This document shows positions 1-35,280 of a stretch of 35,280 bases of DNA, one piece after another (position 1 is the first letter of the stretch; each line of letters opens with the position of its first letter). Source of the DNA: a virus; IMG/VR virus record IMGVR_UViG_3300047548_000280, positions 1-35,280 of that record. One strand, given 5' to 3'. Below the pieces are notes generated by a model. It saw only the letters and a program-made list of their open reading frames with translations, had not been told where the DNA came from and searched no databases. A program made the translations under genes and the position numbers.

Positions 1-186
1 GATTATTATTTAACTCTTATATAAGACATAAGATATAATACAGATAGGTTAACAAGTGATTAAAAATTAGGCAGATGTTAAGTGGGAATTGCGTGGTGCA
101 TCATTACTTGACTATCACACTCAGGTATTACATATATGCCAAACAGCATATTGACAGCATAACCTATTGAATAGCAATTAAAATCT
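1..186. other. Intergenic, left part of the control region
   Basis: There is no supportable ORF here. The stretch is AT-rich, with a TATAAT-like element at 34-39 and a TTGACA at 151-156, but neither has a good partner element at the right spacing. If the molecule is circular, this sequence continues the AT-only tract at 35232-35280 and leads into the DnaA boxes. It would then lie inside the origin region. Confidence 0.5.
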
Positions 187-237
187 TGTGGATAACTCTG
201 TGCATAACTTGTGGATAAAAAATCAAAATTATCCACA
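187..237. other. DnaA box cluster, putative replication origin
   Basis: Three perfect copies of the bacterial DnaA 9-mer TTATCCACA lie here: 187-195 and 210-218 (both on the minus strand, reading TGTGGATAA on plus) and 229-237 (plus strand). A fourth site at 199-207 reads TGTGCATAA, which fits the relaxed consensus TTATNCACA. The first three starts are spaced 12 and 11 bp, close to one helical turn, as in bacterial oriC arrays. AT-rich DNA lies on both sides (330-383 here, and 35232-35280 if circular), which could be the unwinding element. Another perfect box is at 35014-35022. That this is the phage origin is inference. The boxes themselves are read directly. Confidence 0.75.
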
Positions 238-384
238 GCAAAAAACGATTATTTTTAGGGGGTTAATACCTTGATATTGAAAAAAGCAATAATGCAAAAT
301 AAAGCGATTATGCAAGTTTTAGAGGGATATAACTAGAATTTATTACTCTTAATATTTATATAAAAAAATAATATTAAAAAAGTG

Positions 385-412
385 TTGCATTGTTTTTAGA
401 GTATGCTATTAT
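385..412 (+). promoter_or_regulatory. Sigma70-like promoter for the structured RNA and early genes
   Basis: The -35 element is TTGCAT (385-390), the spacer is 16 bp, and the -10 is TATTAT (407-412). It is preceded by TG in the extended -10 position, so the string reads TATGCTATTAT. This closely matches the TATGCTATAAT of the two late promoters. The predicted start, about 6-7 nt downstream (418-419), coincides with the first paired base of the RNA. Confidence 0.7.
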
Positions 413-418
413 TTAATC

Positions 419-699
419 ATGTTGTAAGCAATTGGCTAGCAGTAAAAAACCTAGCTTTACACGTTGCCACAGGCGGCTGGATAAGTAAAGCCAAACTAGA
501 ATCAAGCCTACAACATCTAAGCATAGCGGTGAAAATAGGGGCTAAAATAGCCTGTGGATATTCCCGAAGATAATCATACTAGCTTAGAATGTCAAAGCCT
601 AAAGGCGTTAGCTATTGTGCTATGGTGTCCAGAAAGGTGTCGCACAGGTTTTTATACTTTCGCTGATTAGGCTTTGGCTAAACCCAAAGGGTTTTTTTT
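419..699 (+). ncRNA. Structured non-coding RNA, three helical domains plus terminator, family not recognised
   Basis: No reading frame fits: the ATG at 419 is followed by a stop two codons later. By hand I find three consecutive closed domains. Domain 1 is closed by 8 perfect pairs, 419-426 with 509-516, extended by 428-429/506-507. It contains a 7-bp perfect stem (454-460/485-491) that holds a 6-bp stem with a triloop (463-468/472-477). Domain 2 is closed by 517-522 plus 524-526 paired with 579-587, with A523 bulged, and contains GGCTA-AAA-TAGCC (540-552). Domain 3 is closed by 12 pairs, 591-602 with 667-678 including one G-U, and contains 616-620/642-646. A terminator follows at once. The promoter start and the terminator fit the helix ends almost to the base. 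The function is unknown. It could be a stand-alone RNA, or an early-operon leader acting by attenuation or antitermination. I recognise no B12, glutamine or other riboswitch box, no tmRNA and no RNase P core. Confidence 0.75.
681..699 (+). terminator. Rho-independent terminator ending the structured RNA
   Basis: A short stem AACCC-AAA-GGGTT (681-693) runs straight into further T residues, so that 692-699 is eight T in a row. It lies between the 385-412 promoter and the first protein gene at 743. Early-gene transcription from that promoter would therefore have to read through it. Confidence 0.75.
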
Positions 700-742
700 A
701 GAATCTTTTGGCTTTAGTCAACACTTAAGAAAGGGCTTTTTT

Positions 743-1132
743 ATGTATAAAACATATGATGAAATGAGGCGTATCGCTGTCAAATATTACAATGATATGA
801 ATTTTTGCACGGTGATTGCTTTGGCGGTTTGTTGTAATGTTGGAATAGGCAAGGCTTACCATACAATGAAACGTTTGGGGCGCAAAGATAGGCAAGGCGC
901 AAAATATGGCACAATCCATAAAGCAATTGTTGAATTGGGATATACTCATAAAACAATAGATGGGTTATATAATAAACAAGTAAAATCTTTGCCAAACCTT
1001 TTACCTAGCAAGGGGCTTTTTATGGTTCATGTTCGGGGTCATGTTTTAGCGGTTCGTGATGGTAAAATATTAGATTGGACAGAGGGCAGGGCGCACAGAA
1101 TTTTAACAGCCTATGAAATAGTCAAAGCATAG
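743..1132 (+). CDS. Possible papain-fold (C39-like) cysteine peptidase domain protein
   Basis: This is the first protein gene after the structured RNA, 129 aa. I chose the ATG at 743 because GAAAGGG lies about 10 nt upstream. A longer open frame starting at a TTG would run into the terminator hairpin. The order of residues resembles small papain-fold (C39-like) peptidases: a Cys near the N-terminus in a hydrophobic helix (C22 in NFCTVIALAV), a His in a beta-hairpin (H100 in VRGHVLAVRDGK), and an Asp on the next strand (D111 in ILDW). In phages such proteins are usually of unknown role. The assignment rests on spacing and motif shape only. No signal peptide is seen. Confidence 0.45.
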   Translation: MYKTYDEMRRIAVKYYNDMNFCTVIALAVCCNVGIGKAYHTMKRLGRKDRQGAKYGTIHKAIVELGYTHKTIDGLYNKQVKSLPNLLPSKGLFMVHVRGHVLAVRDGKILDWTEGRAHRILTAYEIVKA

Positions 1133-1141
1133 AATTACAGG

Positions 1142-1178
1142 GAAAGCCTAGCAATAGGTTTTCTCGGTAATTTTACCG
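1142..1178 (+). other. Two adjacent RNA hairpins in the gap after the first early gene
   Basis: Stem one is 1142-1150 paired with 1155-1163: nine pairs including one G-U, capped by the GNRA tetraloop GCAA. Stem two is CGGTAA (1165-1170) with TTACCG (1173-1178). Only one base separates them and no T-run follows, so this does not look like an ordinary terminator. It could be an mRNA processing or stability element. Confidence 0.5.
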
Positions 1179-1202
1179 ATACTAAATAGGAAAGGGTTTA
1201 TT

Positions 1203-1445
1203 ATGAGTAAATATTTTAAGCAAGTTAAATTGTTAACTGATTTAGGAATTAGCTATTATGATTTTGGCACTATCAAAGAAGATAATAAGAAAACTCATGA
1301 TTTTTATCAGACTGATAGAATTACAGAAAAACAAAAATATGAGTTAGAATTAAAAGGGGTTGAAGTTTTAACAAGTTTTAAAGAATATGCACCGGAATTA
1401 AAATCAGCTTTAATATGCTTTCCAGTAAAAATGAAAGGGGTATAA
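1203..1445 (+). CDS. Hypothetical small early protein
   Basis: An 80 aa basic and aromatic protein with no motif I recognise and no membrane segment. The start is well marked by AGGAAAGGG about 8 nt before the ATG. It ends one base before the next gene, so the two are probably translated from one message. It is the first member of the run of tiny ORFs that share a similar leader. In phages such genes often encode host-takeover proteins, but nothing here shows that directly. Confidence 0.65.
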   Translation: MSKYFKQVKLLTDLGISYYDFGTIKEDNKKTHDFYQTDRITEKQKYELELKGVEVLTSFKEYAPELKSALICFPVKMKGV

Positions 1446-1446
1446 A

Positions 1447-1671
1447 ATGAAACTTAAAACGAAAATGCACAAAGCTACAGAAAAAGCATTAAAATCTATT
1501 CCTGATATTTATAGTTTTAAAATCTACCCTGAATTTTTTAAGCCTGAGGGTGAGATAATCACACAAAGCATTGACAAGGGATATTTTAAAGTAGATATAA
1601 ATGATAGCGAAACTAGAATTAAAATTAATTTCCAATTATTGCCTTATGATGATATTATTATTAACCTGTAA
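1447..1671 (+). CDS. Hypothetical small early protein
   Basis: 74 aa, Lys/Ile-rich, with a basic N-terminus (KLKTKMHKATEKALKS) followed by a stretch that looks like alternating beta strands. The ribosome site GAAAGGGGT lies just inside the end of the preceding gene, so translation is likely coupled. I recognise no family. Confidence 0.6.
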   Translation: MKLKTKMHKATEKALKSIPDIYSFKIYPEFFKPEGEIITQSIDKGYFKVDINDSETRIKINFQLLPYDDIIINL

Positions 1672-1695
1672 TTTAATTTTTAAAAGGGGTTTAAA

Positions 1696-1884
1696 ATGAA
1701 TTATTCTGTTGATTATATGCTTGACAATGAAATGGCAATAAATTATTTTGTTTTTGAGCATGAAGCAAAGCATTTTGCTGTTGATATTGCTTATGAGGGG
1801 TTCAATCCTGTAATTTGTGAATTTGGTAAGATTATAGGTAAAATTGAAACTTTCGGGAATTGTAAGGCTTTTGTTTATATTTAA
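1696..1884 (+). CDS. Hypothetical small early protein
   Basis: 62 aa, acidic and aromatic. It is preceded by the recurrent leader AAAAGGGGTTTAAAATG, which also precedes the gene at 1897 and, with one base changed, the gene at 3308. I recognise no motif. The C-terminal part (VICEFGKIIGKIETFG) looks like a beta-hairpin. Confidence 0.55.
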   Translation: MNYSVDYMLDNEMAINYFVFEHEAKHFAVDIAYEGFNPVICEFGKIIGKIETFGNCKAFVYI

Positions 1885-1896
1885 AAGGGGTTTAAA

Positions 1897-2052
1897 ATGA
1901 GAAACAATTTAATAGATATTTACCTAGATTTTTGGAATAACTATCTCACTGTTGCACGCTTTGCAGAAGTGAATGGATTGCATATTGATGAAGCAGAAAC
2001 GCTTATAAATTTATGCCGTCATGTTTATATTACAAATCACCCTGAAGCGTGA
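1897..2052 (+). CDS. Hypothetical small phage protein, helical
   Basis: 51 aa. It carries the pattern YLDFWNNYLTVARFAEVNGL followed by an acidic helix and a Cys/His-containing end. I recall the pattern (aromatic, NN, LTV, FAE, G-L) from many small phage proteins of unknown role. The SD-leader matches that of the previous gene. A 78-base gap follows before the next gene. Confidence 0.6.
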   Translation: MRNNLIDIYLDFWNNYLTVARFAEVNGLHIDEAETLINLCRHVYITNHPEA

Positions 2053-2130
2053 TAAATTTGCAAGTGAAGCATATTTATAATAGAGTATGCTTTGCTGGCA
2101 ATTTTGCCAATAACCGAGAGGGGTTTTATT

Positions 2131-2445
2131 ATGTATCAATCAATAGATTTTTGTGGTTTTCGTATGGCATTTGATAATGCCGGTAGAAGTAAGCAATTCA
2201 GTTTTGAAGCTCAAAAAATAATTTTCGATTTTATAGAAGATTATGAACGCGACACAGGCGAACAAGATGAATTAGATGTTATAGCTTTATGCTGTGATAT
2301 TAGCGAGATGACTGAAACAGAAGTAAGAGAATATTACAATATTGCAAGCGATAGGGCTGTAAGTGAATATTTAGAAAATCGCACTATGCTTTTGGGTTTC
2401 TTTGATGGAAAAGATGAAACTGTTTATGTATTTTATAACTTTTAA
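2131..2445 (+). CDS. Conserved phage hypothetical protein
   Basis: 104 aa. I chose the ATG at 2131 because GAGAGGGG lies 7-8 nt upstream; an in-frame TTG further up lacks such a site. The core FSFEAQKIIFDFIEDYERDTG, then acidic residues and LDVIALCCDISE, resembles a protein shared by many phages and plasmids whose function is not established, as far as I know. It is strongly acidic, probably soluble, and mixed alpha/beta. An adjacent Cys-Cys pair sits in the hydrophobic LDVIALCC segment. Confidence 0.6.
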   Translation: MYQSIDFCGFRMAFDNAGRSKQFSFEAQKIIFDFIEDYERDTGEQDELDVIALCCDISEMTETEVREYYNIASDRAVSEYLENRTMLLGFFDGKDETVYVFYNF

Positions 2446-2459
2446 TTTAGGGGTAGAAA

Positions 2460-2639
2460 ATGGAATTAATAGAAATTAAAAATCAGCTTAAAAAACTAGA
2501 GGCTAACAAAGTTAAGATTGAAAAGTTAATGCGAAAGCCTGAGGGCAAAATGCTACAAATTGCTTGGCTTAATGTAGATGCTGAGATTGCTGAATTACAA
2601 TCTTTAATTGATAATTGCGAATTTTCTGTAGAGGGATAA
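2460..2639 (+). CDS. Small coiled-coil protein
   Basis: 59 aa, almost entirely predicted amphipathic helix. A Lys/Leu/Glu heptad pattern begins at residue 2 (ELIEIKNQLKKLEANKVKIE) and a second acidic helix follows. The SD is TTTAGGGG about 9 nt upstream. The function is unknown. A DNA-mimic or adaptor role would be guesswork. Confidence 0.55.
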   Translation: MELIEIKNQLKKLEANKVKIEKLMRKPEGKMLQIAWLNVDAEIAELQSLIDNCEFSVEG

Positions 2640-2641
2640 TC

Positions 2642-2746
2642 ATGCTTAATTTTATCTTTGACAATCTTATTTATTTTGTTATTATTGCATTAATGGTTTT
2701 TTTCAGTTATGCTTTAAACTATGCTGTCGCATACAGCAATTTTTAA
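2642..2746 (+). CDS. 34 aa single-pass membrane protein
   Basis: It follows the previous stop after two bases, and GAGGG lies at a proper distance. The whole protein is one hydrophobic segment (about residues 8-24, FDNLIYFVIIALMVFFS) with a short polar tail. It is an early membrane peptide. Tiny early phage membrane proteins can act in superinfection exclusion or membrane disturbance, but that is inference. Confidence 0.5.
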   Translation: MLNFIFDNLIYFVIIALMVFFSYALNYAVAYSNF

Positions 2747-2762
2747 TTAGAAAGGGTTTATT

Positions 2763-2912
2763 ATGAAGCATTATCAAATATGGGCGAGTGGGTTTTCTTA
2801 TTGTTTTAATGAATATGCCAGAAGTAAAAAACAAGCGAGAATCCAATTTTTAAAAAAATTTGAATTAGATACTATTCCGAAATGGTGGGTTATTTTACAA
2901 AAGTTTAATTAA
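2763..2912 (+). CDS. Hypothetical small basic protein
   Basis: 49 aa, rich in Lys/Arg and aromatics, with WW near the C-terminus. The leader AGAAAGGGTTTATTATG nearly repeats the one before the gene at 1203. The pattern YARSKKQARIQFLKKF suggests a basic amphipathic helix. I recognise no family. Confidence 0.5.
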   Translation: MKHYQIWASGFSYCFNEYARSKKQARIQFLKKFELDTIPKWWVILQKFN

Positions 2913-2924
2913 AGGGAGTTAATC

Positions 2925-3035
2925 ATGGGCGAGATACACGCATGGCAATTTGCATTATTACAGCATTTCCGTTATTATAATTGCTTGGAAATTGAATTTC
3001 ACAATACAGATTATTTTGAGAACAGAAAGGTGTAA
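2925..3035 (+). CDS. 36 aa hypothetical protein
   Basis: A short ORF with GGGAG 6-7 nt before its ATG. It ends one base before the next gene. It is aromatic and His-rich (FHN, QHFRYYN). The good ribosome site and the packing between neighbours are the only support that it is real. Confidence 0.45.
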   Translation: MGEIHAWQFALLQHFRYYNCLEIEFHNTDYFENRKV

Positions 3036-3036
3036 A

Positions 3037-3279
3037 ATGATAGAACTTAAACCGATGGGCAACAATAAAACTTTGTTAATCGTTAATGGCATGAAGGTGT
3101 TATTCAGCTATAAAACGCCAGTTGCTTGCGAAATAGGCTTGCAATATTACAAAACAAATAAGAAGTTTTCAAAGACAACAACAAAGCATATTAATACTTG
3201 GCTTGATGGTGTAAAAGCAGAAGAAAAGAATCAAGAGTTTTTTGATGGTTTAGTTATGCGGTTTAATTTAGGTGAATAG
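3037..3279 (+). CDS. Conserved phage hypothetical protein (possibly DUF8033-like)
   Basis: 80 aa. The start at 3037 follows GAAAGGTG. The pattern NKTLLIVNGMKVLFSYKTPV, then a Lys-rich turn, FSKTTTKHINTWLDG and a short acidic helix matches a small phage family I know from many tailed phages. It has no experimental role I can name, and the DUF number is from memory. It is probably a small beta-sheet protein with a C-terminal helix. Confidence 0.6.
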   Translation: MIELKPMGNNKTLLIVNGMKVLFSYKTPVACEIGLQYYKTNKKFSKTTTKHINTWLDGVKAEEKNQEFFDGLVMRFNLGE

Positions 3280-3307
3280 TTTTTAACAAAACTGAAAGGG
3301 GTTTAAA

Positions 3308-3484
3308 ATGGCTAAATATAAAGTTATAGCTAGTGAATTAGTTTATTCAACAATTATTATTGAAGCAGAAAACGAAAATGAAGCAATAGAAAAGGCATTT
3401 TTGGCAGACTATCGCTTTTGGGAAAATGGGGACTCTGATTTTCAGATAGACAAAGCAATTTTATTAAATGAGGGCGAATCATGA
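3308..3484 (+). CDS. Hypothetical small early protein
   Basis: 58 aa, acidic, with a beta-alpha pattern: YKVIASELVYSTIIIEAENE, then a helix NEAIEKAFL. The leader is the recurrent GAAAGGGGTTTAAAATG. The stop overlaps the next start (ATGA at 3481), so translation is probably coupled. I recognise no defined function. Confidence 0.6.
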   Translation: MAKYKVIASELVYSTIIIEAENENEAIEKAFLADYRFWENGDSDFQIDKAILLNEGES

Positions 3485-3645
3485 AACTAGGCAAAGCATT
3501 TAGACTTATAAGCGAAAAGGATTTATACATTAATCGTGAAGCGTATGACGAAACTTTTTATAATCGTGAGAATAGGATTAGCATGACAGCATTAATTATT
3601 ATCTGTATTATTATTGCATTACTTATCTATTCTGCTTGGTGGTAA
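3481..3645 (+). CDS. Small C-terminally anchored membrane protein
   Basis: 54 aa. A charged N-terminal part of about 34 residues is followed by one very hydrophobic segment (TALIIICIIIALLIYSAWW) that ends the protein. That is the layout of a tail-anchored inner-membrane protein. Its start overlaps the preceding stop. It is the second tiny membrane protein of the early block. The role is unknown. Confidence 0.6.
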   Translation: MKLGKAFRLISEKDLYINREAYDETFYNRENRISMTALIIICIIIALLIYSAWW

Positions 3646-3685
3646 TTGAATATAATATTTTATTTACTTATCGGAGTATATTAAA

Positions 3686-3844
3686 TTGCTAAGGCACTAT
3701 AGAATAGTTTTATACATGACATTAAACGAAGATGACGCTGATTTTATTGTTCCAATGATAGAGGGCAATTTACAAGAGGGCGAAACTTTGGAATATTGTC
3801 ATATTGAAGAATTTATACCTAAAGAAAAGGAATTTTTGTCATGA
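3686..3844 (+). CDS. Hypothetical small acidic protein, TTG start
   Basis: 52 aa from TTG at 3686, supported by CGGAG 9-10 nt upstream. An ATG at 3716 would give 42 aa without a good ribosome site and would cut off the first strand (HYRIVLYMTL). The rest is acidic: EDDADFIVPMIEGNLQEGE, then an EF/IPKEKE end. Its stop overlaps the next ATG. The family is widespread in phages as small unknown proteins, as far as I recall. Confidence 0.5.
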   Translation: MLRHYRIVLYMTLNEDDADFIVPMIEGNLQEGETLEYCHIEEFIPKEKEFLS

Positions 3845-4104
3845 GTTATCATTTAACAGACACAAATCATTTATTAAGAATTGCAAGAGATAGAGATTTA
3901 GACGATTTTACAAGGGCTGTTGTTGAGAGATTAGACGATTATGACAGACGATTGAAGGAATTAGACGAAATTCTAGACCATTTTTATTTACATTCTGACC
4001 CTAGCTTATTGCAATATGAATTAGAAAAAATTCTGGCAGACATTGAACAATATAAAATAGAAAATGCAGAATTAAGAGCTGAAATTGATAGTTTGAAAGG
4101 GTAA
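3841..4104 (+). CDS. Acidic coiled-coil protein
   Basis: 87 aa, with long helices rich in Asp/Arg/Leu at residues 10-45 (RDLDDFTRAVVERLDDYDRR) and 55-87. It overlaps the previous stop by ATGA and ends two bases before the next gene. It is a soluble helical protein. No catalytic motif is visible. Its position just ahead of the primase suggests an early or replication role, but that is inference. Confidence 0.6.
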   Translation: MSYHLTDTNHLLRIARDRDLDDFTRAVVERLDDYDRRLKELDEILDHFYLHSDPSLLQYELEKILADIEQYKIENAELRAEIDSLKG

Positions 4105-4106
4105 TT

Positions 4107-4289
4107 ATGCACTGTTTAGCTTGTAATTGTGAATTGACAGACATTGAAGCGACTAGAAAAGACACACATGGAAAATTTCTTGACCTTTGCTCATTCTGTT
4201 ATTATGAAATTAAAAACGATGTTGCAATTAGCAACAATTTTGACTTAAACATTGTTGAAACTGAACAATCACCAATGGAAGAAGATTAA
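4107..4289 (+). CDS. Small zinc-finger protein next to primase
   Basis: 60 aa. The cysteines form two close sets: C3, C6 and C8 in MHCLACNC, and C28 and C31 in LCSFC. This suggests one bound zinc. The linker TRKDTHGKFLDLCSFC resembles small proteins found directly before the primase in several podoviruses. The gene lies two bases from each neighbour, so it is surely part of the same operon. Confidence 0.65.
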   Translation: MHCLACNCELTDIEATRKDTHGKFLDLCSFCYYEIKNDVAISNNFDLNIVETEQSPMEED

Positions 4290-4291
4290 TC

Positions 4292-4978
4292 ATGGCATTT
4301 TTAGGACACCACCCATGCCCAAGTTGCAATTCACGCAATAATTTAGGTGAATGGGATAATGGTTTTTATTGTTTTGGTTGCGGTTATCGCAAAATCAAAA
4401 GAGATTTAAGCCGATTTAAGCCAGTTTCTACTGAAAAGGTAATGGATGGTATCACTTTGACTAAAAACTTGCCAAAAACCGCCTTAAAATGGCTTTTAGG
4501 GTATAATTTAACACAAAATGAGATGGATAGTTTTCATTATGCTCATACAAGGATTATAAAAAATGAAGAAGTTAGCTGTAATTTATTGGTGCTGTATTAT
4601 GATGGCAATTATTGGCTTGCTAGAAACTTTGACGACAATGCGGTTAATAAATATCTATCATCAGGCAACAAGCCATTCATTACCTATGGACAAGGCAACA
4701 TTGCCGTATTTGTGGAAGATATAATCTCAGCTATCAAGGTGGGCAGACAATTTACAGCCATTCCAATGCTTGGTGCTACAATTCCAACAGAGTGGTGGAC
4801 AAAAGTAAAAAACTATGATAAAGTGGTTATTTGGGGTGATAGAGATAAAGCCAAAAACAATGTCATTGCTTCACGCAAGGCAAGAGAGTTAATCGGTAAG
4901 CAGGTGGATTGTATAATCACTGATAAAGACCCAAAGAATTATTCAGATAATGATATATATAATTATATTATTAAATAA
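4292..4978 (+). CDS. DNA primase (zinc ribbon plus TOPRIM)
   Basis: 228 aa, corresponding to the primase half of T7 gp4-like enzymes, here separate from the helicase. The N-terminal zinc ribbon has C9, C12, C27 and C30. A TOPRIM domain follows: the acidic signature VEDIISAIKVGR (141-152), the metal-binding GDRD (182-185), and a final DKDPKNYSDN (211-220). It makes RNA primers at the fork for the phage polymerase. A T7-type fused gp4 would continue into the helicase, but here an AT-only spacer and a new ribosome site intervene. Confidence 0.88.
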   Translation: MAFLGHHPCPSCNSRNNLGEWDNGFYCFGCGYRKIKRDLSRFKPVSTEKVMDGITLTKNLPKTALKWLLGYNLTQNEMDSFHYAHTRIIKNEEVSCNLLVLYYDGNYWLARNFDDNAVNKYLSSGNKPFITYGQGNIAVFVEDIISAIKVGRQFTAIPMLGATIPTEWWTKVKNYDKVVIWGDRDKAKNNVIASRKARELIGKQVDCIITDKDPKNYSDNDIYNYIIK

Positions 4979-5035
4979 TTATATTATTAATTATATATTA
5001 TTATAATTATTTTATTATATATTATTTTAAAACTA
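4968..5035. other. AT-only intergenic tract between primase and helicase genes
   Basis: The last codons of the primase gene and the following gap consist almost entirely of A and T, with runs of TATTATTA type. The composition is very like 35232-35280. It separates two genes that are otherwise closely packed. It could be a secondary DNA-unwinding site; nothing else is recognisable in it. Confidence 0.5.
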
Positions 5036-5055
5036 TTGTAAAGGATTTTTAATAA

Positions 5056-6276
5056 ATGGTTGAACATTCAATATTAAGGCTGTTTGTAGGGAATAATGAC
5101 CTGTATGAAAAATATCATGCGTCATTGAAACTTGACTACATCAGGCAAAACTACCCTGTTTTACATCGCTGTTTTAAATCTTTGCCGGCATCAAGCATGG
5201 AAGTGTTAGAGGCAAACTATCTAGCTAACTACCCTGTTCTTAAAGAGGGAGATAGAGAGGCTGTTAAAAATGTCATCGCTGAGATTAAAGACGCTGAGGC
5301 GACTGTGGATGAAATAATCCCTTACCTAGAAAGCCATTTGGCTCGTGCATGGGCTAGTAATGTTGCATTGATGGCTTTAGATGTTGCAGAGGGCAGATTG
5401 CCAGTTGATAAGCTAGACGAAGTGATTAATGAGAGAGATAGCTCTACAATCATTGAAGCAGAGCAGATTGAATTTGTTAGCACAGACATTGAACAGTTGA
5501 TGTTAGAAGAAAATTTGGAGGGTGGATTGAAGTGGAGACTTAAATGCCTGAATCAATCTTTAGGACCACTACGCAAAGGGAATTTTGGACACATCTTTGC
5601 CCGTGTTGAAACTGGTAAAACTGCTATGTGGGTGTCTGAGGCTACATTTATGGCTACACAGGTAGAAAAGCCAATCCTGATATTCTTTAACGAAGAAGGT
5701 GGCAAGGATGTTGTATTCCGTATGTATAACGCTGTTACCGGTATGACATACATGGAAGTTAGAAACAACATGAAAAGAGCCAAACAGATTTGGGAAGATA
5801 AGATAGGCGACAGGATTAAGTTTGTTGATAACCCTGTTCATGTAGAACGCAAGGTGATGGAACGCACCATAGAGCAAATTGACCCATCATTAATCATTGT
5901 GGACAATATGGACAAGGTGAAAGGGTTTACTGGAGATAGAAAAGACCTGCTGTTGCATGAAATTTACAAGTGGGGTAGAGATATTGCTAAGACACAATGC
6001 CCATTTATCACAGTTGGTCAGGCAGACAGCACTAGCCATAACAGTATGGTGATTGACGAAAGCCAGTTGGCAGATAGTAAAACAGCCAAGCCATCAGAAC
6101 TTGACTTCATTCTAGGAATTGGCAGAATTGACAAAGAAGGCTATGACAATGTAAGATATTTAACGCTGTCAAAGAACAAACTTCGTGGGGATGAAAACAC
6201 CCTAGAGGGGATGCGCCACATGAAAGCCCATCAGGTGATTTTACACCCACATTTATCAATCTATGAGGATGTTTAA
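5056..6276 (+). CDS. Replicative DNA helicase, DnaB/gp4 RecA-type ATPase
   Basis: 406 aa. An N-terminal helical region (1-160) of unclear fold precedes the RecA core. The Walker A motif is ARVETGKT (182-189), an unusual but complete variant of GxxxxGKT. FFNEEG (210-215) matches the H1a-like segment, Walker B is LIIVDNMD (279-286), and a sensor Gln sits in VGQAD (320-324). The basic end of the core, LSKNKLRG, fits the DNA-contact or Arg-finger region. It unwinds the fork together with the separate primase. The ATG follows AAAGGA. Confidence 0.88.
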   Translation: MVEHSILRLFVGNNDLYEKYHASLKLDYIRQNYPVLHRCFKSLPASSMEVLEANYLANYPVLKEGDREAVKNVIAEIKDAEATVDEIIPYLESHLARAWASNVALMALDVAEGRLPVDKLDEVINERDSSTIIEAEQIEFVSTDIEQLMLEENLEGGLKWRLKCLNQSLGPLRKGNFGHIFARVETGKTAMWVSEATFMATQVEKPILIFFNEEGGKDVVFRMYNAVTGMTYMEVRNNMKRAKQIWEDKIGDRIKFVDNPVHVERKVMERTIEQIDPSLIIVDNMDKVKGFTGDRKDLLLHEIYKWGRDIAKTQCPFITVGQADSTSHNSMVIDESQLADSKTAKPSELDFILGIGRIDKEGYDNVRYLTLSKNKLRGDENTLEGMRHMKAHQVILHPHLSIYEDV

Positions 6277-6470
6277 TGGAGATTGTGCTTAAAGATTTGC
6301 CTGTTGAACATGAATTGAGAAATAGACCATTAGCAGGGATGTTTTATTATGTAAAAGGTAGTAAGGTAGCTAGAGAAGTTTTCCCTTCTTTTGGTATTGC
6401 AAAAGTGTGTTATAATCAGTTATCAAAAGTTTGGACAGAACATGACATATTTGTATGGAGAGAAAAATGA
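6276..6470 (+). CDS. Hypothetical small protein
   Basis: 64 aa. It starts at the ATG overlapping the helicase stop (TAATG), so it is probably translated by re-initiation. The composition is basic/aromatic with the pattern LAGMFYYVKGSKVAREVFPSF. I recognise no family. Confidence 0.6.
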   Translation: MEIVLKDLPVEHELRNRPLAGMFYYVKGSKVAREVFPSFGIAKVCYNQLSKVWTEHDIFVWREK

Positions 6471-6772
6471 GTGATTATTATGAGTATTACTATATGAACC
6501 CACATGAAAAGCCTGTAACACCGGAATATGATTTAGAAGAAAAACGCAATTTAGCTTTTTTTGACATGGTAGATGAAATGGATGGCAATGATTTCTTAGA
6601 TGCTGGACTTGCAAAAGACACAGACGCTTTTCTAAGTGATTTAAAATATCTAGCACTTGCATGGGATAGGAAAGATGATAAGGAAGTGAAAGCAAGGGCA
6701 GAGCATTTAGCATACCTTATGATTAGTCAAATTAACGATTATGTAGAAAGGGAAATAGATGAAACAACTTAG
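6467..6772 (+). CDS. Hypothetical acidic protein
   Basis: 101 aa from ATG 6467, chosen over an in-frame ATG at 6455 because GGAG lies 6 nt before 6467. A Tyr-rich N-terminus (YYEYYYMN) and a strongly acidic helical body follow. It overlaps both neighbours. It is probably soluble and of unknown function. Confidence 0.6.
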   Translation: MSDYYEYYYMNPHEKPVTPEYDLEEKRNLAFFDMVDEMDGNDFLDAGLAKDTDAFLSDLKYLALAWDRKDDKEVKARAEHLAYLMISQINDYVEREIDETT

Positions 6773-7052
6773 ATGGACTAAAGAAAATTTTAAAGATTAT
6801 GATGAAAAACATCCTCAAATATATGCAATGTTTGAAAAGTTTGCATTACAAATTGCTCAAAAAAGAAAATACTATTCGGCTAAAAGTATATTCCATAGAG
6901 TTAGATGGGAGACTGATATAGGAGATAGTGATGCACAATTTAAAATTGATGATGGATGGATAAGTCATTATGCTAGAAAGTTTATTGATAAAAACCCTTC
7001 GTATAAAGACCTATTTCAATTCAGAGTTAGAAAAGGTGGATACCATGAGTAA
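6759..7052 (+). CDS. Conserved phage hypothetical protein
   Basis: 97 aa. The features HPQIYAMFEKFALQIAQK, YYSAKSIFHRVRWETDI, then FKIDDGWISHYARKF and a basic end match a conserved small protein found in many phages and some bacterial genomes. I know no assigned function. It is basic (Lys/Arg-rich) and likely to bind nucleic acid or a replication partner, but that is inference. Confidence 0.65.
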   Translation: MKQLRWTKENFKDYDEKHPQIYAMFEKFALQIAQKRKYYSAKSIFHRVRWETDIGDSDAQFKIDDGWISHYARKFIDKNPSYKDLFQFRVRKGGYHE

Positions 7053-7188
7053 AGTATGGGCATGGTATGATGACGAAGGTGTGCCAATAAGATTCTTTGA
7101 CTATCCGGCAGATGGCGCAAGCCCTTATCCTGAACCACCAGCACAATTAGATAAAGATGACGCAGAGTGGCATGAGCCATTATTTTAG
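7045..7188 (+). CDS. Small acidic Pro-rich protein
   Basis: 47 aa, from ATG 7045 with AAAGGTGG 5-7 nt upstream; it overlaps the preceding stop. A Trp/Tyr-rich N-terminus is followed by a Pro/Asp/Glu-rich tail (YPEPPAQLDKDDAEWHEPLF). No motif is known. Confidence 0.55.
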   Translation: MSKVWAWYDDEGVPIRFFDYPADGASPYPEPPAQLDKDDAEWHEPLF

Positions 7189-7197
7189 GAGAGAATC

Positions 7198-7344
7198 ATG
7201 GAGAAAGAAAAGTGGATGTATTTGGCTTGCTTTTTAATTGGAATGGTGGTAATGTATTACTTTATGCAGTCTAAGACAGAGTGCATGGTAAAATTTACTA
7301 AATCAGGCGGAGAAACACATATGTTAGTTGGGATTATAAAATGA
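7198..7344 (+). CDS. Small single-pass membrane protein before the polymerase
   Basis: 48 aa. A charged MEKEKW start, one hydrophobic segment (MYLACFLIGMVVMYYFM, about 7-23), and a short periplasmic or cytoplasmic tail with one Cys. GGAG lies 8 nt before the ATG. Its stop overlaps the polymerase start (ATGA). A similar tiny membrane protein precedes the insert in the polymerase gene (8485). Confidence 0.55.
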   Translation: MEKEKWMYLACFLIGMVVMYYFMQSKTECMVKFTKSGGETHMLVGIIK

Positions 7345-8492
7345 TAGTTAAGCCCTGCGACCTAGAAACAACCATTTTCAACAAAGGTAATGCCTTTGAT
7401 AGCAGAAATGAAGTGTGTTTTGTCGGTTTGGGAGATAAAGTGTGGGATATTGCCTACTCAGACGAGCCTTATGGCTCTAAAATTAAGGAAATTCAAGATG
7501 AAATCAAGACCACAGACGTGCTTGTATTTGTTAATGCTAAGTTTGACCTCCATCATTTGCGCAATCTCGGTATTTCTGTTGGTGGCTGTCGTATTTGGGA
7601 CTGCGCCTTAGTAGAATTTATGCTAGAAGGGCAAACAACACCTTATCCATCAATGAACAAAATGGCGGAGAAATATGGCTTACCACAAAAACCGGATGTT
7701 AAAACGCAATACTGGGATAATGGCATTGACACGAAAGACATACCAAGAGATGAAATTGTATCGTATCTCAAAGACCATGACCTTACAACAACTTATGCGA
7801 TTTATCAACTTCAGAAAGAGGCAGTTAGCAAAAAACCCTTACAGTTCCAACGACTGGTCTCGCTTGCTAATCAGGATGTATTGGTTTTGGCGGAAATGGA
7901 ATACAACGGCTTCTACTTTGACGAAGAACTCTGCAAGGAGAAAGCTGTGGAACTTGAAGAGAAGATTAAACAACTTAGGATGGAGTTAAATGATTACCAT
8001 AACATCGAAGAATTTAACACTGAAAGTGGAGACCACCTATCCGCACTCCTATACGGAGGAACAATTACAATTTCTCGGAAAGAACTTGTTGGAACTTACA
8101 AAACAGGTGATAGAAAAGGAGAAGACAAATACGGATGGAGAGATTACGATTACACTTTGCCTAGACTATTTAACCCTTTGCCTAAAACAGAGCTAAAGAA
8201 AGAAGGATATTGGCAAACTGGCGAAGATGTGCTTAGACAGCTTAAGTGCAGAGATAAAGCTGGTAAAAGACTGCTAGAAGTGATTTTAGAGCTGGCTAAA
8301 CTTGAAAAGATGGTAGGAACATATTATAATGGCTTACCAAAGTTAAGGGAGAGTATGAATTGGAAACCTAACTATTTACATGGTAACTTAAATCAAGTGA
8401 CAGCTAGAACAGGTAGGCTGTCTTCCACCAAACCCAACTTGCAGAACATCGCAGGAGATATGAAAGAAGTATTTAGGAGTAGATATGCTTGA
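7341..8492 (+). CDS. Family A DNA polymerase, N-terminal part (3'-5' exonuclease and thumb)
   Basis: 383 aa. The proofreading exonuclease is complete: Exo I D7/E9 in CDLETT, Exo II NAKFDLHH (65-72), Exo III Y142/D147 in YLKDHD. The polymerase part begins with the conserved VTARTGRLSSTKPNLQNIAG near the C-terminus, which binds the primer-template. The protein ends at KEVFRSRYA, just where intact enzymes continue for a handful of residues into motif A. The rest of the enzyme is encoded from about 8843, after two small genes. It overlaps the upstream gene by 4 bases. A T7-size polymerase (about 700 aa) would be 383 plus about 240 plus the missing link, slightly short. Confidence 0.88.
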   Translation: MIVKPCDLETTIFNKGNAFDSRNEVCFVGLGDKVWDIAYSDEPYGSKIKEIQDEIKTTDVLVFVNAKFDLHHLRNLGISVGGCRIWDCALVEFMLEGQTTPYPSMNKMAEKYGLPQKPDVKTQYWDNGIDTKDIPRDEIVSYLKDHDLTTTYAIYQLQKEAVSKKPLQFQRLVSLANQDVLVLAEMEYNGFYFDEELCKEKAVELEEKIKQLRMELNDYHNIEEFNTESGDHLSALLYGGTITISRKELVGTYKTGDRKGEDKYGWRDYDYTLPRLFNPLPKTELKKEGYWQTGEDVLRQLKCRDKAGKRLLEVILELAKLEKMVGTYYNGLPKLRESMNWKPNYLHGNLNQVTARTGRLSSTKPNLQNIAGDMKEVFRSRYA

Positions 8493-8589
8493 GATTATAC
8501 AGTGTTATTGGATGGCTTTCTTATTAGGTGCAGTTTGTGGGTTTTTCCTAGCAGCTGCTTTTACAATGGTTAGAGATTACGAAGTTTAG
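8485..8589 (+). CDS. 34 aa membrane protein inside the polymerase split
   Basis: The ATG lies inside the last codons of the N-terminal polymerase part, with a strong AGGAG 7 nt before it. One hydrophobic segment runs from about residue 9 to 28 (WMAFLLGAVCGFFLAAAFTM). Its first codons, LEIIQC, resemble the polymerase segment ILIQCD that restarts after the insert. This may be a duplicated scar, although the match is short. Confidence 0.6.
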   Translation: MLEIIQCYWMAFLLGAVCGFFLAAAFTMVRDYEV

Positions 8590-8597
8590 AGGTTATT

Positions 8598-8849
8598 ATG
8601 GCTAAAGAATATAATGATGTTTATGGACAAGTGGAATTAGACTATCAAGCCTATTTAGACTATGAGAGAGATTCTGCTCAACAAGAGGCTAGTGAGGCAT
8701 GGGTGTTTACTACCATTGCTAATGCTAATGATGTTATCAAAGAATATGGTGTTCGTTTCTTTGTAGAGCATTTAAACAATATGTCTAAGATAGCATTATC
8801 AGACTACTATCGTAAGATGGCAGATAAGAAGGGAGAACCACCATTTTAA
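8598..8849 (+). CDS. Hypothetical protein inside the polymerase split
   Basis: 83 aa, with AGAGG 6-7 nt before the ATG. Acidic, helical, with DYQAYLDYERDSAQQEASEAW and a hydrophobic IKEYGVRFFVEHL segment. There is no HNH, GIY-YIG or LAGLIDADG motif, so it is not an evident homing endonuclease. Its last codons overlap the open frame of the C-terminal polymerase part, which lies in the -1 frame relative to it. Confidence 0.6.
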   Translation: MAKEYNDVYGQVELDYQAYLDYERDSAQQEASEAWVFTTIANANDVIKEYGVRFFVEHLNNMSKIALSDYYRKMADKKGEPPF

Positions 8850-9565
8850 TACAATGTGATGCAGCAGCATTGGAGATTAGAGTGGCAGCTTTCTTGTCTC
8901 AAGACCCAGTGCTAATGCAAGAGATTCGTGATGGGGCGGATTTACACACTGACAATCAGAATAGGTTTGGCTTGCCTTCTAGGTTAATTGCAAAGATATT
9001 TAATTTTAGATTGCTGTATGGTGGGTCTGCCTATTCTTACGCTAACGACCCTGAGTTTATGGGGATTAGTAAGAGTGATAAGTATTGGCAGGAAGTGATT
9101 GACGCATATTATGACAAATATAAAGGAATTAAAGAATGGCATAAACGACTTGTAAAAGAAGCAGTTGAGAGGGGTAGAATTATTTCCCCTACTGGAAGAG
9201 AGTATAGATTTGAGAAGTATAATGGCAGTATCAAAGACACGCAGGTTAAGAATTACATTGTGCAAGGCACTGGTGCTGATTTAATGGCACTGGCTAGAGT
9301 GAGCTTCTACAACAGGATTAAGCGACTTGAGTTAAAAGAATGCTTATTAGTCAACACTGTGCATGATAGTATAGTAGTTGACATAAACGAAAAAGTATGC
9401 GATAATAAGGTGGTAGCTAGAACAATGCACGAAGTTTTTGATGACCTACCGAAGAACTTTGAAAAGCTATTTTTAACTCCCTTTAATGTTCCTATGGAGT
9501 GTGAAGTGCTACAGGGGCAGGATTGGGAAAATATGGTAGAAATTAAAAAGGAAGAGATATGCTAA
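8843..9565 (+). CDS. Family A DNA polymerase, C-terminal part (palm and fingers)
   Basis: About 240 aa with all three polymerase motifs: A, CDAAALEIR (catalytic Asp codon 8858-8860); B, RLIAKIFNFRLLYGG; C, NTVHDSIVV. The frame opens after a stop at 8825-8827. The first canonical start is TTG at 8870, which would lose the motif A aspartate. I therefore set the start at ATT 8843, which has GGGAG 7 nt upstream, but this is uncertain. Other routes are RNA splicing with the upstream part or frameshifting from the 83 aa gene. The end overlaps the SSB-like gene by 7 bases. Confidence 0.75.
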   Translation: MLIQCDAAALEIRVAAFLSQDPVLMQEIRDGADLHTDNQNRFGLPSRLIAKIFNFRLLYGGSAYSYANDPEFMGISKSDKYWQEVIDAYYDKYKGIKEWHKRLVKEAVERGRIISPTGREYRFEKYNGSIKDTQVKNYIVQGTGADLMALARVSFYNRIKRLELKECLLVNTVHDSIVVDINEKVCDNKVVARTMHEVFDDLPKNFEKLFLTPFNVPMECEVLQGQDWENMVEIKKEEIC

Positions 9566-10080
9566 TTGAAATTGTAGATGTAGTAAGAGAAGAAATACCG
9601 AGTAAGAATGGTAAAGGCACTTATGGTCAGCTTACTGTCTCTTATCGTAGTAATGGTAAGATTGCAGAAAAGAAATTGATTTCATTCTCAAATCCTGCTG
9701 TATTCAAGGCTATTGAGAAGTTGACAAAAGGTGCTTCAGTTGACGTAACCACAGTCAAGAATGACAAAGGTTATTGGGATTGGACAGCAATTAATGAAGG
9801 AGGAGCAGCAGTGGCAACACAATCTAACGCAGCATCCACTAACACACGAGTGACAGGAAGCAATTATGAAACCAAAGAGGAACGTGCAATTCGACAAAGA
9901 TATATTATTCGCCAGAGTTCTATTAGTAGCGCAGTGGATAGTTTGGCTGTTGGTGCTAAGTCCCCTCTTAATCCTGCTGATGTTATCGCTGTAGCTAAGA
10001 AGTATGAGGAATATGTTTTTGAACAGCCTAATGCAGAGGATTTGCTGGACAGTTTAGGCTTGGATGACGTTCCTTTATAG
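9559..10080 (+). CDS. Probable single-stranded DNA-binding protein
   Basis: 173 aa. The N-terminal about 80 residues alternate like an OB fold (IVDVVREEI, GTYGQLTVSYRSNGK, VDVTTVKNDKGYWDW). Then come a Ser/Thr/Asn linker, a helical segment, and the acidic hydrophobic tip DLLDSLGLDDVPL, which resembles the C-terminal docking tail of SSB proteins. The position directly after the polymerase fits. It overlaps the polymerase end by 7 bases and is followed by a terminator. Confidence 0.7.
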   Translation: MLIEIVDVVREEIPSKNGKGTYGQLTVSYRSNGKIAEKKLISFSNPAVFKAIEKLTKGASVDVTTVKNDKGYWDWTAINEGGAAVATQSNAASTNTRVTGSNYETKEERAIRQRYIIRQSSISSAVDSLAVGAKSPLNPADVIAVAKKYEEYVFEQPNAEDLLDSLGLDDVPL

Positions 10081-10083
10081 CAT

Positions 10084-10106
10084 GAGGGGGAAACCCCTCT
10101 TTTTTA
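10084..10106 (+). terminator. Rho-independent terminator after the SSB-like gene
   Basis: GAGGGG pairs with CCCCTC around a GAAA loop, followed by seven further T. It starts 4 bases after the stop of the SSB-like gene. Downstream early genes need read-through or a promoter I do not see. Confidence 0.85.
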
Positions 10107-10111
10107 ACACT

Positions 10112-10192
10112 ATGAAGAAACTAGACTGGATTAGAATTATTGAGATAATCACTTGCTTTCATATCATAGTTAATGTATGGAGACACTGGTAA
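10112..10192 (+). CDS. Possible 26 aa peptide
   Basis: ATG at 10112, a short basic start (MKKLDWIR), then a hydrophobic stretch (IIEIITCFHIIVNVW). There is no convincing ribosome site because the terminator lies immediately upstream. Its stop overlaps the next start (TAATG), which is the main reason to list it. Confidence 0.25.
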   Translation: MKKLDWIRIIEIITCFHIIVNVWRHW

Positions 10193-10521
10193 TGAAGAAA
10201 ACGATTTTAGCAGGGATGGCATTACTTAGTAGTATCGCAGTAGGAGCACCAGTATATGCAAAGGCTCTTGTTTACAAATACAATGACACTGTAAGCATTT
10301 ATATAACATCACTACCTTGTGGGATTGAGAAGTATAAAGAACAATTCCCTTATGCTGCAAAAGCAATTAAGACAATAAATGGCAAGAAGGATGGGCTGTT
10401 AGGATGTTTTACAGGGAAAGATAATGTAGTGATTATCCAATGGCAGGATATTAATGGAAAGCCGTCTGACCAAACTGTTCTACCGACAGACGAATTTCAA
10501 ACAGTAGAGGAGACAATTTGA
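10192..10521 (+). CDS. Exported protein with signal peptide
   Basis: 109 aa. The signal peptide is clear: MKK, hydrophobic core ILAGMALLSSIAVG, cleavage probably after PVYA (residue 23). The mature part has the layout YNDTVSIYITSLPCG, an Ala-rich helix, then GLLGCF and IIQWQDINGK. That is the two-cysteine pattern of small periplasmic proteins I know from proteobacteria and phages, without a name. ATG 10192 is preferred to an in-frame ATG at 10177 because GGAGA lies 8-9 nt upstream of it. It is an odd neighbour among replication genes; one possible role is entry exclusion. Confidence 0.65.
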   Translation: MKKTILAGMALLSSIAVGAPVYAKALVYKYNDTVSIYITSLPCGIEKYKEQFPYAAKAIKTINGKKDGLLGCFTGKDNVVIIQWQDINGKPSDQTVLPTDEFQTVEETI

Positions 10522-11225
10522 TAGCACTGATAGACATGGATTTAGTGTGCTATAGATGTGCAGCAAGTGCTGAACAAGATGATGTTGGTATAGCAATCTA
10601 TCGTATGAATGAATTGTTAGACCAAATATTAGCAAAGACAGAGGCTACTGCATATCGTGCTTTTTTAACTGGTAAGAAGAACTTCCGTAAAGAGATTTAC
10701 CCTGAGTATAAGGCAAATCGTAAACAACCAAAACCTCGCCACTTAGCTGAATGCAGAGAGTATGCCTGTGAACAAATGAGTGCTGAGATTACGGAACACG
10801 ACCTAGAAGCAGATGATTATTTAGGCATACACCAAACTGATGAAACAATTATATGCTCCCTTGACAAAGACTTGCTACAGATTGCAGGGAAGCATTTTAG
10901 ATGGGAAATCAATGGTGCAGGATGGACAAAGCCTGATACATTCATAGAGCAGTCAGAGATTGAAGGGTTGAGACTATTCTACGAACAATGCTTGAAAGGT
11001 GACACTTCTGACAATGTTAAAGGCGTAGCAAAGATTGGTGAAGCAAAGGCAAAGAAACTATTAGCAGACTGCAAGACAGAGAAAGAAATGTTAGATGTGG
11101 TGTTAAGTAAGTATGACCACGAAGAAGAGTTCCTGTTAAATGCACAATGCTTGTGGATATTGCGTAACTTCGATGAATACTACCCTGATAGATTTGAAAG
11201 GTTGAAAGATGAAAATATCAGTTAA
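10518..11225 (+). CDS. 5'-3' exonuclease, FEN/T7 gp6-type
   Basis: 235 aa with a TTG start overlapping the preceding stop and AGGAG upstream. The FEN signature is complete: D6/D8 in LIDMD, the basic NFRKEIYPEYKANRKQ (55-70), EADD (97-100), SLDKD (114-118), and GDTSDN (161-166) followed by the helix-hairpin-helix VKGVAKIGEAKAKKLL. It probably removes primers and degrades host DNA to supply nucleotides, which fits the ribonucleotide reductase downstream. Confidence 0.88.
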   Translation: MIALIDMDLVCYRCAASAEQDDVGIAIYRMNELLDQILAKTEATAYRAFLTGKKNFRKEIYPEYKANRKQPKPRHLAECREYACEQMSAEITEHDLEADDYLGIHQTDETIICSLDKDLLQIAGKHFRWEINGAGWTKPDTFIEQSEIEGLRLFYEQCLKGDTSDNVKGVAKIGEAKAKKLLADCKTEKEMLDVVLSKYDHEEEFLLNAQCLWILRNFDEYYPDRFERLKDENIS

Positions 11226-11490
11226 TCTTAATTATGATGACCAACGAAAATTAACGATTAAGTTTTTGAAAGAATCTTTAGAACTTGGACTGAGATTCGG
11301 AGCAGATGATTACGAGATTAAGGCTTACTTGTATATCCTATCTGACCATATGTATATTGGAGATTTTAAAAAATATGCCAAAAAGAAAGACCTCGAAAAG
11401 TATTGCGAAGAAATCTACAAAAAATACGACTACATGGACAGAGGGGAGAATGAATACCTTTCTGAGAAGTTTGATTCGGAGTGGCTTTAG
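11209..11490 (+). CDS. Hypothetical helical protein
   Basis: 93 aa, very rich in Lys/Tyr/Asp/Glu. It overlaps the exonuclease by 17 bases, with GAAAGG upstream of its ATG. Residues 25-55 (ELGLRFGADDYEIKAYLYILSDH) look helical. The last 40 bases overlap the HNH gene in another frame. I recognise no family. Confidence 0.6.
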   Translation: MKISVNLNYDDQRKLTIKFLKESLELGLRFGADDYEIKAYLYILSDHMYIGDFKKYAKKKDLEKYCEEIYKKYDYMDRGENEYLSEKFDSEWL

Positions 11491-11788
11491 GAAATATCCT
11501 CCAAAATACGAAGTGTTAAAAGCAGCATTATGGGGTAAGAAACTTAATGCTAAAACAGGAAGACAGTGCTATCATTACACTTGTGCTGTATGTAAGAAAG
11601 AGCATCCAAGCAGTGAAGTTAATGTTGACCATATAGAACCAGTGATTAATCCTGCTAAAGGGTTTGAGAATTGGGATGTTTACATTAAACGGATGTTCTG
11701 CCCTAAAGAGAATTTACAAGTGCTATGTAGCGAATGTCATGACGTAAAGACAAAAGAGGAAAGGAAACAGCGTGGCAACAAAGAATGA
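11450..11788 (+). CDS. HNH endonuclease
   Basis: 112 aa from ATG 11450, with GGGGAGA directly upstream. The HNH fold is complete: zinc cysteines C45/C48 and C93/C96, catalytic D60-H61 (VDHIEP), N88 (KENLQVLC), and H97. The basic N-terminus (RSLIRSGFRKYPPKY) may contact DNA. It could be a free-standing homing nuclease or serve host-DNA degradation or packaging. Its position among replication genes does not decide between these. Confidence 0.85.
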   Translation: MNTFLRSLIRSGFRKYPPKYEVLKAALWGKKLNAKTGRQCYHYTCAVCKKEHPSSEVNVDHIEPVINPAKGFENWDVYIKRMFCPKENLQVLCSECHDVKTKEERKQRGNKE

Positions 11789-11999
11789 TATAACTGGCGA
11801 TAGCATTATATCTAAAGCATCTTCTAAACAATATGAGGACAATTTTGACGCTATATTTCGTAAGAAGGGAAACCCTTGCGATATTTGTGGTAAGGACTTA
11901 GACACTACAAAAGAATGTGCATGGACTTCCTGCCCATTAAACTGGGATGAAAATAGAGTGGATAGAATTGGTCAGAATGGGAATATAGGTTATGAGTAA
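11772..11999 (+). CDS. Small zinc-motif protein, GTG start
   Basis: 75 aa from GTG 11772, with AGGAAA upstream inside the HNH gene. Residues SKASSKQYEDNFDAIFRKKG precede a cysteine set (CDIC, then two more Cys within about 20 residues, KECAWTSC), probably one zinc. I know the pattern SK-SS-QY-DN-DAIF-KK from small phage proteins of unknown role. Confidence 0.6.
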   Translation: MATKNDITGDSIISKASSKQYEDNFDAIFRKKGNPCDICGKDLDTTKECAWTSCPLNWDENRVDRIGQNGNIGYE

Positions 12000-12789
12000 A
12001 CGAATAATTGTAATACCTGATAGTCAGATACGACCCGAAGATGATTTTGAGTTTCTGTCGTTTATCGGGCAATACATTGTAGATATGCAACCAGACATCA
12101 TTGTGCATCTAGGCGACTTTGCAGATATGCCATCATTGTCTCAACACGACAAGGCAGGTAGCAAGAGTATGGAAGGTATGAGATACAAAGCCGACATACA
12201 AGCATCTAAAGACGCTATGACTGTTCTGCTAGAGCCTATTAAAGACTTACAAAAGCGACAGAAGGCAAGCAAGCACAAAGTGTGGAAGCCTAGAATGGTA
12301 ATGCTGTATGGCAATCATGAACATCGTATTAACAGAGCAATTCAGAATGACCCTAAACTGGAAGGATTAATTAGCCTAGAGGATTTAGAATATGAGAAAT
12401 TTGGTTGGGAAACTGTTCCTTTTTTGCAACCTATTAATATTGAGGGTGTTATGTTTTGTCACTATTTTGTGTCTGGTGTCATGGGCAATCCTTGCACTAC
12501 TGCTAGAAGCATTCTTAACAAGCACCATCAAAGTTGCATTGCTGGGCATCAACAAGGCAGAGACATTGCTTTCGGGCGAAGGGCAGACGGCACAGAAATG
12601 ACAGCCATGATTGTAGGCAGTGGATATGAGCATGACGAGAAATACCTCAATTCACAGACCAACAACCACTGGCGAGGAATAGTTGTATTAAATGAAGTTG
12701 AAGATGGACATTTTGATGAAATCATGGTATCATTAAAGTATCTTCGTAAGAAGTATGGTGTTAAAAACAAACTGAAGTTAGTAGCATAG
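11992..12789 (+). CDS. Metallophosphoesterase (calcineurin-like)
   Basis: 265 aa. The two-metal motif set is D10-S-Q12 (Gln in place of the usual His), GDFAD (41-45), GNHEH (107-111), H157 in FCHYF, and GHQQG (185-189). The family includes phosphodiesterases and protein phosphatases; phage copies in replication blocks have no agreed substrate. It overlaps the preceding gene by 8 bases. The D-x-Q variation at metal site 1 occurs elsewhere in the family, so activity is still plausible. Confidence 0.82.
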   Translation: MSKRIIVIPDSQIRPEDDFEFLSFIGQYIVDMQPDIIVHLGDFADMPSLSQHDKAGSKSMEGMRYKADIQASKDAMTVLLEPIKDLQKRQKASKHKVWKPRMVMLYGNHEHRINRAIQNDPKLEGLISLEDLEYEKFGWETVPFLQPINIEGVMFCHYFVSGVMGNPCTTARSILNKHHQSCIAGHQQGRDIAFGRRADGTEMTAMIVGSGYEHDEKYLNSQTNNHWRGIVVLNEVEDGHFDEIMVSLKYLRKKYGVKNKLKLVA

Positions 12790-12797
12790 GAGATAAG

Positions 12798-13031
12798 ATG
12801 TATAAAGGACTTGAAAGGGCATCAGAAGCGCAAGTTGGTGGGAATCATTACAAGAAGTTTCCAATACAGCCAGCTTACTTCTGTCATATTAATAACATTC
12901 CTTACCTAGAAGCAACAGCCATTAAATACCTCTGTAGATGGAGAGATAAAGGTGGTTTAGAGGATTTAGATAAGGCAATCCACTTTATAGAACTAATTAA
13001 GGAATTTGAAAGTGAACCTAACAATTCCTGA
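12798..13031 (+). CDS. DUF3310 (SaV-like) protein
   Basis: 77 aa. It has the family pattern VGGNHYKKFPIQP, an IPYLEATAIKYLCRWRDKGG core, and LEDLDKAIHFIELI. DUF3310 proteins are common in phage replication blocks. Some are related to T7 gp1.7, a nucleotide kinase, so a role in nucleotide supply is possible. GGAG lies 8 nt before the ATG. Confidence 0.8.
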   Translation: MYKGLERASEAQVGGNHYKKFPIQPAYFCHINNIPYLEATAIKYLCRWRDKGGLEDLDKAIHFIELIKEFESEPNNS

Positions 13032-13170
13032 GTTAAAGGAAAAGATTATCGAGCAGATTGATGAAGTAACATTGATTGATTTGCTCGGAATTACCACAGA
13101 GGACTTAGTAACTGCTTTTATTGATAAGATAGAGGATAAGTATGACCTCCTTTGTGCTGAACTGGAATGA
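13012..13170 (+). CDS. Small acidic helical protein, GTG start
   Basis: 52 aa in another frame, overlapping the DUF3310 end. The pattern PELKEKIIEQIDEVTLIDLLG, then TTEDLVTAFIDKIEDKYD, resembles a small phage protein often found beside nucleotide-metabolism genes. The start codon and ribosome site are weak, but the composition and position support a real gene. Confidence 0.55.
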   Translation: MNLTIPELKEKIIEQIDEVTLIDLLGITTEDLVTAFIDKIEDKYDLLCAELE

Positions 13171-13216
13171 TTGGTTTCCCCCAATCAATTTGTATAACTT
13201 CCCAAGAAAAGAAAGA

Positions 13217-15070
13217 ATGAGTATGGACATTAGTCAAAAGATTTTATCTGATATTACAATTTTTAACAAGTATGCCAAGTATGTGCCTGAAGTGCAGCGT
13301 AGAGAGACTTGGGAGGAACTCGTAGAACGTAACATGGCAATGCACATCCGTAAATACCCACAAATTAAAGAGGAGATTAAAAGTGTTTACTCTTATGTAT
13401 TTAAGCGTCAAGTCCTTCCTTCTATGCGTAGTTTGCAATTTGGCGGTACTCCTATCGAACTTAGTAACAATCGTATGTTTAATTGTGCTTTCTCCGCTGT
13501 TGACCACCCAGCCGTCTTTAGTGAGACGATGTTTAATCTTCTTGGAGGAAGTGGAGTGGGTTTCAGTGTACAGAAACGCCATGTTGAACAGCTACCAACA
13601 ATTATCGGACCATCTAATAAGCAAAGGCGTTTCCTTGTAGGTGACAGCATAGAGGGGTGGGCAGATGCAGTTAAAGTTCTTATCAAAGCATATACATTGG
13701 GCAAATCTGACCCTGTATTTGATTTTAGGGATATTAGACCTAAAGGTGCTAGACTTATTACTTCAGGGGGTAAAGCTCCCGGACCTGACCCTTTACGCAT
13801 TTGTCTTGACAAACTGCGGAGTGTTCTTAATAATGCTATTGGGCGCAAGCTCAAGCCTATTGAAGTCCATGATATGGTATGCCACATCGCTGATGCTGTT
13901 CTATCTGGTGGCATTCGTCGTGCTGCTCTGATTAGTTTGTTTGACGCAGATGACTATGATATGCTGTCAGCCAAAGCTGGTGCATGGTGGGAAGAAAACC
14001 CACAGCGTGGTCGTGCTAATAACAGTGTTGTGTTGCATCGTGAAGAAACTACAGAAGAAGACTTCTTTAAGGTGTGGCAGCGTGTTAAAGAATCTGGTGC
14101 TGGTGAGCCGGGAATCTTTTGGACAAACCATTACGATGTTGGCACAAACCCATGTGCTGAGATTAGCTTAAACAGCAATCAATACTGTAATCTTGTAGAA
14201 GTGAATGTGTCAGATGTCACTACACAGGAAGAACTGAACAATCGTGTTAGAGCTGCTACATTTATTGGCACTCTACAGGCTGGTTATACAGACTTCCACT
14301 ATCTACGCACTGTTTGGAAAGAAACTACAGAGAAAGAAGCCTTGTTAGGTGTATCTATGACAGGGATTGCTTCAGGTGGTGTATTATCCTTAGATTTAGA
14401 AGAGGCTGCAAACATAACTAAAGAGGAGAATGCTCGTGTTGCTAATCTTATCGGCATTAATTGTTCTGCCCGCATCACTACTGTTAAACCTGCTGGTACT
14501 ACGTCTCTCGTTTTGGGCAGCTCTAGTGGCATCCATGCTTGGCATAATGATTTCTATATTCGTCGTATGCGTGTTGGAAAGAATGAACATCTTTACGCTT
14601 ACATGACAGAGAAAGTGCCGGCTCTGATTGAGGACTGTCATTTTAAACCTCACTTAGAAGCAGTTATGAGTTTCCCTCAGAAAGCTCCTGAAGGTGCATT
14701 ATTACGAACAGAGAGTTATCAGGACTTGTTAGAACGAGTGAAACGCTTCAATCTTGAATGGGTTAAAGGTGGACACAATTATGGTAATAACCAACATAAT
14801 GTATCTTGCACTATTTCCCTGAAAGAAGATGAATGGGAAGGATGTGGACAGTGGATGTGGGAAAACCGCAATGACTACACTGGTATTTCTGTTCTTCCAT
14901 ATGATGGTGGCACATACATCCAAGCACCATTTGAAGATTGCACTGAAGAGAAGTTTAACGAGTTGTTTAAACACCTAGCAGAGATTGACTTGTCTCAAGT
15001 GATTGAGATTGATGATAACACTGTAGCTAAAGATAATGTTGCCTGTGCTGGCGGAAAGTGTGAAGTGTAA
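13217..15070 (+). CDS. nrdJ: Class II (adenosylcobalamin-dependent) ribonucleotide reductase
   Basis: 617 aa from ATG 13217, where family members start (MSMDISQKILSD); the upstream in-frame ATG at 13142 is inside another gene. Redox cysteines are C90 (NRMFNCAF) and C324 (QYCN). The radical-site triad is N311, C313 and E315 in NPCAEISLN. The phosphate loop is PAGTTS (425-430), and the C-terminal reducing pair is C610/C615 (CAGGKC). There is no small-subunit gene, and it is a short phage-type monomer form, so I read it as class II. It makes deoxynucleotides using host or environmental B12, with or without oxygen. Confidence 0.88.
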   Translation: MSMDISQKILSDITIFNKYAKYVPEVQRRETWEELVERNMAMHIRKYPQIKEEIKSVYSYVFKRQVLPSMRSLQFGGTPIELSNNRMFNCAFSAVDHPAVFSETMFNLLGGSGVGFSVQKRHVEQLPTIIGPSNKQRRFLVGDSIEGWADAVKVLIKAYTLGKSDPVFDFRDIRPKGARLITSGGKAPGPDPLRICLDKLRSVLNNAIGRKLKPIEVHDMVCHIADAVLSGGIRRAALISLFDADDYDMLSAKAGAWWEENPQRGRANNSVVLHREETTEEDFFKVWQRVKESGAGEPGIFWTNHYDVGTNPCAEISLNSNQYCNLVEVNVSDVTTQEELNNRVRAATFIGTLQAGYTDFHYLRTVWKETTEKEALLGVSMTGIASGGVLSLDLEEAANITKEENARVANLIGINCSARITTVKPAGTTSLVLGSSSGIHAWHNDFYIRRMRVGKNEHLYAYMTEKVPALIEDCHFKPHLEAVMSFPQKAPEGALLRTESYQDLLERVKRFNLEWVKGGHNYGNNQHNVSCTISLKEDEWEGCGQWMWENRNDYTGISVLPYDGGTYIQAPFEDCTEEKFNELFKHLAEIDLSQVIEIDDNTVAKDNVACAGGKCEV

Positions 15071-15071
15071 T

Positions 15072-15224
15072 ATGTTTATTATTGCTTTTGAGTTTATTTC
15101 AGGATTTATGATAGGAGTTGAGCTTGTTTCATTAGAAGATATATATGATAATGTAAAAGGTTGGGCATTTTGTGCAGATGTAGGAATTATTCGTATTGTA
15201 ATCGAAAAACGAAGCTCAGAATAG
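15072..15224 (+). CDS. Hypothetical small protein ending the early block
   Basis: 50 aa, starting one base after the reductase stop. A hydrophobic N-terminal segment (FIIAFEFISGFMIGVEL) could be a membrane or signal segment, and a basic C-terminal end follows. I recognise no family. It is the last gene before the convergent terminator. Confidence 0.55.
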   Translation: MFIIAFEFISGFMIGVELVSLEDIYDNVKGWAFCADVGIIRIVIEKRSSE

Positions 15225-15240
15225 CCGTATATTGAAAGAA

Positions 15241-15267
15241 AAAGGGGAGGCTTAATGCTTCCCCTTT
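15241..15267. terminator. Bidirectional terminator between converging operons
   Basis: An 11-bp stem, AAAGGGGAGGC with GCTTCCCCTTT (one G-T pair), loop TTAAT. T-rich ends lie on both strands (TTTATTTTG rightward; TTTCTTTC leftward). It sits between the last rightward gene (ends 15224) and the last leftward gene (ends 15329). Confidence 0.85.
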
Positions 15268-15328
15268 ATTTTGCCTAAAACGCCTAGAAACGCTTAAAAA
15301 GCCTCTTTATGAGCCTTTGATGTATTTA

Positions 15329-16831
15329 TTACATAGAGAACACATCTAATGGAGCAGCTTTTCGTTGATTTGCTGATTCTGAGCCGGCTACACCGATTAA
15401 TGGGAATATAATTGTGTTTTTCATTCTATTAATTAATGTAGCTTTATCTCTCAAACCTTTGAACCCTTCAATGTTTTTATAAATGTTAGAGATTTCTTGT
15501 GGTGACAATACTTCGGCTTCTTTTAAAGCAGCTCTTAATCGATTTAACTCAGACTTCATTTTAACAGGGTCATCAAAACTTCTAATATGCTGAATCACTG
15601 CTGTAGCAAAATCCTTCTTGCCTTCAGGACTTCTCTTAATAGAATCTAAAACACTATTCATTTGGGGTGAACCATATTTAAAGTCAGTTTGCAAAATCAT
15701 AGGAATTTCATCCCTAGCCGCTGCTACAAACTCAGCAGCTTCAGCAGCCTTTAATTCTGAATAGGCTTTACTACCCATGTTCCGTTCTAAATACTCATCA
15801 AATCTTTTCTTTAAAACAGTACGAGTAGCTTCATTAATCTTTGTGCGAGTTTCCATTTCAGCACCTTTTTTACCTAGTTCCCAAACTCCACCATGTTGTA
15901 TTAGATTGAGGATACTTTGAGAAGCATTTTCCCTAACATTAGGTCTTGTAGATAATTCCATATTAAGAATAGTCTTTAAACTTTTTAAACTAGTTCCAAC
16001 CAGTTCATCACTTTCTTTTAAATCTTCTAAATCTTCTAAAAGTAATTTATATTCAGGAGAACGAATAAAAGCATTTTGATTGTTTGAAACAACTCTCTGC
16101 CCACCACTAATAGGAACACCCATTACATCACGAACTACTGGAGTTCTTGTAACTGAACGAGTGGTTATATCTCTAGTTGCTTGTAACCCTGTATATAACT
16201 TTTCACGAAGAATGTCAGATACTTTCTTGCCCGGAGCAAAGTTACCTAAAGTGTCGTCAGTTTCCCCTAAAAATTGTTTTCTTAAGGCTGCTTGAGTTGC
16301 ATCTTGGTTTTCTACAGTGTAACCTTTTGGCAACTGTTTATTACCAAATAAAATTGTTTTAGCTAGTTCATTAGCTTTTTGGTCTATTTCAGGCTCTTTA
16401 AACAGTTTAGCCAAGTTACGAGTGCGAATAGATGTGCCAAATCTTTGTGCAAGGTTAGTTGTAATCTGAGGAATACCCCCTGCAACTAATTCAGCAGTAA
16501 AGCGATTTAATGGGGAAGCCCCTGTTGTACCCATAATTTCACCGGCAACACCAGAAGTGAAGCCTGTTACCCCACCAATGGCAGCACCGGGAATCCCTCC
16601 AAAAGTAGCCCCTAATCCAACACCCATAGCAGTGGATGTGCCCACGTCTTTCCAAGAAAAAAGTTCAGGAGCAGTAGGTTGCACTAAAGAACCAAAAGTC
16701 CTTTCAAAAGGACCTTTAGCAGCCTCAACTTGACTACCTATTTGCTCTACTTGAGGAGTGTTAGTAGTGTATTCGTCAAACGCATTCTTAGTTGCGGTTT
16801 CAACATCAAATTCATCGAAGGCATTTGCCAT
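15329..16831 (-). CDS. Putative internal virion / ejection protein
   Basis: 500 aa, the last gene of the leftward operon. Residues 60-105 form a Gly/Ala-rich hydrophobic region (TAMGVGLGATFGGIPGAAIGGVTGFTSG, glycine-zipper type) that could enter membranes. The rest is long, charged and helical with no enzymatic motif. Together with the two genes upstream it occupies the place of T7 gp14-16-like ejection proteins. Function is inferred from position and composition only. Confidence 0.6.
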   Translation of the reverse strand: MANAFDEFDVETATKNAFDEYTTNTPQVEQIGSQVEAAKGPFERTFGSLVQPTAPELFSWKDVGTSTAMGVGLGATFGGIPGAAIGGVTGFTSGVAGEIMGTTGASPLNRFTAELVAGGIPQITTNLAQRFGTSIRTRNLAKLFKEPEIDQKANELAKTILFGNKQLPKGYTVENQDATQAALRKQFLGETDDTLGNFAPGKKVSDILREKLYTGLQATRDITTRSVTRTPVVRDVMGVPISGGQRVVSNNQNAFIRSPEYKLLLEDLEDLKESDELVGTSLKSLKTILNMELSTRPNVRENASQSILNLIQHGGVWELGKKGAEMETRTKINEATRTVLKKRFDEYLERNMGSKAYSELKAAEAAEFVAAARDEIPMILQTDFKYGSPQMNSVLDSIKRSPEGKKDFATAVIQHIRSFDDPVKMKSELNRLRAALKEAEVLSPQEISNIYKNIEGFKGLRDKATLINRMKNTIIFPLIGVAGSESANQRKAAPLDVFSM

Positions 16832-16832
16832 C

Positions 16833-18284
16833 TTATTGTCCTCCTAAAACTCTTTTTGAAGAGCCCGGTCCAAACTTAGCATCGAAGTCTTTAGCAAGGT
16901 TTGGATTAGCTCTTAACTTTTCAATAGCTCCAGCAGGGATATTCATAGAAGGCTCATTCGCTGTTTTACCAAGTAATTGTCTGAATGTCATTGATTTATC
17001 TTTAGCAGAACCAATCTTATTAATATCATTAACTGTAACTGGAATAGCCTCTTTAACTTGAACCAACCAATCCTGCCATAATTCTTTTTGTTCTTCAGGA
17101 GTGGTTTTACTGTTAGATTTAATTTCAGCAATCCGTTCAAAGGACTGTCGCATTTGAGCCAACTTAGTTAGAGCTGTTAATGGTTTATCACCTTCTCTAA
17201 TTCTAAATTGATTTGTAAATTTATCTTGGTCAGATTGACTAATAGATAAACCACCTGCCAACATCTTAGCAAAGTAGTAGCCCATGTTATCAATTTCTGC
17301 ATTGTAACGCTGAACCGCTTCAGGGGTTAATTCATTTTTTAGAGCCCCAATAGGAGCTTCAAATAAGCCAGTTCCTGCTTGAGTTTTTGGAAGACCACTC
17401 CCCCAGAAACCACCTGTTACATTGCTTGGTAAATTAACAATATTTCTAATTCCACCAATAGCCTCATTACCAGCAATCGCTACAGCGTCAGCATATCTGC
17501 CTTCTCTTGAAGACCTAGCAGACCCTACTCCAACTTGTTTGACTAATAATGCTGTTTCTCGTTGGAAATTTAATTTCTCTTTTTCCCATTCTCTTTGTTT
17601 TTCTTTTTCATCTGAGATAGACTGTATTTTTGCAAGCCTATCCTCATGAGCTTGTGTAATTTGTAGTAGTTGAATATTTTGCCATGCTTTTTTGTTTTCA
17701 TCTCCAACCAATAATGGGACAAGTTTTTCAGCCGGTAGGAATGGGGAAAGCACTTGAATTGTCTCTTCACTTGTCAATGGACTGCCTTTAGTTTTAGCAG
17801 CCTCAAGCAAAGCAGCTCTACCTTGCTCTTCACGCAGATAATCTTGTTGTTTCAGCATAGCGTCTTGCTGTGCTTTTAATGCTGTAGCTTGTTTAGAAGC
17901 AATGTCTGCTTGTCGCAATTCCATCTGCATCCCTAAATCAGCAGCCATCTGTTGAGCTTGCATAGCTTCATTCTGTAAGCCATCTTCTTGAGCAAAGCGT
18001 TGTGCCACTCTAGCATATTGTAGAGCAGGATTAGCTCTTTCTTCATCTGTCAAAGAAGCATTAACATCTTTCAATGCAGCCTGTATTCTAGATGCTTTAG
18101 CAATAGCAGGGTCTTGTAAGTTGAATAGTTTACTAACTACACCAGTAAGTAGATTACCTACACCAAACCCAGCAGAATAAGACGGACTAACTCTAGCAGC
18201 AAACGCAGAACGTTCTGCCTGTTGTTGCCGTCTTAATTCCTCAAGTTGTTCAGGGGTTGGTCCAAAAATTCCTTGTTCAGCCAT
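16833..18284 (-). CDS. Putative internal virion protein, coiled coil
   Basis: 483 aa. A Gln/Glu-rich N-terminus (TPEQLEELRRQQQAERSAFA) is followed by a long Ala/Gln/Met coiled coil (about 85-215, such as EAMQAQQMAADLGMQMELRQ). It has no catalytic motif. It is separated by a single base from the next gene. It is likely one of the proteins injected with the DNA, or an inner core component. Confidence 0.6.
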   Translation of the reverse strand: MAEQGIFGPTPEQLEELRRQQQAERSAFAARVSPSYSAGFGVGNLLTGVVSKLFNLQDPAIAKASRIQAALKDVNASLTDEERANPALQYARVAQRFAQEDGLQNEAMQAQQMAADLGMQMELRQADIASKQATALKAQQDAMLKQQDYLREEQGRAALLEAAKTKGSPLTSEETIQVLSPFLPAEKLVPLLVGDENKKAWQNIQLLQITQAHEDRLAKIQSISDEKEKQREWEKEKLNFQRETALLVKQVGVGSARSSREGRYADAVAIAGNEAIGGIRNIVNLPSNVTGGFWGSGLPKTQAGTGLFEAPIGALKNELTPEAVQRYNAEIDNMGYYFAKMLAGGLSISQSDQDKFTNQFRIREGDKPLTALTKLAQMRQSFERIAEIKSNSKTTPEEQKELWQDWLVQVKEAIPVTVNDINKIGSAKDKSMTFRQLLGKTANEPSMNIPAGAIEKLRANPNLAKDFDAKFGPGSSKRVLGGQ

Positions 18285-18301
18285 GTTAATTCCTTATCTA
18301 T

Positions 18302-19219
18302 TTAGAATGGACTAGCATATCTAGAGAAGTTAATAGGCACAGAAGTTCCGCCACTAGCAGCTCCAGTCAATCCACCCCATCCACCACCAGCACCACCAAA
18401 AGTGAGTGCAGTAGCTCCTGCGCCTAGTAAACCACCCCAGAAACCAAGATTGCTTTGGTTTTGAGCTTGTTGTAATTGAGCCATATTTGCCCCAGCATTT
18501 GCTTGAGCCTGACCAGCTTGAATACCATATCCTAATTGTGAGAACAGTGGTTTAGGAATTTCCATAGCTCCAGTTGTTAATCCTAAAGCACTTCCATATA
18601 TAGATGCAGGTAAGTTTGTTCCAGTTCCAAATAAACCTAAAGCATTAGACATACCACCAGTGGCTTCAGCAATTTGGTTAGCACGAATAGCTCTAGCTCT
18701 TTCTTCAGCACTTAAAGCTATTTCAGCATTTTGTTGTTCTCTTGCTTTCAATAAAGCGAATTGTTCAGGATTTACATAGCCCCCATCAACCCCTACAGCA
18801 GCCCCAGTTCTACCCATCTTAAATAGTGTGTCTGCTAATTGAGATTCTTGAGCTGCTCTTTGTGGGGCAAGAACATTTTGCACTTGATTATAGTAATCAG
18901 AAGTAGCTTGGTTTACATCGTAGTTAAGAGCTTGATTTAATCTGTCTGTGTAAGTGCCAAAAAGCCCTTGACCAGTTCCAGCAATATCTCTGCCAAAAGC
19001 CAGTTGAGCCTCTGTAGGCATTAAACCAGACGCACCGCTTAAAAACTGACGATATAGTAAATCCAGTTCAGGACTTAACCTTGTTCGCATCTCTCCTGTG
19101 TCGGTGTTAAATCTTGCTCTACCATAAGGAGTGTAAACATTGTAAGGGCTGAAGGCTGCCTGACTGTAATCAGGGGTTTCCCCTCCAAAAAATTCAGCAA
19201 TGTCACTAAAAATACTCAT
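18302..19219 (-). CDS. Putative internal virion protein, Gly/Ala-rich
   Basis: 305 aa, helical and rich in Gln/Ala, with a glycine-rich C-terminal hydrophobic region (GFWGGLLGAGATALTFGGAG, about 258-277). The pattern fits a small ejection protein that inserts into a membrane (T7 gp14-like role), first of three such genes. There is no sequence motif for a firm assignment. Confidence 0.55.
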   Translation of the reverse strand: MSIFSDIAEFFGGETPDYSQAAFSPYNVYTPYGRARFNTDTGEMRTRLSPELDLLYRQFLSGASGLMPTEAQLAFGRDIAGTGQGLFGTYTDRLNQALNYDVNQATSDYYNQVQNVLAPQRAAQESQLADTLFKMGRTGAAVGVDGGYVNPEQFALLKAREQQNAEIALSAEERARAIRANQIAEATGGMSNALGLFGTGTNLPASIYGSALGLTTGAMEIPKPLFSQLGYGIQAGQAQANAGANMAQLQQAQNQSNLGFWGGLLGAGATALTFGGAGGGWGGLTGAASGGTSVPINFSRYASPF

Positions 19220-19237
19220 TATATTTCCTTCCGCCTC

Positions 19238-20449
19238 TTATTCGTACATAATATTTGCAGTGCCGGCATCAAACGTGCCAGTAGATAATGCTAAAGCAAC
19301 TCTATCTAAATCTGATGCTAATGTTATTTCACCAGTACAGAAGTTAAATGCCCCATCACCACGTCTCATAAATTGGGCTGAAGCATTCCAAGTGTTACCA
19401 TCTACTTTATTAATTACTACTTGACCTGACCAAGAAGAAGCAGTTCCATCAATACCAGCAGCACAAATGGCTACTGTTTCTGTATTAGCACTTACAGATG
19501 GAACTGTACTAACACTAATTCTATTAGATGTATATCCTGTAGCTACAACACCAGAACTTGTTCCTAGTCTGACATACAATATAGAAGAAGCAGATGAAGG
19601 AGATACACTACTTAAATTAATAGTAACTCGTTTAGCCCAACTTGGAATACCTGTCCAAACAGTGCTAATAGCAGAGCCAGTTCTAGCTGTGCCTAAAATA
19701 ATTGTATTATCTCTTAGTAGTTTAGGGGTGACGGCTTTAATTTGGTTAGTGCCTACAGACATATCTGTTGCATTAGCTACAGCAATCATACCATAACGTT
19801 CTACTAATACAGTACCACCACTGGTAACTGTGCTTCCATAGTTAATGGTAAATGCTGTTGTGCCTGTCACACCTGTAATTAAGAAATTACCTGCTGTTAA
19901 AGAACTACCAGATGTATTAGTGAATGTAACTCTAACTTCTTGCCCTATAGAGAAAGCATGAGTAGCAGTAATTGTAATTATAGCAGAGGCAGACACAGAG
20001 TATGTGCCAGAAGTAGTTGTGTTATTTACAGCATTTAAAGAACCTACATCCTGAGTTAAAGCAAGTGTGCCACTCTTATCAGGGAATGTAAATGTTCTAG
20101 TAGTTGCTGTAGTAATACCACTAGATTCAAACATCGCTTTCTTAGTAGCATCTGTATTATCTACAACTTCAAAGGTAGCATCAGTAAAAGAACCAGAACC
20201 AGATGCAGCAATCTGAGCATTAACGAATGCTGTAGTAGCTATCTGAGTTGTGCTAGTTCCTGTAGCAGCAGTAGGAGCTGCGGGTGTGCCTGTAAAGGTT
20301 GGACTATTTGTGTCAGCTTTAGTAGCTACGGCTGTAGCAATGTTATTAAACTCAATGTCAATCTCAGTTCCACGAACTAACTTGGAAGGGTTGCCAGTGA
20401 GTAAACTATCTTTAGCTGTAAAATTTGTTGACTTGGTATAATTAGCCAT
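19238..20449 (-). CDS. Tail fibre or tail-spike-like protein
   Basis: 403 aa. The segment TFTGTPAAPTAATGTSTTQI followed by ATTAFVNAQIA (about residues 51-82) is the usual repeat of phage fibre shafts. The rest is Ser/Thr/Gly/Val-rich beta sequence with a distinct C-terminal domain (about 260-403) that would be the tip. It starts directly at the stop of the nozzle gene. It is probably adsorption-related. Confidence 0.72.
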   Translation of the reverse strand: MANYTKSTNFTAKDSLLTGNPSKLVRGTEIDIEFNNIATAVATKADTNSPTFTGTPAAPTAATGTSTTQIATTAFVNAQIAASGSGSFTDATFEVVDNTDATKKAMFESSGITTATTRTFTFPDKSGTLALTQDVGSLNAVNNTTTSGTYSVSASAIITITATHAFSIGQEVRVTFTNTSGSSLTAGNFLITGVTGTTAFTINYGSTVTSGGTVLVERYGMIAVANATDMSVGTNQIKAVTPKLLRDNTIILGTARTGSAISTVWTGIPSWAKRVTINLSSVSPSSASSILYVRLGTSSGVVATGYTSNRISVSTVPSVSANTETVAICAAGIDGTASSWSGQVVINKVDGNTWNASAQFMRRGDGAFNFCTGEITLASDLDRVALALSTGTFDAGTANIMYE

Positions 20450-22107
20450 TATGTCATCTTTCCTGTTGTAACATATACTGTCATTTGTTGTAGGTTAATT
20501 GGTGCACCACTAATCGTAGCCTCAACCCCGAATTGTAATACTTTACCAGAACCCCCAATGTTAATATCTAGCTCTGCTATCTCTACACCACCAGCATATT
20601 CAGAGCCAGTGTAGCCAGTTAATCCCGGTAAGTTAGAGTATTCATCACCTGTATAACCCGGCTGTCCTGATACATCACTATACTCAATACCTGCGCCTAC
20701 AAAGTCTTTAGTGTAAACTCTTGAGTTAAATTCTGTCTTATAGTCAAAGCCATACTTTAAAATAATATCTTGACTGCCTGATGCAATAACAACTACTTTA
20801 GCTTTCTTTAAAAACTTTAGATTAAAAGGAGAACCAAAGTCAGTGTTAGCTGTATAGTATTCCATTCGATAGGAATTTCCATTATCGGTATAACCAAAGT
20901 ATTGTCCTATCCCACCCTCAACACCTAAGTAGAGTGTTCTATTTGAGGCAGCATGAAGTGCTTTAGGAATTATATTATCCCATACAGTAACACGAGCAGC
21001 ACCATTTTCTAGTAATCGTCTTGTGTCAAAACAAAACACTTGGTTAAGGCTAGGCATTACTAACAAATAGAATGCGTCTCTTTCAAAGTAAACACTCTTA
21101 ATGTTATTAAAGGTCTCACCTTCAATATATGTTACTAAGTCATCACGAATGTTTAATGATAACTCACGCAAAGGCATAGACTTTTCTTGCACTGTTCTAG
21201 CTAAACTTCTTACACCACTTGCAGACAAGAATACAATATCATTACCAGTTTGTTGAACACTATCTCTAGCAATGCAACCTACACCCGGAATAACATCAGC
21301 TAATGTAATTGTGTCTGGTGTGTCTGCATTAGCATAGATAACAATATTGCGTTTACAGAAGATAACTAAGAAGGCATTGTGCGAGCTAATAGCTACAATT
21401 TCATCATTGCCACCAACTACAGCAGAAATGTCTAATAAACCACTACCTGTCCCTGTAAAATGAGATGGGTCTAGTAATGGAGAGTAAAATACTGTTGTCC
21501 TATTTTCAGACAGTCCTGCTACCCATACACGACCAAAAGCTGCATGACAGCAATCAGGGTCAAAGGTAGTTACACCAGTAGGAGCTGTTCCATAATCTGT
21601 GCCAATACGCTGTAAAACAAAAGGACCACTGTGAGCCCCTTCTCTATACACCATAGCAATATTACCCCGCTGTGTGGCTATAGCATAAGTCTCAGCAGCA
21701 GCCCCTGCATTTTCTTGTAGTGTTACAAATTGCCAGCGATTACCTGTAAATGTTGGTTGAGGAGATAACACTGCTGGACCAGTAGCATCTGTTCCAAATA
21801 CATTAAGTCTTGTTAATGTTGTTGTTCCTGTGAATAGTTTACCGCCTCCAGCAGAAATAATTGTGCTAGAGCCAGCAACACCCAACACTTCATGAATAGT
21901 TTCAATGTATTCATTATCATTTAAATCACCATTGTTAGTGGTTAGCTTAGTCCAACCTTTTCTACTAGCAAGCCGACCATTCTTATCAATGACACAATTA
22001 AGAGCTTTAGTAGCATATCCGCTATCAAGCGTAACACCATTATCTTGAGTGTTTAAACCCAAGAAACCTAGTGTAGCATTACTAATTGCCTGTAGTTTTG
22101 TTGCCAT
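20449..22107 (-). CDS. Tail tubular B-like / tail nozzle protein
   Basis: 552 aa, start overlapping the upstream stop (TAATG); a longer in-frame start is less likely. Beta-rich, with repeated short blade-like strands and turns (CCHAAFGRVWVAGLSENRT, SHNAFLVIFCKRNIVIYANA, LSASGVRSLARTV), as in the beta-propeller nozzle of podovirus tails. A Tyr/Gly repeat GYTGDEYSNLPGLTGYTGSE sits near 485-515. Its order after the adaptor gene is as in T7. Confidence 0.72.
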   Translation of the reverse strand: MATKLQAISNATLGFLGLNTQDNGVTLDSGYATKALNCVIDKNGRLASRKGWTKLTTNNGDLNDNEYIETIHEVLGVAGSSTIISAGGGKLFTGTTTLTRLNVFGTDATGPAVLSPQPTFTGNRWQFVTLQENAGAAAETYAIATQRGNIAMVYREGAHSGPFVLQRIGTDYGTAPTGVTTFDPDCCHAAFGRVWVAGLSENRTTVFYSPLLDPSHFTGTGSGLLDISAVVGGNDEIVAISSHNAFLVIFCKRNIVIYANADTPDTITLADVIPGVGCIARDSVQQTGNDIVFLSASGVRSLARTVQEKSMPLRELSLNIRDDLVTYIEGETFNNIKSVYFERDAFYLLVMPSLNQVFCFDTRRLLENGAARVTVWDNIIPKALHAASNRTLYLGVEGGIGQYFGYTDNGNSYRMEYYTANTDFGSPFNLKFLKKAKVVVIASGSQDIILKYGFDYKTEFNSRVYTKDFVGAGIEYSDVSGQPGYTGDEYSNLPGLTGYTGSEYAGGVEIAELDINIGGSGKVLQFGVEATISGAPINLQQMTVYVTTGKMT

Positions 22108-22748
22108 TAGCGGAGAATCCAAGTAGTTTCATCAGGTCTGCGACCAGCCTCAATAGCAATAAGGTCAGCTAAATGGGAACGATAACGTTGTTCAGCAGCA
22201 ACTAAGCCACCATCTTCACCACGTTCTTCAATAGCTCTTGCAATAGTTCCATATATAATAGCTTTACTGTCCACCAAAGGAACATCAGCATTGTTTACTA
22301 AATCAGCTTGAGGTTGAACAATGTTAAAGTAAATTGTATATACGCCATCAGGAATAGGGTATAAATCTACTTGTGCATTACCATCAACATCTACACCATT
22401 TAAGTTGTAATATAGGGGAGCACCTTCTTGAACAGGCTGAGTAGCAAATACTCTGTCAAACCATTCGCTATCTCTGTATTGAACTTTAGTATCTTCAGTA
22501 TCATTAACTACATTTAGAATGCGGAAACGATTTCCTGCACCTTCTAATACATAGTTAAATAATGACTGTGTTGTAGAAGCAGTCAAGGTGGTACGAAGAA
22601 CATCCCAGTTCCATACGTTCTCAACTTCTTGTTTTACATCGTTTACAAAGTCACCAATTAACTTACTATACTGGTTCTCAGCAACAGAAGAGACCTCGTT
22701 CTCACGAAGTCTGCGTAAAACACTATTGACAATTTCTAGGTAAGTCAT
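22107..22748 (-). CDS. Tail tubular A-like head-tail adaptor
   Basis: 213 aa. It starts with the typical helical MTYLEIVNSVLRRLRENEV, followed by the conserved WNWDVLRTTL segment, a beta region, and a C-terminal helix with ERGEDGG. That is the layout of podovirus gp11/gp4-type adaptors that dock under the portal. It is the first gene after the palindrome-containing promoter. Confidence 0.75.
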   Translation of the reverse strand: MTYLEIVNSVLRRLRENEVSSVAENQYSKLIGDFVNDVKQEVENVWNWDVLRTTLTASTTQSLFNYVLEGAGNRFRILNVVNDTEDTKVQYRDSEWFDRVFATQPVQEGAPLYYNLNGVDVDGNAQVDLYPIPDGVYTIYFNIVQPQADLVNNADVPLVDSKAIIYGTIARAIEERGEDGGLVAAEQRYRSHLADLIAIEAGRRPDETTWILR

Positions 22749-22773
22749 TATAATTTCCTATTATCTTAACATA

Positions 22774-22802
22774 ATTATACCACATAAAGTGGTATTTGTC
22801 AA
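22774..22802 (-). promoter_or_regulatory. Late promoter for tail and ejection genes, with operator-like palindrome
   Basis: On the minus strand: -35 TTGACA (22797-22802), a spacer of exactly 17 bp, and -10 TATAAT (22774-22779), all consensus. The spacer holds a perfect inverted repeat, ATACCAC-ATAAA-GTGGTAT (22777-22795), overlapping the -10. A repressor bound there would block polymerase. The predicted start is about 20 nt before the adaptor ATG. Confidence 0.8.
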
Positions 22803-22810
22803 CTGATTTC

Positions 22811-23089
22811 TTACCACTTAACCTTGTCAGCCCAATACGCAGCAGACATTTTACCTTTAGAGATATTCTTAGCATGACGAGCTTTAAAACTCTTTTGCCT
22901 TGCCTTCTCACTTGGTGTCTTTGGATTAGCACCAGCACCACTTACGCCTTGTTGACCGAAGCGAATGGTCTTAACCTTATCCCCTTCTTTAGCAACAACA
23001 ACATGGGATTTTGTAGGGTGACTAGGGGTTTTCTTAGGTTTGTTAAATCCAGCCACCCCTGCTCTTGTTAATCGTGGGTCTTTTTTCAT
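22811..23089 (-). CDS. Conserved small basic phage protein
   Basis: 92 aa, very Lys-rich. The blocks DPRLTRAGVAGFNKPKKTP, SHVVVAKEGDKVKTIRFGQQG and the C-terminal MSAAYWADKVKW match a strongly conserved small protein in many podoviruses and other phages. Its exact function is not known to me. It overlaps the gene before it by ATGA. It is a possible virion or DNA-associated protein. Confidence 0.7.
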   Translation of the reverse strand: MKKDPRLTRAGVAGFNKPKKTPSHPTKSHVVVAKEGDKVKTIRFGQQGVSGAGANPKTPSEKARQKSFKARHAKNISKGKMSAAYWADKVKW

Positions 23090-23232
23090 TTCTTTTTCGC
23101 AGTCTTTGCAGCTTGTTTAAATGCTTTAGCTGTTGGAGCTCCTTTAGAGCCTACTTTACGCATTCTTTCATTAGAACCAGCAGCTATACGTTTACGTTTT
23201 GCATGGATGTTAGCATATAACCCTTGCTTCAT
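23086..23232 (-). CDS. Small Lys/Arg-rich protein
   Basis: 48 aa, with basic residues throughout (HAKRKRIAAGSNERMRKVGS). Both ends overlap neighbours by ATGA, so it is part of a coupled set of three basic proteins (22811, 23086, 23229). No family is known. Charge and company suggest contact with DNA or the membrane. Confidence 0.6.
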   Translation of the reverse strand: MKQGLYANIHAKRKRIAAGSNERMRKVGSKGAPTAKAFKQAAKTAKKK

Positions 23233-23339
23233 TTCTTTTTAGCCTTTACCATCTTTTTACCAGACTTAGCAGCAGCTTTCTTAGCCATCTCCATACCTTT
23301 TTTGGTATAAGCATATTTCTTGTTTCCGACCATTGGCAT
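23229..23339 (-). CDS. 36 aa Lys/Ala-rich protein
   Basis: MPMVGNKKYAYTKKGMEMAK followed by Lys/Ala repeats. I know similar short proteins starting MPMVG-KK-YT-KG from tailed phages, without function. AAGGAG lies just before the ATG. It is first of the three coupled basic genes. Confidence 0.6.
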   Translation of the reverse strand: MPMVGNKKYAYTKKGMEMAKKAAAKSGKKMVKAKKK

Positions 23340-23349
23340 AACTATCTCC

Positions 23350-23808
23350 TTAATCAATTAACTTCTGTTGTTTAATCCAGTCTTGTAAATACAAAAGCTG
23401 GAGCACATCACTTGCACAGTCTAGGGCAATATCTCTTGAGGAACTAGGTAAATTGCCTTCGGTTTTTCCATCAACTTTGCTGGTGGGGTTGCCATTTTCG
23501 GACACGCCACTGCTTGAGGGAATAGAGTGCTGCACCCACTTAATATTAGGATGGCTAGCATAATAAGTGTTAAGTTTCTTAATTGCATCAGCATATTCCT
23601 TTGTAATGTTCTCACTAATTTCCTTTTGCTTTTTAACCAACAAGGCATTCTTTTCTTTTTGTAAGTTAGCGTTAGCAGTCACTTGAGCCTTAAATAAGTC
23701 AAATTGTTCTTTTTGACTTACATATCCTTTATAGTAACCAAAGCCAAAAACTATTACTAATGTAGCAACAACAGCAATTTGTTTCCAGTAAGTTGTTAGG
23801 AAAGACAT
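23350..23808 (-). CDS. Inner-membrane spanin (Rz-like)
   Basis: 152 aa. One N-terminal membrane segment (about 11-27, IAVVATLVIVFGFGYYKGY) is followed by a long periplasmic coiled coil (about 33-80, KEQFDLFKAQVTANANLQKE) and a C-terminal soluble part. It follows the lysozyme and contains an outer spanin in another frame, the classic Rz/Rz1 layout. It joins inner and outer membranes in the last step of lysis. Confidence 0.8.
   Translation of the reverse strand: MSFLTTYWKQIAVVATLVIVFGFGYYKGYVSQKEQFDLFKAQVTANANLQKEKNALLVKKQKEISENITKEYADAIKKLNTYYASHPNIKWVQHSIPSSSGVSENGNPTSKVDGKTEGNLPSSSRDIALDCASDVLQLLYLQDWIKQQKLID
23421..23588 (-). CDS. Outer-membrane spanin lipoprotein (Rz1-like), embedded
   Basis: 55 aa, wholly inside the Rz gene in a different frame. 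The lipoprotein signal is LIMLAILILSGC with lipidated Cys19; the mature part is Pro-rich (CPKMATPPAKLMEKPKAIYL) as in Rz1. I chose ATG 23588 because AAGGA lies about 8 nt upstream; the ATG at 23594 is nearly as good. Its partner is the surrounding gene product. Confidence 0.75.
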   Translation of the reverse strand: MQLRNLTLIMLAILILSGCSTLFPQAVACPKMATPPAKLMEKPKAIYLVPQEILP

Positions 23809-24269
23809 AGTTCTTTTTCCTCTTGTCGTCTTTTTACAATTCCTGCACAGTTATTAGCACGAATACGGCAATCTTTCCCAGCAACATACACCCATCTATC
23901 AAACTCAGCACAAGAGCCTACTTTATCCCCAGCATTTGCTTTACGAGCCATTGTAGATTTACAAAACTTATCTGTCCCCACATTAAATGCAAAACTAGTA
24001 TAAGCGTCATGTTGTCCCTGAGTTATTGGAGCTGTTACACATAAAGAAACAGCCTGACCAGCAGAGGCTGTATTGTCTTTTAAGTCTTCTAATGCTTCAA
24101 TCACTGTTACATTACGAGAAGGATTAATAGTTGCATTACCAAATCCGTTAGTGATTACACCACCTGTATCTTTGTATGGCGTTGGGCTATACCCTTCGTG
24201 CATTGCAATCATTAACAGACCAGCAGCAGACAGTGCTAAGGTTTTCTTAATATTCAATCTTCTGTCCAC
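23796..24269 (-). CDS. SAR endolysin, GH24 lysozyme (T4/P22 type)
   Basis: 157 aa, GTG start. The N-terminal signal-anchor-release segment is TLALSAAGLLMIAM (10-23). The catalytic pattern E25-(8)-D34-(5)-T40 is complete in HEGYSPTPYKDTGGVITNGF. The C-terminal half has a lysozyme helical core with QGQHDAYTSFAFNVG and several Cys for disulfides. It cuts peptidoglycan. The start overlaps the small zinc gene; a TTG at 24257 is an alternative. Confidence 0.85.
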   Translation of the reverse strand: MDRRLNIKKTLALSAAGLLMIAMHEGYSPTPYKDTGGVITNGFGNATINPSRNVTVIEALEDLKDNTASAGQAVSLCVTAPITQGQHDAYTSFAFNVGTDKFCKSTMARKANAGDKVGSCAEFDRWVYVAGKDCRIRANNCAGIVKRRQEEKELCLS

Positions 24270-24373
24270 TCATTAAAGTTAGGTGTGTTGTCTATACAGT
24301 CGAAGCAAATCTCTGGGTCTTCATCATCCCATTCATAACATTCACCACAATGTTGACATACACCTATGTTCAT
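24254..24373 (-). CDS. 39 aa zinc-ribbon-like protein in the lysis cassette
   Basis: Two Cys sets, CQHCGEC and CFDC, separated by an acidic stretch (YEWDDEDPEI) suggest one zinc. It overlaps the candidate holin (ATGA) upstream and the lysozyme start downstream. I recognise no function. Its position suggests transcript or lysis timing control, which is inference. Confidence 0.55.
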   Translation of the reverse strand: MNIGVCQHCGECYEWDDEDPEICFDCIDNTPNFNEWTED

Positions 24374-24549
24374 AGTTTAATTACCCAACCATGGGCAGCA
24401 GCATATAAATAGAATAACACTGCTAAAGCAGCAGCCAATATTCCCTTCATTGTCCATTTACCAACATCTTTATAACGTTGGTCAAGCCATTCAGAAATAG
24501 CCTCTTTAATAGCTTGCTTATGTAGTTCCTTTTGTTCTTCAGGTGTCAT
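24370..24549 (-). CDS. Candidate holin / small membrane protein
   Basis: 59 aa. A charged amphipathic N-terminal half (EEQKELHKQAIKEAISEWLD) is followed by one hydrophobic segment (about 36-51, GILAAALAVLFYLYAA). It sits directly before the endolysin, so a pinholin or single-pass holin (T7 gp17.5-like) is plausible. SAR endolysins often pair with pinholins. The assignment is by position and shape. Confidence 0.55.
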   Translation of the reverse strand: MTPEEQKELHKQAIKEAISEWLDQRYKDVGKWTMKGILAAALAVLFYLYAAAHGWVIKL

Positions 24550-24558
24550 AGTTTATCC

Positions 24559-24981
24559 TTACACTTTAGGGTATCTTAATTTAATCTCTGCTACTTTATC
24601 TAACCACTCTTGCTGCAATGCTTCCCCTCGTTGCCACTTAAAAAACAACGGGTCAGATTCATTGCGATATGCGTTGGCTCTATTTTGTTCAGCTACAGCA
24701 TTAAGCTCTGCTTTACGTTGTTCAATCTCAGGAGTTGTAGCTTCAACAACTTTATAATCTTGATACCAAGCACCATTAACTAAGTTAGGGGTTTCTTCAA
24801 TAACAGTCTTTGTATAATCTACTTGAGGCTTTTCAGCAACAATTACTGGATATACATCCCAACTAGCTAATGTCTGCTCAGTCATATTTAATGGGAACGA
24901 TGTATCAGGATTGTCAGCTCTTAACTGCCCAATAGAATATGGATATTGTTCCACTACACCATTTTTTACTTTTACATACAT
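24559..24981 (-). CDS. Tail-fibre-associated protein (possible fibre assembly factor)
   Basis: 140 aa. The start YVKVKNGVVEQYPYSIGQLR and the later segment RNESDPLFFKWQRGEALQQEW are typical of small proteins beside tail fibre genes in podoviruses. It is probably a fibre component or assembly protein. No enzymatic motif. Confidence 0.6.
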   Translation of the reverse strand: MYVKVKNGVVEQYPYSIGQLRADNPDTSFPLNMTEQTLASWDVYPVIVAEKPQVDYTKTVIEETPNLVNGAWYQDYKVVEATTPEIEQRKAELNAVAEQNRANAYRNESDPLFFKWQRGEALQQEWLDKVAEIKLRYPKV

Positions 24982-24993
24982 AATATTTTCCTA

Positions 24994-25644
24994 TTAAATA
25001 GTCTTAGGATTAAGGGCAATAGTTGCACCTAGTGCCCCTGACCAAGTTAAAGTTCCTGTCCATGCTCCGGGGTCTTCTGTGGCTGCTCCTGTTAGCACTT
25101 TAGTAGCTCCTGCTACATTGGAATCATTATTAGCTGTAGCGTCTTGAGTGTTAAAATTAGAATATCCAGTAGGAGCTGCTGTAAAGCTGGCATTTGCTGT
25201 ACCTCCACCAAAGCCTCCAACTAAAATCATAGACTTTCTATCAGTAGTGACTGATGGTGGATTAGTTGTACCTGTTGCTTTAGCAAATTGATGTATAGGT
25301 GTTGTTGTGTTTACATTTCTAAATACATAAAACACATATGCAGTTGCATCAGCATTTGAATCTGTTATACCTACAGAAGTATCAGGGGTACTTCCCATTA
25401 CTTTATAGTAAATTTTCCAGTTAAAATTCCCTGTTAGGACACCACTATCATATAATGTGTATCCAGTTGGTGCTGTAAGAGTGGTACTAAAGTGCGCTAC
25501 TAATAAAAAGATAATATCATCTGTTTGAACTCCAGATAAAGTGATATTAGAAGCAGTTCCTTCAACAGCTCCACCTGACTGTATCAAAGATATATCAGCA
25601 TAACCAGTCCCTTTAGGAACTGCCCTTAGCATATGAGCTAACAT
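24994..25644 (-). CDS. Fibre-tip or adsorption-associated beta protein
   Basis: 216 aa. The ATG overlaps the fibre stop (TAATG). Almost all beta, Gly/Ser/Thr-rich, with GTASNITLSGVQTDDIIFLL, GYTLYDSG and a C-terminal GAWTGTLTWSGALGATIAL. The layout resembles single-domain modules placed behind phage fibres. Host range or adsorption is likely, but I have no exact family. Confidence 0.55.
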   Translation of the reverse strand: MLAHMLRAVPKGTGYADISLIQSGGAVEGTASNITLSGVQTDDIIFLLVAHFSTTLTAPTGYTLYDSGVLTGNFNWKIYYKVMGSTPDTSVGITDSNADATAYVFYVFRNVNTTTPIHQFAKATGTTNPPSVTTDRKSMILVGGFGGGTANASFTAAPTGYSNFNTQDATANNDSNVAGATKVLTGAATEDPGAWTGTLTWSGALGATIALNPKTI

Positions 25645-27431
25645 TAAGCTGCCCCTACCAAAGCACCATAGATAGTTGTGCCAACTTTCCACAATTCAAT
25701 AACTGTGTATTTAGTCGTATCTAGTGTAGGTGCTGTGCCACCAACCCAAGTAACTGCAACAGAAGTCCATGTGATTGTAAAGGCTGTGCCATCTAAAACC
25801 ATAATGGTCATAGATTCGCCTTCATTCCAAGTTCCTGCTGTAGGTGTTGAGTTAGCAGATAATGTCCATGTTTGGATTGTGCCATTCTGTGGAGAGAGTG
25901 CTGGTGTTGTGCCTGTAACAGCAAACACCTTTTCATCTATAGCACCACCAAGTGTAAACACTGTATTAGTTGTTGCACTATTTAATATAGGACTTGTTAA
26001 TGTTTTGTTAGTTAATGTCTGAGTGCCTGTTAAAGTTGCTACAGTAGAATCAATAGCAATAGTGCCAGAACCTGTGATAGTTCCACCTGATAATCCTGTT
26101 CCTGCTGTTATGCTTGTAACTGTCCCAACTGATACATTACCTGAGCCTAGTAACGAATTACTATTAACTGTCTTGATATTAGTACCACTTACTAAAGCAT
26201 CTTGTTTATTATTAAATGTTGCCCAGTCTGTGCTAGATAATGCACCTCGATTAGATGCAGACGCTGTAGGAACATTTAAAGTAATAACTGGAGTAGTAGT
26301 GCCATTAGCTACTGTAGAACTTAAATCAGTTCCTGTAGTACCAAGAGTGAGTGCAGCTACACTGGTAACAGTGCCCACACTTGTGCTACCACCTAAACTA
26401 ACAGATGTTCCATTAATAGTGATGCTGGAGTTGGTTAGAGAAGCATTAGCAATATTAGAAAGAGTGTTAGAAGCCCCACTAATTGTTTTGTTAGTGAGAG
26501 TTTGTGTGTCGGTTGTTCCAACGATTGCACCAGTAGGTGCTGTTAATGTAGTGCCCCAAGCAGAGCCACCACTCACTGTAACAATACCAGTGCCTGTAGG
26601 GTAAGCAAAGCTACCTGAACCTGTGCTATCAGTGTCATTAATCCAGTTAGTGCCATTGTATTTTAACACTTGTCCAGTAGCTGGCGATGTAATAACTACA
26701 TCAGTTAAACTATCTAAGTTAGTTGCACCACCTGTAACAGTAGCCCAAGATAAAGCAGAGCCATCTGTAGTTAAATATTTACCAGAGTTTCCAGTTTGAG
26801 AAGGGAAAGCTGTTACAAAGGTATAAGCATCATCCCAATTAGATTGTTTAGTTGTAGTTGGAATAGAATAACCAGCAGAATAAGTTAAAGCAATAGTTCC
26901 TGCTGTTGTAATTGGCACTCCTGAAACTGTTAGCCCTGTAGGAACAGACATCCCCACTGAAGTAACTGTGCCTAAACCCCCTGCTCCGGTGATTGCTACC
27001 CAAGCACTGCCAGACCAAGAATACATCTTGTCATCTGTAGAGTTCCAATATAATGCTCCTGTGAGCAAAGCATTACCATCATTATCTAAAGTTGGAGCAG
27101 AGCTTTTTGCCCCTAGATAGCGGTCATCAAATTCATCATAGGAATTGGCTGCATTGGTTGCAGATGTTGCAGCATTACTTTCTGAAGTAGCTGCATTAGC
27201 AGCAGAGGTCGCAGCATTACTTGCACTAACTGCTGCATTATTTTGAGAAGACTGAGCACTGTCAGCAGAAGCTGACGCATTGGCAGCAGACGAAGCTGCA
27301 CTAACAGCACTAGAAGAAGCTGATATAGCACTATTAGCTGCCGATGCAGCAGAGGCTACAGCAGACGCTGATTGATTAGAGGTATCTGCTACCGCATCAC
27401 CAGTACCTCCCGGACCTCTGTAGATACCCAT
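25644..27431 (-). CDS. Tail fibre protein
   Basis: 595 aa. The N-terminal region (about 16-98) is an Ala/Ser heptad-like coiled coil (SASNAATSAANAATSESNAA) for trimer formation. The shaft has repeated TLTNKT and GTVTSV-type motifs (for example TQTLTNKTISG twice), followed by a beta C-terminal domain. It is a homotrimeric adhesin. The shaft repeats make the opposite strand falsely open. Confidence 0.8.
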   Translation of the reverse strand: MGIYRGPGGTGDAVADTSNQSASAVASAASAANSAISASSSAVSAASSAANASASADSAQSSQNNAAVSASNAATSAANAATSESNAATSATNAANSYDEFDDRYLGAKSSAPTLDNDGNALLTGALYWNSTDDKMYSWSGSAWVAITGAGGLGTVTSVGMSVPTGLTVSGVPITTAGTIALTYSAGYSIPTTTKQSNWDDAYTFVTAFPSQTGNSGKYLTTDGSALSWATVTGGATNLDSLTDVVITSPATGQVLKYNGTNWINDTDSTGSGSFAYPTGTGIVTVSGGSAWGTTLTAPTGAIVGTTDTQTLTNKTISGASNTLSNIANASLTNSSITINGTSVSLGGSTSVGTVTSVAALTLGTTGTDLSSTVANGTTTPVITLNVPTASASNRGALSSTDWATFNNKQDALVSGTNIKTVNSNSLLGSGNVSVGTVTSITAGTGLSGGTITGSGTIAIDSTVATLTGTQTLTNKTLTSPILNSATTNTVFTLGGAIDEKVFAVTGTTPALSPQNGTIQTWTLSANSTPTAGTWNEGESMTIMVLDGTAFTITWTSVAVTWVGGTAPTLDTTKYTVIELWKVGTTIYGALVGAA

Positions 27432-27433
27432 GA

Positions 27434-27592
27434 TTATTCCTCGTCTTTAAAGAACTTCTTTGCTTTTGATTTTTCTTCTACAACTGGGGTGTCTTCTACA
27501 GGTGTGTAGTTTTCATTGTCTAAAGTGGTTTTAATATCCACTTCATGAACAAGCTCAATTACTACACCAGATAATTTACATTTGAATTTCAT
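27434..27592 (-). CDS. 52 aa hypothetical, acidic-then-basic
   Basis: ATG at 27592 with AAGGAG 8 nt upstream. The protein has a beta-like start (FKCKLSGVVIELVHEVDIKT), an acidic middle and a basic tail ending KKFFKDEE. It lies between capsid and tail fibre genes. I recognise no family. Confidence 0.55.
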   Translation of the reverse strand: MKFKCKLSGVVIELVHEVDIKTTLDNENYTPVEDTPVVEEKSKAKKFFKDEE

Positions 27593-27635
27593 TTAGGTCT
27601 CCTTGTTATTTCTATGACTGCTATAATTAACAGCC

Positions 27636-27666
27636 ATAAAAATAGCCCCTCAGAATGAAGGGCTAT
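27636..27666 (-). terminator. Terminator/attenuator after the major capsid gene
   Basis: On the minus strand: ATAGCCC, an 11-base loop that can pair further (TCA/TGA), GGGCTAT, then TTTTTAT. It starts about 12 bases after the capsid stop. The downstream fibre and lysis genes show no promoter of their own, so it probably only lowers their level. Confidence 0.75.
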
Positions 27667-27677
27667 GTGCCTAGAGA

Positions 27678-28595
27678 TTAGGCTGGAACTGCTAGAGCAT
27701 AGCAAGAACCATCACGCAACTCTTTAACGCCATACAATGTATCAGCAGTGTAGAGAGTGCCCAAGTATTCTTGCTTGTATTGTGTTTGAGAACGAACACC
27801 AACTTGTTCTACCAACACAGCAGCGTCTTTATGACCAACTAGAACGATGCGAGCACCGCCAGTAGCTGTATCGCAGTTGCTAGATACAAATACAGGGATA
27901 CCATACAAGTTACCAATTTCACCATTGCGGATTGTATTACCACCACCAACTTCGCCAACGAAGGCTTGTTCAGTGTAACGGGCAATACCCATCAATGTGT
28001 TACGAGCAGAAGGAGGCACCATAATGAAGCGACCTTCCATTGGCACATCGTTGTCATCCAAACGTTGGATTGTGCGTCGGATAGCTGCATCTGTCAATGC
28101 AGAAGCATTGGAAGAACCAGATGTATAAGCAGTAGTGCCGTCACCACCGATATAAGCACCAGTGTAAGTAGCATTAGCAACGTTACCACCATTGAAACCA
28201 CGACCTAATTCGATTAAGGAAGTGTCAACTTGTTTAGCCAAAGCATAACCTGCGTCATCTGTATAGAAACGACGTAGAGAAGCCAATGCTTGAACTTCAG
28301 TGATATCCTCAATCAAACGAGAGTATTCGTAGTGTTTGTCAATGCTAACAACTACTTCGCCTTCTGTAGCAGCTTGCAAAGTAACTTGTGCGTTGTTTGC
28401 TTTCAAAGAAGCAGAACCACGAGTTGGGGAAGGAATATGAACTGTGTCACCTTTCTTACCTGTGAAAGACATTTTCTTAAACAAGTTAGCAGCAACTAAG
28501 TTCTTCTTATAAGCAGCAACAATCTCGTCACTCCAAATCTCTGGAATAAAGGTTGCTGCTGTGGTTGGGGTTACATGATTAGAGCCTAAAGCCAT
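27678..28595 (-). CDS. Major capsid protein (HK97 fold)
   Basis: 305 aa. Typical pieces are an N-terminal arm with IWSDEIVAAYKKNLVAANLF, the E-loop region (KGDTVHIPSPTRG), the spine helix around DAGYALAKQVD, PMEGRFIMVPPSARN, and a C-terminal GVKELRDGSCYALAVPA. No delta domain or protease gene is nearby, matching a podovirus with a separate scaffold. It is placed directly after scaffold. Confidence 0.82.
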   Translation of the reverse strand: MALGSNHVTPTTAATFIPEIWSDEIVAAYKKNLVAANLFKKMSFTGKKGDTVHIPSPTRGSASLKANNAQVTLQAATEGEVVVSIDKHYEYSRLIEDITEVQALASLRRFYTDDAGYALAKQVDTSLIELGRGFNGGNVANATYTGAYIGGDGTTAYTSGSSNASALTDAAIRRTIQRLDDNDVPMEGRFIMVPPSARNTLMGIARYTEQAFVGEVGGGNTIRNGEIGNLYGIPVFVSSNCDTATGGARIVLVGHKDAAVLVEQVGVRSQTQYKQEYLGTLYTADTLYGVKELRDGSCYALAVPA

Positions 28596-28618
28596 GATTT
28601 ATTTCCTTTTCTAAAATG

Positions 28619-29413
28619 TTAAATTACTCGACCCTCCGCATAAGCTGCCATAATTTCATCTTGCATGGCTTCATATCGGTCTCGGTCTGTTTGCATAAGT
28701 TTAATAATATCGCTTCGACGATATTTCTTCTTAGGAACAGATTCAGTTGAAGAAGATGTAGATACATCAGCAGATTTTAATTGACTGTTTCGGTCAACCT
28801 TTGATGTTTCAACAGCTTTTTTAGTAATTTCTTGTTTCTCTTTCCAAGTAGATAGGAGTTCTGTAGCAGCGTCGAAATCAAAATCATTCTCAGCTCTTAC
28901 AAACAACTCTGTTCTAACCCTAGAACTCTTAACCCAATCTACAAAATTAGCATCTTGAACAATCTCCTGCACATCAGGGAAAGCTGACTGGATTTTACTA
29001 AGAGTTTCCACTCGTTTCATTTCTCGTGCAGCTAATTTAGCTTCCTTGACAGAAGGGTGGCTTTCAATAGCTTTATTTATACTAGTTTTTGGGTCAACAA
29101 AGAAATCTTCTTCATTGATTTCATGTTCTGTATTTGTCTTTAAGTCTTTTGATGTTTGCGCTTTAATAAAGTCATCTACCACTCTACGAAGTTCGCCTAC
29201 TTCAGACCCTTGCTTACCAATTAACCTTTCAGCTTCTTGGTGCATAGCAACAATGTCTTTGACAGACTTGCCTTTGTATTTCTCTGGTAAATCATCTTCT
29301 GGGTTAGGTTCTTGTTTAGCTTCAGCAGGTTGGGCTGTATTTACAACCTCTGCATCATCTAGTGAATCGCCCTCAATACTACTTTCTAAAACGTCATCAA
29401 TTACTTTTGCCAT
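28619..29413 (-). CDS. Scaffolding protein
   Basis: 264 aa from ATG 29413 (GGAGA upstream; an earlier in-frame ATG lacks a ribosome site). Acidic, helical and Lys/Glu-rich, with a DDLPEKYKGKSVKDIVAMHQ motif known from podovirus scaffolds, and a basic C-terminus (KKKYRRSDIIKLMQTDRDRY) that would contact capsid. It lies between the head genes and the capsid gene as expected. Confidence 0.78.
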   Translation of the reverse strand: MAKVIDDVLESSIEGDSLDDAEVVNTAQPAEAKQEPNPEDDLPEKYKGKSVKDIVAMHQEAERLIGKQGSEVGELRRVVDDFIKAQTSKDLKTNTEHEINEEDFFVDPKTSINKAIESHPSVKEAKLAAREMKRVETLSKIQSAFPDVQEIVQDANFVDWVKSSRVRTELFVRAENDFDFDAATELLSTWKEKQEITKKAVETSKVDRNSQLKSADVSTSSSTESVPKKKYRRSDIIKLMQTDRDRYEAMQDEIMAAYAEGRVI

Positions 29414-29467
29414 ATTATATCTCCGTGCATTTAGCATTGTGGAAAAGAAATTAAACTTGTGGCAGGT

Positions 29468-29686
29468 CTAATCTCTTTGGTCGCTGCGTTGTTTGTGCAT
29501 TTTCGCCCAGCGTGCAGCAGCACCGGGAAATGCTCCAGTAATTCCTTCTAGTTTGATGGTTGGCGCAGAAATTATTTTCTGTGCGTCATTTCCACAAGAA
29601 GGGCATGATGTGGTTGCACAATATTCTGTGTATTTGTCAAATTGTAGTTCGCACAAATTGCATTGAAAATCATACAGCCGTTTCAT
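29468..29686 (-). CDS. FmdB-like zinc ribbon protein
   Basis: 72 aa. Four Cys in two CxxC pairs (CNLC at 9-12 and CPSC near residue 28-31) form a zinc ribbon. The tail LEGITGAFPGAAARWAKMH is the conserved end of small phage zinc proteins placed between portal and scaffold. It overlaps the preceding gene by 17 bases. Confidence 0.72.
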   Translation of the reverse strand: MKRLYDFQCNLCELQFDKYTEYCATTSCPSCGNDAQKIISAPTIKLEGITGAFPGAAARWAKMHKQRSDQRD

Positions 29687-29912
29687 TCTTTAACTCCTCA
29701 TAGGTTTGCTCTGAAACTGTTTTTAAGTTCAGAATCCACTGAAGAATGTCCAGTTGACCTTTACGAAAATAAAAATCATCAGGACTGCCGATAGAATTTA
29801 CTTTGTCATAACTGTTATAAAGGGCTTGAACATCGTCAATAAGGTCTTCCCAACCCTTCATACCCATCATTTCAAATCTATCTTCGTAATAATCTTGTAA
29901 TTCTCTATCCAC
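29670..29912 (-). CDS. Conserved small helical phage protein
   Basis: 80 aa. The pattern ELQDYYEDRFEMMGMKGWED, an acidic helix, then KGQLDILQWILNLK matches a small protein commonly found after the portal in podoviruses. No function is known. It is the first gene after the second late promoter. Confidence 0.65.
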   Translation of the reverse strand: MDRELQDYYEDRFEMMGMKGWEDLIDDVQALYNSYDKVNSIGSPDDFYFRKGQLDILQWILNLKTVSEQTYEELKNETAV

Positions 29913-29960
29913 CTATTGCCCCTTTCAGGATATTGTGGTATAATTTCAGTTTATGTAATA

Positions 29961-29989
29961 ATTATAGCATAGATTTAGCTATTTGTCAA
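29961..29989 (-). promoter_or_regulatory. Late promoter for capsid-scaffold block
   Basis: On the minus strand: TTGACA (29984-29989), 17 bp, TATAAT (29961-29966), with TG at the extended -10 position. Its -10 and the adjacent spacer half match the 35135-35163 promoter over 16 bp. It lies over the portal stop and about 40 nt before the next start. Confidence 0.82.
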
Positions 29990-31953
29990 GTCTTTTGCAT
30001 TTGCATATTGACAATTTCTTTATTTTGTGCTAAATCTTGGGCTTTAATCTCTAAATCTTTCTCTTTTAGCATCAAATTAGCAATATCTACACGCTGTTTA
30101 AACGCTTTATCGTCAGGTGTTTCACTCAGATTAGTGCTTAAAGAGCTTATCATCTTAGCTTTAACCTCTTCAGGGGCTAATTGAGCCTCAACCATAGTCT
30201 TCTGAGCTCTTGCAGTCTTCTCTTGAGCACTTGCAGTGAGGTCAGCAATCTGTGCCTCAGCCGTTTTAACTTGAATAACTTGAGACATCTGCTGCATTTG
30301 CTGTGCTTGTGGGTCAGGTTTCATAGCTTGTTGCATTTGTGCCAACAATTCCATACGATTAGGCAAGCTGCTGTTCTGAATAACGCCCATAATCAAGATT
30401 GGAGTGATTGGAGTGTCAGGACCAAGTGTTTTTAGCAAGTTAATTAGCTGTAATTGCTCAACTTCTCGTGCTAACATACCTAATGTGCCTGTTGGAACGA
30501 AGTTATAATCAGCCACAGGGAAGTTTTCAGGGTCAAACTGCATATAACGCCAAGCCGACTTCTCAATTAATGGGATTAAGAACTGTTCTTGGAAGTTAAT
30601 TAACGTGCGTTTGTTCTTTTTGATGATTGGAGCTAGGGTTAAGCCAAATTCACCCCCACCTGCACTACCTGTTTGCATCAATGATGTGTCCATTGTGCCT
30701 GTAGCTTGAGCTAACATCTGCTCAAAACGAGCTGCTGTCTCAATATTTGCTGTATCTGTGTTGCCAAACTTGAATGGCATCAAGATTTCACCCGGATTAC
30801 CATTGGTTAGGATGGTTTTACCCGGTCTAACTTCAAATTTACTGCCTCGTGGCAAGCGTGTGGCATCCATAGCCATCATAGGAACTGATGTTAATGCCAA
30901 GCCATCCATGTAGCTACGCATCTGAGCATCAATCATCTTCTGCATATTGTAGCCTTTTTCAGCTACACCACGACCCCAGAAGCGATTTGGCACTGTATCG
31001 TGCTGGTATGCCACTACAGGGCGGTCTTGCATCATGAATGGGCTTTTATCTGCTTTCAGCAACTTGTCATTGCCGATAACAACAATGGCTTCCACCATGT
31101 CGCCATACTCTTCTAGCAATTCTGATTGCTCTTCTTCGTCGTCAGATTCTTTCTTGAATAGCTCGACAACTTCTTCTTCGCCACCACTTTCAAGCAACTT
31201 CTTAGGCACTAAGCCATAGTAGCGAACAACTCTAATTTTGTCGTCGTTATATTCTTGGTCAACCCAAGAGGCTTCTAAGTTTTCGTTTGGTGGAGAATCA
31301 TCATCCATTTCAGAAGGGTCTTTATAAGTGCCTTCTTTAATCTTCTGAGCAATAATGTGTGCTGGAACAAACTCTTCAATGGCTACACCCATAGCTTCTT
31401 CAATAGAAGTGGCATTAGGGTCGATGATAAAGTTTTGTGGACTGATTGGTTTTAGAGCAACCATTACAGTTTCATAGTCTTCAACACCAATAGCTACAGC
31501 TTGCATATCAGGCATGGCTTGTGTAGCAGGGCGTTTCTTTTTAACTTTCTTAGTGACTACTTCACCGATACCAGTGCCGTAGATAGCACCGAGCAGAATC
31601 ACATCTGCTACAGATTTTCTAATCTTATTTTGCTTAAACTGGTCTTTGATGTAATTCTTGACAAACTCAATGTCAGCCTTTTGCTGGTCTAACATATCAT
31701 CTTCAATGTCAAATAGGTTAGCACCTTGTCCAAACACTGCCTCTTCAATCTCAGCAGCACTGTTCTCAATGGCTTGCTGCAATGCAGGGGAAGTTACACG
31801 ACTACGTTCAGAGGCACGAGTGTTGTCTTCAGCAGCCCACACACCTCGCCATAGGCGTTCATATTCTTTCCATTTCTCTAAATAATTACTATCCCTGTGG
31901 TCTTTCCATTCAGAGATATATTCATTAATCCAATCTACTAATTTATTTTGCAT
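29986..31953 (-). CDS. Portal (head-tail connector) protein
   Basis: 655 aa, the size of podovirus portals. The N-terminus is aromatic and charged (YISEWKDHRDSNYLEKWKEY), followed by WRGVWAAEDNTRASERSRVT, the conserved middle (DRPVVAYQHDTVPNRFWGRG, QKMIDAQMRSYMDGLA), and a C-terminal coiled barrel rich in Gln/Met/Lys. It forms the dodecameric DNA channel and anchors TerL. It sits 1 base after TerL. Confidence 0.82.
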   Translation of the reverse strand: MQNKLVDWINEYISEWKDHRDSNYLEKWKEYERLWRGVWAAEDNTRASERSRVTSPALQQAIENSAAEIEEAVFGQGANLFDIEDDMLDQQKADIEFVKNYIKDQFKQNKIRKSVADVILLGAIYGTGIGEVVTKKVKKKRPATQAMPDMQAVAIGVEDYETVMVALKPISPQNFIIDPNATSIEEAMGVAIEEFVPAHIIAQKIKEGTYKDPSEMDDDSPPNENLEASWVDQEYNDDKIRVVRYYGLVPKKLLESGGEEEVVELFKKESDDEEEQSELLEEYGDMVEAIVVIGNDKLLKADKSPFMMQDRPVVAYQHDTVPNRFWGRGVAEKGYNMQKMIDAQMRSYMDGLALTSVPMMAMDATRLPRGSKFEVRPGKTILTNGNPGEILMPFKFGNTDTANIETAARFEQMLAQATGTMDTSLMQTGSAGGGEFGLTLAPIIKKNKRTLINFQEQFLIPLIEKSAWRYMQFDPENFPVADYNFVPTGTLGMLAREVEQLQLINLLKTLGPDTPITPILIMGVIQNSSLPNRMELLAQMQQAMKPDPQAQQMQQMSQVIQVKTAEAQIADLTASAQEKTARAQKTMVEAQLAPEEVKAKMISSLSTNLSETPDDKAFKQRVDIANLMLKEKDLEIKAQDLAQNKEIVNMQMQKT

Positions 31954-31954
31954 A

Positions 31955-33211
31955 TTAATATCCTGCTATAGCGTCTAAGGGTTCATAATCTTCTTCTTCG
32001 TAGTCTTGGAAATACTCAACCACTTGAATCTGGTCAATGTATGCCAAAGCATCTACTAAGTCATCGTGCATCATGGAGTTGGGAAAGTTTACGAGCTGGT
32101 CGATAAACTCATTATTCCAACCACCTTCATTTAAAACTACTTTTCCATGTTCAAACCTGCCTTGTAATGCCCACACAATGCGGTCTGTCTTTTTCTGGTT
32201 ACCATGAGTAACGTCATCAATGCGGAAATATTGATTATACTTACGCATAAGGTCCATGAGGTAAGGTAGAGCAGCATTCTTCAAACTCCCTTTTTCAATA
32301 CCAACGGCTACAGGTTCGTAGCGAACAACGGCTTTCATAATCTGCTCACAGGTTTCTTTAATGTCCCATCTACCATGTAGAATGTCAGCAACCCACCAGC
32401 CACCTTCATGCACTTTAACCACTGCTATGGCGGTTTCATCCAGCTTCTTGTTTTTGTTTGCTGATTCTTTATCTACGTTAATAAAACCAGCAAGGTCAAC
32501 AGCGATAAAATATCTACCATCATTTGGTTCATCCTCGTCGATAGTAACCCATTCTTCTTTAAAAATATCTCGACTGGCAGCTTCAAAGGAAGCCATAAAT
32601 TCTTGTCTAAACGCAAAGCTAGACATACTCTTCTTAGCTGCTTCAATCTCACTAGGTGGGATTAAAGGGTTGTCATATGAAGTGTAATGGAAAGAAGTCC
32701 ATTCAGGGTCTTTACCAGTTTCCCCATATTTAAACATTTCGTAAAAGTGGTTTCTACCTTTTGGTGTTCCAATGAACACAGCACCACCTTGAACGTCAGC
32801 TAGTGCAGGGCGCAGAATCTGTTCCCACACATTTGGTTTAATGTCTGCATATTCGTCAACTACTAGAAATGCTAAACCCACACCACGAAGTGTGTCAGGG
32901 CGGTCAGCCCCTTTTAAATAAATCTTTCTGCCATTACGCAGTGTCAGCACTGACGTGTTTTCATGAGCAGAGGTGATAACCTCATGTCCAATCTCTTTCA
33001 GCACACCCCACATAATGTCTTTAGCTTGTTGGTATGTTGGAGCTACATAGAACACATCTTTGTTTGTGCTCTTTAATGCTTCAATGATTAACAGCCATGC
33101 AGCTAAACGAGATTTACCAAACCGACGACCGGCAGCCACCACTCTAAATCGGTGTTGGTCATTAAATATCTCTAACTGCTTTGGGTGTAGCTTAACTTGT
33201 AATGTGGTCAT
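31955..33211 (-). CDS. Terminase large subunit
   Basis: 418 aa. ATPase: Walker A AAGRRFGKS (26-34), Walker B AFLVVDE (114-120), motif III IGTPKG (147-152). RNase H-like nuclease: D239 (IAVDLAG), E306 (GIEKGS), D383/D384/D387 (MHDDLVDAL). It cuts and packages concatemeric DNA through the portal gene product encoded next to it. Confidence 0.9.
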   Translation of the reverse strand: MTTLQVKLHPKQLEIFNDQHRFRVVAAGRRFGKSRLAAWLLIIEALKSTNKDVFYVAPTYQQAKDIMWGVLKEIGHEVITSAHENTSVLTLRNGRKIYLKGADRPDTLRGVGLAFLVVDEYADIKPNVWEQILRPALADVQGGAVFIGTPKGRNHFYEMFKYGETGKDPEWTSFHYTSYDNPLIPPSEIEAAKKSMSSFAFRQEFMASFEAASRDIFKEEWVTIDEDEPNDGRYFIAVDLAGFINVDKESANKNKKLDETAIAVVKVHEGGWWVADILHGRWDIKETCEQIMKAVVRYEPVAVGIEKGSLKNAALPYLMDLMRKYNQYFRIDDVTHGNQKKTDRIVWALQGRFEHGKVVLNEGGWNNEFIDQLVNFPNSMMHDDLVDALAYIDQIQVVEYFQDYEEEDYEPLDAIAGY

Positions 33212-33609
33212 TAATATGTGCCAGCTTCTGCGTCTAATTTAGCTTTATTGCTCAGAATATATCCTTGTATAATTTTATCTAATTCTTCTGGTGAACTATA
33301 TTGAATACTTCTACCAAGTTGATTGTTATACAAGTCCATCTCTCTTTGACTTTCTGGTTGCCCCATTCCGCCAATAATAGGGATGTATTTACTTTCATGT
33401 AAATTACCAATAGTAGCAGCAACATCAGGTCCGTATTGTTTTGCTAACATAGCTTGCCAGACTAAATGACGATAGGCATCTCTTTCTCTAGTTGCTTGAG
33501 ATTCTGATGGGTATGCTTTTTTTGCTAGTTCTTCTGCTTTTCTACCAACGTCTCTAATACTAGAAAAATTAGTAATAATAGCAAATGGTGTAAATTTACT
33601 ATCAGCCAT
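33211..33609 (-). CDS. DUF6973-like protein between TerS and TerL
   Basis: 132 aa. The line ERDAYRHLVWQAMLAKQYG, then ATIGNLHE and REMDLYNNQLGRSI matches the RH..W, HE, MDLYNN, GR pattern that I associate with DUF6973; the name is from memory. The function is unknown, with conserved His/Glu/Asp suggestive of a metal or hydrolase site. It overlaps the TerL start and the gene before it. Confidence 0.5.
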   Translation of the reverse strand: MADSKFTPFAIITNFSSIRDVGRKAEELAKKAYPSESQATRERDAYRHLVWQAMLAKQYGPDVAATIGNLHESKYIPIIGGMGQPESQREMDLYNNQLGRSIQYSSPEELDKIIQGYILSNKAKLDAEAGTY

Positions 33610-34529
33610 TATCTATTATTAATCCCTGCTAAGTTTTCTATACCAGTACCTATAATTGAGTTAGTTAAACTTAATGGAGATGTAATTCCTGTTAATCCAA
33701 TAGCTCCTGCTCCCCCAATTAACGCTGGTCCTACTTTCCAAGCTGCATTTCCTATGAAGGAATCTCTACCCATTTTTCTTTCATAGCTTTGAATCCAACT
33801 AGCTAATTCACCGGGAGACATATCCCATGTTTCTTGTGGCAGTATGAATCGTTGAGCTGGGGCTAGTCCTAATGTATTCTGAGTTGTTCCCATACCCGGC
33901 ACTGTTTGTGTAGGCAAGAAAGAATTACTGAGAATACCTTGTACATCATTCCATTGTCCTGCTGCCTGTCTTGACAGCTCTTGCATTCTTTGCAGGTTAG
34001 CTACATAGTCTTGTTCTGCCATCCTACCTTCTGCAAAGTCAGCGTATAAATTACCAAAGGTAGAAGCATTCTGTTGATAGCCTCCAGCAGCACTGGTTAA
34101 ATTATTAGCAAAGGATTGTAGCTGTTGTGTAGAGGGTGCATTTGGGTTTATATACCCCAGTCCTCTAGGAGCATAGTATTGTTGTAGTTGTTCCAACACT
34201 TGCCCAGAAGTTGTAGGCATATTTAAAGCTCTATTAGATTCTGTTATGTATGACAGTGTTGGAGTTTTCTGGGTTGTTGTTGAAGGCAGCGTAGTTCTTA
34301 CAGAACCAGATTGAGAAGTGGTTAATGTATTAGCAGTATTTGTAGAGTTCTGAGCTGCCGAAGAGGTAGCTGATAGTTGTTGCTGTTGAGCTGGTTGTTG
34401 AGTAGGCTGGGGTTGTTGAGTCCCCCCCATAATTTGATTTAGATAAGTTGTGTTTGTCCCTGAAGGGAGTTGTCCTAATACACTAGGTGCAGGAGCTGTT
34501 GCAGGAATCAGGGAGTATGGTGTAAACAT
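33609..34529 (-). CDS. Gln/Thr-rich virion-type protein of unknown function
   Basis: 306 aa. A low-complexity N-terminus (PTQQPAQQQQLSATSSAAQN, about 41-60) is followed by helical regions and a C-terminal Gly/Ala hydrophobic region (GPALIGGAGAIGLTGITSPL). The composition is like internal virion proteins, but the gene lies in the terminase cluster. No family is recognised. Confidence 0.5.
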   Translation of the reverse strand: MFTPYSLIPATAPAPSVLGQLPSGTNTTYLNQIMGGTQQPQPTQQPAQQQQLSATSSAAQNSTNTANTLTTSQSGSVRTTLPSTTTQKTPTLSYITESNRALNMPTTSGQVLEQLQQYYAPRGLGYINPNAPSTQQLQSFANNLTSAAGGYQQNASTFGNLYADFAEGRMAEQDYVANLQRMQELSRQAAGQWNDVQGILSNSFLPTQTVPGMGTTQNTLGLAPAQRFILPQETWDMSPGELASWIQSYERKMGRDSFIGNAAWKVGPALIGGAGAIGLTGITSPLSLTNSIIGTGIENLAGINNR

Positions 34530-35021
34530 TTATTCTATCTCTTCGTAGTCAGCATCAATAAATTCTTCGTTTTGTTCTTCTGAATTAATTGTTGTTTCCC
34601 CAACACCCATTATCTGTATGCTAATTTGATTACCAGCACCCTTAGCTTTTGTAATGTAGTCTTTAGGCAACACTCTATCCATCACTAATTGCAGACAAGC
34701 CATTTGGTCTTTGTCTTCGTCATCCAGTGCTTTGTCTAACACTTTCTGTACAATGTATTTACTTTTCCTACCAAGCATCTCAGCTAACACTTCTTGAGCA
34801 CGAGCTTTCTTGCTTTGTGGCAGGATGGCATCACTCTTACGTTTAACAGCCTTTTTGTTAATTGACTGCTTTGGTAAAATGGGGTCTAACCCTTGAGCCA
34901 TTCGTTCTTTGTTTAATCTCACAAGAGCTGGTCTTCCAGCACCCGGTCTTTTACCACCCCTACGTTCTTTCGGAGCTTCTGCTTCAGCAGTGATAATTTC
35001 TATATCTATGTTTTTATCCAC
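34530..35021 (-). CDS. Putative terminase small subunit
   Basis: 163 aa, GTG start at 35021 with only weak ribosome site support. The N-terminal AT-hook-like ERRGGKRPGAGRPALVRLNK is typical of DNA-binding TerS proteins; basic helices (about 55-105) and an acidic C-terminus follow. It is the first protein gene of the late operon, upstream of TerL. The start codon overlaps a perfect DnaA box (35014-35022). Confidence 0.65.
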   Translation of the reverse strand: MDKNIDIEIITAEAEAPKERRGGKRPGAGRPALVRLNKERMAQGLDPILPKQSINKKAVKRKSDAILPQSKKARAQEVLAEMLGRKSKYIVQKVLDKALDDEDKDQMACLQLVMDRVLPKDYITKAKGAGNQISIQIMGVGETTINSEEQNEEFIDADYEEIE

Positions 35022-35040
35022 AATGGAAACACTTTCTGGT

Positions 35041-35115
35041 TGGTAGCAGGTGTTGGAATCGAACCAACTGTCTTTAGCTTATGAGGCTAACGAGATGCCA
35101 TTTCTCCAACCTGCA
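35041..35115 (-). tRNA. tRNA-Met (anticodon CAT), CCA encoded
   Basis: A 75-nt cloverleaf. Acceptor TGCAGGT/ACCTGCT, with only the outermost T-T unpaired; D stem GAGA/TCTC; anticodon stem TTAGC/GCTAA with loop CTCATAA; T stem GTTGG/CCAAC with loop TTCGATT; CCA encoded at the 3' end. The stem lacks the three G-C pairs of initiators, so it is elongator type. Ile-CAT (lysidine-modified) cannot be excluded. It sits about 13 nt after the predicted start of the first late promoter. Confidence 0.88.
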
Positions 35116-35134
35116 ATTATATTTTATACAGAGT

Positions 35135-35163
35135 ATTATAGCATAGATTTTATTGTTTGTCAA
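35135..35163 (-). promoter_or_regulatory. Late promoter for tRNA and packaging genes
   Basis: On the minus strand: -35 TTGACA (35158-35163), a 17 bp spacer, -10 TATAAT (35135-35140), with a TG extended -10. All hexamers are perfect. The spacer and -10 share a 16-bp block with the promoter at 29961-29989. Confidence 0.85.
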
Positions 35164-35203
35164 GGACATTATCATTTATTTTACACAGTGTGTTAAAAAT
35201 CTC

Positions 35204-35232
35204 TTGACAAAAAACATAATTTGTGTTATTTT
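35204..35232 (+). promoter_or_regulatory. Rightward promoter at the right window edge
   Basis: TTGACA (35204-35209), 17 bp, TATTTT (35227-35232). It points out of the window to the right. In a circular molecule it would transcribe across the AT-rich tract and into the origin and the structured RNA. It is back-to-back with the leftward late promoter at 35135-35163. Confidence 0.65.
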
Positions 35233-35280
35233 AAATTATTATTATAATATAATATATATAATTAATAATAATATATATAA
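35232..35280. other. AT-only tract at the right edge
   Basis: All bases from 35232 to the end are A or T, with many TAA/ATT steps. It is a candidate DNA-unwinding element next to the DnaA boxes if the window is circular. No gene is seen. Confidence 0.5.

Follow-up and report, generated by a model that had tools for sequence, protein, structure and literature searches.

A virus record of 35,280 bases from an uncultured virus, analysed at its whole length (the window), carries a structured RNA at positions 419–699, between an early promoter and the gene p743. Beyond reasonable doubt this RNA is real and conserved and constitutes a new structured family. Its best reading, drawn from complementary strands in the sequences and held at a probability of about one half, is a new family of cis-acting, switch-like phage leader. 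An earlier note on this DNA had described three closed helical domains ending in a terminator and had recognised no family. It had offered two readings, a stand-alone RNA acting on the host or the origin and a leader controlling the early genes through the terminator.

All features of the RNA region lie on the + strand. A sigma70-type promoter (385–412) consists of the −35 element TTGCAT (385–390) and the extended −10 element TGCTATTAT (404–412), and from this sequence the transcript is expected to start near 418–420. Promoters of this type were found directly 5′ of 20 of 28 homologous RNAs, compared with a shuffle mean of 1.0. The conserved core, domains 1 and 2, covers 414–598. Domain 1 (420–515; covarying helices 1–4) comprises P1 (420–426/509–515), P1b (436–439/496–499) and P2 (454–460/485–491), and covariation places the kiss hairpin P3 (463–466/474–477) inside it. 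Domain 2 (517–587; covarying helices 6 and 7) is closed by P4 (517–522/582–587), and in the alignment of homologues its UAG (524–526) and CUA (579–581) are invariant. Domain 3 (591–678) has a 12 bp closing helix (591–602/667–678). An intrinsic terminator, AAACCC-AAA-GGGUUU followed by a U tract (680–699, −5.2 kcal/mol), precedes the partner gene p743 (743–1132, 129 aa, phrog_3754). A terminator-like hairpin also lies directly 3′ of p743 (1140–1165) and may split this gene from the remaining early operon.

The positions of the three closed domains and the terminator agree with the earlier note, and its placement of the region as an early leader between promoter and terminator was borne out. Inside domain 1, the minimum free energy (MFE) fold is replaced by P1b, P2 and the kiss hairpin of the conserved structure. 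Treating the domains as separate units did not hold either: it had overlooked a pseudoknot coupling domains 1 and 2. It had also made no mention of the alternative pairings or of the gene that obligately accompanies the RNA.

The earlier note had proposed folding the region, searching Rfam, building a covariance model from related phages and testing for covariation. The MFE fold did contain the three domains, but its stability was only moderately unusual, with a z-score of −2.25 on the + strand (6 of 200 shuffles were equally good) and −2.77 on the − strand. The conserved fold in the window is only 1.4 kcal/mol above the energy minimum, with the kissing helix uncounted. Thermodynamic stability by itself is weak to moderate support for a structured RNA. 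A search of Rfam 15 with the window RNA and its homologues, at gathering and relaxed thresholds, returned no family and only chance-level scores, in line with the earlier reading. Folding energy and the Rfam result taken alone would leave the case open; the comparative evidence decides.

Homologues were found by several routes, and all sequences came from uncultured virus contigs. Among terminase relatives, L026 and L023 each had a diverged DNA homologue of the RNA directly 5′ of a p743 homologue. A search for p743 homologues led to several dozen loci on viral contigs, nearly all with a related RNA upstream. The covariance model R1 was built from marine-type groups only, with the structure written down from those sequences; the window and its near kin were excluded from training. 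R1 matched window positions 414–598 with 44.8 bits and an E-value of 2.8e-8, which is rough, as are all E-values of the home-made models R1 and R2. It also detected L106, L107, L102, L118, L129, L172 and L026. The model R2 was trained on 30 sequences, with the window among them and L066 and L023 left out. Both left-out members were recovered (38.1 and 80.9 bits, respectively); the window, as a training member, scored 108.1 bits. The proposed covariance model could be built, and the window was found by a model trained without it.

Neither R1 nor R2 found a second RNA copy in the window. A search of deposited phage genomes for close DNA relatives yielded nothing for L119; for the window, all matches were AT-rich and attributable to chance. 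No cultured phage bearing the RNA was found in the searches made, and no protein relatives were found as prophage or host copies. A pattern match in a Clostridia MAG (11.9 bits, E 0.22) was judged to be chance, and a match of R1/R2 in L021 looks like chance and by its position is inside a coding region. Upstream of p743 in L125–L128, L189–L191 and L185, inspection by eye showed very divergent sequences at the same position, with common motifs and complementary loops. They are probably further branches of the RNA family, but they were not counted as evidence because the models give no significant score.

Compensatory changes were abundant. In 21 aligned sequences and 41 pairs in seven helices, 92.2% of cells were paired, and double changes occurred in 37 of the 41 pairs. 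The covariation score was 0.769, compared with 0.223 after shuffling and at most 0.125 in slid-partner controls; these 21-sequence figures are inflated because the alignment was fitted to the model. The model matches outside the training set are free of this bias, and so is the kissing helix, which is absent from the model. This 7 bp helix joins the loop of domain 1 (CCACAGG, 467–473) to a loop on the inner hairpin of domain 2 (CCUGUGG, 551–557), as seen in the pairing counts and covariation. It was paired in 96% of cells, with 16 double-change cells and a covariation score of 0.325 versus 0.100.

Moreover, we applied a phylogeny-aware test in which substitutions were redistributed along the branches of a FastTree tree and scored by an APC-corrected G-test; the test is our own imitation of R-scape rather than that program. 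In 30 homologues, 14 column pairs were significant. Thirteen belonged to modelled helices, one to the kissing helix and none lay elsewhere, so the covariation that the earlier note had called for was present, with 14 of 14 significant pairs on the proposed structure. In the aligned homologues, G–U pairs were common on the + strand; on the opposite strand these would be A–C. Together with the promoter, this indicates that the selected molecule is the + strand RNA. The comparative evidence (the R1 match and the covariation) confirms the observation of a structured RNA.

The most informative fact on function is the linkage to p743. An RNA-only search, using a pattern derived from the RNA alone and R1, found 14 further RNAs. 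Each of the 14 was then seen to be followed by a p743 homologue, the identity to the window protein being only ~30% in some cases. For 25 terminase relatives the sequence extended 4.5 kb or more upstream of the terminase gene, and p743 was present in just three of them (L023, L026 and L066). These three are also the ones carrying the RNA; in the other relatives searched, R1 and R2 found no RNA. The RNA and the phrog_3754 gene were always on the same strand; the gene started ~130–210 nt after domain 2, and the early transcript began with the RNA. The gene order was constant: the packaging genes run leftward, and promoter, RNA, p743 and early genes follow rightward. More distant p743 homologues in large phages had no model match upstream and no room for the RNA.

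The AlphaFold2 model of the p743 protein (pLDDT 89.7) predicts a C39/papain-like cysteine protease fold. Foldseek matched it to the peptidase domains of ComA and PCAT1 with a probability of 0.98–1.0, a TM-score of only 0.49–0.58 and a best E-value of 2.6e-3. Cys22, His100 and Asp111 are invariant in the p743 family. From the model and these residues, we infer that p743 encodes a small C39-like cysteine protease. PADLOC gave no convincing match for the partner protein. The Pfam family LCIB_C_CA (beta carbonic anhydrase-like) matched 4 of 16 members of the p743 family, with E-values down to 2e-5; this conflicts with the C39-like fold match.

RNA and protein have diverged to very different degrees. 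Domains 1–2 can be 90–97% identical between phages whose proteins share ~30–45%. Near-identical RNA cores before very different phrog_3754 proteins occur at L195, L196, L198, L204, L221, L243 and similar loci. The simplest reading of these sequences would be that the protein was exchanged repeatedly behind a near-constant RNA, always for a member of the same family. The discrepancy favours control of expression over tight binding of one protein, and expression control is what a near-constant RNA before very different proteins predicts.

How expression might be controlled is suggested by domain 3, which is less conserved than domains 1–2. The window has three strands, alpha (CAAAGCC, ~593–599), beta (GGCUUUGG, ~670–677) and gamma (CCAAAG), and relatives have equivalents. 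The alpha, beta and gamma strands are GAAUAACC, GGUUAUUC and GAAUAACU in one group, GAAUAAUC, GAUUAUUC and GAGUAAUU in another, and GAACAG, GUUGUUC and GAGCAAC in a third. Hence, at the sequence level the complementary trio recurs with differing letters between groups. Of 28 cases, an automated search recovered alpha and beta matching in full in 17, and the rest were judged by inspection. In the window, an alternative hairpin of beta and gamma (CUUUGG/CCAAAG, 672–689, −5.9 kcal/mol) competes with the domain 3 closing helix as well as with the terminator hairpin. The strands at the end of domain 3 abut the terminator in the window; in relatives they adjoin the gene's ribosome-binding site. A strand trio with a beta–gamma hairpin overlapping closing helix and terminator is the layout of an attenuator or a riboswitch-like platform.

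In the proposed mechanism, host RNA polymerase would start at the early promoter (385–412) and make domains 1 and 2 first. These would fold into one compact body held by the kissing pseudoknot, and domain 3 would follow. Beta could then pair back with alpha, before domain 3, or forward with gamma, shortly before the gene. In the window, this choice would decide whether the terminator forms (680–699); in relatives, it would decide whether the first early gene has a long hairpin at its ribosome-binding site. In this way, the leader would control the C39-like protease gene and, in the window, probably also the early operon behind it. The trigger might be a ligand, a host factor or the phage's own protein. 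That both pairing states occur and alter expression we infer from the strands.

Some observations weigh against the leader reading. In the window, the closing helix can form alongside the terminator, and the window by itself is therefore not necessarily a switch. Most relatives have no U tract after the terminal hairpin, and the Shine–Dalgarno sequence lies beside the hairpin and is not clearly buried, which makes the output there uncertain. Riboswitches of a known family usually act on several different genes, whereas the RNA described here is tied to a single phage gene family and matches no known aptamer family. With riboswitches and attenuator leaders it has in common the 5′ leader position, the compact conserved core, a putative switching strand and a predicted output through a terminator or a ribosome-binding-site hairpin. 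Of the two readings offered earlier, a leader controlling the early genes through the terminator fits best.

A broader possibility, which we put forward tentatively, is that the RNA and the small C39-like protease together make up a single early cassette for host takeover. The same RNA chassis would serve many swapped, fast-evolving variants of the enzyme and would either sense the state of the infected cell or restrain the enzyme as an RNA–protein complex.

Restraint of the encoded protein is also the core of an unlikely alternative, a system resembling type III toxin–antitoxin. The RNA would be released separately (in the window, it would end at the terminator) and bind the protein. Type III systems are laid out as promoter, folded RNA, terminator and protein gene (PMC5086642). 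In the window, as in ToxIN, CptIN and TenpIN, the elements come in this order, the RNA has a pseudoknot and a terminator separates it from the gene; the RNA is also obligately paired with one protein family. The terminator is a feature of the window (680–699); most relatives have a hairpin without a U tract in its place. Moreover, similarity in domain 3 follows protein similarity better (r 0.65) than similarity in domains 1–2 does (r 0.35). This hints at a match between domain 3 and protein type, but adjacency alone could produce the correlation. However, two features that define type III systems, an antitoxin of tandem RNA repeats and an endoribonuclease toxin, are lacking. The sequence of 419–699 has no tandem repeats but three different domains, and it is found in a phage early region. 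The partner resembles C39 peptidases, not endoribonucleases of the ToxN/AbiQ type. Near-identical RNAs precede proteins that are just 30–45% identical, and in the pair L210/L110 even domain 3 is 93% identical while the proteins share 44%. The p743 homologues of large phages, with no space for the RNA, also argue against this reading.

By analogy with phage HK022, the RNA could instead bind the transcribing RNA polymerase and make it ignore the terminators of the early operon. In HK022, an early promoter is closely followed by putL, and put RNAs are ~70 nt long, have two stem-loops and occur at two operons (PMC9378689). The RNA of the window likewise is compact and structured, opens a phage early transcript and has a terminator immediately behind it. 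But its core has ~185 nt and six helices plus a pseudoknot, it is present in a single copy in the window and it is tied to one gene. It is also missing from relatives that lack the phrog_3754 gene although these have early operons. A put-like role is thus improbable.

Similarly low is the probability that the RNA is a trans-acting factor directed at the host, or a primer or packaging RNA for an adjacent DnaA-box origin, with the gene nearby only by accident. A terminated product of ~280 nt is plausible, and DnaA boxes at 187–237 lie ~180 nt upstream. However, L013 and L014 keep such boxes and have no RNA, and several RNA carriers show no DnaA-box cluster in the neighbouring DNA examined. This distribution disfavours the action on the origin that the earlier note had suggested, and the origin-primer reading with it. 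A stand-alone RNA acting on the host, the other part of that suggestion, leaves the constant phrog_3754 gene downstream unexplained. A chance or DNA-level fold, such as inverted repeats of a replication origin, would suit the modest z-score on both strands but is hardly credible, being contradicted by the R1 match, the significant covariation, the + strand G–U pairs and the promoter placement.

GOLLD and ROOL are ornate RNAs far larger than the RNA described here. The kissing loops they share with it lie, as modelled, within one molecule in the present case, which has no Rfam match. Kissing loops and a function not yet established are described for GOLLD and ROOL (PMC12286853).

The RNA adds a large, well-supported structured class, absent from Rfam, to the few known in lytic-type phages. 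This class is spread across very diverse uncultured phages and tied to one fast-diverging early protein family. Should the RNA prove to be a sensor, it would be among the rare RNAs that read the state of the cell as a phage infection begins.

Further features were noted around the window ends. The cluster at 187–237, 5′ of the early promoter, has four DnaA boxes (three of the TTATCCACA type and one TTATGCACA) and is probably an origin that uses host DnaA; L013 and L014 have a similar cluster. A tRNA-Met (CAU) gene on the − strand (35041–35115), at the start of the late operon, adjoins the origin region. The contig IMGVR_UViG_3300043399_000166 joins the window ends (35280/1) via 671 bases absent from the window.
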